The notes beneath the pieces are model-generated. The model saw only the letters and a program-made list of their open reading frames with translations. It was not told the origin of the DNA and made no database searches. DNA of 50,749 nucleotides. It comes from a virus. A program made the position numbers and the translations under genes. Below, piece by piece: positions 1-50,749 of this stretch. How positions within the stretch are numbered: position 1 is the first letter of the stretch; every line of letters starts with the position of its first letter. Location: IMG/VR virus record IMGVR_UViG_3300043015_003085, positions 1 to 50,749 of that record. One strand, 5' to 3'.

Positions 1-115
1 AGTCTGTTTCCGTTCCAGATAATTTCTTAATAGTAATCTCTTCTACTATTCTACCAGAAAAAATCTGTTTGGTTTTATTAGAACTAAAGTATATAAAATT
101 TCCTACTTCGTACAT
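1..115 (-). CDS. Partial small SH3-like protein (N-terminal 38 residues)
   Basis: The reading frame opens at ATG 115-113 and runs off the left edge of the window. It starts MYEVGNFIYFSSN and continues with a short beta-rich stretch (FSGRIVEEITIKKL). A good Shine-Dalgarno (AAGGTGA) lies 4 bases before the ATG, and a promoter of the window-wide type lies just upstream at 134-162. The layout resembles the small beta-barrel proteins at 25277, 25486, 27579 and 28742. The function is unknown, and the C-terminus is outside the window. Confidence 0.6.
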   Translation of the reverse strand, partial: MYEVGNFIYFSSNKTKQIFSGRIVEEITIKKLSGTETD

Positions 116-133
116 AAATCACCTTCACTAGGT

Positions 134-162
134 ATTATATCACGAAATAATAAATTTTACAC
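134..162 (-). promoter_or_regulatory. Predicted early/middle promoter (GTGTAA-N17-TATAAT)
   Basis: Read on the minus strand, GTGTAA (162-157) is followed by 17 bases and TATAAT (139-134). It sits 19 bases upstream of the partial gene starting at 115 and matches the promoter pattern found before ten other minus-strand units in this window. Confidence 0.65.
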
Positions 163-170
163 TACTTTTT

Positions 171-479
171 TTACATAAATCCAGGACCGCCGAATCCAAT
201 TGTGCCGCCTGCTCCACGACTAACCGAACTGCCTCTTTTGTTAACAGGTGCAAATCCTACACCAGGAAAACCAAGTGTAGTTGCAACTTTTTGTGTAACT
301 CTTGCCGCATCAACATCAGCTTGGTCTGCCTGAAGGTTGTTGTCTGCTAATGCTTTCTTGATTTCTTCTTGAACTAGTTCCTTAAGATCATCTCTGTAAA
401 AAGGAACGTTTCCTTCAAGCATAAGAACTGGCTCCTCAGGAGTCATGCCACTTAATTGTGCCCATCTATGTTTATTCAT
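171..479 (-). CDS. Hypothetical protein, glycine-rich C-terminus (102 aa)
   Basis: Not recognised. It has an N-terminal hydrophobic patch ending VLMLEG (residues 18-23), an acidic helical middle (residues 30-60) and a glycine-rich tail that ends GFGGPGFM. The start ATG overlaps the stop of the upstream gene as ATGA, so translation is probably coupled. It is the last gene of the minus-strand virion-type block. The GPGFM-like tail vaguely recalls the glycine/proline segment of the cysteine-rich protein at 49904. The VLMLE stretch only loosely resembles the leader motif seen in its neighbours. Confidence 0.7.
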   Translation of the reverse strand: MNKHRWAQLSGMTPEEPVLMLEGNVPFYRDDLKELVQEEIKKALADNNLQADQADVDAARVTQKVATTLGFPGVGFAPVNKRGSSVSRGAGGTIGFGGPGFM

Positions 480-826
480 TTTTCATTCTCCGTTAATGAT
501 TCTACATTACTATGTATTCTTTCGGTAATCTTTTTACCTTCTTCAGCAGCAATTTCGAGTGGTTTAAGACCCATCGCAAGTCTAATCTTATCCAACGTTT
601 CAGGCTCGAGCCTACCTTTTAGAAATTCCATATTACAATACATATGAACAGTAACTTCTTTTTCTTCAGAATCATCTTCACCTTCTTCTACACCACATAA
701 AAATAGAGAAGAAGGCATAACTTTATCTTTTGGAATATTGACAAATGGTAATCCTCTAGTTACGCCGTTAGCATTTTCTTCGTAAAATATTTCAGGAATC
801 CACTTGTCTCTTTTATTATCAATCAT
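476..826 (-). CDS. Hypothetical protein (116 aa)
   Basis: Not recognised. A mixed alpha/beta N-terminal part (WIPEIFYEE, GLPFVNIPKD, VHMYCNMEFLKGRLEPE) precedes a charged helical C-terminus. The start at 826 has a strong Shine-Dalgarno (AAAGGAAGT). The stop overlaps the next gene start (ATGA). It belongs to the minus-strand virion-type operon. No leader motif or membrane segment is seen. Confidence 0.7.
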   Translation of the reverse strand: MIDNKRDKWIPEIFYEENANGVTRGLPFVNIPKDKVMPSSLFLCGVEEGEDDSEEKEVTVHMYCNMEFLKGRLEPETLDKIRLAMGLKPLEIAAEEGKKITERIHSNVESLTENEK

Positions 827-835
827 ATACTTCCT

Positions 836-2356
836 TTAGACTTTTCTATTAACTGCTTCAAATCTGTTGATAAGTTCAGAAAAACTTATTCCAGTTTTAA
901 CCTTTTCTAAGTTTTTCATTATGTTGTTAACTTCATTGTCGAGTATATTATTTTCTTTCATAAAGTTTAAGACTTCTTTGAATTGAGCTGTTTCGTTTCT
1001 CATTTTTTCAAGCATTTCTTCGTCACTTGAAACTTCTTTTAAGAAAGAAATAGCAGTTTCAATATCATCTTTGAAGTTTATATCATTAGAAATTTCTGAA
1101 AGGACTGTTATTAAACTTGTATTTTCATCTATTTCTTTGTTACTTTGGATTTTTTTTATTTCTTCTTCTAATGTATTTTGGTCCAAACTATTTAGATAGG
1201 ACCTTAATTTGCTTATTTCAGGTTCTATTTCTTTTTTTAGAGAATTTACATAAGAAGAATTATAGTTAATTTCATTTATTTTATTAAGTGTTTTATTTGT
1301 TGCTTCTACAAATGTTTTTAACTGTGATAAGTTCTTTATTTTGAATTTGTCTAAACTTTCAAATAAGCTACACATAACTGCATAAACTGTATAGTAAAAT
1401 TGATAGTAATATACTAGGTTTAATACGTTATCAGAATAGTCTTTAATAAGCTTTTTTTTATCAACGTCAATGCTTTTTGATTGATTAGAAACATTTTTAT
1501 TAATCGCTTTTGACAATGTACTTTCAGGATCATCTAATTTCTTCTTGTAAATTCCTAAAACTAAACTAGAATATTTGTCAATCTCTGAAGTTAGTTTATT
1601 AATCATACTTAAAACTTCTTCTTTTGAAGCATTTTTTTCTTCTAATAAAAGATTTGTTGATATTTTAAGCAAGTAACTTTCTTTATTTACTTTTTTAGAT
1701 GCTTGCTTTGTAAACATTTCTAATGTTTTTTGTTGATTTTTATTTAGCTTAACATCTTGCAATATTTGTTCAAGGCGTTGTGGTGATACGTCTCTAAGAT
1801 TTTTCATTAAATTATTAATGTTACCACGTGTATCCAAGATATCTTTATCTGATAAAAAGTCATTTCTTTTTATATCATTGGCTGTAACGTTATCAATCAA
1901 GTCTGGGATAAAGTTAACTGCATAACTAAAAGGATCATCTAAGAAATCGTTAATATTTTCAAAAACAACACCTGACTTTTCTCTTATATTTTCTCTCATT
2001 TCTTCATAAGCATATAAGCTTGGAGAAAACATAAACCTAACAAAATCATGCCCATTATCTAGTTTAATATTATCTAAAGACCTTTCGTAACTTCTAGATA
2101 AGTCTTTAAGCTTTTTATTAAAGTCTTTATTGATCTTATCTTTAACACTTTTTGGAGATGCAATATTAACAATAGACTTGATTATATAAGCATAAGTTGA
2201 AAATAAAGAGCTTATTGCAGTTAAACTAACGCCTAGCGTAGAAGTTATAGCTTTTGATGCAATATTGGTAAACTTTTCTGTGCCTATATCTTCAGCTGCT
2301 TCTTTTAATACTATTTTGTCATTAACAATAGAAAGTCTATACTGTTTAGATTTCAT
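836..2356 (-). CDS. Putative packaged virion protein, coiled-coil rich (506 aa)
   Basis: Not recognised by family. The N-terminus has a leader ending IVLKE|A, so L17-K18-E19 fits the (L/I)-x-E cleavage rule of the T4 prohead protease. A hydrophobic stretch follows at about residues 36-67 (TSTLGVSLTAISSLFSTYAY), then some 430 residues of lysine/glutamate/asparagine-rich helix with likely coiled coils. The start has a good Shine-Dalgarno (CAGGATAAT) and lies 5 bases after the preceding stop. The architecture of leader, hydrophobic helix and long helical body recurs in the 375-aa protein at 19248 and in part of the giant protein at 10183. An internal head protein is inferred, not shown. Confidence 0.75.
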   Translation of the reverse strand: MKSKQYRLSIVNDKIVLKEAAEDIGTEKFTNIASKAITSTLGVSLTAISSLFSTYAYIIKSIVNIASPKSVKDKINKDFNKKLKDLSRSYERSLDNIKLDNGHDFVRFMFSPSLYAYEEMRENIREKSGVVFENINDFLDDPFSYAVNFIPDLIDNVTANDIKRNDFLSDKDILDTRGNINNLMKNLRDVSPQRLEQILQDVKLNKNQQKTLEMFTKQASKKVNKESYLLKISTNLLLEEKNASKEEVLSMINKLTSEIDKYSSLVLGIYKKKLDDPESTLSKAINKNVSNQSKSIDVDKKKLIKDYSDNVLNLVYYYQFYYTVYAVMCSLFESLDKFKIKNLSQLKTFVEATNKTLNKINEINYNSSYVNSLKKEIEPEISKLRSYLNSLDQNTLEEEIKKIQSNKEIDENTSLITVLSEISNDINFKDDIETAISFLKEVSSDEEMLEKMRNETAQFKEVLNFMKENNILDNEVNNIMKNLEKVKTGISFSELINRFEAVNRKV

Positions 2357-2360
2357 TATA

Positions 2361-3293
2361 TTATCCTGATATAAATGGAGTAGTATTTTGATTTTTCTTA
2401 AAGTTGGATTTATCTAAGTTTTTAATAAAGTTACCTACTAACTTTAAGTATATCTTCTTTTTCTTATCGTAGAATATAAAACCTTCTACACCTTCAGACA
2501 TTGTTATTTTTTTAATAAACTCGCCTAACTGTATAATAATTTCTGTTGCTGCTACTCCCCAACAGAAACTTATGTCTTCTTTATTATAATAACTTATAGA
2601 ACTTGTATTGATAACTTTCTTATATATGTTCTTATATCTTTTATTAATCATGTTGTTAGATCGAAGAATATCGTATAATGACTGTTGACTTTTTATATTT
2701 TTTATTGTATTTGTTTTTTTAAGCAACTCAAAAAACTTATTTTTATACATTGATATGTCTAATTCTAAGCTATTATTATATACAAATTTAACGTTAGAGA
2801 CTCTATTTAATAAGCTGCATATATATTCATATATTGAAGAATCTATTGTCTCTGGCGTTAAAATAGAGTTCTTTATCTTGGCTAATCCAATGATGTTATA
2901 TCTTTCTTCTTTGTAGTTGATAATGTTTAAGTTAGGCCTGATATATTCTACTAAAAGAATTAAGTTTGGATTTAAGTTTAGTTTTAATATATTAAATATA
3001 TTTTTGTTACTATTTACTATTTGAAGCAGGTTTGTAAATGCATACAAAGCTTCTTCTTTGTTATAGAAATATTTCTGAATATATTCTTTATCCAGGGGTA
3101 ATTTTGTTACAGAACGTTTAATACCTAATTGTTTTGTTACAGGATTTAATGATATCGAAGAGCTTATTCCATCCCATTTTTTATATAAGGTATATTTGTT
3201 TTCAAAAAAGTATTCTATCCACTTATGTAAATCTTCAAATGTTTTAACGTCACTTTGATGATGTGGATGAAAACCTTTTATTAAGTTAGCCAT
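2361..3293 (-). CDS. Nucleotidyltransferase of the ATP-dependent DNA/RNA ligase superfamily (310 aa)
   Basis: Superfamily motifs appear in order. Motif I is KWDG at residues 39-42, with Lys39 as the predicted adenylated residue. A motif III-like LLVEYIRP lies near residue 110. A motif IV-like EGVEGFIFYD and a motif V-like YLKLVG lie near the C-terminus. The enzyme would form a covalent lysyl-AMP intermediate. Whether it joins DNA, joins RNA or modifies another substrate cannot be told, because no OB-fold C-domain is evident. The start ATGGCTAA overlaps the stop of the upstream gene, indicating coupling. Unlike its neighbours it has no (L/I)-x-E leader. Its place among virion-type genes rather than replication genes is unusual for a ligase. 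Confidence 0.7.
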   Translation of the reverse strand: MANLIKGFHPHHQSDVKTFEDLHKWIEYFFENKYTLYKKWDGISSSISLNPVTKQLGIKRSVTKLPLDKEYIQKYFYNKEEALYAFTNLLQIVNSNKNIFNILKLNLNPNLILLVEYIRPNLNIINYKEERYNIIGLAKIKNSILTPETIDSSIYEYICSLLNRVSNVKFVYNNSLELDISMYKNKFFELLKKTNTIKNIKSQQSLYDILRSNNMINKRYKNIYKKVINTSSISYYNKEDISFCWGVAATEIIIQLGEFIKKITMSEGVEGFIFYDKKKKIYLKLVGNFIKNLDKSNFKKNQNTTPFISG

Positions 3294-3927
3294 TTATAAG
3301 TTTTAAGTAATTTTTAATCGAACTGATATCTTGTGACTCACCGACAACAATAGGAGCAACATCGTCGTTAGAAGCTTTAGCTTTAGTCTTTAACTTCTTG
3401 CTTCTTTCTTTTTCTTTATCAGTAGTATCTTTATTAATTTTAATACCGAGTTCTGATGGTAGCTTTGCAACTTTTCCATCTAAACCGCCTGTTAAAACCT
3501 GGCCCGTTGCTGATATTAGTGCAAAGAAAGTCATCTTCTCGCCTCTTGAAAGCCTATTCCAATAAGCTTCGATTTCTTCGTGACCTTCTAAAGACTCACC
3601 AGCACGTAATCTATTAAATGCATTTTTTGTATCTGTCCAAGAATCAGCCTTACTTAGATCGATTTCCATAGGAACATCATCGTCTTCACTTGAAGCTTGT
3701 TCTTCGTCAGGCTGATCTTCGGGCTCTAACTCTTCTAAGTCAACTAAATCATCTTCAGACTTATCTTTAAGACTTCCATTTTTAGGCTTTTTTCCTTTAG
3801 CTCTATAGCTTTTATCTGAGTCTAATTTTTTTGACGTCTTTTCTTGATCAGACGTTTCTTGATCAGTAACATTAGCTTCACTTTTAAGGTCTGCTTCAAG
3901 CTGTAAAATAAAATCTGCGATATCCAT
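3286..3927 (-). CDS. Acidic/basic low-complexity virion-type protein (213 aa)
   Basis: Not recognised. The start is placed at ATG 3927 (MDIADFILQLEADL) because a GGAG Shine-Dalgarno lies 7 bases upstream and the ATG overlaps the upstream stop as TAATG; an in-frame TTG 12 bases earlier is less likely. The N-terminus is hydrophobic and ends LQLEA, similar to but not exactly the (L/I)-x-E leader. Residues 15-100 are highly charged, mainly acidic. A folded segment (SWTDTKNAFNRLRAGES, WNRLSRGEKMTFFALIS) follows, then a lysine-rich stretch. It could be a scaffold-like or internal head protein. Confidence 0.7.
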   Translation of the reverse strand: MDIADFILQLEADLKSEANVTDQETSDQEKTSKKLDSDKSYRAKGKKPKNGSLKDKSEDDLVDLEELEPEDQPDEEQASSEDDDVPMEIDLSKADSWTDTKNAFNRLRAGESLEGHEEIEAYWNRLSRGEKMTFFALISATGQVLTGGLDGKVAKLPSELGIKINKDTTDKEKERSKKLKTKAKASNDDVAPIVVGESQDISSIKNYLKLING

Positions 3928-4094
3928 TATCGTCTCCAAACAATTCTATTATTGTGAAGTTCACGACCTCTAAAGTTTCTTTGCATAACACGCTGATGAT
4001 ACTCGATGTCACTTTCAGCCATTTCACGCTGCTGCTGAGCATTCTCTTCTCTTTTTTCTAGGTCTTTCATGAATTTATCAAACTCAAATTCCAT
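3927..4094 (-). CDS. Small charged hypothetical protein (55 aa)
   Basis: A short frame, MEFEFDKFMKDLEK..., ending IVWRR. It starts at ATG 4094 with a strong Shine-Dalgarno (AGAGGTGATTAAAATG), and its TAA overlaps the ATG of the next gene (TAATG). It fills what would otherwise be a gap of about 155 bases. It is mostly glutamine/glutamate-rich helix with a basic end. The tight coupling on both sides supports a real gene. Function unknown. Confidence 0.75.
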   Translation of the reverse strand: MEFEFDKFMKDLEKREENAQQQREMAESDIEYHQRVMQRNFRGRELHNNRIVWRR

Positions 4095-4095
4095 T

Positions 4096-4479
4096 TTAAT
4101 CACCTCTTTTATTTATAAATATGTCAACTAAGTATTTATTATTTTCTTGCTTCCAACTTAAATCAAATGTATAATCATCACTAGAATATGATCTTAATGT
4201 TTCTTTTTCAAATTCTAAGTCTATATTTGTAATATCTTCTTTTTCTAGCATCAATATGGAATCAATTTTAGACATAAAACTTACAATAGAAAAGCTTTCA
4301 AATGTTTCTTTAGACTGAAGGTCAAAGTGTATTAAGTTACTATTAGTTTTGACACCGCAAACGATAGAGCTACTATAACTTGTAGGTGCTTCGGATAAAA
4401 GCTCATCTAAAGCTTCACTCATAAAAACTGTATTTGAGTTACTTTTTATTTCTTTTTCTAAGATATTGTTATTTTGCAT
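4096..4479 (-). CDS. Hypothetical virion-type protein with leader (127 aa)
   Basis: Not recognised. The N-terminal 30 residues end ALDELLSE|A, so L28-S29-E30 fits a prohead-protease cleavage site with Ala following. The remainder is a small beta-rich domain (SSSIVCGVKTNSNLIHFDL, DYTFDLSWKQENNKYLVDIFI). The start overlaps the stop of the upstream gene (ACATGCAAAATAA). It is followed 1 base later by the 55-aa gene. A packaged, cleaved head protein is inferred. Confidence 0.7.
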   Translation of the reverse strand: MQNNNILEKEIKSNSNTVFMSEALDELLSEAPTSYSSSIVCGVKTNSNLIHFDLQSKETFESFSIVSFMSKIDSILMLEKEDITNIDLEFEKETLRSYSSDDYTFDLSWKQENNKYLVDIFINKRGD

Positions 4480-4834
4480 GTTCTAATCTTAATGATCTGT
4501 AAATATAATCCAGCTCGTCACAAAGCTCCATCTCGACTTCTGAAATAAAACCACTTACAGCTTCTATCTTTATTCTAACCCTATCTTTGTAATACGTAAC
4601 TGAATACTTTGCTGGTGATTCAAACGAGTGTTTAATACATTCAACAGAAAACTTGGCAGCAACTTTTTCACTCTTAAACTTATAAATCTTTGCAAGCTTG
4701 CTATCAGAGCTTTCCCATGAAGATTTTTTTGCGCTTACAGGAAGATCATTGCTAAACTTTAACAAGTCCTCTTTTTTAGCAGCATCATTGCTACCACCAA
4801 AATACTCAGTCATTAAACCACTCAATACTTGCAT
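4469..4834 (-). CDS. Hypothetical protein (121 aa)
   Basis: Not recognised. The N-terminus is MQVLSGLMTEYFGG, followed by a charged alpha/beta domain (KIYKFKSEKVAAKFSVECIKHSF, YSVTYYKDRVRIKIEAVSG). The start is fixed by TAATG overlap with the 797-aa gene upstream, and the stop overlaps the next start, so it is translationally coupled on both sides. Confidence 0.7.
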   Translation of the reverse strand: MQVLSGLMTEYFGGSNDAAKKEDLLKFSNDLPVSAKKSSWESSDSKLAKIYKFKSEKVAAKFSVECIKHSFESPAKYSVTYYKDRVRIKIEAVSGFISEVEMELCDELDYIYRSLRLEHAK

Positions 4835-7227
4835 TATTCACCAATTAGTTCTGTTAATTCATCTCGAAGTTTATTAGGGGGAGTTGACTCTTTATTGATA
4901 AGATCATAAAAAGCACTTGCCTTATTCATCCATCCCTCTTTGAAAGCATCAGGGAGTTCAATAGCCATAGCATTCTTTCTATAAAAAGCTCCATAAAGCA
5001 TGCCTTCATAAACCTTTGAGAAAAGATAAGCAGGGCCTCTAGATCTATAGAACTTCTTTACTTCATCAACTAAACCAGCTTCAGCATAGTCAGGTGCAAA
5101 AATCTTATGTATAACAGATCCGATTATTCCATCCTTAGAGATACAATCTTGAGCTAAAGCTTCACCTTCTTCTAAAGACATTTCATAATCTTCGAAACCT
5201 TTTGTTTTTCCTGCTTGTTTAGGAATATTTGCACCTACTCTCTTGCCAAGTCTATGACCAATTAAGTCATACGCAAACTGTTTAACTTGCTCCGGAGATC
5301 TATCTGACATAGGATGACCTTCAAGCTCTTTGAAATATGTTCTACCCATCGCGTAATATGTGATTTTATCAGTAATACTCTTTGAAGTCATAATCTTTTC
5401 AGGGATACCATTTGCTGAACAATATGTTTTAATTGCAGCTTTAAGCTCTTTTTCAGCTTTTGCCCAAACGTTCTTTGCATAAAAATCATATGTTGAAGAT
5501 GTTGCTAAGTGCCTTAGACCTGTAAAACCTTCAAGCATTGCTCTTAAGCTTTCAGCCTGCGCCTTTTCTTCCATAAAAGCACTTATCTTTGCACGAAGGT
5601 CAAATCTTTCTTCTTGATCCATGTCATCCATTTTAGCAACTTCAACAGCAAGTTCGCTAGCCATATCCTGCTGATTGTAATACGCTGTAATTGCATCAAA
5701 GTTAGCACTATCTTTTAACTTCTCGATTACTTTTCTTGCTTCTTCATCACTTTCAAATTCACTTTTATATTTCTTAAGTTCATCATTTACAACCAGCTCA
5801 ATGCGATCTTCAGTGTGGTTAAATACATTGTCCATAACTACAAAGTAAACTTCAGCTAAAAATCCTGTTAAGTCAGCAATTTCTTCTGGATCATGCTGCA
5901 AGAACTTTGTCTTTGCAAAGTCTTTTTGTAAACGTTGTCTAATTGTTGCTACAGCGCTTTTAAGTGATTTCTTATCTTCTGAAGACTCAGCTGTTTTCAT
6001 AGCTAAAGAAATCATACCAATCTTGTCAAAAGTTTGTTTCTTTGACATTGACGTAGGATCTAGATCATATTCGTCCTGAATAACTTTCATGATTTCATCA
6101 GGTGACATATCTTTTGAATTGATTTGATCGAGAATTCTTTTTTCTTTTTCTTCTTTTTCTTTTTGACGTTTAACCTGATCAGCAACAATTTGTTCTGGTG
6201 ACCTATTTCTGTATGCTGCTTTTCTTCTTAGATTCTCGATTCCTCTTTTTCTAATTTGTGCAGCTGCAAGAGCAAGTCGCTGTGGCTCTGTAAGTGTTTT
6301 TAACTTTGTCATATCAACAAAGTCAGCATTCATTGCTTCTTTATAACCGGGACTATTTGGATCATTTGGATTAAAGTCAGGATGCGGAATAAACATACCT
6401 TCTGACTGATCTTTTTCAATTTCTTCTAAATAATTTTGTAGTTCAACAAGCTCATCTTGAGAAAGAATCTCTTCAGCATCATTTACAGCTGACTCTATTT
6501 CGGATGATGCTGGGTCTAAATCATTTAAGTCTTTAGCAATATCTTCTACTATTTTTTTAGACTTTCTCTTAGCATGGTCAATATAAGACTCCGCAGCTTC
6601 TGCTCCTGCATAGAGTTCAAGAGACGCGTCTAATGCAGCCTCTTCTTCTGGCGACATTTCTTTATCAATACCAATTTTACTAATATGTAGTTCTTTTACT
6701 TTCTCATAATTCTTTTGTGCTTGCTCTCTATCAATAGCAGGAACAACATTACCATCTTTATCTTTATAAGCAGCACGTCGACCCATTTGCTGTGCTGTCG
6801 TTGGGTATTTTACGCCTAAGCCATAAATTTTACTTTTTTCAGGATCGTCAGAATCAAATGTAGGATCAACAGGCTCAAGAGTGATATTTTGAAGTTGTAA
6901 GTCACCAATTTTTAAAAACTGTCTAAAAAGTTTTTCATAAAAATCTTTGTTAAATCTTTTGCTGTCATTATAAACTAAAAGAATTTGCTCTTCTATTTTT
7001 TTCATAAGACCAAAGTAACCGCGTGAAGTAGTCCCTAACTGTGCTGCATTCTTTGCTTTTTTAGCATCATCATACATTTGCTGAAAAGTAGGAAGTCTAA
7101 AATCAGTAGACATTTTACTTAATTTCAAAAATGAGTCTGAATACTGCTCTTTAGGTGCTTCTTTTAATAAAGCTTCTGTTATTTTAGTTAATAACGCAAC
7201 TTGCTCATCTAACTTTTTTATGTTCAT
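4834..7227 (-). CDS. Large helical virion-type protein with leader (797 aa)
   Basis: Not recognised. The start is placed at ATG 7227 (MNIKKLDEQVALL), which overlaps the upstream stop as ATGA; the frame is open for 15 more residues upstream but inside the preceding gene. The leader ends EALLKE|A, so L21-K22-E23 fits a prohead-protease site. The rest is soluble, highly charged and mostly helical, with coiled-coil-like stretches (about residues 350-380, RQKEKEEKEKR) and a more globular C-terminal third with aromatic residues (YAMGRTYFKELEGHPM). It is the second longest gene in the block. An internal head protein is the best guess; a tail structural role cannot be excluded. Confidence 0.75.
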   Translation of the reverse strand: MNIKKLDEQVALLTKITEALLKEAPKEQYSDSFLKLSKMSTDFRLPTFQQMYDDAKKAKNAAQLGTTSRGYFGLMKKIEEQILLVYNDSKRFNKDFYEKLFRQFLKIGDLQLQNITLEPVDPTFDSDDPEKSKIYGLGVKYPTTAQQMGRRAAYKDKDGNVVPAIDREQAQKNYEKVKELHISKIGIDKEMSPEEEAALDASLELYAGAEAAESYIDHAKRKSKKIVEDIAKDLNDLDPASSEIESAVNDAEEILSQDELVELQNYLEEIEKDQSEGMFIPHPDFNPNDPNSPGYKEAMNADFVDMTKLKTLTEPQRLALAAAQIRKRGIENLRRKAAYRNRSPEQIVADQVKRQKEKEEKEKRILDQINSKDMSPDEIMKVIQDEYDLDPTSMSKKQTFDKIGMISLAMKTAESSEDKKSLKSAVATIRQRLQKDFAKTKFLQHDPEEIADLTGFLAEVYFVVMDNVFNHTEDRIELVVNDELKKYKSEFESDEEARKVIEKLKDSANFDAITAYYNQQDMASELAVEVAKMDDMDQEERFDLRAKISAFMEEKAQAESLRAMLEGFTGLRHLATSSTYDFYAKNVWAKAEKELKAAIKTYCSANGIPEKIMTSKSITDKITYYAMGRTYFKELEGHPMSDRSPEQVKQFAYDLIGHRLGKRVGANIPKQAGKTKGFEDYEMSLEEGEALAQDCISKDGIIGSVIHKIFAPDYAEAGLVDEVKKFYRSRGPAYLFSKVYEGMLYGAFYRKNAMAIELPDAFKEGWMNKASAFYDLINKESTPPNKLRDELTELIGE

Positions 7228-7643
7228 TTTCCAACCTTGATCTTTTTTAGTGCTGTTGTAATTATTTTCCAAGATTTGTCTACGTCTTTAACGTCTTCTA
7301 GGCTTCTTATTAAAAAAGAAGTAACGTTACCCATTTCGTCGTAGTTTGTAGGTGCGTAGTTAGGGTCAAATAAAGCATCTTCATTTGGTATATCATCTAC
7401 AATAGCACCAACTGTAACAATGTTTTGTGCTTTTATTGCCATATCTGCTTTTTCTAACTCTGCTCTATCCGCTTCAGGATCTGGTCCAGGCTGATCAAAT
7501 TGACCCATTCTAGCAGAACTTTGTGGTCCTATACTGTTGTCACCTAGACCAAGTCCTTCAGTATCAACGCCAAGCCTTTCATTTAACTTATTCTCAAATA
7601 AAAGGCCTTCAATTAAAATTTGCAAAGCTTTTTCGTCAGACAT
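7224..7643 (-). CDS. Hypothetical virion-type protein with leader (139 aa)
   Basis: Not recognised. The N-terminus MSDEKALQILIE|GLLFEN contains two overlapping (L/I)-x-E sites (LIE12 then Gly, and LFE17). A glycine/asparagine-rich linker follows, then a helical acidic C-terminal domain (ALFDPNYAPTNYDEM, FLIRSLEDVKDVDKSWKII). Its stop overlaps the ATG of the 797-aa gene (ATGA), indicating coupling. Probably a packaged protein cleaved near residue 12. Confidence 0.7.
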   Translation of the reverse strand: MSDEKALQILIEGLLFENKLNERLGVDTEGLGLGDNSIGPQSSARMGQFDQPGPDPEADRAELEKADMAIKAQNIVTVGAIVDDIPNEDALFDPNYAPTNYDEMGNVTSFLIRSLEDVKDVDKSWKIITTALKKIKVGK

Positions 7644-7678
7644 AATAAACCTACATTAAATAACAATAATAAATATCG

Positions 7679-7951
7679 CTAGTGGTATGTTTTATCTATA
7701 GAATCGTCGTCTAAACCGAAAATATTTTGTTCTTCAATAGCCTGAAGTAGCATATGTGTTTGTTTTAGAGCTTCTGCAATGTATGCAATGTCTCTATTTA
7801 CTTTATTAAGTTGACTTTCAACAATTTCAATATAATCTTGTTGCACTGCTAGCTGTTCATCATATTTTTCGAATACATCGAAAACAATTTCTTTAACCAT
7901 ACTTTCAGCTTTTTCTTTAATTTTGGTCTTCAATGTATTTATAAATTTCAT
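7679..7951 (-). CDS. Hypothetical coiled-coil protein (90 aa)
   Basis: Not recognised. It is one long amphipathic, probably coiled-coil helix (KYDEQLAVQQDYIEIVESQL, NKVNRDIAYIAEALKQTHML) with an acidic tail. The start has a good Shine-Dalgarno (GAGGAAAAAG) and lies inside the 3' end of the upstream ribbon-helix-helix-like gene (35-base overlap). Possibly a partner of that protein or a small structural oligomer. Confidence 0.65.
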   Translation of the reverse strand: MKFINTLKTKIKEKAESMVKEIVFDVFEKYDEQLAVQQDYIEIVESQLNKVNRDIAYIAEALKQTHMLLQAIEEQNIFGLDDDSIDKTYH

Positions 7952-8216
7952 CTTTTTCCTCGTTTACCAATTGTGACTTGGTCTTTCTCTTTTTTCTCTT
8001 CTTTTCATGAGAAAGACTCTGTAAGACTTTCATAATATACTCGTCTTCTTCACAAACTAAGCCACATATCTCTTCAAGAAATCTTTGTATTGAAGTATTG
8101 TTTAATGCAACTTGAGCTTTTAGGACACGATGTCTTACAGGAGAAAGAGCAATATGAACTGTTTTCTTTTGCTTTAGATATTCCTCTTTTATCGACGCAT
8201 CGTATTCAACTTTCAT
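7917..8216 (-). CDS. Ribbon-helix-helix-like small protein (99 aa)
   Basis: Residues about 19-60 (KTVHIALSPVRHRVLKAQ, then NNTSIQRFLEEI) have the strand-helix-helix layout of Arc/MetJ-type DNA-binding proteins: a short beta strand, a helix with LK, then the NxSIQxFLE helix. The C-terminus is strongly basic (HEKKRKKRKTK) followed by an acidic end. A DNA-binding or DNA-condensing role is plausible; the target is unknown. It starts 3 bases after the upstream stop and overlaps the downstream gene. Confidence 0.6.
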   Translation of the reverse strand: MKVEYDASIKEEYLKQKKTVHIALSPVRHRVLKAQVALNNTSIQRFLEEICGLVCEEDEYIMKVLQSLSHEKKRKKRKTKSQLVNEEKDEIYKYIEDQN

Positions 8217-8218
8217 TT

Positions 8219-9022
8219 TTAACCTGCTGTTCTGGCTCCTACAGCTGTCTTATATTTTACAGCCTCTGAGCGATCTAATTCTATGTCTATTCCGTTTTCT
8301 TGTAAAATAGCCAAGAATCTATCAATAAACTCGTCGAATACCTTATCTTTATTAGGATTTATAAATCTTTTGAAATACTTTGAAACTAGCTTAATAATGT
8401 AAATCGCTCTATCAGTTAGATCAAATCTTTCAAAGTATTGATAGCTAATCTTTGCTAAGTCCAAAGCATCAGGAAGCTGGTTTTCCTTGCTATTAAGCAT
8501 GCTTTCTAAACTTTCAATAGAAGACTCAATGTTTTCTTGAGAATTATCATCACCTTCTGCTTCAAAGATAAAGTTTTTAATGCTTTGATTACTATATGAC
8601 TTTGACTCAAATGTTTTTGAAAAGGATGATTTAGCTGAAATTCCATCTAAAGCTTTGAAGAAATCGTTTGCAATCCCACGAAATCTCTTTTCATGCGAGC
8701 GATCTCTTATGTTAGCACCAGCTAACTCAGACTTTTTAATAAAACTTTCAATATCAGCTAGCTTTTTAGAGTCTGTCTTACCATCATCTGCAGGTGCTTC
8801 TTCTCCTTCTTCACCACTCTCTTCACTTTCACCCTCTTCAGGCTCATCTTCAGAGAATGCGTCATCAGGAATACCTTCATCATTATCTTCAGAACCACTC
8901 TCAGGTTCATCAGCTGCAGGTGTCTCTTCTTTATCGTCGCCTTCTTCCTCTAGGAGTATATCAAGAGATGGCGATTTTGTTTCTCTAAGAAGCTTTTCGA
9001 CTCTATATGAATATCTACTCAT
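8219..9022 (-). CDS. Acidic virion-type protein with leader (267 aa)
   Basis: Not recognised. The N-terminus has two leader-like sites, KLLRE|T (residues 10-15) and DILLE|E (residues 21-26). Residues about 25-80 are an extreme Glu/Asp/Ser stretch. A helical domain of about 180 residues follows (IESFIKKSELAGANIRDR, ISYQYFERFDLTDRAIYIIK). The start overlaps the stop of the superoxide dismutase gene as ATGA. The acidic tract resembles scaffold or internal head proteins. The plus-strand ORF across the acidic part is a shadow. Confidence 0.7.
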   Translation of the reverse strand: MSRYSYRVEKLLRETKSPSLDILLEEEGDDKEETPAADEPESGSEDNDEGIPDDAFSEDEPEEGESEESGEEGEEAPADDGKTDSKKLADIESFIKKSELAGANIRDRSHEKRFRGIANDFFKALDGISAKSSFSKTFESKSYSNQSIKNFIFEAEGDDNSQENIESSIESLESMLNSKENQLPDALDLAKISYQYFERFDLTDRAIYIIKLVSKYFKRFINPNKDKVFDEFIDRFLAILQENGIDIELDRSEAVKYKTAVGARTAG

Positions 9023-9756
9023 TTTAATAATCCGTGAATCTGGTCAGCAATTTTGATACGATTTTCGATGACGTTCCAGTCAAGCTCTTTCATCATAGCA
9101 AATACATATGTTTTTCTATCCTTAAGATAGTCTCTATAATAACTATGTTCCCAACAGTCCATAACAATTACAGGATGAAAGCCAATCATACAATTAAGAC
9201 TATGTAAGTCAATAAACGTATTCATGTATCGCTTAAGCATTGTGCTATATCCCATTACAGCCCAACCATTTCTGGCAGACATTGAACATGCAATAAAATC
9301 ACGTTGCCAAGCATCAAATGATCCAAAGTCTCTCTCAATACGCATATGTGAAAGAGAGTTCATGTTAATTGTTGAGTTAAGATCACTTATATTCTGAAAG
9401 AATAAGCCATGCAAGAATGTAGCGTTATAGTTATATGTTTCATCAAGCTTAAGCTGTCTAAATGAAGAATGATTAAGATTAGACTTATCACGATCTACAA
9501 CATCTAACTTAGCAGATACTGCGTTAAGTGTTTTAACGTAACCTTCAAGCAACTCTTGATGTGCTGCTTTATTTTTCTTTCCAAGAAGCTCTGTCTTTAA
9601 GTCAAACTTAGGAGCTTGCGTTACGTAAGCCTCACTTAAAACTTGTGTCTCTTCGACAACTTCTTCTTTTGAAGCCTCTTCAATAACACCGTTTTCTTGT
9701 AGAGAATCTTTAATCTCTTTCATTAATAACTTTTCAATGTCGCTTTTATTAATCAT
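9019..9756 (-). CDS. Fe/Mn-type superoxide dismutase with prohead-protease-like propeptide (245 aa)
   Basis: Residues about 50-245 match the iron/manganese superoxide dismutase family, which converts superoxide to oxygen and hydrogen peroxide. The four metal ligands can be assigned: His66 (AAHQELLEGYV), His116 (FLHGLFFQN), Asp200 and His204 (MDCWEHSYYRDYL). Family motifs FGSFDAWQRDF and GWAVMGY are present. Unlike typical cytosolic forms, about 45 residues precede the domain. They are acidic and helical and end QVLSE|A, so Leu40-x-Glu42 followed by Ala is a good prohead-protease site just where the enzyme fold begins. The gene is coupled by ATGA overlap to both neighbours in the virion-type operon. 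Packaging in the capsid is inferred. Confidence 0.88.
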   Translation of the reverse strand: MINKSDIEKLLMKEIKDSLQENGVIEEASKEEVVEETQVLSEAYVTQAPKFDLKTELLGKKNKAAHQELLEGYVKTLNAVSAKLDVVDRDKSNLNHSSFRQLKLDETYNYNATFLHGLFFQNISDLNSTINMNSLSHMRIERDFGSFDAWQRDFIACSMSARNGWAVMGYSTMLKRYMNTFIDLHSLNCMIGFHPVIVMDCWEHSYYRDYLKDRKTYVFAMMKELDWNVIENRIKIADQIHGLLK

Positions 9757-10121
9757 GCTAACTCAAACTCTTTGTCAAATGTTTCTTCGTCAATTACAAT
9801 ATAGTCTCTATCGTCTCCAGCTGATACTTCACTAGAAATAGCTGCATCTTCTTCATCCACTTCAGGGATAAATCGTTTCTGTCGCAACTCATCAGGACTC
9901 ATTCGAGGCTCATCTGGCAAATATAACATAATTAAGCCACCGTCAACGACGCCTCCAAATGTATACTCAGCGCCTGTGGTGACTCTTCGAACCTTTAACA
10001 TGTCAGCATCATTTAAGCTTCCCATGTTTTTAACGTCCATCTTTTCAGCTAAGTAATAGTTTAATCGCTTATCATACGCTTCTTGAATAAGCTTAACAAC
10101 TTTTGCTTCTGTTAATCTCAT
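9753..10121 (-). CDS. Hypothetical virion-type protein with leader (122 aa)
   Basis: Not recognised. The leader MRLTE|AKVVKLIQE|AYDKRL holds two (L/I)-x-E sites followed by Ala (after residues 5 and 14). A small domain (TTGAEYTFGGVVDGGLIMLY) and an acidic C-terminus (VDEEDAAISSEVSAGDD) follow. The start at 10121 has a good Shine-Dalgarno (AGAGGAATAG). The stop overlaps the superoxide dismutase start (ATGA). Confidence 0.7.
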   Translation of the reverse strand: MRLTEAKVVKLIQEAYDKRLNYYLAEKMDVKNMGSLNDADMLKVRRVTTGAEYTFGGVVDGGLIMLYLPDEPRMSPDELRQKRFIPEVDEEDAAISSEVSAGDDRDYIVIDEETFDKEFELA

Positions 10122-10182
10122 GTTACTATTCCTCTTCTCTAAATATCTATTATATTCAGATTAAAAGAATAATATCTACTTT

Positions 10183-13100
10183 TTATCTAATCTTCCACAA
10201 CCTTAACAAATCATCATGGACTTTCTTTGCATCAAACAAGTCTTCTTTATTTAATTCTAATCTATCACTTTCATTTCTACCAGACCTCTTCGTTCTAGTT
10301 ATTCTTCTTTTTCTTCTTATGCTCTTCTTTTTAAGCTTTTTTATAAATTTATCTCTACCCGCTCTTGAAGAGCGCTGGGGGCCTTGAGGATCGTCGCCTG
10401 TATCAAACGGTTGAGCGCTTTTATCTTCTCCAGCAGCTTTACTTGAAGTTTCTTTTGTTTCTTTGCTTTCTTGACCAGCCGATGACTCTTTAATAAAGTT
10501 TTTAAATATATTTTTAAAATTCTGTTTATTTGAAGCCCTAGCCTTTTCTTTTTGTGGATCTAGATCATCATCACTTAATTCAAGTAGTTCAGGACTTTGA
10601 CCCATAATTGATTGCATAACTGATGTTGCAAATTCTCTTCCATCAAAGTCTCTAGATTCGTCTGGAAGACTTACTCTAGAGTGATAAGATGTTGCTTTAC
10701 TTGTTCTCATTGATTTAATTACTATAGCAGTTGCTAAAACTAGTGCAATTTGTTTGTTAGCATCTTCGCTGTACTTTATGGCTGTTGTCTTTATTTGATC
10801 AAAAATAGGTTGTTCAATACCTATTACAATATAAAAGTTGTCATCTCTGTCTTTTAGATCAGGTTCGTTATAAAAGACAACTTTATCATAAATAGCTCTT
10901 CTGGCATTTTCATCGCTTGCCATGAACTTAAAATAAGCTTTTTGTATTCCATCGTCACCTGACCAGCTTTTACTAATAATACAACCATGTCTATTTATAT
11001 TAAAATTACTAATAAGCTTACCAACATTTCCTCTATTGAAACTATTTGAAAATTGTAATAAAGTTCTTTCTATTTCTTTAACGAGAGCAAGACCTGCGTC
11101 TCTAGTAAATGTTTCGTTGTGAACAACCTTAATAGGACTGTCATATTGTGATCGTTTAAGAAGCTTGTCAATCCACTCATTGCTTTCAAGTTTACGAATA
11201 GCCTCTTCAGCATCAGACGCAATACTTGATGGCATACCATCCATCTCACCTTTAATTGTCTTAACAACAACATCCATAACTTCTTGAACAGTTTGACCAG
11301 ATCTACCACCTGCATCAAACATAGAGTTGAGTTTGCCATTAGCTAAAAGATACATGATTACTTTAGAAACATCGCCTTCCATTGAGTTAAGCAATGTTGT
11401 AAAAGAGTCTATGTCAAGGAAGTCACCACGACTCTTAGCTGTGTTACCTCTAGGTTGTGCGCCATTAATAGATCCGTGTCCTTGCTTTGCATTAGGATCA
11501 ACGATAAGTCCTGCTAAAGCTTCTGCCTGTGAAGCTCTAAGACTTAACTGTTCAACATCTGTAATCTTAATTCCAAAGCAGTCTGACATTAAAGCATTAA
11601 GTTTAACTGCTAATTCTCTCTCAACTCTAGAAAAAAGATTAGGATTACCAACCTTAAAGGTAGATTCATAAGCAAAGAAGTTTTTGGCCTCAAGCTTTTT
11701 AGAAATTGTTGCCCAATTGATGCTAGCACGAATATGACTAGTATCTTCTTCAGTTTCAGGCTTGCTTTCTTTTTTATCTTCTGAAGTTTCTTCTTTGTCA
11801 CCTTCTTCTTCAAATAAGAAGCTTAAGCCTTTATTGTGAATTAACTCATCTTGTATGTCTTCAATAAGTAGACTTAGACCTTGTCGATAAATAAAAGACT
11901 CTGCAGCAGTCTCTGGTCCTTCTGCTTCTTTTGGCTCTTCTTTAACACCTAACACGTCTTTTGAAATGTCTAAGATAATCTTTCTTATTTGATCTTTACC
12001 TGACTTAACATCACTTTCTAAACCAATTTGTTGTGGGCCTTTTCTAAGATTCTTTCTAAGAGACCTATCTCCCATCTTGCTTCCAAAAAGTGAAGCTATA
12101 ATTGGTGCAGCTAGAAGAGCTGTTCCTCCGGTTGCCAGAGTAGGCATTGCAATTGCGGCACCAACAAGTGCAGGCATAACAGCTAAACCGCTTAAAACTG
12201 ATGCATCCATCGAGTCTTGTCTTGCCTGATAAGCAATCTGCGAAGCTTCTTGTTGTGCCATCTGTGTTCTTTGCTGAAACACCATTGCAGCAATGCTATT
12301 CATCATAGAATCTAATGTTACATCATATCTGTCTGTAAGCTCATTAATATCATCAGTGCCTTCAGACTTCTTAAACTTTTCTGTAAATAGACTTATAAGT
12401 TCATTTACTTCATTTGCATCTTCAGCAAAATCTTCAAGTTTAGGTTCTTCTACTTTAGTAACTTCTGGTTTTTTTACTTCGACTTTATGTACTTCCTTTA
12501 GATATAACTGAAATACTTCAACAATAAAGTCACCCATAACCTCTTTAACTTGCTCAAGAACTTTTGGATTTTTAGCAAAACTATCTTCGATTTTGCTCAT
12601 AAGATGTTTCAAAACAAATTCTTCTTTTTTGCCTTTTAAGAATGAAAGAGAATTTTTAAACCAGTTTCCTATTCCTTTAGCGCTATCTTTGAAAACTTCA
12701 ATTATATCTTTTATAAATACAGGAAGTTCGTTTACCATGATATATGCGCTTATAAAAGGAATCGCACACATTGTTGCAGCACCAATTGCTTTTGCAAGTT
12801 GAGCCAGAGCAACGACAGTTACAACACTTTCAACTAAACCTTCGTTAAGTTGTCCATCTATTATTTTACCTGCTCTTTGAAGACCTGTTTCATACTTTAC
12901 TTTAAGTATTTTATCTAATTCTCGAACACCATTTTTACTAAAATCTTTAACTTTTTTTACTTCCTTACCAAACACTTCTTCTAATACATTTAACAAATAG
13001 TCAATAACTTCTTTGTTGGTAATGTTTTTAACTACATTTTGTTTAAGTTCTTTAAGATGATCAGTATTTATTTTTTTGTTTTCTAAAAGTTCTTTATACA

Positions 13101-16100
13101 TTTTGAAATCTAAATTGTCATATGTAAGCCCCTTGAAGTCAACTTTATTAAAAAGACTTAAAATATGATTTATATTTTTTTCAAAATTCTTAAAGTCTGG
13201 TGCTTTTTTCTCTTGTGGCTCTTCAACTTCACTTTTTTCAAAACTGTAATCAGACTGTGTTATTAAATTTTCTAACTCAGACTGTGTATATGGTGTGCCT
13301 TTTTTAAGTGTAATAACTTTACCATCTTTAGATACTTCTTCAACAAGAAGACTTAGTCCTTGTGTATAAATAAAGCTTTCATCGGTCTGATTTTCTTCTT
13401 TAATCTTATAATCTTGATTAAATTTAATAGTTTTTTCTTGATTACTGCCTCTTTGACCAAGTCTACCTTCAACGTCCATAGTCTTGTCAGGCTGTGCATC
13501 AGATCTAAGAGTAATCTTGACTTTTGATCTAAGGTTGCCTTTAATCTCATGCTTGTCAAAAGTATCTTGCAAAGTATTTGCCTGTACTTGTGCTTTCTCA
13601 GTCTTTTCTTTCTCTTGTGCTTTCTCAGTCTTTTCTTTCTCTTGTGCACCATCAGCAGGAGGACTTTGAAATTCAGCAGTCTGTATTATTTGATTTAATG
13701 CGTCTGCACTTAAAGGTCTACTAGATTTAGCAGGATCAAATGATTCTAGATCAGCTAATACATCGCCACGGTCATCTACTATAGTAATGCTTAAATCTTG
13801 ATCGTCTCTGGTAACTTTAACACTATCGGCGCCTGTAAGCTTGTTTTTGTCTTCTGGTTTGAGTTGAAGTTTTAATAAGTTTAGTTTAGCACTAAACGTT
13901 TTATTACCATCAAACTTATCTAGATGATCTGCCGTATTAAAAACAGTGCTGCCTTTTGTATACTTTTCTAAGTCTTTAATTTGTGCTGATATGAATTCGT
14001 ACTTTTTTCTTTTTAAGAATGATATAAATTTATTTTTTGTTACACTCTTCGCTAACTCGGGTAAGTCTGGAAGATTGTCCTTTTCCTCTATTAAAAGTGA
14101 CAAACCTTGATGATAAATAAAACTTTCTCGTTTTAACTCTTTTATATTGACATCACCAGATTTCGTGCTTATCTTTTTTAATTTAATAGTATTATCAGCC
14201 TTATATAGTTCAGTTTCTAATGTAAAAATCTTGTTGTCTTTTTTAAGATAAATTTTAACTGGAATCATAGCAGGTGTTTTAGGTTTATCTGGGTTTGACA
14301 TGTTAGAAACAAAAAGATCTGCATTAAATAACGTGTCTACATCATTTATGTTGCCTTGAAGAGCTTTGCTTTTATCTTGTTGACTAGGTTCTTCTGGTGG
14401 CTCTCCGGATTGTTCTTCAGACTCTTCTCCTCCAAGAGCATCTCGTAAAGCTGCTCTAATATCTCCAGTAGAATGCCCTGCAGTTTGGAGAGCATTACTA
14501 ACTTGATCTTGTGTAATGTCTAGGCTTTTCAATCTTTGTGTAAGATTTTCACCATCTACTTTTTGTAAAACATCATTTAATTCTTTAGGTGTAAGTTTTG
14601 CTATTACTTGATTTTTTTGATCAGCGCTAAGACTTTTAAGTTCTTTCGTTGCGTTAAGAGGACTTTCTGACTTAAGTGCTTGTGTTATTCTTTCTATAAC
14701 ATCTTCTTCCTTAGACTTTGCTAAACTCTCGAGTTCTTGCGTTTGTGCATCTGAAAGATTTGCTGCTTTAATGACTTCTTGCGATTTATCTAAGGCAAGG
14801 TCTAAAGTTTGAAATCCTTGTGAAAGATCAGTGTCTTCTAAACTCTTCAAAAAATCTGCTATTTCATCAACAGATAGTTCTCCTGTTACTTGCTTTTTTT
14901 GATCATTGTTAAGTTTATTAAGTGTTTTACTAATAGATTCTAGATTTCCAGACTTCATAAAGTTTCTAATTGGTTGCACATCTATTTGACTACTTTGTTC
15001 GCCTGACTTTGCTTGATTTCTTGGAGACGGCTTAACACTATTTAATTTTTCTTTAGCATCTTGTTCACTTAAATTACCATCAAAAATTTCCTTTATTGCA
15101 TCAGCTAAAGGCTGATCAACTTCACCATAGAAATCTGTAGTATTTTTTTCTGTAACAAGCACCAATGAAAGATCTTTGTCTACGTCGTCTATGTCAATAA
15201 TTTTGCCTGTTGCAAATCCTCTAAATTCTCCTGGGTCGAGTTTTATATAATATCCTAAGCCTTTCTTTGAATAAAATCTAACATATAAAGTATTTTCTTT
15301 TGTTTTAGTGAGATAATAGCTATTAAAGTCAGCTAAGCGAGTCCCATCATTTATATGATTTCTTGTTAGACTTTTATTTAAGTCTTCATCACTTTGAGCG
15401 TCGATAAAGTCTATAGTCATATTGCTTTTAATCTTTAGACTTTGATCAATCACGCTATTTAATAATGTTTTAGAATCGTCTGAGTTGTCGGAGATAAAGC
15501 CTTTATTTTTAATATAATAAAGTTTTGTATCACCGTCACTAATTACAGCAATATTACTTTTGTCTAGTTTATTTAATTTTTCAATAAATTCATCAACATC
15601 GCTGGCATAATTTGTCAAGCTATTAGCTTTATCACTAGCAGGACTTTCTAAAGGGCTTTCCAATTCAGCTGAGTCTATGATCCTTAGGTTTAGGTCTAAG
15701 ACAGAGTGCTCGCCTGTGCCGCTAGCAGCATTTGTTTCAAAAAGTAATGAAGATAAACTTGATTCATGAATCATTTCTCCTTCAAACCTTAAAGAAGAAC
15801 TTTCATTAGAAACACCTTGTGCTTTATCAGAAGGATCCAAATCTATTTTTTTAGAGTTAAAAAGTGTTAAGTATATATCACTTTGAAATTTATTAAGATA
15901 TTTTTTTATAGGTAATACAAAAACAATTACTTGATCTTCTTTTTTACTATTCTTTATCTTAACTTTTTTATTTGTTCTTGGATCAACAATTGTAAAAAAT
16001 GCGTGTCCTAAACGATCAAACATTTTTATGTCTCTATCTTGAGACTTTGTCTTGTCTTCTTTACCAACATTTAGAAAGTCAAATCTTACAGTCCCAATGT

Positions 16101-16593
16101 TCGTAAGAGTAGTATTTGTACCTTGAATTAAATTTGCAACTTGTGTATTTAATTTATTGTCTGACTTTTCAAGGCTCTTATATAACTTGTCATCAGCATT
16201 TTTTGCAATTGAATTTTTAATTTGAGTAAAACCTGCATCAGTACTTTCAGGACCACCTTGTTGTCCTGAGAGACTTGCAGCATTTTTCTGATATATTTCA
16301 AGCCTGCTTTTTAAGTTTGCTGTGGGTCTAAAAAGCATTGACGCAAAAGTTTGTAGCTCTATTTCAGGCAAAGCAAGAAAAGCTGCACTACTAATTCCTC
16401 TAATTTGGATGACTGGCGTATTATCCTTGCTTAAAGCTTTTCTTGCTTTAATCTGCTTTTTTCGAGTAGCTCTTCTAGCACCTTTTTTTGCTGCTCTTTT
16501 TTTAGCAGCATCGTTTTTATTTCTCTCAACAACTAACTCGTTGTTTTCGTGATCTTCAAACAATAACTCTGAAAGACTTTTGTTATAATTCAT
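10183..16593 (-). CDS. Giant multi-domain virion-type protein with six leader-like repeats (2136 aa); candidate polyprotein
   Basis: No family is recognised. The N-terminus (KSLSELLFED) is a leader of the type seen in neighbouring proteins. The same motif, roughly [S/G]-L-S-x-L-[LIF]-[FIV]-E, recurs internally with the Glu at residues 13, 286, 836, 1085, 1578 and 1595. Three copies share the form FIYxQGLSLL. Each fits the T4 prohead-protease rule (L/I/F)-x-E and lies next to charged linkers. The pieces between sites would be about 273, 550, 249, 493, 17 and 541 residues. Other features are a very basic stretch (about residues 24-52), two related helical repeats (about 550-595 and 645-695), a 9-residue tandem repeat near 985-1001, hydrophobic segments near 1250-1300 and 1460-1505, and a basic C-terminus. 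A tape-measure role is the main alternative. Confidence 0.85.
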   Translation of the reverse strand: MNYNKSLSELLFEDHENNELVVERNKNDAAKKRAAKKGARRATRKKQIKARKALSKDNTPVIQIRGISSAAFLALPEIELQTFASMLFRPTANLKSRLEIYQKNAASLSGQQGGPESTDAGFTQIKNSIAKNADDKLYKSLEKSDNKLNTQVANLIQGTNTTLTNIGTVRFDFLNVGKEDKTKSQDRDIKMFDRLGHAFFTIVDPRTNKKVKIKNSKKEDQVIVFVLPIKKYLNKFQSDIYLTLFNSKKIDLDPSDKAQGVSNESSSLRFEGEMIHESSLSSLLFETNAASGTGEHSVLDLNLRIIDSAELESPLESPASDKANSLTNYASDVDEFIEKLNKLDKSNIAVISDGDTKLYYIKNKGFISDNSDDSKTLLNSVIDQSLKIKSNMTIDFIDAQSDEDLNKSLTRNHINDGTRLADFNSYYLTKTKENTLYVRFYSKKGLGYYIKLDPGEFRGFATGKIIDIDDVDKDLSLVLVTEKNTTDFYGEVDQPLADAIKEIFDGNLSEQDAKEKLNSVKPSPRNQAKSGEQSSQIDVQPIRNFMKSGNLESISKTLNKLNNDQKKQVTGELSVDEIADFLKSLEDTDLSQGFQTLDLALDKSQEVIKAANLSDAQTQELESLAKSKEEDVIERITQALKSESPLNATKELKSLSADQKNQVIAKLTPKELNDVLQKVDGENLTQRLKSLDITQDQVSNALQTAGHSTGDIRAALRDALGGEESEEQSGEPPEEPSQQDKSKALQGNINDVDTLFNADLFVSNMSNPDKPKTPAMIPVKIYLKKDNKIFTLETELYKADNTIKLKKISTKSGDVNIKELKRESFIYHQGLSLLIEEKDNLPDLPELAKSVTKNKFISFLKRKKYEFISAQIKDLEKYTKGSTVFNTADHLDKFDGNKTFSAKLNLLKLQLKPEDKNKLTGADSVKVTRDDQDLSITIVDDRGDVLADLESFDPAKSSRPLSADALNQIIQTAEFQSPPADGAQEKEKTEKAQEKEKTEKAQVQANTLQDTFDKHEIKGNLRSKVKITLRSDAQPDKTMDVEGRLGQRGSNQEKTIKFNQDYKIKEENQTDESFIYTQGLSLLVEEVSKDGKVITLKKGTPYTQSELENLITQSDYSFEKSEVEEPQEKKAPDFKNFEKNINHILSLFNKVDFKGLTYDNLDFKMYKELLENKKINTDHLKELKQNVVKNITNKEVIDYLLNVLEEVFGKEVKKVKDFSKNGVRELDKILKVKYETGLQRAGKIIDGQLNEGLVESVVTVVALAQLAKAIGAATMCAIPFISAYIMVNELPVFIKDIIEVFKDSAKGIGNWFKNSLSFLKGKKEEFVLKHLMSKIEDSFAKNPKVLEQVKEVMGDFIVEVFQLYLKEVHKVEVKKPEVTKVEEPKLEDFAEDANEVNELISLFTEKFKKSEGTDDINELTDRYDVTLDSMMNSIAAMVFQQRTQMAQQEASQIAYQARQDSMDASVLSGLAVMPALVGAAIAMPTLATGGTALLAAPIIASLFGSKMGDRSLRKNLRKGPQQIGLESDVKSGKDQIRKIILDISKDVLGVKEEPKEAEGPETAAESFIYRQGLSLLIEDIQDELIHNKGLSFLFEEEGDKEETSEDKKESKPETEEDTSHIRASINWATISKKLEAKNFFAYESTFKVGNPNLFSRVERELAVKLNALMSDCFGIKITDVEQLSLRASQAEALAGLIVDPNAKQGHGSINGAQPRGNTAKSRGDFLDIDSFTTLLNSMEGDVSKVIMYLLANGKLNSMFDAGGRSGQTVQEVMDVVVKTIKGEMDGMPSSIASDAEEAIRKLESNEWIDKLLKRSQYDSPIKVVHNETFTRDAGLALVKEIERTLLQFSNSFNRGNVGKLISNFNINRHGCIISKSWSGDDGIQKAYFKFMASDENARRAIYDKVVFYNEPDLKDRDDNFYIVIGIEQPIFDQIKTTAIKYSEDANKQIALVLATAIVIKSMRTSKATSYHSRVSLPDESRDFDGREFATSVMQSIMGQSPELLELSDDDLDPQKEKARASNKQNFKNIFKNFIKESSAGQESKETKETSSKAAGEDKSAQPFDTGDDPQGPQRSSRAGRDKFIKKLKKKSIRRKRRITRTKRSGRNESDRLELNKEDLFDAKKVHDDLLRLWKIR
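11809..11841 (-). repeat. Leader-like repeat copy 6 of the giant protein (Glu1595)
   Basis: Encodes HNKGLSFLFEE. It lies only 17 residues after copy 5 and precedes the C-terminal domain of about 540 residues. The motif ends L-F-E, followed by an acidic run. Confidence 0.6.
11860..11901 (-). repeat. Leader-like repeat copy 5 of the giant protein (Glu1578)
   Basis: Encodes SFIYRQGLSLLIE followed by Asp. It is nearly identical in protein sequence to copies 3 and 4 (FIYxQGLSLL[IV]E). It separates the region with hydrophobic segments from the C-terminal part. Confidence 0.65.
13339..13380 (-). repeat. Leader-like repeat copy 4 of the giant protein (Glu1085)
   Basis: Encodes SFIYTQGLSLLVE followed by Glu. 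It is nearly identical in protein sequence to the copies ending at Glu836 and Glu1578. Confidence 0.65.
13591..13644 (-). repeat. Two tandem 27-bp units inside the giant gene
   Basis: Two identical in-frame 27-base units encode AQEKEKTEK twice in a charged linker of the giant protein. The repeat preserves the frame and probably arose by slippage. Confidence 0.8.
14086..14127 (-). repeat. Leader-like repeat copy 3 of the giant protein (Glu836)
   Basis: Encodes SFIYHQGLSLLIE followed by Glu-Lys-Asp. It lies between two domains of different composition. Confidence 0.65.
15736..15768 (-). repeat. Leader-like repeat copy 2 of the giant protein (Glu286)
   Basis: Encodes ESSLSSLLFE followed by Thr-Asn. 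It resembles the N-terminal copy (KSLSELLFED) more than the FIYxQG copies. Confidence 0.55.
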
Positions 16594-16706
16594 TCTTTCA
16601 CCTTATATTTTTATCTACATCTAAATATCTATAGACTATTTTAATTTATTATCTACTAAAATAAACTCTATAAATATAGATTTTCAATATAAGATGATTT
16701 ATTAAA

Positions 16707-17162
16707 CTACCACAAATCAGGTCGATCAAATATCATGCAGTCCATATTTGCTTTCTTTTTTACTGCCTGCACGTCTAATCCAGCTGCCCTAAGTATTTCT
16801 AGGCCTTCGACGTTTCTATATTCATCAGCGTAAAATACGGACTCGATATTGCTATTCACAATAGCTCTTGCACAGTCAGGACAAGGTGACAAAGTCACAT
16901 ACATCTTTTTCTTTTTAGGATTATTATAGTCTAACTTCAAAAGTGCATTAATTTCAGCATGAATTAAACCACTACAACCAGGCTCTTCTGAAAGAGGTTT
17001 ATTAGGTCCTCCCTTATAAGAACCATTATAACCAATAGAAAGAACCTGTGTGTTATCTTCTGTTACAACAATAGCACCAACCTGAAATGTAGGATGATGA
17101 CTTCTTTGTGCAATTGTCTTAGCCATATCCATCCAAATACTATCCCATGAAGGTCTTGTCAT
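16707..17162 (-). CDS. Deoxycytidylate (dCMP) deaminase (151 aa)
   Basis: Zinc-dependent cytidine-deaminase fold. His68 and Glu70 in HAEINAL and Cys94/Cys97 in SPCPDCARAI give the zinc site and catalytic glutamate. The GYNGSYKGGPN loop is typical of dCMP deaminases, which convert dCMP to dUMP. Length is normal. A strong Shine-Dalgarno (AAAGGAG) precedes the ATG. It is last in a unit with thymidine kinase and the TMK-like fusion, so dUMP is made next to enzymes that feed dTTP synthesis. Confidence 0.93.
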   Translation of the reverse strand: MTRPSWDSIWMDMAKTIAQRSHHPTFQVGAIVVTEDNTQVLSIGYNGSYKGGPNKPLSEEPGCSGLIHAEINALLKLDYNNPKKKKMYVTLSPCPDCARAIVNSNIESVFYADEYRNVEGLEILRAAGLDVQAVKKKANMDCMIFDRPDLW

Positions 17163-17175
17163 ATTTCTCCTTTGT

Positions 17176-17736
17176 TTAACTCGTTAATGCAGGATGAGCA
17201 TAAAACGATCTTGGTTCATACATATCTTCTCCTCCTACAACAGGATCATGCCCAACAGCTAACTTAGAGAACGTATAATAAGCGTCTTCACTAGTCCTAG
17301 GACATACTGCAGGACAAACTTCAATTCTTGTTGCATAAGGCATCATCTCTTTTAACTCTCTAAACGGCTTAAGATTAGCACTTAACTGAATGGACGATAC
17401 CACAATTGTAGCGCCTCTCTTAAAAACTTCCAACAACGTTTCTGCGACACCATCAATCATAAATGCTTCATCAACAGCAATAACATAATCTTTGTAGGAC
17501 TCAATTTGTTGCTCATCAATAATGTGCATAATATCTGCTCCGCTACTTACACAATGAGCAACAACTTCAGCACCGCTATGCGAACAAATCTTTGACTCAC
17601 TATATCTATCATCAAGACGCGGCTTAAATGCCAAAACACTTTTCTTTTGACGTGAAAACCTATCAACATCAGCAATTAGTCGTGATGTCTTTGAACCATA
17701 CATAGGACCTGTGTAAATTGTAAACGTTGGAATCAT
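17176..17736 (-). CDS. tdk: Thymidine kinase, TK1 type (186 aa)
   Basis: Phosphorylates thymidine to dTMP. The P-loop is GPMYGSKT (residues 10-17), a variant of the usual GPMFSGKT. The Walker B/catalytic pair is Asp89-Glu90 in AVDEAFMID. The lasso region retains only one zinc cysteine pair (Cys141, Cys145); the second pair normal for the family is not seen, so the zinc site may be altered. Length is normal for the family. The Shine-Dalgarno is GGAGATGAG. It lies between the TMK-like gene and the dCMP deaminase. Confidence 0.9.
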   Translation of the reverse strand: MIPTFTIYTGPMYGSKTSRLIADVDRFSRQKKSVLAFKPRLDDRYSESKICSHSGAEVVAHCVSSGADIMHIIDEQQIESYKDYVIAVDEAFMIDGVAETLLEVFKRGATIVVSSIQLSANLKPFRELKEMMPYATRIEVCPAVCPRTSEDAYYTFSKLAVGHDPVVGGEDMYEPRSFYAHPALTS

Positions 17737-17796
17737 CTCATCTCCTTATGGAGACATTATATGATTATATCTTACACATTATATTTTATTTTACAT

Positions 17797-18693
17797 TTAA
17801 GGTGCAATATGTGCAGATCTAATATTTAAGGTCAATACAATGTCAGATGTTTGAATCTGCATAGCATTTGCGATATCTAAACTTAAAATTCTTAAGAATT
17901 CATAATCAGCCCATAACGTATTAGCTACATTTGATGATCTCATCGTAACATTAACATCAATTGTATTATTACGATACATTGTATGAATTAAAGAAATACA
18001 AGAATCATCTGCATAAACAAACCTTCTTGAGTCTAACTTCTGATTAGTCATCAAAACTCTTTCGATATTTGTAATGACCTTATCTCTAATACCTGCATAA
18101 TACTCTTTTTCAGGTGGATATTCTAGGACATCCCAAGTAATTGGCCTTACTTTTTCTTTAGTAGAAAATACCAACTCACTAACAGAAACATCTGCAAGCT
18201 CGTTTTTACCACTTGCAAAGACAACATCACGAATCATATCAGCAGGACTAACACCTTGCATTGCACTTAGTCTTTGCTTAACAAGGTCTGAAATATCGTT
18301 AGTAGTAGTTTCGGAATCAATGTCTACAACAAGAATGTTTGGAAAGATACTTCTAAAATAGAACTTTGCAAGCTTTCTAAACTCTGCATTTATTTTAACT
18401 GCTGAGTCCGGTGTTTGCTTATCATCCCCTCGTGACTCAATGCGACTTCTAATGACACCATCATCAGGCAAAAGAATAACGTAAAGCGTATTAAAGCTTT
18501 TAATCTCTTTCCAAAAGTTTCTATACCACTTATTAGAATCATTACGACCATATAGATTAGCATAAACATACATGCTTAAGTTTGATCTATCCTGAATATT
18601 ATAAGCGTAGTTTGTATCTTTATGTAGTGCTTCAAACAATGTTGTCTTACCGCTACAATCAGCACCTTCTAAAACGATATTGTCAATAATCAT
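17797..18693 (-). CDS. Thymidylate-kinase-like P-loop domain fused to a partial ThyA-like domain (298 aa)
   Basis: Residues 1-145 look like a (deoxy)nucleoside monophosphate kinase: P-loop GADCSGKT at 10-17, then ILLPDDGVIRSRIESRG. Residues about 200-298 resemble the C-terminal half of thymidylate synthase ThyA. A DDSC stretch (Cys near 230) is followed by a strand pair and an MRSSN motif (family form RSxD), then a long helix and a final strand ending HI. The N-terminal ThyA part is absent, so independent synthase activity is unlikely. The likely kinase product is dTDP or another dNDP. Shine-Dalgarno AAGGAAG; promoter at 18713-18742. Confidence 0.7.
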   Translation of the reverse strand: MIIDNIVLEGADCSGKTTLFEALHKDTNYAYNIQDRSNLSMYVYANLYGRNDSNKWYRNFWKEIKSFNTLYVILLPDDGVIRSRIESRGDDKQTPDSAVKINAEFRKLAKFYFRSIFPNILVVDIDSETTTNDISDLVKQRLSAMQGVSPADMIRDVVFASGKNELADVSVSELVFSTKEKVRPITWDVLEYPPEKEYYAGIRDKVITNIERVLMTNQKLDSRRFVYADDSCISLIHTMYRNNTIDVNVTMRSSNVANTLWADYEFLRILSLDIANAMQIQTSDIVLTLNIRSAHIAP

Positions 18694-18712
18694 GTGCTTC
18701 CTTTTTTGTCTT

Positions 18713-18742
18713 ATTATATTATATGATTCTTCTTTTTTACAA
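18713..18742 (-). promoter_or_regulatory. Predicted early/middle promoter (TTGTAA-N18-TATAAT)
   Basis: On the minus strand TTGTAA (18742-18737) is followed by 18 bases and TATAAT (18718-18713). It drives the TMK-like/thymidine kinase/dCMP deaminase unit. It starts directly after the terminator of the lipoprotein gene. Confidence 0.65.
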
Positions 18743-18775
18743 CAAAAAACCCGAATTGACGCAAGCCAATCGGGT
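18743..18775 (-). terminator. Intrinsic terminator after the lipoprotein gene
   Basis: On the minus strand ACCCGATTGGC, a TTGC loop and GTCAATTCGGGT pair as a GC-rich hairpin with one bulge and a G-U pair, followed by a run of six T. It lies 28 bases after the lipoprotein stop and just before the next promoter. This is the clearest terminator in the window. Confidence 0.85.
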
Positions 18776-18803
18776 CTCTATATTATAACGTCTAAAACTT
18801 TTA

Positions 18804-19151
18804 CTACATATCACTTAGTGCAGCATCAACAACAGCACCTGCGTCAGCTGGATCAACAGCACCATCAACAAGAGCCAAGTCAGCTGCAGGAGCCTCAGCA
18901 TCAACAAGTGGTGCTTCAGCGTCAACTAAGCCAGAGTCTGCAAGTGGTAGCTCCATGTCGAGAGGAGGTAAGATACCGTCTGCAACAGGTAGATCTCCAT
19001 CAAGAACTTCGCCGTCACTAGCACCGCCATCCTCTAGTGGAGCCTCAACGTCGAGAAGTCTTGCGTCACCACCTCTGCGAACAACCTCACCATCATCGTC
19101 TTCGCAGCCAAAAGCAAAAGCAAGAATCATAACAAGAAATAGATTTTTCAT
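18804..19151 (-). CDS. Small Asp/Ala-rich lipoprotein (115 aa)
   Basis: The N-terminus MKNLFLVMILAFAFGC is a lipoprotein signal peptide with lipobox AFGC; the acylated Cys would be residue 16, followed by EDDDGE. The mature part is low complexity with degenerate repeats such as LVDAEAP, LLDVEAP and LPLADSG. The start at 19151 is chosen for its GGAGG Shine-Dalgarno 7 bases upstream; an in-frame TTG at 19163 is less likely. It has its own promoter (19172-19200) and terminator and is less AT-rich than its surroundings. A membrane-anchored role such as superinfection exclusion or envelope modification is possible but not shown. Acquisition from a bacterium is likely. Confidence 0.8.
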   Translation of the reverse strand: MKNLFLVMILAFAFGCEDDDGEVVRRGGDARLLDVEAPLEDGGASDGEVLDGDLPVADGILPPLDMELPLADSGLVDAEAPLVDAEAPAADLALVDGAVDPADAGAVVDAALSDM

Positions 19152-19171
19152 AATTTCCTCCAATCCGGATT

Positions 19172-19200
19172 ATTATATTATTATGTTTTCTATATTACAT
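19172..19200 (-). promoter_or_regulatory. Predicted early/middle promoter (ATGTAA-N17-TATAAT)
   Basis: On the minus strand ATGTAA (19200-19195), 17 bases, TATAAT (19177-19172). It lies 20 bases before the lipoprotein start and serves that gene alone. Confidence 0.65.
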
Positions 19201-19220
19201 ATAATAAATGTTATATTTGA

Positions 19221-19230
19221 AAATAAATAT
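19221..19230 (+). promoter_or_regulatory. Possible late promoter box (AAATAAATAT)
   Basis: The plus-strand box AAATAAATAT is similar to the T4 late -10 element TATAAATA and lies 18 bases before the gene at 19248. A similar AATAAATA box is at 38224-38231 before the fibre genes. The match is weak. Confidence 0.3.
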
Positions 19231-19247
19231 ATAGTAGTGAGGTAAAT

Positions 19248-20375
19248 ATGTTAAATGTTGAAAAAGACATATTGTTCTTAGAACAATTTATTAATGAAGA
19301 AAAAGAGCAAGTAAATGAAGTAATTGGAACTGCAGCAGTTGTAAAAGGGATTGCTTCTGTTTTGTCAATTCCAGTTATTCTTCAAATTATGGCTACTGCT
19401 CTACAAAAGATAAACACAACCAAACTTAAGTTTTATTTTCCTGAAGAAGAATTAGATGAAATAAAACTTAAGTCTTTGTTATATCCTCGAGGTCCTGAGT
19501 CCGCTGTAGGGGACGAAGATATTAAATACTCACCTAAAAGTGTCAAAGTAATAATTGAGTTTATCAACAAATACGGAATGAAAAGCGCAAATGCCTTAAA
19601 TCAATATAATAATAATGAAAAACTAGAGTTTGCAAAAAGAAATGCTGGAGATCAGACTAAGAAGAATATACGTGGTGCTTTAAGCGCAAATGATCCTCTA
19701 TATCAAATTTCTCTTATTCTTAATTCTATTCAACAAAACATGCAAACAATAATTGACGAGATATTTGAAACAGTTTCAGCTGGTATTGTTGAATCTATTA
19801 ATTTACACCCAGCAATTAATCTCAGTATACAAGACAATAAATACTATTCTAAAGTTGTTACAAAACTATCGAAAGTTCTTTTGTTTGTAGTGGTAGGCGC
19901 TTCAATATTTCAGACTACCGACTCAGAAGGTGCAAAGAACATTGCTGAGAAAGGTGTAGGCATTTTTAAGAAATTTAAGAACGGTAAAAAGTTTTATGAG
20001 TTTCTTAAAGACTTAGAAGTATTTATACTAGAAGTATCTGCTTTTGTCGGTGATGCACCAGCAGCAGCACAACTTGCAACTGTTGTAGAAGTTAACTACG
20101 CTTTGCGTGCGATTCAAGCAATTAAACAAAAAATAACTGAAAAGTTTGGCGACTTTAATCTACTTGAATTTTTAGTTGAACTTGAAAGAAAAATAGCAGA
20201 CTACTTCAAAGAAGGAAACGTAAAATCACCTTCATTTCAAGATAAACTTAGCGCTGAAGAAGAATTTTCCGATGCAGAAGCAAGACAAGCTTCATTGTCA
20301 GGTGAAGACTATTATGGCAGCCCTGTTAAATATGAAAACTTTTTACGTCAATATATTAAAATGCTTCTAAGCTAA
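19248..20375 (+). CDS. Putative packaged virion protein with hydrophobic helices (375 aa)
   Basis: Not recognised. The N-terminus has leader-like sites (ILFLE|Q at 8-13 and FINE|E at 14-18), then a strongly hydrophobic helix at about 24-51 (GTAAVVKGIASVLSIPVILQ). A second hydrophobic stretch lies near 208-220, and the C-terminal half is helical and charged. The leader plus hydrophobic helix layout recalls the 506-aa protein at 836 and the hydrophobic region of the giant protein. It is on the plus strand, divergent from the lipoprotein gene, 12 bases ahead of the kinase-like gene. Shine-Dalgarno GTGAGG. Confidence 0.75.
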   Translation: MLNVEKDILFLEQFINEEKEQVNEVIGTAAVVKGIASVLSIPVILQIMATALQKINTTKLKFYFPEEELDEIKLKSLLYPRGPESAVGDEDIKYSPKSVKVIIEFINKYGMKSANALNQYNNNEKLEFAKRNAGDQTKKNIRGALSANDPLYQISLILNSIQQNMQTIIDEIFETVSAGIVESINLHPAINLSIQDNKYYSKVVTKLSKVLLFVVVGASIFQTTDSEGAKNIAEKGVGIFKKFKNGKKFYEFLKDLEVFILEVSAFVGDAPAAAQLATVVEVNYALRAIQAIKQKITEKFGDFNLLEFLVELERKIADYFKEGNVKSPSFQDKLSAEEEFSDAEARQASLSGEDYYGSPVKYENFLRQYIKMLLS

Positions 20376-20387
20376 GAAAGATAAATA

Positions 20388-21437
20388 ATGAGCAGACTAT
20401 TATTAGAAACATACATAAAGGCAATCCTAAAAGAAGACAGATTTGACCCTCATACAAAAAAATGTGTTCTTGTTCTAGGCCCTGCTGGTGTTGGAAAGTC
20501 TTCCACAATAGAAAGCATTACAGCAGGTAATAGTCTTAAATACTTAAACTCCGATCAGTTTCTAGAAATCTTTATTGACAGAGAGCTTGCAAAAATCAAC
20601 AAAGGTAAACCTAAGTCTAGACAGCTTAATAGAGCATCTTATATGGACAGCTTTGATGCTAAGGTTCAAGAGTTTAGAAAAAAAGCAAGTGAGTTAAATG
20701 ATAAAAGACTTACAAAGTTTACAGGAACAATGTTTGTTGATGATGATAAAGAGCTAAAAGAAAAAGATCCTGAGCTTTATAATGCGCTCGAATCTTATAA
20801 AAGCATTGATAATAACTTAGGCATTGTAATTGAAGGAACAGCTTCAAGTCCAGGCAGTGCTGAATGGTTTCATAATAGCTTTGTCAAACCTCTTAAATCT
20901 AGAGGCTACCAAGTATTTATTGTTGGAGTTTATGCTCCACTTTATGTTTGTATGAAAAGAAATAAGTTTAGAGGTCAAAGTGGTGGTAGAGAACTTACTT
21001 CTTCACATATGAGTAGTGTTTTTTACGGATTTATCAACGAATATTCTAAACTTATTAAGAACGCTAAAAACGATATTTGGGGTTCTTTGACTGTTCTTAA
21101 CATTAATGACGATGATTTTGATAGCGAATCAAAAGAACAACTTATTAGCTATGTCAATATGATTAATCATCCTAATACTATCAAAATAAAGCAACAACGT
21201 CATGCTGATAGGATGTCTAGCGAAATTATAGACTCTTTTGAAGACAAAAAAGAAATGTCAGACGAAGAAAGAGCTCAAACACTTGAAATGGAAAACTTAG
21301 CAATAGAACTTAACCTATTAAAAAAAGCTGAAGAATCATCTGCAGCTGAAAAATACATTATTCAACATAGCAAAGATCCTAAAGCTATTAATAGCTATAT
21401 GAGCGCTTTCTTAAGTAACTCCTCTCCACCTGCCTAA
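20388..21437 (+). CDS. P-loop kinase-like protein (zeta-toxin-like) with packaging leader (349 aa)
   Basis: The leader MSRLLLE|TYIKAILKE|D holds two (L/I)-x-E sites. A P-loop kinase domain follows: Walker A GPAGVGKS at 31-38, then LNSDQFLEIF, GIVIEGTASS near 144 and FIVGVYAPLYVCMKRN. The arrangement is most like zeta-toxin/polynucleotide-kinase type P-loop kinases, which phosphorylate small sugars, nucleotides or polynucleotide ends. The substrate is not identifiable. The C-terminal 110 residues are charged helix. The leader suggests it travels in the virion and acts early after injection, which is an inference. It ends directly against the convergent gene at 21438. Confidence 0.72.
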   Translation: MSRLLLETYIKAILKEDRFDPHTKKCVLVLGPAGVGKSSTIESITAGNSLKYLNSDQFLEIFIDRELAKINKGKPKSRQLNRASYMDSFDAKVQEFRKKASELNDKRLTKFTGTMFVDDDKELKEKDPELYNALESYKSIDNNLGIVIEGTASSPGSAEWFHNSFVKPLKSRGYQVFIVGVYAPLYVCMKRNKFRGQSGGRELTSSHMSSVFYGFINEYSKLIKNAKNDIWGSLTVLNINDDDFDSESKEQLISYVNMINHPNTIKIKQQRHADRMSSEIIDSFEDKKEMSDEERAQTLEMENLAIELNLLKKAEESSAAEKYIIQHSKDPKAINSYMSAFLSNSSPPA

Positions 21438-21632
21438 TTAGTCTTTAGTTTCTTTTACCATCATATTACCACACACAAATATAAAACTTCCTGTTAGGAA
21501 TAAATCCACATAATCAATCTGTTTTATATCGTATCCTAACATAAAAAATAAAAAGCTAATAATGATACATAATAAGCCTATTAGCTTAAAGCTGTTACCT
21601 GCTGCTACATAATATTCGTGATCTCTATTCAT
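21438..21632 (-). CDS. Small membrane protein, two predicted transmembrane helices (64 aa)
   Basis: Two hydrophobic segments, LIGLLCIIISFLFFMLGY (about 17-34) and YVDLFLTGSFIFVCGNMM (about 41-58), with a short charged N-terminus. It starts 4 bases after the dnaE stop, so it is co-transcribed. Function unknown. Small phage membrane proteins include antiholins and superinfection-exclusion proteins, but nothing here decides it. Confidence 0.65.
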   Translation of the reverse strand: MNRDHEYYVAAGNSFKLIGLLCIIISFLFFMLGYDIKQIDYVDLFLTGSFIFVCGNMMVKETKD

Positions 21633-21635
21633 AAC

Positions 21636-24600
21636 TTACTCAAATGCGTTAATAAGCTTCATCTTGCGAAGCGATGTTGACATACCCCAACTTGCGTCAT
21701 TGTGGACTTCTGATAACCAAAGTGTGTAGTTAATATCGTCTTCAAGCGTTCCCCAAACACGAACCCAACCTGTATTACTTTCATTATCAGTTACCTTTAG
21801 ACGCAAGAAATCTTTACCATTCTTTGTCTTTTTCTTAATCGTTTCTAAGATACAAAACCAACCAATACCTTTCTCACCCGATGGAATCTTAAAGACAGAA
21901 CCTACATTCTTTTGTTCAACCTTATCTACGAAGCTTTGTGGAAAGAGAAGATCAATAGAAGCGTCATTAGAAAGATCCATATAGTTTTGAATCTTTTCTG
22001 TACGATTCCAATCACTAACTGTCTTTACAACTTTCATAATATCGTTAACTACTGGAACTAGCTCTTCACCATTCTTAAGAGCACGCTTTTGCTGCGTTTT
22101 TGTTACACCATAACGTCCTTTTCGCAACCTATCATAGTTACTAATAATCATTTCAAAAAGCTGGCGGTGATTATCTAAGATACCTTCTTTGATCTCTTTA
22201 AGCGAAGAGAACGCCTCCATTTTACATAAGGTAGTAAATGCTGTCTTGTTAAGCTTTGAATGACGCCACGAGCCATCTTCTGTAAAGAAAAGATCATCAA
22301 GTTCTTGATAAGGACGATTTTCAAAGATTTCATCAACAGCTTTATCACCTACACCTTTCAAAGATGTTAGAGGCGGAACAAATGCCTGGAGTTCATCCGA
22401 ATATTGCCAATTTGCACCAGAGTGATTAATATCTGCAGGAGCGATTTCATAGCCAAACGATTTGATTTCGCTAATAGCTTTGGACATTGCAGCTGGATTA
22501 CCGTTTTCGGACTGAAGGATTGTTGCTAACCAATCAGTTTCGTGATGTGTATGAAGCCATGCTGCGTAATAAGAGTCAATAGCATAAGCAACTGCGTGAC
22601 TTTTATTGAAGCCGTAAACACTAAAAAATTCAATCTCTGACCAAAGCTTTGATGAAACTTCTTCAGGAACACCATTTAGTTCTTTAGCACCTTTGATAAA
22701 CTTATCACGTGCAATAGCTTTTTCGGAACCCTTCGAATGAAGCGTATCAAGTGACTTTTTAACAAGTGTCTTACGAAGCTTATCAGATTCGCCTGGATCA
22801 AATCCAGCTAGCTTCTGTGCCAAAAGCATGAACTGCTCTTGGAATGTTACGAATCCGAATGTTGGTCCTAAGATTTCTTCAATAATAGGATGATCATATT
22901 TGATGTTATCTGCATCACGCTTTGCCTTAACATACTTTCTATGAACATTAGCCTTGAGTGGTCCAGGTCGATAAATAGCTGTTAGTGCCGCTAACTCTTC
23001 AATGCTGTCAGGTTGTGCTTCTAGTGCGAACTTTCTAGCACCACTTGCTGTGAACTGGAATACGCCACAGAATCTTCCGTTATGATAAACATGTTCCCAA
23101 ACTTTAGGATCATCCTGCTTAACAAACCTACAGTTAAGATGCTTATCAAAGAAAGCTTTTGCATCAAGGAATGTAGGATTAGGATTGCCTTGTTTCTTAA
23201 GGATACGATAGATACAGTTTTCTACATCTTTTAGCAGGGTCAAGCCAAGAAAGTCAAACTTAAGAAAGCCATTGTCTTCTAGGTTTCGGAAGTTCATACC
23301 TTCTGTCCAAGGGGTTTGTAGATCACCTCTTACACCGATGATTGGCATTGACTCCTGTAGGTCTTTTGGGTCAGCAACAATAACACCTCCTGCGTGACGT
23401 CCAACAGAACGGTTTTGCATAAACAAGGTTGCTACATGCTCGCCAACCTCCGGATACTTTTCCATAAACTCCTGATATGTAGGAGAATACTTCATGCAGT
23501 CTTCATGCTTAAGAACAAAGACAGACTTTTCTTGATTTTCATCACGAGCAAGTGCCATTACTTCTTCTTGCAGCGGTCCTGTTAGTTTATTTACCTCATC
23601 AAAAGGAACACCATGGAACTTAGAGATATCTTTGATAAGTGACTTAAGTTTAAGAGTATTAAAGTTAGATACAGGAATAACAGCATCATCACCATAAAGT
23701 TCACGTGCTGCATTGATTAGTTCATCACGGTCACCTGCATCTGTATCAATATCAGGCCAAGAAACACGGTGACGACCTAGGAAACGAGACCATAGAAGAT
23801 TATAAGGAATAGGATCAAGCTGTGTAATACCAAGTAGATAGTTTACAAGAGATCCACCTCCACTACCACGAGCAGGGCCAAATAGAGTCTTAGTTTCAGC
23901 CTTCTTGAAGATTTCATACATCGTAATAAAGTATGATTCGTGTCCTAGAAACTTAATATCAGATAACTCTTCTTTAGCACGATCAACGTATTCTTTGTTA
24001 TCTGCTAAACCTTCTCGAACTAGTGCTTCTTTAACAAGATCTGATAGATGCTTAAATGGCGTTTTGCCAGGAACACTAATCTTCGGAAGCTTTGCTTCGC
24101 TATCTACCCATGTATCTTCACATTCATTCCAAACGATATCATGAGTTCTTTCAATAGCACCTTTAACTAGTTCTTCATTGCCTTTATAGAAATCGTGGTT
24201 ACTGTAACCGTCCTTAAACTCATCCCACATTTGAGATGCATTCTTAGGAAACAGCTCACACTGCAACTCTTCATACTGCGGAAGAGTCATGCCATCACGT
24301 TTACCAAGCCAACCAAGCTTTTTATACAGCTCACGTGCTTGCCATTTGTCTTGTGTAGGATAATGAGAATCAGCTGTTGCAATAATCGGGATGTTTGTTA
24401 GCTTATGATGTTCAATAAGATAATCATTAACAACATGTTGCTTATCGATTTTATTGAACTGTAGTTCTAGATTAAAGTTATCACCAACGCAGTCAAGGAA
24501 ACGATCAGAAAGCTTTGTAAGCTCTGCTTGGATTTCAGCACGTGATTGACCATGTGCTACACCACGAAGAATACGATTTGCAAAAACACCGCCTAAACAT

Positions 24601-25208
24601 GCAGTTGATACATGCAAACCTTCACCATGCTCTTTAAGCATTTGAAAGTCAATGCGAGGATATCGATAGAAGCCGTATTTATATGACTTCTTAACAAGAG
24701 TAAATAGATTTGCTAGACCTTTAGCATTCTTTGCAATAGCAACAAGGTGATATCGTCGTTTCCATTCATCTTTTAAGATGTCAATGCTTTTGGTTTCATC
24801 TTCATCCTCAACAACGTGACCGCCTGCCTCATCATCGGCATCAATATCAATCTTTTCTTTTGCCTTCTTTTCAGCAGCAGCTGATGACTTTGCATCTTTA
24901 ATAGCTTGCTTATGTGCAGCATAATCTTCAGTCCATTGCTGCAGTGAAGGAACGAAATAAAACTCAACACCATAAAGCTGGCGATAGTTTTTACCTTGCT
25001 TTTGAAGTTTAGCTGCATGCGAATGTGCATGAGCAAGGCCATTACCATTACCATGATCAGTAAGTGCCCATGCATCCATACCTTGTGACTCAGAAGTAAT
25101 GAAGTCAATGTGATCGGCAGGATAACCTAGACCATCAAAGGTTGAGAAATGTGAGTGAGCATGGAGCCCGACGAATCTTGTTGGAGGCTTAATTAAATCA
25201 ATTGACAA
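21636..25208 (-). CDS. dnaE: DNA polymerase III alpha subunit-type replicative polymerase, C family (1190 aa)
   Basis: An N-terminal PHP domain is followed by a C-family palm, fingers and thumb. The PHP metal residues appear complete: His16 and His18, Asp51-His52, Glu in GVEFYF, His in RYHLVAIAKN, Cys in STACLGG, and Asp/His in TADSHY. In bacterial polymerases such complete sites can proofread. An insert of about 40 charged residues lies near 100-140. The polymerase motifs are ARGSGGGSLVNYLLG and PDIDTD (near 484), then KFDFLGLTLL. The start is TTG 25208 with Shine-Dalgarno AAAGGTGAT, inside the duplicated 52-bp leader. T4-like phages usually use a B-family polymerase instead. Confidence 0.95.
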   Translation of the reverse strand: MSIDLIKPPTRFVGLHAHSHFSTFDGLGYPADHIDFITSESQGMDAWALTDHGNGNGLAHAHSHAAKLQKQGKNYRQLYGVEFYFVPSLQQWTEDYAAHKQAIKDAKSSAAAEKKAKEKIDIDADDEAGGHVVEDEDETKSIDILKDEWKRRYHLVAIAKNAKGLANLFTLVKKSYKYGFYRYPRIDFQMLKEHGEGLHVSTACLGGVFANRILRGVAHGQSRAEIQAELTKLSDRFLDCVGDNFNLELQFNKIDKQHVVNDYLIEHHKLTNIPIIATADSHYPTQDKWQARELYKKLGWLGKRDGMTLPQYEELQCELFPKNASQMWDEFKDGYSNHDFYKGNEELVKGAIERTHDIVWNECEDTWVDSEAKLPKISVPGKTPFKHLSDLVKEALVREGLADNKEYVDRAKEELSDIKFLGHESYFITMYEIFKKAETKTLFGPARGSGGGSLVNYLLGITQLDPIPYNLLWSRFLGRHRVSWPDIDTDAGDRDELINAARELYGDDAVIPVSNFNTLKLKSLIKDISKFHGVPFDEVNKLTGPLQEEVMALARDENQEKSVFVLKHEDCMKYSPTYQEFMEKYPEVGEHVATLFMQNRSVGRHAGGVIVADPKDLQESMPIIGVRGDLQTPWTEGMNFRNLEDNGFLKFDFLGLTLLKDVENCIYRILKKQGNPNPTFLDAKAFFDKHLNCRFVKQDDPKVWEHVYHNGRFCGVFQFTASGARKFALEAQPDSIEELAALTAIYRPGPLKANVHRKYVKAKRDADNIKYDHPIIEEILGPTFGFVTFQEQFMLLAQKLAGFDPGESDKLRKTLVKKSLDTLHSKGSEKAIARDKFIKGAKELNGVPEEVSSKLWSEIEFFSVYGFNKSHAVAYAIDSYYAAWLHTHHETDWLATILQSENGNPAAMSKAISEIKSFGYEIAPADINHSGANWQYSDELQAFVPPLTSLKGVGDKAVDEIFENRPYQELDDLFFTEDGSWRHSKLNKTAFTTLCKMEAFSSLKEIKEGILDNHRQLFEMIISNYDRLRKGRYGVTKTQQKRALKNGEELVPVVNDIMKVVKTVSDWNRTEKIQNYMDLSNDASIDLLFPQSFVDKVEQKNVGSVFKIPSGEKGIGWFCILETIKKKTKNGKDFLRLKVTDNESNTGWVRVWGTLEDDINYTLWLSEVHNDASWGMSTSLRKMKLINAFE

Positions 25209-25252
25209 TTTATCACCTTTCTATGTTTTTTATATTATATACACATTATTTC
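25201..25252 (-). repeat. 52-bp direct repeat copy A (promoter/RBS/start of dnaE)
   Basis: Identical over 52 bases to 27772-27823. It contains the -10 element, the leader, the Shine-Dalgarno and the TTG start codon plus part of the third codon. Confidence 0.95.
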
Positions 25253-25262
25253 TTTATTACAA
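25234..25262 (-). promoter_or_regulatory. Predicted early/middle promoter of dnaE (TTGTAA-N17-TATAAT)
   Basis: On the minus strand TTGTAA (25262-25257), 17 bases, TATAAT (25239-25234). The -10 and most of the spacer lie in the 52-bp repeat, while the -35 region lies just outside it yet is also conserved at the other copy. Confidence 0.75.
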
Positions 25263-25276
25263 CTATGAAAGTCTAA

Positions 25277-25489
25277 CTATTCATCAACAATGACAGCAAC
25301 GTGTTCATCTTTACATAGTATAAGATCGTTTTTATCGCAAAGAACTCTAAGTTTTCTTGAAGGGTTAAAGCCAGGAGACCTATCAATAACTTCTATGACT
25401 AAACCTATTTTATTTTGATCATTCCCAAGTGGGCCAAATATCTTTACTAGGTCACCTGGTTTTGAATAAGCACCATGGATAAAATTCAT
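25277..25489 (-). CDS. Small SH3-like barrel protein (70 aa)
   Basis: The pattern PGDLVKIFG...KIGLVIEVID...KLRVLCDKND is the short all-beta layout shared with the proteins at 25486, 27579 and 28742: a GD-LV strand, then IG-V-EV, then a hydrophobic strand with a charged turn. Such proteins are common in large phages; their function is unknown. The start overlaps the upstream stop as ATGA. It is the last gene of the small-gene operon read from 27779. Confidence 0.65.
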   Translation of the reverse strand: MNFIHGAYSKPGDLVKIFGPLGNDQNKIGLVIEVIDRSPGFNPSRKLRVLCDKNDLILCKDEHVAVIVDE

Positions 25490-25683
25490 AGAAAAGTTAC
25501 GTAGTCTGAAGGTTCTTTTACTACTTCACCATGTGACCAGTAGATTGTCAATATTTTTCTTTCTTTACCTAGAAGATCTTTGTGAATGGAGTTTTCTATT
25601 TTCATGATTATACCTACAATGTTGTTTGTTAGCTCATAAGTGCTAAGAGGATATTTTGGTTGGACTAAATCATATTTCTTCAT
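25486..25683 (-). CDS. Small SH3-like barrel protein, MKKYDLV family (65 aa)
   Basis: It begins MKKYDLVQP and ends SHGEVVKEPSDYVTFL. The protein at 28742 begins MKKYDLVVP and has SNGNISECPDDYLKNL at the same place, so the two are paralogs. The ATG at 25683 is chosen over a GTG two codons earlier because it gives the start shared with that paralog. It overlaps the 3' end of the upstream gene. Function unknown. Confidence 0.65.
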   Translation of the reverse strand: MKKYDLVQPKYPLSTYELTNNIVGIIMKIENSIHKDLLGKERKILTIYWSHGEVVKEPSDYVTFL

Positions 25684-25942
25684 TGACACTTAAGTCTTTA
25701 ATTAAATTATCAAAACTTTTTTGGCAAAGTGTATTTTCTTTCGTGCTTAATACAATATCGACTTTGTTTTCAACATATTCTAGATTTTTCAATAAGTTTT
25801 CGCAATCTTTCTTTTCCCATGATGCTGGGAGAAGATCTTCATCTAAAAGTGCTGCTCTAAAATATTCTTTTGAATGAATAAGAGCAGCTTTAATAACGCC
25901 GAAGTCTTCGCGGTGAAAAAATACTTTTTTAAGTTTTGACAT
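25670..25942 (-). CDS. Hypothetical protein (90 aa)
   Basis: Not recognised. Helical and charged (FHREDFGVIKAALIHSKEYF, DCENLLKNLEYVENKVDIVL). It overlaps both neighbours by 13-14 bases in the small-gene operon, which is typical of phage early regions. Confidence 0.6.
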   Translation of the reverse strand: MSKLKKVFFHREDFGVIKAALIHSKEYFRAALLDEDLLPASWEKKDCENLLKNLEYVENKVDIVLSTKENTLCQKSFDNLIKDLSVNEEI

Positions 25943-26150
25943 TGTTATATGTTTCCAATTGATGTTTTAAGTGAAGTGAAAGTTTCTGTAAAGCTTTTAT
26001 GTCTTCTTTATCTTTTAGACTAAAGAACATTGTAATGAGATTTGCTTCTGGATAGTTATGATCCCACATTTCAAATTCAATGCCATAAGATTTTATTTCA
26101 AGTGAAAATGTTTTACAACCTTCAGATTTAATTTCAATATTTGAACTCAT
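25929..26150 (-). CDS. Hypothetical protein (73 aa)
   Basis: Not recognised. The frame is open to 26285, but the start is placed at ATG 26150 (MSSNIEIKSEG), since the longer version would overlap the preceding gene and encode an odd hydrophobic/basic tail. A small alpha/beta domain (TFSLEIKSYGIEFEMWDHNY) is followed by a helix. No strong Shine-Dalgarno is seen. Confidence 0.55.
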   Translation of the reverse strand: MSSNIEIKSEGCKTFSLEIKSYGIEFEMWDHNYPEANLITMFFSLKDKEDIKALQKLSLHLKHQLETYNNVKT

Positions 26151-26163
26151 ATATGTTTTAATA

Positions 26164-26520
26164 TTAAGTGAGAGGTAGATTATAATGTTCTGTATATATT
26201 TGACTCTGAACTTCTTTAAGTTTTTGAATTGTAATAAGTTGATTAAATAGCTCAGTATAATTGGTTTTATTAGCAATGGGAGCAATATAACATCTACGTT
26301 GCCAGATAGATTTCATTTTTTTAATTGCTTTTTTCTTTCTTAGTCTTTTATTTCCTTTTTCTTTTTTCATGTAAGATAAAAGAAAGTTTTTTCTAAATTC
26401 TTTCCATGTCAAAACACTTGATAAAGTTTCATAGTGTTTCTCAGATAAGAAAAAATCTTTTTGACGTGACATTAATTGTTGTAGAATATTTGATTTATAT
26501 TTATTTGTTATTGTTATCAT
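26164..26520 (-). CDS. Hypothetical basic protein (118 aa)
   Basis: Not recognised. Strongly basic in the middle (KKEKGNKRLRKKKAIKKMK), so it may bind nucleic acid. The start at 26520 overlaps the upstream gene by 20 bases; an internal ATG at 26472 is possible. Neither has a clear Shine-Dalgarno. Confidence 0.5.
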   Translation of the reverse strand: MITITNKYKSNILQQLMSRQKDFFLSEKHYETLSSVLTWKEFRKNFLLSYMKKEKGNKRLRKKKAIKKMKSIWQRRCYIAPIANKTNYTELFNQLITIQKLKEVQSQIYTEHYNLPLT

Positions 26521-27181
26521 TTAATTTAATTTTCATCAACAAAATTTCTATTTCATTGGCAATATCATATACTTTTACTAGTTCATCTGGAATTTCTCCG
26601 GCAAGTAAAGTCTCAGCGTCTTTTAAGTCATTTACTAAATCCCAACAAAGATGACAAAAACTCTTATTTATTTCTTTAACTACTTTGTTTTCGGCTTTTA
26701 GTACCTCTAGCTCACTTAAATCTTTCTCATGTTCTGTTTTATTATTGCTATTAGCAAAATATTTTTCTACATTTGAAGACACTTCTTGATCTGACATTTC
26801 TTTTATTTCTTCACATAACTTTTGTTCGAAAAGATCATCTGTTTCTAGAGGAGAATAATAAAGACCAAGATTACACTTTTCAATAATGTCTTTTACTTCT
26901 TCTAAAGTCCAAATAATTTTTGTATATAACATTCCTCTCTGTGAGCTAGTTATAACAAATTTATAAATTAGACTAGGCGCATCCATTACTAGACCTGGAG
27001 GGGCTTTAAAATCTTTTTGAAAGTTTTTTTCCCAAGACTTTACAGCACTTATAATCTTGCCTAAACTTTGACTTTTTTCTAATATTCTGTCCAGTCCCCA
27101 CGGATCTGTTTCAGCTAATTCTATCTGCCAAGTGTTTTCTTTGTTTCTTAGAAATTTTTTTATTTCTTTCACGTTGTTCAT
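26501..27181 (-). CDS. Hypothetical protein (226 aa)
   Basis: Not recognised. Charged, mostly helical, with one CHLCW motif (near residue 177) that is too isolated to call a zinc site. It starts 4 bases after the preceding stop in the small-gene operon driven from 27805-27833. Confidence 0.65.
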   Translation of the reverse strand: MNNVKEIKKFLRNKENTWQIELAETDPWGLDRILEKSQSLGKIISAVKSWEKNFQKDFKAPPGLVMDAPSLIYKFVITSSQRGMLYTKIIWTLEEVKDIIEKCNLGLYYSPLETDDLFEQKLCEEIKEMSDQEVSSNVEKYFANSNNKTEHEKDLSELEVLKAENKVVKEINKSFCHLCWDLVNDLKDAETLLAGEIPDELVKVYDIANEIEILLMKIKLNDNNNK

Positions 27182-27184
27182 AAC

Positions 27185-27652
27185 CTAAATCCACTTGTTA
27201 CAATCTGTACAACCATATCTTGTAGGAAAGCCTGGCCTTCTATCTTCAATTGTATTTTGATGAGCACATTTAGCTTTTGAAGTCTGTGTAGTATATGAAT
27301 ATTGCATATCTTCAGGGCTAGAGAAGTCTTGCAGTCCTTCCTTGTAACCTTTTACAAAAGATTGATATAGACTTTCTTTTACATCTTTTTCTGATAGATC
27401 AGACAGTTCTACAGTTCTATAATTGTCATGTAACCAAGTTTCAAACATAATAGGAATACTAACATCGTGATACTCTGTATTTAAGCCTCGATGATAACCT
27501 GCATTATAAGAATTGACTTCGTAATTAGACCACATTTTATAAAAAATACTTTCTTTTGAATAATTTGTAGATTGATATTTAATTTTCTTCAACAACTTTT
27601 TTAAGAATAGAGAAACTGTGTCTTTCTCTAGAACCATCAAACCACCAGACAT
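27185..27652 (-). CDS. Hypothetical protein with C-terminal zinc-ribbon-like cysteines (up to 155 aa)
   Basis: Not recognised. The C-terminal part has KCAHQNTIEDRRPG, then YGCTDCNKW, a Cys-x-His/Cys-x-x-Cys set that could bind zinc. The middle is helical (ESIFYKMWSNYEVNSYNAGY). The true start is uncertain: ATG 27652 would overlap the upstream gene by about 70 bases, ATG 27637 somewhat less, and ATG 27535 would give a 116-aa protein free of overlap. Confidence 0.55.
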   Translation of the reverse strand: MSGGLMVLEKDTVSLFLKKLLKKIKYQSTNYSKESIFYKMWSNYEVNSYNAGYHRGLNTEYHDVSIPIMFETWLHDNYRTVELSDLSEKDVKESLYQSFVKGYKEGLQDFSSPEDMQYSYTTQTSKAKCAHQNTIEDRRPGFPTRYGCTDCNKWI

Positions 27653-27779
27653 AGTGCCAGTTTGGGGTAATTTTTGTAATTATTCCAATATAACTTTCAT
27701 TAAAACCAATATGACTTACTAGATCACCTTCTTTAAGACTTTGATTGGAAATAGATTTGTCATAATAGAATATTGACAA
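27579..27779 (-). CDS. Small SH3-like barrel protein (66 aa)
   Basis: The pattern LKEGDLVSHIG...YIGIITKITPN...VWWFDGSRERHSFSILKKV is a clear member of the small GDLV/IG-T-V/W-DG/L-KV family common in T4-like phages. It starts with TTG at 27779, with promoter, Shine-Dalgarno and first codons identical to those of dnaE, as the first gene of the small-gene operon. Confidence 0.7.
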   Translation of the reverse strand: MSIFYYDKSISNQSLKEGDLVSHIGFNESYIGIITKITPNWHYVWWFDGSRERHSFSILKKVVEEN

Positions 27780-27823
27780 TTTATCACCTTTCTATGTTTT
27801 TTATATTATATACACATTATTTC
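27772..27823 (-). repeat. 52-bp direct repeat copy B (promoter/RBS/start of small-gene operon)
   Basis: Identical to 25201-25252. Both copies place TTG TCA AT in frame as the start of their gene. Confidence 0.95.
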
Positions 27824-27833
27824 ATATTTACAA
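27805..27833 (-). promoter_or_regulatory. Predicted early/middle promoter (TTGTAA-N17-TATAAT)
   Basis: On the minus strand TTGTAA (27833-27828), 17 bases, TATAAT (27810-27805). It drives the small-gene operon 27779-25277. Confidence 0.75.
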
Positions 27834-27858
27834 TATAGAGAATTATATAGGCTGAAAC

Positions 27859-28740
27859 ATGAATAGAAAAGAATTTACTAATCTTCTTCTCGAATGGCGA
27901 GAAAACTTTATTATTGAAAGAGGCTTGCCTCATGAAAAACTTGGAAAATTTGAAGGTATAATAAAATTTTCGGAGCTTGTAAGGAAAAACCCGAGTATCA
28001 TACCTATTGAGTTTGTTACGTTTAAGTTCAATCAAGAGAAAAAGCCTTTTTATCAAGATATTATAGCAAAGTATAGCTCTGAAGGGAGCAACAGAGAAGC
28101 TGTTTTAGATAACACAGAACAAAATAGACAAGCCATAGCAAAAGATTTAGAGGACGCAAATCTCATTGACAAAGTAAAGTCTAATCAAATATTAAATTCT
28201 TCAGACGCTGATATTGTTATAATACCTGAAGAAGGTGATATTTCTTCAGAAATAAATAAAGATTCAATGGGTAATACAATTTGGTCAATACATGATTTGT
28301 GGCACGCTTATTTACAAGATGTCATTAAATATAATTTTAAATCAAAACATGACCATAATGATTATTACTTGTTTTTAGAGTTTGTAATGCAAGCTCTTTC
28401 AACAGAAGACTATCCTCATTTTTTTGACTTTGTTGACGCTGATCCTTCGATATTCGCTTTTTTGTATTTGTTTATTATGGAATTTGATAGTCAAACAAAT
28501 GAATTTGATATTGAAAAATCAAATAATAACATTGATAAGCTAAAAGCTGACTTGCAAAATTTTGATCTATCAAACTATTTGAGCAAAGATGAATATCCTG
28601 ATTACTTAGAGAAAGAAACAATTGTAAATGTTGATTCTCTTATAGACACAATTAAAAATATAAACAAAAGTACTTGTGAGACTTTGCAACAAAAGATTTT
28701 TAATAAAAACAAAGAGATTAAATTAGAAATCATATCGTAA
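27859..28740 (+). CDS. Putative packaged protein with leader and IHDLWHAY motif (293 aa)
   Basis: Not recognised by family. The leader FTNLLLE|WRENFI (residues 6-18) has L10-L11-E12. Mid-protein there is IHDLWHAY (near residue 148), an H-D-x-x-H pattern that could bind a metal, followed by KHDHNDYYLF. The C-terminus is helical. It is an isolated plus-strand gene, divergent from the small-gene operon and convergent with the gene at 28742, 1 base apart with no terminator. Like the genes at 19248 and 20388 it is a leader-bearing plus-strand gene within a minus-strand early region. Confidence 0.7.
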   Translation: MNRKEFTNLLLEWRENFIIERGLPHEKLGKFEGIIKFSELVRKNPSIIPIEFVTFKFNQEKKPFYQDIIAKYSSEGSNREAVLDNTEQNRQAIAKDLEDANLIDKVKSNQILNSSDADIVIIPEEGDISSEINKDSMGNTIWSIHDLWHAYLQDVIKYNFKSKHDHNDYYLFLEFVMQALSTEDYPHFFDFVDADPSIFAFLYLFIMEFDSQTNEFDIEKSNNNIDKLKADLQNFDLSNYLSKDEYPDYLEKETIVNVDSLIDTIKNINKSTCETLQQKIFNKNKEIKLEIIS

Positions 28741-28741
28741 A

Positions 28742-28972
28742 TTAAAGATTGTAAAACGAATACAAGTTTTTTAGATAATCATCAGGACATTCAGAGATAT
28801 TACCATTTGACCAGAATATCCTAACTTTTTTAGAATGTCTTAATTGATGCAAGCCTTCTATTTCTTCTTCAGCATAAACGCTTACATTCGTTACTAAACC
28901 AATTAGACCAGTATGGTTAGGAAAAGCATGATTCATGCTGTGATAAGGAACAACTAGATCATATTTCTTCAT
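28742..28972 (-). CDS. Small SH3-like barrel protein, MKKYDLV family (76 aa)
   Basis: Begins MKKYDLVVPYHSMN, then GLIGLVTNVSV and KVRIFWSNGNISECPDDYL. It is a paralog of the protein at 25486, with the same start and the same C-terminal (S-x-G-x-x-x-x-P-x-D-Y) pattern. Its ATG overlaps the stop of the photolyase-like gene (ATGA). Confidence 0.68.
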   Translation of the reverse strand: MKKYDLVVPYHSMNHAFPNHTGLIGLVTNVSVYAEEEIEGLHQLRHSKKVRIFWSNGNISECPDDYLKNLYSFYNL

Positions 28973-30162
28973 ATAATTTCTTTACCTTCGATAAGTCTAA
29001 ATGTTCTTTTTTCATTAAACCGCATTACTTTACCATACTTGAGACGCATACTTTCAACACAACTTATGTAGTTATTAGGGCTTTGCGCATCATCTGTATG
29101 TTCGTTGAAAAACTGAATGAGTGTTTCCAATGATTGATATCCTCCGCCTAATCCCCAATAACATTCACCTGCAAACCACATACGCAATCGATTAGGCATC
29201 CATCTCTTTTCTTTACAACTTAAAACTTCAGCATTTAACAGCGAATTATTTGTTTGACTGCTAAACAACTCTTCTTTAGTAAACTCTGGCTGAAATGTAT
29301 TTTCTTTTAAGTTGTCTTGCGAAGCTTTATCTAATAAAGTTATGGACCATTGTTCAGCTGTATCAAACATAGACATATTTTTACTTCTTGCTTTTAAGAT
29401 GCTTATTTCTCTAAATGCTAGCTGTCTAAGCAGTGGAACCAAAACATTGTCTTTTTCAATAAACGGGGGAGCTAAGCTAAGAAGAATATGTGTAAGCTGC
29501 CTAGCATCAATTAGACCGTGATGCAATGCCGTAGATATTTGTGTGCTTCCGTTACGCATATTGCGAGTTGTACGATATGTGAGAATCTTTTCTTCTATTC
29601 GTTTCCAAAGACTTTTAACATAACTTTCAGTCTTTTCATATAGAGTCTTGTCAAGCTGATAAACTTCACCTAAACCGTCGAAAGACTTAACAAGCTCGTG
29701 ATCAAACTTAACCTCCTTGATGTCTTTTCTATTTTTAGCCCAATACACCCATCTGCTTTTTGCTGTCATTTTAAGACAAGAAGGGTCGTAAGAGTCACTA
29801 TCTATAACTTCTAAGCATACGTTTTCAATGTTTAGCGAATCTTTACCAAAGAGTGGCATATCATATAAGACTTTATCAATCTTGTTTCTCTGGCAGTAAT
29901 CTTGTATATCTTTTTCTGGATGCGCAGATTTAAGAATATAAAGGTTAAAGTTTAACTTTTCTTTTAAGGAGTAAGCAAAATGATTTAATGCTTCTTTATG
30001 CATTGATATGTCTGTAGACTTATATAAGTTTCTAGCTTCAGAAGACCAATACCAGTTTGAAGGATAAACAAAAGAAGCTTGGTCGTAGTTATCACATGCT
30101 GTTTTAACAAGAAGACTATTAAGTCTAAAACTATGATCTAAAACAACTAAACATTTAGACAT
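28969..30162 (-). CDS. Photolyase/cryptochrome-family protein (397 aa)
   Basis: The N-terminal Rossmann-like part (KCLVVLDHSFRLNSLLVKTA, KVLYDMPLFG) is followed by an all-helical FAD domain. Family-like blocks are STQISTALHHGLIDARQL (photolyase S-x-LS-x-L-x-G-IS-R), PLLRQLAFREISI (WREF region) and RWMPNRLRMWFAGECYWG (HNRLRM region). It would repair UV pyrimidine dimers using light, but divergence leaves the class and lesion open. It is short for the family, which is usually 450-500 residues. Shine-Dalgarno AAAGGC; promoter at 30185-30213. Confidence 0.68.
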   Translation of the reverse strand: MSKCLVVLDHSFRLNSLLVKTACDNYDQASFVYPSNWYWSSEARNLYKSTDISMHKEALNHFAYSLKEKLNFNLYILKSAHPEKDIQDYCQRNKIDKVLYDMPLFGKDSLNIENVCLEVIDSDSYDPSCLKMTAKSRWVYWAKNRKDIKEVKFDHELVKSFDGLGEVYQLDKTLYEKTESYVKSLWKRIEEKILTYRTTRNMRNGSTQISTALHHGLIDARQLTHILLSLAPPFIEKDNVLVPLLRQLAFREISILKARSKNMSMFDTAEQWSITLLDKASQDNLKENTFQPEFTKEELFSSQTNNSLLNAEVLSCKEKRWMPNRLRMWFAGECYWGLGGGYQSLETLIQFFNEHTDDAQSPNNYISCVESMRLKYGKVMRFNEKRTFRLIEGKEII

Positions 30163-30184
30163 TCAATAGCCTTTCTTTTTATTT

Positions 30185-30213
30185 ATTATACAATATTTTT
30201 ATCAATAATACAT
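30185..30213 (-). promoter_or_regulatory. Predicted early/middle promoter (ATGTAT-N17-TATAAT)
   Basis: On the minus strand ATGTAT (30213-30208), 17 bases, TATAAT (30190-30185), 22 bases before the photolyase-like gene. The -35 box differs at one position from the ATGTAA form. Confidence 0.55.
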
Positions 30214-31025
30214 TACTGAGTCTTTTCTATAACATACCTTTCATCATCTCTTTCACTAGACTCTTGGTAAGATAACCACTTTGTTCCTGCATAGTCTCTA
30301 AATTCGAGATGAGGTATAACCCAAAACAAGTTTCTGTCTTTAAGGTCTTTATAGAAAGGCCTCATAAAGACAACTTCAATATCAATGCCGTGATCTCTTT
30401 TTAGGAGAGCGGCTGCGGCCAAGTTAGCATCATATTTAGAGTCTCTTCTCTTTGCTTTTGTCTCAATATATTTGTCTTCGTCAGGCAAATAAAAATCTGG
30501 CGTATAAGATCTAATGTAACCGTTCATTTCAAACTGAAATGTTTTATGTTCGTAGATCCACTTTTTATTTGTCCAGTTGCAATATCTTGCAAAGTCTGCC
30601 TCTAAAGCACTCTTAAAAAAGAAGTTATCAGGTAAATCTCTTCTATAACCTGCTCTGGTTGTTCTAGGCATAGATATTTGACCTGATGATTGTGCATAGT
30701 TTCTACATGTTGTAGAACAATGCTTTGTTTCTCTTCCTACAGGACGCTCAAAGTCTTTCTTGCAGACAGGACAACTTTTTGTCACTCTTGTTAACTTGAC
30801 ACTGTCAACATAACACTCTTTTGTGCAAAACTGTTTATCGTCATTTTCCTTAACAATAAAGATGTTATTACACTTTATGCAGTTTCTTTTTTCAAGAGGA
30901 ATCTTTTTACTTTCATTAATTCCTCTATTTCTGCATTTTATGTTGCAGTATTTACTTTTTTCTGCTCTTGCAGCTGATACTTTATATTCTTTACCACATG
31001 TTTGGCAATTCTTTAATACTGGCAT
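30213..31025 (-). CDS. Zinc-ribbon PD-(D/E)XK endonuclease, possibly homing type (270 aa)
   Basis: Three successive zinc-binding modules (CQTCG...CNIKC, CIKCN...CTKEC, CPVCK...CSTTC) occupy about residues 8-115. A nuclease core follows with Glu in SALEADFARY, PD in SYTPDFYLP and E-x-K in YIETKAK, the PD-(D/E)XK signature. The zinc array plus this core resembles phage free-standing homing or resolvase-like endonucleases. The start is ATG 31025 because of an AGGAGG Shine-Dalgarno; the frame is open 11 codons further up. It lies just behind the epimerase with no promoter of its own, consistent with insertion into an existing operon. Confidence 0.75.
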   Translation of the reverse strand: MPVLKNCQTCGKEYKVSAARAEKSKYCNIKCRNRGINESKKIPLEKRNCIKCNNIFIVKENDDKQFCTKECYVDSVKLTRVTKSCPVCKKDFERPVGRETKHCSTTCRNYAQSSGQISMPRTTRAGYRRDLPDNFFFKSALEADFARYCNWTNKKWIYEHKTFQFEMNGYIRSYTPDFYLPDEDKYIETKAKRRDSKYDANLAAAALLKRDHGIDIEVVFMRPFYKDLKDRNLFWVIPHLEFRDYAGTKWLSYQESSERDDERYVIEKTQ

Positions 31026-31075
31026 AGTTCCTCCTTTTAGATAAATAGGGGAAACCACACCTTATATTGCCCAGT

Positions 31076-32065
31076 TTACACAACTTTTGGAAAATGACTT
31101 TCTAAATTAAAGCCATCCGCTTCAGCCTTGTCTAAGTGCAATAGTGGATTATAACCATCAGTTCGATCTAAGTTAAGACTGTCCCAAACTTCTTGGATGC
31201 CACTACGAAGACTATATTGAGGCTGCCAATTTGTTTGTTTACGAATCTTGTTTGATGAAAGCCTATGGTTACCAAGGTAATCAGTTTCGGGCTTCCACGT
31301 AAAAACCTCCTGCATGTCTAGACCACTAACTTCTTGCATGATATTAACAATATCGCGTGTTACGCAAGGAGTTTCTGCTGCAACATTAAAGTCATCTTGC
31401 CAAAGATCTTGAGAAATAACAGACATTACACCATCACAAAAGTCTTCAACATAAAGATAGTCTTTAACTTTAAGTGGATCAAGAAACATCTTAATGCTAT
31501 TTCGACCATTAAGAGCTGAATATAAACCTTTTGCAATAAGAGAGTTCATATCACCAATGCCACCAAATGCAAATAGTGGTCTAACAATATTCCACTTTTC
31601 ACACATACCACGAATAATATCTTCAGCAGCAACCTTTTGACAACCATAAAGTGTTGTTGGCTTTCTAGCAGAGTTTTCAACGATTTTATTTGTTTGATAC
31701 CTAGCAGTATCATAAATAACTGTTGTTCCTGTATAACAAACTGCTACATCACATGCATTTGCTGCGCGAACGATATTATGTGTTCCTGCAACATTACTTA
31801 ACGTAGAATCAGTAGAATTTAGTGCTACAACATCGGTTCCTACAACAGCAGCATTATGAATGACAACATCAATGTCTAGATCATAAAAAGCCCTAATCCA
31901 TGCTTGCTCGCTGTTATTATATACACAAGGCTCGTCGGTTCTTGGACGCCTACTAACAAAGTTTTTATAGTTATTTAGGGAAACAAACTCGTGACCAAAC
32001 TTTTCAATTGATTTAGGTAGGTTTCTACCAATAAAGCCACTTTCACCAGTAATAGCAATCTTCAT
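31076..32065 (-). CDS. NAD-dependent epimerase/dehydratase, extended SDR family (329 aa)
   Basis: The nucleotide-binding motif GESGFIGRN lies at 7-15 and the catalytic Tyr-x-x-x-Lys is in LYGCQKVAAED. NAAVVGTD and DYLYVEDFCDG are typical of the family. Substrates are usually nucleotide sugars (epimerisation, dehydration or reduction); which one is not determined here. It may modify the host surface or supply a sugar for phage DNA or a virion glycan. Length is normal. Shine-Dalgarno AAAAAGG; promoter 32085-32113. Confidence 0.88.
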   Translation of the reverse strand: MKIAITGESGFIGRNLPKSIEKFGHEFVSLNNYKNFVSRRPRTDEPCVYNNSEQAWIRAFYDLDIDVVIHNAAVVGTDVVALNSTDSTLSNVAGTHNIVRAANACDVAVCYTGTTVIYDTARYQTNKIVENSARKPTTLYGCQKVAAEDIIRGMCEKWNIVRPLFAFGGIGDMNSLIAKGLYSALNGRNSIKMFLDPLKVKDYLYVEDFCDGVMSVISQDLWQDDFNVAAETPCVTRDIVNIMQEVSGLDMQEVFTWKPETDYLGNHRLSSNKIRKQTNWQPQYSLRSGIQEVWDSLNLDRTDGYNPLLHLDKAEADGFNLESHFPKVV

Positions 32066-32084
32066 TTAATATCCTTTTTGATTT

Positions 32085-32113
32085 ATTATACAATACAAAA
32101 GTCTAATTTACAA
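32085..32113 (-). promoter_or_regulatory. Predicted early/middle promoter (TTGTAA-N17-TATAAT)
   Basis: On the minus strand TTGTAA (32113-32108), 17 bases, TATAAT (32090-32085). It overlaps the end of the glycosylase gene and drives the epimerase and endonuclease. Confidence 0.72.
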
Positions 32114-32903
32114 CACCAAATACTTGTCTTCCAGGCGACCAATGTGTTGTTCTTTTATCTGGTGTTTCTTCTTTAATAACTTGATTTCCTAGAGGATCAA
32201 TCTTTTTACTATAAACATTAAAAAAGTCAGTTGCTTCACCTTCTTCATTGTCAAAGTTTGTGTATGTTTTCAATGAAGCACCTTGACTTTTATATGACTC
32301 TCTTATCACATGTAGTATAGCTAGTTCTAACCTCATTAAGTCTTTATCTGAAAGATTACTTATTGTTGCATGAGGGTTAATTTTAGATAACCACAAACTT
32401 TCAGCTTTAATATAGTTTCCAACACCACTTATGATATTTTGCTTCATTAAAACTTCACATATATTTTTACTATCTCTCTTTCTCATAATTTGAACAAAGT
32501 TATGTGGAGGATTACTTAACATATCAGGTCCAATTGACTTAAGCTTTTTAACTAGCTCTTCTCTTGTTTTAACATGAAAAGTGCCAAAGTTTCTAATATC
32601 ATTAAAGTAAACGTGGTCATCTTCGACAAAGTTTATTTGTAGTCTAGAATGTTTCTTATTTACTCTTGACCAGCTTCCGGTCATACCTAAGGTATTAAAT
32701 ATGATATTCCTTTGAAGCTCAAACCAGATAAACTTTCCTTTACAATTAACTGATAAGACTTTTTGTCCATTTAAGTTATCTAAGTTATCAATTGGCTTCT
32801 TAAGATATCTTCCACTTAAGACATCTAAGTTTTTAATTGTTTTATTAGCGTAAAGCTTGTTAAGCTTATCAACATAAAGCTTTACTTCAGGTCCTTCTGG
32901 CAT
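32103..32903 (-). CDS. Formamidopyrimidine-DNA glycosylase/Nei family, zincless (266 aa)
   Basis: The processed N-terminus MPEGPEV gives catalytic Pro2 and Glu3; the conserved lysine is Lys57 in GKFIWFEL. The helix-two-turn-helix is ISGVGNYIKAESLW. The C-terminus lacks the four zinc-finger cysteines and instead ends RTTHWSPGRQ, like the zincless-finger forms (NEIL1-like, some plant and giant-virus enzymes). It removes oxidised bases and nicks the abasic site. The start at 32903 is fixed by the MPEGPEV rule, though the frame is open further up inside the neighbouring gene. It is last in a unit with the divergent ThyX and the deoxyribosyltransferase-like enzyme. Confidence 0.9.
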   Translation of the reverse strand: MPEGPEVKLYVDKLNKLYANKTIKNLDVLSGRYLKKPIDNLDNLNGQKVLSVNCKGKFIWFELQRNIIFNTLGMTGSWSRVNKKHSRLQINFVEDDHVYFNDIRNFGTFHVKTREELVKKLKSIGPDMLSNPPHNFVQIMRKRDSKNICEVLMKQNIISGVGNYIKAESLWLSKINPHATISNLSDKDLMRLELAILHVIRESYKSQGASLKTYTNFDNEEGEATDFFNVYSKKIDPLGNQVIKEETPDKRTTHWSPGRQVFGVVN

Positions 32904-32905
32904 TT

Positions 32906-33385
32906 TTACTCGATTGCTAGACTGTAAGGTTCCTCGTAAAGGCATCCATCTGCAAGACACCGACCAATATATTCCTGTAGCTCTTCAAAGCTAGTACATA
33001 CCTTAATTCCACTTCTTGCAAGCATTAGATTAAACTTAGCATTTGGCGGAAGACCTGCACAATAATAAATGATAGGCTTACCAAGCGCATAAGCATAACC
33101 TGCTTCCCAAATAGTTCCAATATCCTTATCACGAGTATTTACAAAAACAAAATCAGCCGTTTCAATATGATGAAGATTACCTTCAAAGGTCTGATCTTGA
33201 ACCTCTTTTGGTGCATTTGGCGGACAAACAAAGATCTGTCTTGGCGCTGCCATGTCAACACCTTCTAGGCCACCAAAATATCCTTCTAGTTGATCCAGCT
33301 CTTCAGCTGCTGCAGGTGAAAACCATCCGCTTGCAAGATACATTTTCCATTTGTGATCTTTAGGCATTAGAATCATATCAGTCAT
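32906..33385 (-). CDS. Nucleoside 2-deoxyribosyltransferase-like protein (159 aa)
   Basis: MYLASGWFSPAAAEELDQLE, then LHHIETADFVFVNTRDKDIG and TIWEAGYAYALGKPIIYY, are the strand-loop and E-x-G-Y-A blocks of the nucleoside deoxyribosyltransferase superfamily, with a catalytic-type Glu in WEAGYA. Members exchange or hydrolyse the base of deoxynucleosides or deoxynucleotides (for example DNPH1/Rcl). ATG 33385 is preferred because AAGGAG then sits 10 bases away; ATG 33394 would leave it too close. It lies between divergent ThyX and the DNA glycosylase. Confidence 0.78.
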   Translation of the reverse strand: MTDMILMPKDHKWKMYLASGWFSPAAAEELDQLEGYFGGLEGVDMAAPRQIFVCPPNAPKEVQDQTFEGNLHHIETADFVFVNTRDKDIGTIWEAGYAYALGKPIIYYCAGLPPNAKFNLMLARSGIKVCTSFEELQEYIGRCLADGCLYEEPYSLAIE

Positions 33386-33386
33386 A

Positions 33387-34364
33387 TTAAGCATTCTCCT
33401 TATTTAGTGTTGTACGAATATCATTGATTGCTGCAACATCAGCATCCCATAGTCGAGTAAAAGTCTTTTGGAAAGGATCACCGTTTGTTCCGTTAAGTGC
33501 CTCACGGCGGCAAGGATAAATTGTATCCTGCTCATGATAGTCAAATGAATCATTCTTTGGCTCAGGCTGATAAAGGTTTGTACCTTTGCTTGTCCATGTA
33601 TCTCCTTCCTTAACACGGAAAGTCTTAATGTAATGCATATCAGGTCGCTCAAAGTCAAGAACAGTTGAAAACTCTGGAATACACTCACAAATAAGACGTG
33701 CCATTTGAGTCGCAAGAATGTTATCAACCTCAGGCTGAATTTGAACATCTTGACGTTGTCGAACAAGACCAATCAAATCCTTAATGTTAAACCTAGCATA
33801 ATAGAAAGAAGTAAGGCATTTAGGAAGGATAATACGTGCATCCATCATTGAAATAACCTTAGAATCAACCATGTCAGCATAAAGCTGCTTTGTATCGTTA
33901 ACAAGTTGCTGGTAACGGTCATAAAACTCAGGCGAGTTTTCAATAGCCTCTGGAACAACAGCAGGATCATCACGAAGATCACGATCACCCGTGCATTGTG
34001 CTGCAAATGAACCGGCACGATGTCGAATAAGATGTGTTACTGTTTGAAGAGAAATTCCACTAATTCTAAACGTAAAACCAAGGCACTCCATAGGCGTAGG
34101 CAAAGCTCTAAAGTTAAGAACATCAATAAGATTAAGTGACTTATCACGTGTAGAAACATTATCAGGAGAAGATTGCCAAGGATCGTCCGCCCAGGTCGCT
34201 TTTGTATAACACCATGCAACATTATGTGCCTGCTCTCGTGATGGCGCATCAACTAGCTCCACCTTAAGAGCTTCAAGATTGTTTTGAAATGTCGTATTAC
34301 AAGATTGTCCAAACTTAAGATCCATAGGAAGAGTAATCGGGTCAATGTTATTATTAAGTGGCAT
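33387..34364 (-). CDS. Divergent ThyX-like protein (325 aa)
   Basis: Overall similarity to flavin-dependent thymidylate synthase: LQTVTHLIRHRAGSFAAQ aligns with the ThyX signature (RHRxxSxNExSxR), and DARIILPKCLTSFYYARF with the AR-LP-L-T-Y block, followed by VRQRQDVQIQPEVDNI. RHR and Ser are kept, but the NExS part is replaced by FAAQCTGDRD, so the reaction may differ. It is longer than normal ThyX (about 220-250) by a C-terminal extension of about 70 residues. A canonical ThyX is encoded separately at 37458. Methylation or hydroxymethylation of dUMP or another pyrimidine nucleotide is possible. Shine-Dalgarno AAAAGGA; promoter 34393-34421. Confidence 0.78.
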   Translation of the reverse strand: MPLNNNIDPITLPMDLKFGQSCNTTFQNNLEALKVELVDAPSREQAHNVAWCYTKATWADDPWQSSPDNVSTRDKSLNLIDVLNFRALPTPMECLGFTFRISGISLQTVTHLIRHRAGSFAAQCTGDRDLRDDPAVVPEAIENSPEFYDRYQQLVNDTKQLYADMVDSKVISMMDARIILPKCLTSFYYARFNIKDLIGLVRQRQDVQIQPEVDNILATQMARLICECIPEFSTVLDFERPDMHYIKTFRVKEGDTWTSKGTNLYQPEPKNDSFDYHEQDTIYPCRREALNGTNGDPFQKTFTRLWDADVAAINDIRTTLNKENA

Positions 34365-34392
34365 TTAATTTCCTTTTGTTATTTGTGTCAAT

Positions 34393-34421
34393 ATAATAAA
34401 TAATTTTTGTCTAATTTACAA
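34393..34421 (-). promoter_or_regulatory. Predicted early/middle promoter (TTGTAA-N17-TATTAT)
   Basis: On the minus strand TTGTAA (34421-34416), 17 bases, TATTAT (34398-34393). The -35 region TTGTAAATTAGAC is identical to that at 32113. It drives divergent ThyX, the deoxyribosyltransferase-like enzyme and Fpg. Confidence 0.68.
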
Positions 34422-34422
34422 C

Positions 34423-35367
34423 TTATTTTAATTTTAACGATAAATCCAAAACTTTGTAATGCATATTCTCTAAAGATGTTTCGTAAATATATTCGTCTTT
34501 CTTTGGATGATCTAAAATGCTTTTGTTATATTCATAGATTGGCATTACAACTGGAACATTATGATTTGCATATTCACTTACATGTTTAGGTGAATCATCA
34601 ATTGCAAACTTAAATCTTCCATCCAAATAAAAGTCTTGTTTTGCCAACCAAATATATTTTTCAGAAGAAAAGTTTAGCTTGTCAAATACAATATTACTAT
34701 CAAGCAGACTCTGAAGTGTTTGATATTTGCATCTTAGATTTGCTTCTGGTCTGCTTGTTAGTAACTGGATTTCATAGCCTGACTTTTGTAAAGCTTCTGT
34801 CATAAGAGAAGCATTTTGAAAAGCTGGAATTGTTAGTAGACCATCTTCTTCCATAAACTCTTCAAAAACACTTTCAGGACTTAATCCAATGTCTTTAACA
34901 GCAATAGATGAATAATACTGATTTGAGTTATCATCAATCTCTATTGAGTATGTGTCTCTAATCCACTGATTAAATGTAGATCTAAAAGAGACAAGAACAT
35001 CATCAATATCCACAACAACAACAGGCTTATTGGTAGTTCTATATGCAACATCTTTATGAAGATAGTTGTCTTTATGTTGAAATGCTTTTAAGAAAGTATC
35101 TTCATTAATATCATATAAGTTTAGTATTGCTAGCAAATATCTAAATGCGTCAACAGACTTATATAAGACTTTACCTTTATCAACTGTAAACTCGTCTTTA
35201 TCATAGAACTTATAGTTTGTTGACGATACAATCTGAGTAGTCTCACTATGTAAAGAAAGTGACAAAGTCTTAAGCATCTCTTCTTTTTGTTTAGAAGACA
35301 TATTGTTTTTATCGTAAAATAAGTTTGAAAACTTTTCTTGTAGTTCTAAATATTTTTTTAAGTCCAT
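34423..35367 (-). CDS. MazG-like N-domain fused to HAD phosphatase (314 aa)
   Basis: Residues 114-314 are a HAD phosphatase: motif I VVVVDIDDVLV (Asp120, Asp122), motif II LLTSRPE and motif IV FAIDDSPKH. The closest type is 5'(3')-deoxyribonucleotidase (NT5C-like). Residues about 1-110 are all helical and look like a MazG/dUTPase-type NTP pyrophosphatase (LSLHSETTQIV, KSVDAFRYLLAIL), but the E-x-x-E and E-x-x-D metal residues are incomplete, so this half may be inactive. Nucleotide-pool control is the likely role. Shine-Dalgarno AGAGG; promoter 35384-35413. Confidence 0.75.
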   Translation of the reverse strand: MDLKKYLELQEKFSNLFYDKNNMSSKQKEEMLKTLSLSLHSETTQIVSSTNYKFYDKDEFTVDKGKVLYKSVDAFRYLLAILNLYDINEDTFLKAFQHKDNYLHKDVAYRTTNKPVVVVDIDDVLVSFRSTFNQWIRDTYSIEIDDNSNQYYSSIAVKDIGLSPESVFEEFMEEDGLLTIPAFQNASLMTEALQKSGYEIQLLTSRPEANLRCKYQTLQSLLDSNIVFDKLNFSSEKYIWLAKQDFYLDGRFKFAIDDSPKHVSEYANHNVPVVMPIYEYNKSILDHPKKDEYIYETSLENMHYKVLDLSLKLK

Positions 35368-35383
35368 GTTTACCTCTGGACTT

Positions 35384-35413
35384 ATTATATCTTATTTGTA
35401 TCTATTTTTACAT
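35384..35413 (-). promoter_or_regulatory. Predicted early/middle promoter (ATGTAA-N18-TATAAT)
   Basis: On the minus strand ATGTAA (35413-35408), 18 bases, TATAAT (35389-35384), in front of the HAD fusion gene and overlapping the stop of the preceding gene. Confidence 0.65.
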
Positions 35414-35776
35414 TATTTCTTTAACAGCTGCAGTAAAATCATCTAGCTGCTTATCAGTCATACTACTAGCAAAAGTATTTATGATAATGTCTACCTGTGA
35501 TTGATTCATTGTAAAGCCAGTTTGTGCAACTAGAACAAATAGCGCTAATAAAGTTGTAGAATACTTAAGCTGAAGTTTATTTGTAATTGAATCATCAACA
35601 TCATCTCTAAATCTCATTGAGTCACGAAGTTCTTCTAGAAGTGCATATGCAGAGTTTAATGACCCTACTTTATCAGCAATCATATTTATTGCTGCTTCTA
35701 ACTTAACTTTTTGAGGTGATGGTTTCATCTCTTCTTCAATAGCTTCTAGGAGTGGCTTTAATGTATACTTACTCAT
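35408..35776 (-). CDS. Hypothetical protein with leader-like N-terminus (122 aa)
   Basis: Not recognised. All helical. The N-terminus KPLLE|AIEEE matches the (L/I)-x-E|A leader (L9-L10-E11), although the gene lies in an early-type operon. The body includes ALFVLVAQTGFTMNQSQVDI. Shine-Dalgarno AAGGA, which overlaps the upstream stop region. Confidence 0.65.
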   Translation of the reverse strand: MSKYTLKPLLEAIEEEMKPSPQKVKLEAAINMIADKVGSLNSAYALLEELRDSMRFRDDVDDSITNKLQLKYSTTLLALFVLVAQTGFTMNQSQVDIIINTFASSMTDKQLDDFTAAVKEIM

Positions 35777-35777
35777 T

Positions 35778-36434
35778 TTAATCCTTACTTAAAATAATAT
35801 CTTTAACTATTTGTTTATCTTCATTACTAAGCACAAACTTAATGTCTCTTGAAGCTAATAAATCTTTTATTGTTAACGTTCTATATTTATTGTAATAGTA
35901 ATAATAAGATAAAGTTCTTGCAATATTACTATTTATATCACTTTCTTCAGAATATGAAGTAAATTCTAATGCTTCTTTTGCATTAACAATTTCTTTTGCA
36001 ATACTAGCAATAAAAGAAGCCTTAAATCTTTCATATGTTTGTATATTAGTGTTATAAATACAGTTTGCAATAATAATACCATCATCAATCTCATCTGTCG
36101 TAGAGTAAGGAACTTCATCCTCATTTACTACAAAATAAAAGGTATTGTTAACTTCTGTATACTTTACCTTGTTTCGTAACAAAACATTTGCTTCAACTGA
36201 AAGATCTGTTTTTTCAAATATAGAAGCATTTGCATTTTTACTTAAAAAAGGAACCTCTTTATCAAAAACAACTTGTTTATCTTGATGAAACATTATTAAG
36301 ACTTCACGATAGTTTAGAAAAAGTGTCATCTCAAACTCTGTTAGCAAACCTAGATAATTTAGAATATGAGATTCTACTTTTTTCTCGTATGTCTCAATAA
36401 AATCATCTACATCACTATCGAATTTGTAATTCAC
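35778..36434 (-). CDS. Hypothetical protein (218 aa)
   Basis: Not recognised. Acidic, mixed alpha/beta (FEMTLFLNYREVLIMFHQDK, NNTFYFVVNEDEVPYSTTDE), with a lysine-rich C-terminal helix. It starts 2 bases after the MazG-like gene's stop in the ThyX operon. Confidence 0.65.
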   Translation of the reverse strand: MNYKFDSDVDDFIETYEKKVESHILNYLGLLTEFEMTLFLNYREVLIMFHQDKQVVFDKEVPFLSKNANASIFEKTDLSVEANVLLRNKVKYTEVNNTFYFVVNEDEVPYSTTDEIDDGIIIANCIYNTNIQTYERFKASFIASIAKEIVNAKEALEFTSYSEESDINSNIARTLSYYYYYNKYRTLTIKDLLASRDIKFVLSNEDKQIVKDIILSKD

Positions 36435-36435
36435 T

Positions 36436-36813
36436 TTAATATCCGTCAGTCAGCCTTTTCTTAATTATTTCGTGTTTTCTCTCAAAGGCACTAAAAAATT
36501 TCTTGCTATCAACACCACAAAGAATTAAAAGATTAAAAAAGTAGTTAAAAGCATCTACGATTTCTTCTAAAAATTCCTCTTGATCAATGTCAGGAAGATC
36601 AGATGTTCGATGAGGTTTCCAGTTTTTAAGATGACCTAAAGCCTCAAACATTTCTTCAACACCATTAAGCGCAATTTGTCGAATAAACTTTTGTGACTCT
36701 TTTGTTGTAATATCAACAGGCCACTGATTTGGAAATGACTCTGGAAACCTTTTAATTAAAAGCTGTAAAAACTCTTCTCTATGTGTAAAAATAGTTTCTA
36801 GCTTATCTTTCAA
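36436..36813 (-). CDS. MazG-like/dimeric-dUTPase-like NTP pyrophosphatase (125 aa)
   Basis: All-alpha NTP-PPase pattern: EEMFEALGHLKNWK followed by FLEEIVDAFNYFFNLLIL gives the E-x-x-E and E-x-x-D metal-binding helices. These enzymes cleave dNTPs to dNMP and pyrophosphate; dUTP or dCTP are usual phage substrates. The start is TTG 36813 with an AAGGG Shine-Dalgarno 6-7 bases upstream. It would feed dUMP to the ThyX encoded upstream in the same operon. Confidence 0.75.
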   Translation of the reverse strand: MKDKLETIFTHREEFLQLLIKRFPESFPNQWPVDITTKESQKFIRQIALNGVEEMFEALGHLKNWKPHRTSDLPDIDQEEFLEEIVDAFNYFFNLLILCGVDSKKFFSAFERKHEIIKKRLTDGY

Positions 36814-36830
36814 TTTAATACCCTTTATTG

Positions 36831-37034
36831 TTAAGTGTCGTCTTTGGCACCTTCTGCAATAATTCTATCTAAATTTTGATTAAATACATGCATATAATCT
36901 TGGTCAATTTCCAAGACACCTTCAGCCTCAACTAACTCTAACATTCTAAAGTTATCTGTAATATCTGTTCCTGTCATAATAGCCATTTGTAGCAGTTTAA
37001 CCACGTGTGCAATTGTATCGTCACTTAACTTCAT
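36831..37034 (-). CDS. Small conserved-type phage protein (67 aa)
   Basis: No function recognised. All-helical, MKLSDDTIAHVVKLLQMAIMTGTDITDN..., resembling short phage proteins with a helix, TGTDI turn and an acidic end. Shine-Dalgarno TAGGAGAT 5 bases from the ATG. Part of the ThyX operon. Confidence 0.65.
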   Translation of the reverse strand: MKLSDDTIAHVVKLLQMAIMTGTDITDNFRMLELVEAEGVLEIDQDYMHVFNQNLDRIIAEGAKDDT

Positions 37035-37042
37035 ATTATCTC

Positions 37043-37423
37043 CTATACTATAATTGGGTTTTTCTTTGTTTTAATTGCAATAGATTCAGTGTCATGATCA
37101 ATTAGTTTTGCCATGTCTAAGTTTTCAATTCTTATTAGACCTTTCAACACCTTCATGCATGCATCTAAATCTTTTGGATTTGGATCGTTAGGATCAACAT
37201 ATTTCGGGTTATATGAAATGTTTAATTCTATTATTCTTTTTCCACTTGATGTTCTTTTATCTGAAAGGGGTCTTGTCTGCCTGACAGTTGCAACACCTCC
37301 TAATGATCTTGCATCTGTTAAAATATCTAAAATGTTAGGATCATCTTTTCCTTCAATCTGAACTCTGCAGTGAACTAACATTTTAACTAAATCTTCGTGT
37401 CTCTCTTGTAATAAACCTGTCAT
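37043..37423 (-). CDS. Small alpha/beta protein (126 aa)
   Basis: Function not recognised. The pattern DILTDARSLGGVATVRQTRP then GKRIIELNISYNPKYV looks like a ferredoxin-like fold (helix, strand, strand) seen in small phage proteins. Shine-Dalgarno TGAGGTAAAT. It lies directly after ThyX. Confidence 0.62.
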   Translation of the reverse strand: MTGLLQERHEDLVKMLVHCRVQIEGKDDPNILDILTDARSLGGVATVRQTRPLSDKRTSSGKRIIELNISYNPKYVDPNDPNPKDLDACMKVLKGLIRIENLDMAKLIDHDTESIAIKTKKNPIIV

Positions 37424-37457
37424 ATATTTACCTCATTTACATAAACTAAATATATAT

Positions 37458-38165
37458 TTAATGATTATTAATTTCTCGATAAACATTAGTTGCAAAAGGC
37501 CAGATATTTACAATAATCTCTAGCATTCCTTTTGCTAGCTGCTGGATTTCCCATTGTGCGCCTTCATGAATTCTTAGATCAATAAACTTAAGAATATTAT
37601 TAAGATTTGCTGTTGCGTAATACTTTGTATAAAGGTTCTGTGGAAGAATCATACGTGCTTGTTCTCTTGCAACGCCACCCTTGATAAGCTTTTCATAAAG
37701 TTCTAAAGAATCACTGCAGTGTTCTCGCACAACATCAGATGCGCTACCTTCGCCGCCAAAGCCTGTAAAAATGTTAGGATTTACTAGATCATCTGTAGAT
37801 GCTTGTCGATTTGAAGATGACTGCATTCTAAAAGAAGCAGGAAAATAAAACTTCATATCATAGTCTGTATATCGTCTACTAATTTCGTTGTAACTCCATG
37901 TTCGATGTCGATGATGTTGCGACCGAATAAATAGAGGAACTTCGATAAGAAATGTAGCAAAGTTATGTTCTAGAGTTGAAGTATGTTTATGTTTAATAAG
38001 ATACTTGATAAGTTTACGATCACGATTATCTAATTCTTGTTTCTCAACACCAAACGAGACTCTAGCTGAGTTGACAATTGTAAGCTCGTCACCCATGCTT
38101 TGAACAAGACTAATGTGACCAATATCATCATTATATAATTTAACAGTTAAATTGTTTGAACTCAT
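37458..38165 (-). CDS. thyX: Flavin-dependent thymidylate synthase (235 aa)
   Basis: Complete ThyX signature HRHRTWSYNEISRRYTD, then REQARMILPQNLYTKYY and DLRIHEGAQWEIQQLAK. It converts dUMP to dTMP with methylene-tetrahydrofolate and FAD/NADPH. Length is normal. It is first in an operon with the MazG-like enzyme and small proteins, driven by the promoter at 38190-38218. Confidence 0.95.
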   Translation of the reverse strand: MSSNNLTVKLYNDDIGHISLVQSMGDELTIVNSARVSFGVEKQELDNRDRKLIKYLIKHKHTSTLEHNFATFLIEVPLFIRSQHHRHRTWSYNEISRRYTDYDMKFYFPASFRMQSSSNRQASTDDLVNPNIFTGFGGEGSASDVVREHCSDSLELYEKLIKGGVAREQARMILPQNLYTKYYATANLNNILKFIDLRIHEGAQWEIQQLAKGMLEIIVNIWPFATNVYREINNH

Positions 38166-38189
38166 TTATTTCCTCTTAATTTAATAGTT

Positions 38190-38218
38190 ATTATAGAATA
38201 TAATTTGCATATTTACAT
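38190..38218 (-). promoter_or_regulatory. Predicted early/middle promoter of thyX (ATGTAA-N17-TATAAT)
   Basis: On the minus strand ATGTAA (38218-38213), 17 bases, TATAAT (38195-38190), 25 bases before thyX. Confidence 0.7.
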
Positions 38219-38223
38219 TAAAA

Positions 38224-38231
38224 AATAAATA
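38224..38231 (+). promoter_or_regulatory. Possible late promoter box (AATAAATA)
   Basis: The plus-strand AATAAATA box lies 9 bases upstream of the first fibre gene (38240) and overlaps its leader. It is one base from the T4 late element TATAAATA. A low-complexity AT-rich context makes chance matches likely. Confidence 0.3.
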
Positions 38232-38239
38232 GAGGCATT

Positions 38240-38749
38240 ATGACATATCATATAAACCTTCAACACAGACGTGGAGTTAAAGTTTTAAGAACTGATAACA
38301 CTTCGAATGCTATTAGACAAATTGTTACAAATTCTTTAATTACAGTCAATGGATCAACTATGGCTTACACTCCTCTAGAAGGATCGAGTTATGTAATATA
38401 TGAGTTCGTATCTCAATTACAATATGACCAAACTTTTAATAATGCGTTATTTAGACTTAGAATGGGAGATACTTCTTCTTCTTTATCAGCTATAGCTTCA
38501 GATGATACAGGTTATAAAATGAAATTTGGTACTGGAACTTCTTATTCTGATATTATTGGTCCTCTTGCTACTAACAACGTTTGGTATAATCAGCAGGTAA
38601 ATTTAAGATTTGCAATATCAACATCTGGATGGACTTCTGAAAAATTTGTTGGTCTAAAAATTCAATGCTCGCCTTACGAGTCAGGTTATCATAGGTCTAG
38701 AATTAATGCATATAGTTTTGATCCATTTGTAATTATGTACTGCATATAG
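38240..38749 (+). CDS. Fibre-like beta-rich protein, family A copy 1 (169 aa)
   Basis: No enzyme motif. Shared family pattern MAYTPLEGSSYVIYEF near residue 50 and an ending VIMYCI. Rich in Ser/Thr/Tyr beta strands like phage tail- or head-fibre proteins. It is a paralog of the proteins at 38758 and 39243 in the same plus-strand cluster. Shine-Dalgarno AGAGG. Likely a surface-exposed receptor-binding or decoration protein. Confidence 0.7.
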   Translation: MTYHINLQHRRGVKVLRTDNTSNAIRQIVTNSLITVNGSTMAYTPLEGSSYVIYEFVSQLQYDQTFNNALFRLRMGDTSSSLSAIASDDTGYKMKFGTGTSYSDIIGPLATNNVWYNQQVNLRFAISTSGWTSEKFVGLKIQCSPYESGYHRSRINAYSFDPFVIMYCI

Positions 38750-38757
38750 GAGATATA

Positions 38758-39240
38758 ATGAGTTATTTTTTAGAAACAAGAGAACCTGGGTATTTTTCAA
38801 AATTCAAAGGTGCTAAATTAAACAATTCGACATTATCGCAGTCTATAGGGAGTGACTATACTTTTTGCTCTGGGTCAGAAATATCTTATATACCAGATGA
38901 AGGATCAGACTATGTTATATACGAATATTGTTTTTTTGCTGATAGCTACATTCGCATAGATACTAGACTTGTTTATAGTGAAGATGGTGGAACTACTTTT
39001 ACTGAGTTGTCAGGCAATCGATCTTCGTTTAATTCAGGTGAAACAAGTTTAGAATTTGAAACTACATGTAATGTTAGACTTCTTATAGATAGCTGGGGTT
39101 CAACAGAAAGAATTTTTAGAATTGAAGGAAAAGGAAGCGGTGTTGTCTTACATAGAGCTGCAAATTTCATAAGATCCAGCTCCGCTCAAACAAAATATTT
39201 TATTCCTACAGTTGCTTGTTATTCTATAACAGAAAGTTAA
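38758..39240 (+). CDS. Fibre-like beta-rich protein, family A copy 2 (160 aa)
   Basis: Family pattern ISYIPDEGSDYVIYEY near residue 42 and C-terminal IPTVACYSI. Paralog of its neighbours at 38240 and 39243. Shine-Dalgarno TAGGAGATA. The minus-strand ORF across it is a shadow. Confidence 0.7.
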   Translation: MSYFLETREPGYFSKFKGAKLNNSTLSQSIGSDYTFCSGSEISYIPDEGSDYVIYEYCFFADSYIRIDTRLVYSEDGGTTFTELSGNRSSFNSGETSLEFETTCNVRLLIDSWGSTERIFRIEGKGSGVVLHRAANFIRSSSAQTKYFIPTVACYSITES

Positions 39241-39242
39241 AA

Positions 39243-39689
39243 ATGAGTTACTTATTAAATAATTACAATATATTATCATATAAATCAGAAGTTGGTGAAA
39301 CAGTTAGTACTCAGTTAATAAATAATTCTGCTCAAGAGTCTGTTAACGGAACAAGAATTAGTTTTACTCCTTTAATTAAAACAGAATTTATTATGTATGA
39401 ATGTTACTTGCAAGCTAACTATCAAGATTATAATTCAGAGCTTTCAATTGAGTTATATGAAAACGATGGAACAGGTTGGACAAATCTTGGTGATATATTT
39501 TGTGTTAAAGAAAAATCTGCAGGAAATATGCAATTTGGTGACGCAACACATTTAAGATATTTAATTCCTGGTTATAGCGGAACTAAAACATATGAACTTA
39601 GAGCAAGAGCAACAAGTACTTCAACAGAAACAAACTTGCCACATAATAATATAATACCTACTGTCATAATGTATAGTTGGATTGAATAA
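39243..39689 (+). CDS. Fibre-like beta-rich protein, family A copy 3 (148 aa)
   Basis: Pattern RISFTPLIKTEFIMYECYL near residue 37 and C-terminal IPTVIMYSW. The start at 39243 (MSYLLNNYN) is preferred: it lies 2 bases after the preceding stop and matches the MSYFLET start of copy 2. Confidence 0.7.
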   Translation: MSYLLNNYNILSYKSEVGETVSTQLINNSAQESVNGTRISFTPLIKTEFIMYECYLQANYQDYNSELSIELYENDGTGWTNLGDIFCVKEKSAGNMQFGDATHLRYLIPGYSGTKTYELRARATSTSTETNLPHNNIIPTVIMYSWIE

Positions 39690-39710
39690 TTAGACTAAAA
39701 GGGTTTATAT

Positions 39711-40043
39711 ATGTCTTTTAATATCACAGCAACATCAAAGGTTGTTACAATATCTGGAACTTATAATATAACTAAGGCTGATTCTGTAGGTACTGTATTT
39801 ATTGCAGATGATTCAAGTGCTGTAGTTTTTAATCTTCCTTTAGCAAGCAGTGTAATTGCAGGCACATACTACACAATTAAAAAACAAGGAGGATCAGGTA
39901 CAGTTTCTATAAATGGTAGTGGTAGTGATACCATAGATGGATCGGCTGCTAAAGTTATTTCCGGATCACAAATATGGGATACATATACAATTGCATCAGA
40001 CGGTGTAGATAAATGGTATTTCCTAAGCTTTGGGGCTTCATAA
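39711..40043 (+). CDS. Fibre-like beta-rich protein, family B copy 1 (110 aa)
   Basis: Pattern GTVFIADDSSAVVFNLPLAS, then YTIKKQGGSGTVSINGSG and a final WYFLSFGAS. Such Gly/Ser beta repeats are common in phage fibre or head-decoration proteins. It is a clear paralog of the gene at 40054 (same VFIA-S-S-x-V-FNLP and S-F-G-S end). Confidence 0.72.
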   Translation: MSFNITATSKVVTISGTYNITKADSVGTVFIADDSSAVVFNLPLASSVIAGTYYTIKKQGGSGTVSINGSGSDTIDGSAAKVISGSQIWDTYTIASDGVDKWYFLSFGAS

Positions 40044-40053
40044 GGAAGTTATT

Positions 40054-40386
40054 ATGACGTTTAATATAAAATCTAATTATAAAACATACAATGTTATAAC
40101 TTCGTCAACATATGATATAAGCCCAAAAACTCCGAACGGTTCAGTTTTTATTGCTGAATCTTCTAGTAATTCAGTAACGTTTAATCTGCCTTCAGTTGCT
40201 AATATTCCTATTGGAACTAGACTTCATTTCAAAAGAAGCACAGGAAGCAACAATGTTATATTAGATCCAGCAGGAACAGAACAAATTGATCAATTTACAA
40301 CAAGAAGTTTAGCAGGATCCAACTGGGCTTTTACAATTATTTCAAACGGAACTCAGTGGTATATAATAAGCTTTGGTGTTAGTTAG
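40054..40386 (+). CDS. Fibre-like beta-rich protein, family B copy 2 (110 aa)
   Basis: Pattern GSVFIAESSSNSVTFNLPSV, then LDPAGTEQID and WYIISFGVS. The start ATG 40054 is preferred over 40030, which overlaps copy 1, because AAGGAAG lies 6 bases upstream. Its stop overlaps the convergent stop of the endolysin gene and no terminator separates them. Confidence 0.72.
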   Translation: MTFNIKSNYKTYNVITSSTYDISPKTPNGSVFIAESSSNSVTFNLPSVANIPIGTRLHFKRSTGSNNVILDPAGTEQIDQFTTRSLAGSNWAFTIISNGTQWYIISFGVS

Positions 40387-41159
40387 AGTCCGTAATATAA
40401 CTTTTCTGCCCAAGGGATAACATCCCATTTTTTAGCTGAAATGTTATGGTGTCCTACAATACTAAAATTTGCTGCTTCTTTGACAGAATAAACTTCATTA
40501 TCTTCACAAACAGGTTTGTCATCTAGTTCTACAGCATATCGAAGATCAGCAAGAAACTCTCTGCAAAACTTAGCAAACTTATCACTAATCATCATATATT
40601 CTTTGACAGGAACTCTATCGTGATCATTGTCTATCATATATGAATCTGGATAAAACTTCTGTGTTTTATCTTGATATCTAGGATGAGGATGCATACAAAT
40701 GTCAATACCAATCGAGTATTGATTAAACTTTCCTGCATGATATGCCGATACGCCTGTATCTAAACATTGTAGAATTTCAAACTCCTCTGTCTTTGGATTT
40801 GTTCCTACTAAGAAATGAGAAGAAACATGGCGACCGCTAGCAGCATTAAATACACGGTAACAATGTCTTGAATTAAGACCGCCCCAGTGAACACAAATAG
40901 TTTTAGGCGTCATACGCCTTGAAGACCAATTTTGTGTGCCATCAGCTAATTCATATAGCGAAAGATCATGATTAACTTTATACGTTGCACCTGTTAGAGG
41001 AACAACCCTTCCCATATGAAAAATAACTGGACTCTCGTAAAAGTCTAATACTTTCTGATGTGTTGCAGGACCATAAACGCCATCAGGAATAGCACCAACT
41101 TCTTCCTGTAGCGTTCTAACATAGTCTCTATTTTTATTTAAGTGTTCAAATTGCTCCAT
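40383..41159 (-). CDS. Endolysin, N-acetylmuramoyl-L-alanine amidase (258 aa)
   Basis: Amidase_2/PGRP-like domain: zinc histidine in TICVHWGGLN, then SSHFLVGTNP, SAYHAGKFNQYSIGIDI, and a second zinc site in IVGHHNISAKKWD. It cuts the bond between muramic acid and L-alanine in peptidoglycan. The N-terminal 35 residues look like a short peptidoglycan-binding repeat (VGAIPDGVYGPATHQKVLDF). No signal peptide is seen, so a holin would be required; none is identified here. Shine-Dalgarno AAAGGGG. It follows the ClpP-like gene by 12 bases. Confidence 0.88.
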   Translation of the reverse strand: MEQFEHLNKNRDYVRTLQEEVGAIPDGVYGPATHQKVLDFYESPVIFHMGRVVPLTGATYKVNHDLSLYELADGTQNWSSRRMTPKTICVHWGGLNSRHCYRVFNAASGRHVSSHFLVGTNPKTEEFEILQCLDTGVSAYHAGKFNQYSIGIDICMHPHPRYQDKTQKFYPDSYMIDNDHDRVPVKEYMMISDKFAKFCREFLADLRYAVELDDKPVCEDNEVYSVKEAANFSIVGHHNISAKKWDVIPWAEKLYYGL

Positions 41160-41171
41160 ATTACTTCCCCT

Positions 41172-41777
41172 TTATGCTACGTCAATATCGACTGTTACTT
41201 TGATTGTCATTTCAGGAACTCGTTTAAAGTTAACAAGACCTACTTCAATTGACTCGTCAGCGCCTAAGAACCAATCAGCATGTCCTTTATCATGAATCTT
41301 CTTGAGGAAGAAATCATCAGGTTTGCCGCAATTCCTTGCCATCATTGTAAAAACCTTCTTGTTTAAACGATCAGCTTCGGATGCATCTGCCTTTAGCTCT
41401 TCAACCTTACCAAATGCTCGTGATGAAACATCATGAATCATAACAGTTGCGTCTGGATCCATAAACCTAAGACCTTCTGCTCCAAACGAAGCAAGAATAG
41501 CACCACAAGACATAGCTTTACCTGTTACAATTGTTGCAACAGGAACCTTGGAAGACTTAATCGATGAAATCATTGACATTAGTGAATAAACCTCACCACC
41601 ATATGAGTCAATAATAACAGGAATAACTTTTTGTCCAGTATTATGTGCAATAGAAACTAGGCTTCTAAATTTAGCTGCTTCTTCTTGATTAAAATCATTT
41701 ACCTGGATAATAACTGGATCTTTTCTTAACTCAATCTCTTTAATAGTTTTATCAATATCATGAATACACTGCATCAT
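41172..41777 (-). CDS. ClpP-like serine protease (201 aa)
   Basis: ClpP/crotonase fold with the catalytic triad visible: Ser90 in GKAMSCGAILASFG, His115 in MIHDVSS, and Asp in GHADWFLGADESIEVGLVN. IDSYGGEVYS is the oxyanion/handle strand region. Some phages use ClpP/SppA-like proteases in capsid maturation (lambda gpC is SppA-like), but free cytosolic ClpP-like proteases also occur. Here it sits with the endolysin in a probably late unit (TATAAATA at 41821-41828), not next to a capsid gene. It is a candidate for the protease that would cut the leader-bearing proteins, but T4-type sites are normally cut by a different family (gp21). Confidence 0.85.
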   Translation of the reverse strand: MMQCIHDIDKTIKEIELRKDPVIIQVNDFNQEEAAKFRSLVSIAHNTGQKVIPVIIDSYGGEVYSLMSMISSIKSSKVPVATIVTGKAMSCGAILASFGAEGLRFMDPDATVMIHDVSSRAFGKVEELKADASEADRLNKKVFTMMARNCGKPDDFFLKKIHDKGHADWFLGADESIEVGLVNFKRVPEMTIKVTVDIDVA

Positions 41778-41820
41778 AAACCTTCCGTTTTATTTATTAG
41801 AGTATATTCATTTTTTTGAA

Positions 41821-41828
41821 TATTTATA
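41821..41828 (-). promoter_or_regulatory. Possible T4-type late promoter (TATAAATA)
   Basis: The minus-strand TATAAATA is exact to the T4 late promoter element. It lies 44 bases upstream of the ClpP-like gene, which precedes the endolysin. It sits in an AT-rich gap between the thioredoxin and ClpP-like genes next to a 7-bp inverted repeat (ATATTCA/TGAATAT). Confidence 0.4.
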
Positions 41829-41833
41829 AAAAA

Positions 41834-42085
41834 TTAAAAAGTTTTTAGATCCTCTAGAGAAAGTCTTCCTACATGAGACTTTTGTGCGCTTCCACCTTCA
41901 AGTTTAACAAATGTAGGAACAGATGCAACTTGATGTTGTGCTGCCATTTCTGGATACTCGGCAATATCAACACTAATGACACCGTGTTCCTCCATAACCT
42001 CAGGTGTTAAATACTTTTTGACAGCTCGGCATGGACCACACCAAGGTGCATTAAAAAACAAAATTCCGTCTTGAATATTTTCCAT
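41834..42085 (-). CDS. Thioredoxin (83 aa)
   Basis: Active site WCGPC in LFFNAPWCGPCRAVKKYL and cis-proline VPTFV. It is shorter than E. coli thioredoxin (108 aa), like phage glutaredoxin/thioredoxin forms. It probably reduces the C-terminal cysteines of the ribonucleotide reductase encoded just upstream. Start ATG 42085 lies one base after the NrdB stop (TAATATG); the frame is open 5 codons earlier. Confidence 0.93.
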   Translation of the reverse strand: MENIQDGILFFNAPWCGPCRAVKKYLTPEVMEEHGVISVDIAEYPEMAAQHQVASVPTFVKLEGGSAQKSHVGRLSLEDLKTF

Positions 42086-42086
42086 A

Positions 42087-43064
42087 TTAAATACTATCAC
42101 TTTCTAGGCCTTCCCAGCCCCAACTATCTCCACTCATACCCATTGCTGAGTAATCTGTTACTGTTCCTTCAAAGAAGTTCTTAAAACTATCACCATTTAA
42201 TACCCAATCTAACCATTTAAGAGGGTTTTCCTTAACACCATAGTTAGGTTTAAGACCAAGTTGAATAAGACGTCTATCAGCTAAATACCGAATATATTGC
42301 TTAACTTCATCTGCTTCTAAACCTTCAATAGAACCCATCTCATATGCTAGATCAATTACTTTATCTTCTAACTCGACAGCATCTCTATACATCTGATATA
42401 CTTCAGACTTAAACTTATCATTGATTACACGAGGATGCTCTTTAAGAAACTCTCTAAATAGCTTGGTCATACCTTGAACGTGCATTGTCTCATCTCTAAT
42501 AGACCACTCAACAATTTCACACATTCCTTTCATTTTACCAAAACGCTGGTAGTTTAGAAGCATAACAAAAGCTGAAAATAGCGACATTCCTTCGTTGCAT
42601 GCAGATTGTGCTAATGACTTTGCTAATCCTTTAAGTGTAGATACATCATTGTCCTGCATAAACTCAATCTTATTCTTAAGTTGCTCGTACTCAAGAAATG
42701 CGCTGTATTCTTCTTCAGGTAGTCCTAATGTATCATTAAGCAGAGCATAACTACGTTGATGCGTACCTTCACGGTTTGCAAAACTTAATAGCATACTCCT
42801 TATTTCATTATTCTTAAATTTAGGAATAAATAGATCACAATAATTGCCACCTACCTGAACATCACTTTGCGTAAAAAGTCGTAGAATCTGTGTAATATGA
42901 CTTTTCTCTGTTTCAGAGATTTTACCGCCTTTCCACTGATTTACATCTTCCTGCAGTTTAGCTTCCCATGAGCCCCAATGAATCTTTTCATGAGACTCTG
43001 CAATCTCCATAGCCCACTGATATTTGAAAGGTTTGTAGGTTTCATTGTATTTGAGTAATGACAT
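42087..43064 (-). CDS. nrdB: Class I ribonucleotide reductase beta subunit (325 aa)
   Basis: Di-iron R2 protein: FANREGTHQRSYALL gives E-x-x-H, NEGMSLFSAF gives Glu, IRDETMHVQGM gives the second E-x-x-H, with the first carboxylate probably Asp in FTQSDVQV. It holds the tyrosyl radical for NrdA. Start ATG 43064 (MSLLKYNETY) is preferred: Shine-Dalgarno AAGGAAAG and little overlap with nrdA; the frame is open 11 codons further up. The C-terminal tail (SMGWEG-like, SGDSWGWEGLESDSI) binds NrdA. Confidence 0.95.
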   Translation of the reverse strand: MSLLKYNETYKPFKYQWAMEIAESHEKIHWGSWEAKLQEDVNQWKGGKISETEKSHITQILRLFTQSDVQVGGNYCDLFIPKFKNNEIRSMLLSFANREGTHQRSYALLNDTLGLPEEEYSAFLEYEQLKNKIEFMQDNDVSTLKGLAKSLAQSACNEGMSLFSAFVMLLNYQRFGKMKGMCEIVEWSIRDETMHVQGMTKLFREFLKEHPRVINDKFKSEVYQMYRDAVELEDKVIDLAYEMGSIEGLEADEVKQYIRYLADRRLIQLGLKPNYGVKENPLKWLDWVLNGDSFKNFFEGTVTDYSAMGMSGDSWGWEGLESDSI

Positions 43065-43075
43065 TTTTCTTTCCT

Positions 43076-44857
43076 TTATCCTTGGCAGCTTAAGCACTCG
43101 TCATCTTGGAAGTCTTTAAGCTTGTCTTGTTCAATCTTCTCACTTACTTTTTCTGCGCTAGCGCCCGTATTTGTACGTAGGTAATACAAACCTTTTAATT
43201 TCTTTTTCCAAGCTCTTAAATGAACATTATTTACAATACTTTTGTCTGTCCCAGCCGGGAAGAATAAATTGACACTTTGACCTTGACAAATAAACTCCTG
43301 TCTATCAGCTGCATGATCAACAACACGTCTTTGATCTAATTCGAAAGCTGTCTTAAATACTAGCTTTTGCCAGTCATTAAAAATATCTAAGTGTTGAATG
43401 CTACCTTCATGCAGAATAATACTCTGCCAAGTATCATCATATGTTTTTTGATCAATATCGTTTGAATCAAGCATATTAAGTAGTATTCTATCAATATGTG
43501 GATTTTTTACAAGATAACTTCCAACTCTTGTTCTATGAGTAAACGCATTACTCTTCCAAGGTTCAATAGAAGGTGATGTTACAGCAATAATAGAAGAGTT
43601 AGCGTTAGGAGCAATAGCCAATAGATGACTATTACGAACCCCATGTCCTCCAGCATCTGGGCACTCACCTCTTTCTTGTGCTAGCAGTTGTGTTTGTGCA
43701 TATGCTCTTTCTTTAATTTGAGAAAAAATCTTCATATTTAATGACTTAGCAATAGCAGATTCCCACGGAATATTCTTGCTTTGTAACAAAGAGTGAAAAC
43801 CCATTGCACCTAATCCAAGACTTCTTTCTCTAAGTGCTGAATTTCCTGCTTTAAGAAGACCGCTCATATTCTCTGTTTTATCAATAAAATATTGAAGAAC
43901 ATTATCTAAATACGTAATAAGATCTTGTACAATTGTTGTATCTTTCCACTCGTCATATTTTTCTAAGTTAAGGGAAGAAAGACAACAAACAGCACTTCTA
44001 TCTTTGTCTGTAGGAAGATGGATTTCATTACATAGGTTACTACCATGAATTTTTAATCCAAGATCTTTCTGGAACTCTGGCAGCTGTCTATTTGCTTCGT
44101 CAATAAAGTTTAGATAAGGTTCACCTGTTCTAAATCTTGTAACAAGAATTCTTTGCCATAAATCTCTAGCTTTAACTGTATCTCTAACAGAGCCATCATT
44201 AGGGTCAAGAAGATTCCAGTCATCACCTTTGACAACAGCTTCCATAAAGTCATCTGAAATGTTTACTGCGTTATGAAGATTAAAACATTTTCTGTTTACA
44301 TCTCCACCTGTTGGTAGCCTAATGTTTAAGAACTCAATAATGTCAGGATGAGAAACATCCATATATGCTGCATAACTACCTTTTCTTGTCTTGCCTTGAC
44401 GATACGCAGTCATATCAGCATCAACTGTCTTAAGAAAAGGAATAGGGCCAGGTGAAATTTCGCTATTACTTCTAATACTCGACCAGTGTCCGCCTACACC
44501 GCCGCCTTTAACGCTCATCCAACGTAGTTCTTCACTATGATCCATTAGCCCTTCAAGACTATCATCTACAAATGTAAGAAAACAAGAGATAGGTAAACCT
44601 CTTGAAGTGCTACCTGGTTGAGGTGCATTTGAAAGAATTGGTGAAGAAAACATAAACCACTGTTGTGAAGCGTAGTCGTAGATTCTTTGTGCTAGTTCAT
44701 TATCTCCTGCACAGAAAGCCAACGCAGCCCTTGCAAAAGCTTCTTGCGGAGAGTCCTCCTCCGGTAACATATAGTAATTTTTTAATAAGTCAATTGAAAA
44801 CTTGTTTAGTCTTTTATCTCTATTTTTATCGACTACAATACTATGATAACTTTCCAC
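43076..44857 (-). CDS. nrdA: Class I ribonucleotide reductase alpha subunit (593 aa)
   Basis: Reduces ribonucleotides to deoxyribonucleotides. GSNLCNEIHLP holds the active-site Asn-x-Cys-x-Glu, PGSTSRGLPISCF holds the first redox cysteine, and the C-terminal ECLSCQG is the thioredoxin-accessible CxxC pair. At 593 residues it is shorter than usual (about 750) and lacks the N-terminal ATP-cone, so dATP feedback through that domain is absent. Start GTG 44857 with AAGGGGA Shine-Dalgarno. It is followed by nrdB and thioredoxin. Confidence 0.95.
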   Translation of the reverse strand: MESYHSIVVDKNRDKRLNKFSIDLLKNYYMLPEEDSPQEAFARAALAFCAGDNELAQRIYDYASQQWFMFSSPILSNAPQPGSTSRGLPISCFLTFVDDSLEGLMDHSEELRWMSVKGGGVGGHWSSIRSNSEISPGPIPFLKTVDADMTAYRQGKTRKGSYAAYMDVSHPDIIEFLNIRLPTGGDVNRKCFNLHNAVNISDDFMEAVVKGDDWNLLDPNDGSVRDTVKARDLWQRILVTRFRTGEPYLNFIDEANRQLPEFQKDLGLKIHGSNLCNEIHLPTDKDRSAVCCLSSLNLEKYDEWKDTTIVQDLITYLDNVLQYFIDKTENMSGLLKAGNSALRERSLGLGAMGFHSLLQSKNIPWESAIAKSLNMKIFSQIKERAYAQTQLLAQERGECPDAGGHGVRNSHLLAIAPNANSSIIAVTSPSIEPWKSNAFTHRTRVGSYLVKNPHIDRILLNMLDSNDIDQKTYDDTWQSIILHEGSIQHLDIFNDWQKLVFKTAFELDQRRVVDHAADRQEFICQGQSVNLFFPAGTDKSIVNNVHLRAWKKKLKGLYYLRTNTGASAEKVSEKIEQDKLKDFQDDECLSCQG

Positions 44858-44866
44858 TTTATCCCC

Positions 44867-45367
44867 TTAGTCTGAACTTCCTACTTGCCCGTCCTGTCTT
44901 TGAGCAGTAGAGGTTAGATTTAAGTATTCCTCTTCAGTTACGACCTGAAAATCATTGTCGCACTTCACTACTACAATTTGAAATGGCAGTTTTCTTTTAG
45001 CATAAATAGTATAGACATCAGAACCAGTATTTATACAATTTACAAAAACTTCTCCTGTATAACCGCTGTCAATTACTCCAGCACGAACCTTTAGGGGTGT
45101 TTTAGTTACAGAACCTCTCTCTTGAACTAGTGCAACATAACCTCGTGGAACATCAATTCTGATACCTGTTGGAATTAAGACTTTTTGTGGAGCTAATGAG
45201 CCTGATGGAATATTGCTAGAAGGTTTAATATCGATTGTTGGGCCACAGTTATAAAGATCTAAACCAGCACTTTCTCCTCCATAAGCTGGCAAATATTCAC
45301 TTTCAGGATTGATTTTATTAACTTCTAAAGCACTTCGTAGATCATCACTTAAACAAATCTTAACCAT
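44867..45367 (-). CDS. dut: dUTPase, trimeric type (166 aa)
   Basis: Motifs in order: AGLDLY, QERGSVTKTPLKVRAGVID (motifs 2/3), GYTGEVFVNCINTG and KLPFQIVV. The C-terminal motif 5 (RQDGQVGSSD) is altered from the usual RGxGGFGSTG. It converts dUTP to dUMP for thymidylate synthase and keeps uracil out of DNA. The start overlaps the helicase stop, with a GAGGT Shine-Dalgarno. Confidence 0.93.
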   Translation of the reverse strand: MVKICLSDDLRSALEVNKINPESEYLPAYGGESAGLDLYNCGPTIDIKPSSNIPSGSLAPQKVLIPTGIRIDVPRGYVALVQERGSVTKTPLKVRAGVIDSGYTGEVFVNCINTGSDVYTIYAKRKLPFQIVVVKCDNDFQVVTEEEYLNLTSTAQRQDGQVGSSD

Positions 45368-46730
45368 TACTATTTACCTCTTTCCACTTCTCTTTAAGGA
45401 TATTTTTCATAGCATTGTTATCTTGAGCAACTGCTTCATTTAGTGTTAGTTCTGTATCATCTAGAATCTTAAACTTAGATCTTGCTGTATCAATACTTAA
45501 TGGGAATAAAAGACCGTCACGACCTGCTCGGTTTTTAGCAACAAAGATTCGACCACTACCATCTGCTTTTTCTGTTGGCTTACGACTAATAGAAAGAACA
45601 ATGTCGGCAACCTGTGCTTTACCATATGCTTCAGACATGTTTTCTAGACCAACAATATCAGACTTAGCAGAGTCTTTGTTTGCCTGAGATGCTGTCCAAA
45701 TAGGAACATTAAGATCAGATGCAAGGTTACGAAGTTCTGTATAGATAAGCTTTAGCTCGTGACGAAGAGAGTCATAAGCTCTTGTTGACTTCATAACATC
45801 AGCGTAATCTACAACGATAATAGAAGGCACGAAACCTTTAAGCATAAGCTTTTCAATATGATTCCTAATTGTTACTACAGAAGCACCTCCAGTAGGATAT
45901 TCTTTAATAACAAGCCTGCCTAGATCCATTTCTTTATACTTTGCAATAACTTCGTCTTTTCTTTCAATGACTTCATTGCTAGGAATGTTACAAAGATTTG
46001 AGTCATATCGCTTGCCTGTTTCATGCTCAGAAAGCTCAAAGGTATAGTGAACAACGTTTTTACCAACACGCATTGCAGCACAACCCATTTCTACCAAGAA
46101 GTGAGATTTACCAACACCTGTATTCGCTGCAACTACACCAAGCTCACCTCTTCCTAAACCGCCTCGAAGAATATCTTGAGAGTCAAGTCGACCTAAACCT
46201 GTCGGGCATACCTGACGATTGATAGCTACAAAACGTGATTCTAGATCTTCGAAGAAGTCATGTCCATTACTATTAGGAAGACCGACAGAGACAGCATTTT
46301 TCATAATATCAACAACATGTTCATATTTGTCTGTTTGAATTAGCTCAACAGACTTTTCCAATGCCTCTTTGAATGCCTGTCTTTTACAAAACTCAAGGGA
46401 CTTTTCTTTGACATATGCAATATCACACATATCAGGACTTGTCTTCATTCGATGAAGATATTCAATGATTTGATCCCGGAGAGCAACATCTTTGCTACTA
46501 ATAAGTTCATCTTTGATAATTGTTACTAGTAGTGAAAGTGTTGGAAAAGACTTATATTTTGAAAAGTAAGTAAAGTATTTTTCGCAAAGGTATTGTAAGT
46601 ATTTAATATCAAAATACTCAGGTGTCATTACCTCGACCATTTGTGCTGACCAATCTTTATCGGTGAGCATACTTTGAAATACTTTTTCTTGAAAAGTCTT
46701 TCCGTATTTGGAAAAGTTTTTCTCAGACAT
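45360..46730 (-). CDS. Replicative DNA helicase, DnaB/T4 gp41-like (456 aa)
   Basis: An N-terminal helical domain is followed by a RecA-like core: LGRGELGVVAANTGVGKSHF (Walker A near 200-210), VVHYTFELSEHETG, then IIVVDYADVMK (Walker B) and WTASQANKDSAK. It unwinds DNA at the replication fork. A phage primase is not seen in this window. Shine-Dalgarno TAGGAG; the operon continues into dut and nrdA. Confidence 0.92.
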   Translation of the reverse strand: MSEKNFSKYGKTFQEKVFQSMLTDKDWSAQMVEVMTPEYFDIKYLQYLCEKYFTYFSKYKSFPTLSLLVTIIKDELISSKDVALRDQIIEYLHRMKTSPDMCDIAYVKEKSLEFCKRQAFKEALEKSVELIQTDKYEHVVDIMKNAVSVGLPNSNGHDFFEDLESRFVAINRQVCPTGLGRLDSQDILRGGLGRGELGVVAANTGVGKSHFLVEMGCAAMRVGKNVVHYTFELSEHETGKRYDSNLCNIPSNEVIERKDEVIAKYKEMDLGRLVIKEYPTGGASVVTIRNHIEKLMLKGFVPSIIVVDYADVMKSTRAYDSLRHELKLIYTELRNLASDLNVPIWTASQANKDSAKSDIVGLENMSEAYGKAQVADIVLSISRKPTEKADGSGRIFVAKNRAGRDGLLFPLSIDTARSKFKILDDTELTLNEAVAQDNNAMKNILKEKWKEVNSNG

Positions 46731-46738
46731 TTAATCTC

Positions 46739-47686
46739 CTAAATAATAATGGATGCTTTAACTGAAATGAGTAGATTATTGACGTCGTAATTATTAAGAC
46801 CTTCACGCATCATAACGCGCATCAAATCCATTTTATTTTCCTTTTTGACCTTATTGTCATATTGATAATTGATAGATTTTATCTGCTGCCATGATAGACA
46901 TGTGCTATCCAAATACATTAATTGCCAATTTTTTTTAAGTCTATTTTCCTTCAAAATTATCTCTTTTACAACTTTAGAGCTACTTTGAAGATTTTTTGTC
47001 TCTTCGATAATATCTTCAACAGAAATAAAGTCTTCTTCTTTAAGCTGCGGAAAATGTTTTAACATTGTCTTAAATCCCGCACCTTTTACGCCTTTAATTC
47101 CGTCACTCTGATCACCTACAAAACATCTAGCTGTGCAAAAGTTTGTTGATGAAACACCCCATTTAGCTAAAACTTCTTCTTTATCTATTATCTTCTTTTG
47201 ATTTGGTGACCAAATAACATTATCATCGTCTATAAGCTGGTAATAATCCTTATCAGAAGTAACCAAAATTTTACGATGGCCAGCTTTTTTATTCTTGCTT
47301 ATGTAACCAATCACGTCGTCAGCTTCACAATCATTTACATATATCTGTGTAACTGGAATGAACTTAAGTATTTCTATTAATGTTTTAAGCTGATCGTCTC
47401 TATTATCTTTGGTATCGTATCTATCTGAATAATAACCGCTTCTATTTAATTTGACAGGACGTTTGCCCTGTTTATAGTTAGGTTCTATTGCTCTTCTTCT
47501 ACTTGAACCGCCTCCTTCCCAAACAATTGTCATTTTATGGGGTCTAAACCTATCACATAAGTGTTGTATATTGCGCAAAAACCCTAAGATTCCTCCACAC
47601 TGTGTGTTATGAAGAGAAACCGTAGGGTTTGCGCAATAGTGTCTCATAAAAACATTGAGACCATCTATTAAGATTTCAGGCTGCAT
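46739..47686 (-). CDS. FEN-type 5'-3' nuclease/RNase H (315 aa)
   Basis: Flap-endonuclease fold: EILIDGLNVFMR (first Asp), YVNDCEADDVIGY, ILVTSDKDYYQLI and FVGDQSDGIKGVKGAGFKTM (helix-hairpin-helix) match T4 RNase H and other FEN enzymes that remove RNA primers and flaps. Start ATG 47686 (MQPEILIDG) is preferred, one base after the recA stop (TAAAATG) with GGAG upstream; the frame is open 5 codons earlier. Confidence 0.9.
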   Translation of the reverse strand: MQPEILIDGLNVFMRHYCANPTVSLHNTQCGGILGFLRNIQHLCDRFRPHKMTIVWEGGGSSRRRAIEPNYKQGKRPVKLNRSGYYSDRYDTKDNRDDQLKTLIEILKFIPVTQIYVNDCEADDVIGYISKNKKAGHRKILVTSDKDYYQLIDDDNVIWSPNQKKIIDKEEVLAKWGVSSTNFCTARCFVGDQSDGIKGVKGAGFKTMLKHFPQLKEEDFISVEDIIEETKNLQSSSKVVKEIILKENRLKKNWQLMYLDSTCLSWQQIKSINYQYDNKVKKENKMDLMRVMMREGLNNYDVNNLLISVKASIII

Positions 47687-47687
47687 T

Positions 47688-48890
47688 TTACTCCAAGCCA
47701 CTTACATCAATGTGTTCTGCGATTGCTGACATTTCTTCATATGATTCTGCATCAATGTGAATGTCTTCATCTGTTACTCTTGCCTTAACCATTGCTTTCT
47801 CTAGGAGTCCGTCAACATAAGGCTTTGTCTCTGGGTTTCTCATAATCTTATAGAAGTCTGCTTTGTAGAATTTCTTCTCAAATACAATCTCTCCATCAAG
47901 TGTTGCTACATTCAAGTGTTTCCATGCACCATTTCCACTAATTTCTACAATATGTTCATCAACCTGCTCAGCTCCATGTTTTCTTAGAATATCAAATACT
48001 TCCTCATGTTCTTTAATGCCGATACCAAAGTGGATCTGAAAGTTTGTTGTCCTAAAAGGTGCAGTTACCTTATTCTTAATTGTTTTTGCTGAAACATTGA
48101 TACCAATTGGTTCTTTGTCTTTATTAAGAATAGGTGAACCTGCACCAAGTTTAATACGAACTGAAGAGTGGAATGGGATTGCCATGCCGCCAGGTGTAGT
48201 TGTTGGATCACCATACATTACTCCTACTTTTGTTCTAATCTGATTTAGACAAACCATAAGAACATTTTCATTAGCAATAACTCCTGTAATCTTTCTCATA
48301 CCTTTTGAGATAGCGCGTGCCTGGAGCCCAATACTTTCTTTATCATAATCTCCAACAAGCTCTGCACGAGGTGAAGATGCAGCAACAGAGTCCCAAATAA
48401 TAGTTACTGGAACATCTTTTTGCATTGCTTTAGCCTTAAGAATAGTGCTTTCAGCAATAGAAAGAACTTCTTCTGTGCAATGCGTATCTACATAGACAAA
48501 ACGCTTGTTAATGTCTACACCAAGTGCATTAAGGTTTTCAATGCTTGTTGCATTCTCAGTATCGATATATACAACAATACCATTCATCTGCTGTGTAGAA
48601 CGAGCAATCTGTGTTGCGATATGTGACTTACCAATAGATGGAGGTCCAAAGATTTCTACAATACGTCCTTCTGGAAGTCCACCATTTCGTCTATTAGAGA
48701 TAATATAATCTAATAGTTGTGAACCTGTACTAATCCACCTATTGACATGCGTAGGAGATTCATCTGTGCTAAGATTATATGCTACACGAGTTCCTCTTTC
48801 TTTGTTTAGTGACTTAATAAGATCAGCGGTAAAGTCCTCTGCCGCTCCACTGGTTTCAACTACGGGATCTGCTTTTTTCTTTCTAGCCAT
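47688..48890 (-). CDS. RecA/UvsX-type recombinase (400 aa)
   Basis: RecA core: Walker A GPPSIGKSH at 82-90, VVYIDTENATS, VTIIWDSVAA (Walker B), VLMVCLNQIRTKVGVMYGDP and TTTPGGMAIPFHSSVRIKL. It promotes homologous pairing and repair. The first 30 residues are charged. The start at 48890 lies 3 bases after a perfect 10-bp hairpin that includes its AGGAGG Shine-Dalgarno. Confidence 0.93.
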   Translation of the reverse strand: MARKKKADPVVETSGAAEDFTADLIKSLNKERGTRVAYNLSTDESPTHVNRWISTGSQLLDYIISNRRNGGLPEGRIVEIFGPPSIGKSHIATQIARSTQQMNGIVVYIDTENATSIENLNALGVDINKRFVYVDTHCTEEVLSIAESTILKAKAMQKDVPVTIIWDSVAASSPRAELVGDYDKESIGLQARAISKGMRKITGVIANENVLMVCLNQIRTKVGVMYGDPTTTPGGMAIPFHSSVRIKLGAGSPILNKDKEPIGINVSAKTIKNKVTAPFRTTNFQIHFGIGIKEHEEVFDILRKHGAEQVDEHIVEISGNGAWKHLNVATLDGEIVFEKKFYKADFYKIMRNPETKPYVDGLLEKAMVKARVTDEDIHIDAESYEEMSAIAEHIDVSGLE

Positions 48891-48893
48891 ATG

Positions 48894-48923
48894 AAAATAC
48901 CTCCTGGTTACAAGAGGTATTTT
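48894..48923 (-). promoter_or_regulatory. Hairpin holding the recA ribosome-binding site
   Basis: On the minus strand AAAATACCTC, a 10-base loop (TTGTAACCAG) and GAGGTATTTT form a perfect 10-bp stem. The AGGAGG Shine-Dalgarno of recA spans the loop end and the 3' arm, so folding would block ribosome binding. The TTTT end also allows it to act as a weak terminator after gp32. Either role could lower RecA relative to gp32. Confidence 0.65.
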
Positions 48924-48953
48924 ATCAACGGTCTTAACTTTTTACAAAATTAT

Positions 48954-49778
48954 TTAGAAAGGAGATGCATCATCCTCAAGTTCAGCGAAAGCAGCATCAA
49001 GTGACTCAAACTTAGAAGACACAGGCTCGGAAGCTTTTGGCTCGTCACGAACAACTGCTGGTGCAGACGCTGTTTGACTTCCACCACGTGTAGTTCCAAC
49101 GCTGCTAGAAGATGATTCCTCATCATCACCATTAAGCCATGCATTTACGATTCGCTCAAGCTCTTCATAAGACTTAGCCTCATAGAGATCATCAACACGA
49201 GGAACATTGCTTGTCCACTTCTGAATTTGATCTGCTGACTCAGAAAGTGGCGTAGACTTTGGACGAGGACGAACCTCGGTTGTTGCCCACATCTTTCCTG
49301 GAGCCTTGAAGCAATTAATACGAAGATCATTACCTTCTGCTACATCAGTAATATCACCATAGTCCTCATCAAGCATGTAGTTCAAAAGTGACTGGTAGAT
49401 TTGCTTTCCAAATGCCCAGAGACGAACACCTTTATCTTCCTCACCACGAACAATAACTGGTGCAAAACAACGCATCTTAGGATAAAGCTTCTTAGCAAGC
49501 TCGTAACTCTCTTTACTTCCATCGTCACGAAGCTTATTGATAAGCTCTTGGATAGGATCTGGATTACCGAACTGGTAAGGTGCCAGAAGTCCTGGGTTAT
49601 TGCCAATGTTGTAGTAGAACATTAGCTCTTTGAATGGTTGTCCGTCATTATTAGGATAAGCGATAAGTCGAACTGTTGTCTCCTCACCTTCCTCTGGTCG
49701 CCACATGATGTTTCGCTTGCTGTTTGCACCGCTGAGCTGACCAAGTTTACGACGAATTGCATCCATATCGATTGCCAT
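48954..49778 (-). CDS. Single-stranded DNA-binding protein, T4 gp32-like (274 aa)
   Basis: N-terminal basic segment (MDAIRRKLGQLSG), then a core with KRNIMWRPEEGEETTVRLIAY, FKELMFYYNIG and APVIVRGEEDKGVRLWAFG (OB-fold strands). A serine-rich linker and an acidic C-terminus ending FAELEDDASPF follow, as in gp32 where this tail binds partners. The zinc-binding Cys/His set of T4 gp32 is not present. Shine-Dalgarno AAAGGAG; the leader can form a pseudoknot (49841-49861). Confidence 0.9.
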   Translation of the reverse strand: MAIDMDAIRRKLGQLSGANSKRNIMWRPEEGEETTVRLIAYPNNDGQPFKELMFYYNIGNNPGLLAPYQFGNPDPIQELINKLRDDGSKESYELAKKLYPKMRCFAPVIVRGEEDKGVRLWAFGKQIYQSLLNYMLDEDYGDITDVAEGNDLRINCFKAPGKMWATTEVRPRPKSTPLSESADQIQKWTSNVPRVDDLYEAKSYEELERIVNAWLNGDDEESSSSSVGTTRGGSQTASAPAVVRDEPKASEPVSSKFESLDAAFAELEDDASPF

Positions 49779-49840
49779 ATTTTTCTCCTTTGTTAAATGT
49801 GTAAATGTTTTTTTGGTAACTGTTTAATTTTTTATTTTTT

Positions 49841-49861
49841 TTAAGCCAGCCACCTAATGGC
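49841..49861 (-). promoter_or_regulatory. Possible autoregulatory pseudoknot in the gp32 leader
   Basis: If transcription starts about 7 bases after the -10, near 49861, the mRNA begins GCCAUUAGGUGGCUGGCUUAA. GCCA pairs with UGGC (4 bp), and the loop UAGG pairs with CUUA (4 bp with one G-U), giving an H-type pseudoknot. An A-rich, unstructured stretch of about 60 bases to the Shine-Dalgarno follows. T4 gene 32 uses the same arrangement for autogenous translational repression. Confidence 0.5.
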
Positions 49862-49867
49862 GACTGT

Positions 49868-49896
49868 ATAATATACTTATTTTATCTTTTTTACAA
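49868..49896 (-). promoter_or_regulatory. Predicted early/middle promoter of gp32 (TTGTAA-N17-TATTAT)
   Basis: On the minus strand TTGTAA (49896-49891), 17 bases, TATTAT (49873-49868). It drives gp32 and probably recA, FEN, helicase, dut, nrdA, nrdB and thioredoxin, which are tightly packed below it. Confidence 0.72.
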
Positions 49897-49903
49897 ATAA
49901 TGT

Positions 49904-50245
49904 TTATTTTTTAGTTTTTCTTTTTTTATTGCTTTTTCTGAGGTGCTTGCTTGGTCCTTCAATTGGAGAGTCTTTAGTTCTTGGGTCAGCATATCTAACT
50001 TTTCCTCTTGGACCTGCACCTACTGGAACCATAGGACCACTAACTGCGGCAGCGAATGAAGCCTCATCAACTTCAGAAGGACCACATTCGTTACAAGACT
50101 CTCCTTCAGAACAACCACAAGATTTTCCTTCACCTTCTGCACATTCGCATTTTTCGCCTTCTGCACATTCACAAGGCTTTTCTTTTAACATTATTTTCTT
50201 TTCAGATAAAACTTCTCTAATATAAGTCTCTAGTAATCTTTTCAT
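49904..50245 (-). CDS. Cysteine-rich leader-bearing protein (113 aa)
   Basis: The leader MKRLLE|TYIREVLSE|KK has two (L/I)-x-E sites. Residues 24-55 hold a repeated pattern (PCECAEGEKCECAEGEGK) with nine cysteines in CxC, CxxxxxC and CxxC spacing, resembling a metallothionein-type metal-binding segment. A small Gly/Pro-rich part (SGPMVPVGAGPRGKVRYAD) and a very basic end (KSNKKRKTKK) follow. No family is recognised. Shine-Dalgarno AAGGAG. A packaged metal- or redox-binding protein is an inference. Confidence 0.75.
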   Translation of the reverse strand: MKRLLETYIREVLSEKKIMLKEKPCECAEGEKCECAEGEGKSCGCSEGESCNECGPSEVDEASFAAAVSGPMVPVGAGPRGKVRYADPRTKDSPIEGPSKHLRKSNKKRKTKK

Positions 50246-50275
50246 AATAACTCCTTGTTACTATTTATTACTAGA

Positions 50276-50749
50276 CTATTTATTTAAGACATGCTGCCTT
50301 GCTGTTTGAATAAGAAAAAGAAGACCTTTATTATGTCCTGCATAAAATCTGTTTTCTTCAAAGTGCATACCACCTGATAGTTGAATTGCTAACCACTCTT
50401 CTTTAGTAAGTTTAACACCATAATGCTGAAGTAGAAATAATGTTTTATGTGTCATTGACATTTTATCACATTCTTCATTCCACTTATAAAGTTGACCTAG
50501 TTTTTCTCTATGCCAATCGGAATCTTGAATAGAAAATGTGTCTTGTTCTAGATCACCAATACGTCCTAAGTCTGAAAGAAGTGATGTAAGAAGAATACTT
50601 TTTGTTGAGCAGTTTAGACCTAGTGCTTCGTTTAGACTTCTTGCAGCCTTTGCTACTTCTAGGCAAAATTCAACTAAGCCGCCTGGACCAGTAAAAGGTT
50701 CGCTTGATGACGTATTAAATGTACATTCAGCAATTCTTTGTCCTTGCTC
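50276..50749 (-). CDS. Partial HD-domain-like protein (C-terminal 157 residues)
   Basis: The frame runs off the right edge without a start. ILLTSLLSDLGRIGDLEQD resembles the HD-superfamily LLHDLGKIG motif with the His replaced by Ser. WHREKLGQLYKW, HKTLFLLQHYGVKL and EEWLAIQLSGG follow as in phage HD-like hydrolases. With the first His of HD missing, activity is doubtful. An internal ATG at 50461 is not the true start. Confidence 0.6.
   Translation of the reverse strand, partial: EQGQRIAECTFNTSSSEPFTGPGGLVEFCLEVAKAARSLNEALGLNCSTKSILLTSLLSDLGRIGDLEQDTFSIQDSDWHREKLGQLYKWNEECDKMSMTHKTLFLLQHYGVKLTKEEWLAIQLSGGMHFEENRFYAGHNKGLLFLIQTARQHVLNK

Follow-up and report, generated by a model that had tools for sequence, protein, structure and literature searches.

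The window analysed here, a 50,749-nt stretch of viral DNA taken from IMG/VR, carries a minus-strand open reading frame running from position 9756 to 9019 and encoding a 245-residue protein with the fold of a superoxide dismutase (SOD), the plus strand of the same interval being closed by stop codons. An earlier note on this DNA had reported a reading frame at these positions without stating its strand; the frame is real and lies on the minus strand. The gene and its neighbours comprise the following features (the arrow marks the predicted cut):

9019..9756, minus strand: gene of the SOD-fold protein, 245 aa (open reading frame, Pfam, phmmer, AlphaFold2, Foldseek)
9631..9756, minus strand: leader, residues 1-42, a predicted head-targeting propeptide (variable, with E42 invariant; the closest cellular relatives lack it)
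9694..9747, minus strand: predicted leader helix, residues 4-21 (AlphaFold secondary structure)
9628..9639, minus strand: predicted prohead-protease site L40-S41-E42↓A43 (E42 in 67/67 members, P3 L/I/V in 66/67, P1' A/S/G/N)
9022..9630, minus strand: predicted mature SOD-fold protein, residues 43-245 (AlphaFold2 confidence; Foldseek match to 1coj)
9559..9561, minus strand: metal ligand His66 (H in 57/67; lost with other ligands in 10 of 12 ligand-less members)
9409..9411, minus strand: metal ligand His116 (H in 56/67)
9202..9204, minus strand: outer-sphere His185, of the atypical Fe-SOD type (H in 55/67; changed in 11 of 12 ligand-less members)
9157..9159, minus strand: metal ligand Asp200 (D in 61/67)
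9145..9147, minus strand: metal ligand His204 (H in 55/67)
9753..10121, minus strand: upstream cassette gene, 122 aa (leader with an L-x-E site, YLAE; 4-base overlap with the SOD gene)
8219..9022, minus strand: downstream cassette gene, encoding an acidic protein of 267 aa (4-base overlap with the SOD gene; leader ending LDILLE)
7917..8216, minus strand: third downstream gene, 99 aa, a small conserved protein with no clear leader (14 loci by tblastn)

The C-terminal domain and the predicted fold place the window protein in the Fe/Mn SOD family. Pfam Sod_Fe_C matches it with E=7e-20 (71.4 bits, cut-off 20.9) and Sod_Fe_N with 0.0025 (18.7 bits), under the curated cut-off of 27; this weak score looks like divergence rather than absence of the alpha-hairpin N-terminal domain, since two long helices (H60-86 and H98-122) are present in the predicted fold. 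By sequence, the best solved relative found with phmmer is the Fe-SOD of Aquifex pyrophilus (1coj, E=7e-30). Each of the four metal ligands is present (H66, H116, D200 and H204), and the outer-sphere residue His185 aligns with the His of the Aquifex and Methanobacterium enzymes. The AlphaFold2 model, based on a 62-sequence alignment, has a mean pLDDT of 91.8, with values above 90 across most of residues 43-245, and all its top Foldseek matches in the PDB are SODs, 1coj being superimposed with a target-normalised TM of 0.87, at 2.4 Å and 30% identity. The earlier note had recognised an Fe/Mn SOD with its four metal ligands, which Pfam and phmmer agree upon, and had proposed structure prediction as a check, which supports the SOD fold; convergence of the ligands in space has indirect support from the fold match and from the joint loss of ligands and His185 in some relatives. 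Two features of the protein were considered and discarded. The first ligand and Tyr are 7 residues apart, against 8 in 1coj; this was rejected as the sign of a broken site, since the first ligand is lost together with the other ligands; the same spacing is found in some cellular SODs. The basic character of the mature protein was rejected as a hint of DNA binding, the pI of 8.4 in the window being an outlier against a family median of 5.8. Neither the SOD nor its two cassette partners matched a PHROGs family.

Two scans of IMG/VR recovered, after removal of duplicates, at least 67 distinct SOD relatives, window included. The family is larger than this, because of the 89 matches of the second scan the best 80 were retained; moreover, loci L037, L051 and L059, whose reading frame was not recovered automatically, are excluded from the 67. 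In a tree with cellular and cultured-phage SODs, the leader-bearing phage proteins form one clade (support 91/100). A protein search of a collection of cultured phages gave no close member, the best matches being about 23-31% identical, and a nucleotide search of the same collection gave no match. Judged from these sequences, the family belongs to a large, widespread group of uncultured T4-like phages. One subclade (L073:5681-6643, L075:9986-10912, L091:1564-2556 and L092:9986-10987) encodes proteins of 308-333 aa with about 60-90 extra residues. A close leader-bearing relative (L144) lies on a 305.8-kb contig, NHDW01000006.1, filed under a Methylococcaceae MAG; this contig is probably a misbinned phage, and the filing a possible hint of the host.

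In the window protein the SOD fold is preceded by 42 residues ending in LSE↓A, with 12 D/E against 5 K/R and a pI of 4.3. The acidic leader of about 42 residues described in the earlier note is thus found in this protein, its acidity not being a trait of the family: leader pI spans 4.3-10.7 among members, and acidity as a packaging signal was rejected. Across the 67 members the leader measures 22-61 residues and its sequence is nearly unalignable, with a column entropy of about 3.5 bits at position 39 against 0.0 at position 42. Because E42 is kept in every member within a leader otherwise too variable to align, the site is not due to chance. Position P1' is A or S in 63/67, and the leader end fits (L/I)-x-E↓(A/S/G) exactly in 62/67, window included; T55, a few residues further on, is also invariant. 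L-x-E is a short motif, and a genome-wide scan for leaders by regular expression is descriptive only, because the pattern misses several of them, that of the SOD included. In the AlphaFold2 model, confidence is about 89-90 over residues 1-20, drops to 62 over residues 31-40, a linker, and stands at 89 in the block 41-50. The closest cellular SODs, from Myxococcota (up to 40% identity), start at about the equivalent of A43 and have no counterpart of E42, so that cutting at the predicted site would give back an N-terminus of the cellular type.

The genes on both sides of the SOD carry leaders of their own, in which the Glu of L-x-E is kept in 53 of 57 positional counterparts upstream and in 61 of 63 downstream. 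Together with the 4-base overlaps, these sequences support the translational coupling to leader-bearing genes on both sides that the earlier note had pointed out; the overlap of the SOD with the downstream gene recurs in 31/63 loci. The product of the 99-aa gene has no confident Pfam match. In L042 the SOD and its usual downstream partner are separated by a 181-aa protein with an apparent signal peptide. Further upstream, window positions 10183-16593 (minus strand) encode a protein of 2136 aa containing ESFIYxQGLSLL(I/V)E(E/D) three times, plus related GLSFLFEE and SSLLFE segments. Each repeat segment resembles a leader end with L-x-E, and the protein may be a polyprotein from which several virion pieces are cut. 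Proteins of similar size occupy the same place in L001, L021, L024 and L027, and a tblastn search with the 2136-aa protein against the SOD loci gave no sequence match. Beyond it, a block at 16707-17736 (minus strand), with dCMP deaminase and thymidine kinase, is conserved in the window and related loci, though the intervening genes vary.

As regards the machinery that might remove such leaders, 23 long contigs were available, each with exactly one SOD match. A T4-type prohead protease (Peptidase_S77) was found in 19/23, Gp23 also in 19/23, and both together in 19/23. The N-terminal boundary of Gp23 reads LRE in all 17 distinct sequences read, which is the expectation for a T4-type protease cutting after Glu, and in contig G004 the genes between the protease and Gp23 begin with similar leaders. 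The Gp23 profile has no match within the window, which is a 50.7-kb fragment, and from the contigs of its relatives we infer that the window phage has a prohead protease. A weak additional Gp23-like match on the L075 contig (G024:C1:222928-223056) falls in a 170-aa open frame far from the main capsid gene. The packaging and trimming foreseen in the earlier note hold as predictions by comparison with relatives, through the invariant site, the S77 protease, the L-x-E of Gp23 and the leaders of the neighbours; trimming at E42↓A43 and packaging of the window SOD are well supported in this comparative sense.

The internal proteins of T4 provide the model for such a pathway, as they bear a capsid-targeting sequence, are trimmed by gp21 and are carried and injected with the DNA (PMC9958956, PMC3012670), the T4-type protease cutting after Glu (PMC5694885). 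An Fe/Mn SOD turned into a T4-type internal head protein is therefore, in our view, the likely product of the gene, with the leader as a head-targeting propeptide, which by analogy with T4 is the most likely role of this segment. The leader, a short helix followed by a flexible linker, would target the SOD into the prohead core during assembly; the gp21-type protease of the phage would then cut after E42, and the mature protein, with an N-terminus like that of cellular SODs, would stay in the head with the DNA. There it could dispose of superoxide around the packaged DNA, or do so in the next host cell should it be ejected. Dismutase activity, with Fe or Mn, is likely for the window protein, and would probably persist once packaged because the metal site is intact in the window phage and most of its relatives. 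The injection suggested in the earlier note would be a further, hypothetical step, and protection of packaged DNA or a structural role would fit equally well. Altogether, packaging, cleavage and activity are what we infer from the fold family, the ligands, the leader, the invariant site, the protease and capsid genes and the repeated loss of the metal site, all of them read from sequence.

This loss separates the members of the family. The four ligands are retained in 55/67, and at least one is lost in the other 12, which show the patterns RRDG, NSSR, NTSR, QRDG, LREG, HNDN and HHDT. All 12 keep the leader and (L/I)xE↓(A/S), and the AlphaFold model of one of them (L079) retains the SOD fold (pLDDT 86.4, TM of 0.87 to 1coj). 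When the active-site columns are left out of the tree, ligand loss needs three changes, two of them forced by well-supported branches, and a single clade of ligand-less members, a group named after the data were seen, is rejected weakly (p-AU 0.042). The phylogeny thus suggests at least two or three separate events, and in at least as many lineages the site would have decayed with leader, cleavage site and fold being kept. Repeated loss with the leader retained argues against catalysis as the sole task of the family. Since the ligand-less lineages keep the protein without canonical catalysis, a role in the virion that goes beyond SOD activity is probable, and the decay of the site makes it very likely that the protein has a non-catalytic virion function as well. 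The same losses, together with the conserved fold and leader and the strongly conserved residues outside the metal site, including the MMKELxW region, would also suit a purely structural recruitment, in which every member would use the SOD fold to build the head or core, and the retained metal site for stability rather than dismutation. This we hold to be rather unlikely, because the four ligands persist in most members and because the outer-sphere His is also lost in 11 of the 12 ligand-less ones, as would be expected if the whole site had been selected for function up to its joint loss. As for the origin of the head-packaged enzyme, we give an even chance to a one-time capture of a cellular SOD by a large T4-like clade, followed by packaging in the head via a removed leader and by a turn, in several lineages, to a pseudo-enzyme retained solely for a virion role; an enzyme fold would then have been domesticated as a phage head component.

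Published accounts treat phage SODs as genes that protect the host (PMC6802176, PMC12542629), and an ordinary cytoplasmic auxiliary enzyme guarding the host from reactive oxygen, with an incidental or regulatory leader, would follow a reading already made for them (PMC6802176). The SODs of MIJ3 and Vibrio phage 2.275.O lie amid chaperone, Clp, ribosomal-protein or topoisomerase genes, suggesting cytoplasmic roles, and the genes upstream of the SOD in most of our loci (of the 78 examined, 72 have dCMP deaminase there and 56 thymidine kinase) could be taken in the same sense. However, these cultured-phage SODs are without a comparable leader and site, and a cytoplasmic role leaves unexplained the invariant (L/I/V)xE↓(A/S), the matching leaders of the neighbours and the leader of ligand-less members, so that we deem it improbable for this family. 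Still less credible is a leader acting as a permanent tether, with folding or subunit contacts, rather than a protease site, accounting for the conservation of E42 and the AYV segment: E42 could be conserved for the fold because the E42-K50 stretch is modelled with good confidence, as are residues 41-50 as a whole, and T55 nearby is likewise invariant, but the closest cellular homologues begin at about A43 with nothing equivalent to E42, and Gp23 and the neighbour proteins keep the same L-x-E at their own leader boundaries.

Phage SODs are usually read as host-protection genes acting in the cell, and the comparative evidence gathered here would place one inside the virion. What is new, from the sequences compared, is the loss of ligands in 12/67 members with leader and site kept, and these lineages offer a natural experiment separating catalysis from the virion role. 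The reading makes a simple proteomic prediction, a mature N-terminus at Ala43, and suggests that invariant L-x-E leaders could serve to list head-packaged proteins in uncultured phages. A literature search, in which subscription journals were thinly covered and which is weak evidence of absence, turned up no account of a tailed phage that packages an SOD. Among giant viruses of eukaryotes, virions carrying SOD are already known (PMC9405923).

Among known systems, the SODs of PA5oct-like MIJ3 and Vibrio phage 2.275.O share with the window protein the Fe/Mn-SOD family and a large phage as carrier, and differ in lacking a comparable leader and site, in their gene neighbourhood and in their very distant place in the tree. 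The Cu,Zn-SOD of Megavirus is likewise carried in the virus particle, as is predicted here from genes, but it is an unrelated enzyme of a eukaryotic virus with another way of packaging (PMC9405923). In the phiKZ-like phage SPN3US several head proteins are processed, their propeptides being cut C-terminal to Glu by a gp21-related protease; that protease belongs to family S80 and its motif is A-x-E, and SOD is not mentioned in the available portion of the source (PMC5694885). Atypical Fe or cambialistic SODs, such as those of Aquifex pyrophilus (1coj) and of Myxococcota at about 40% identity, have the same fold, four ligands, outer-sphere His and mature N-terminus, whereas the phage protein has an added leader, its metal site is lost in some members and, unlike 1coj, it is one residue shorter between the first ligand and Tyr, as are some Bacillota SODs. 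The closest parallel is with IPI, IPII, IPIII and Alt of T4, which also bear a short N-terminal leader, removed by a cut behind the Glu of a short motif; SOD-bearing genomes likewise encode a T4-type protease and Gp23, and the SOD too is predicted to remain in the head. In contrast to the T4 proteins, its body is an Fe/Mn-SOD rather than an IP or an ADP-ribosyltransferase, its packaging is a prediction from genes, and its leader is longer, 42 aa in the window and 22-61 in the family against the 10-20 residues quoted for T4 (PMC5694885).
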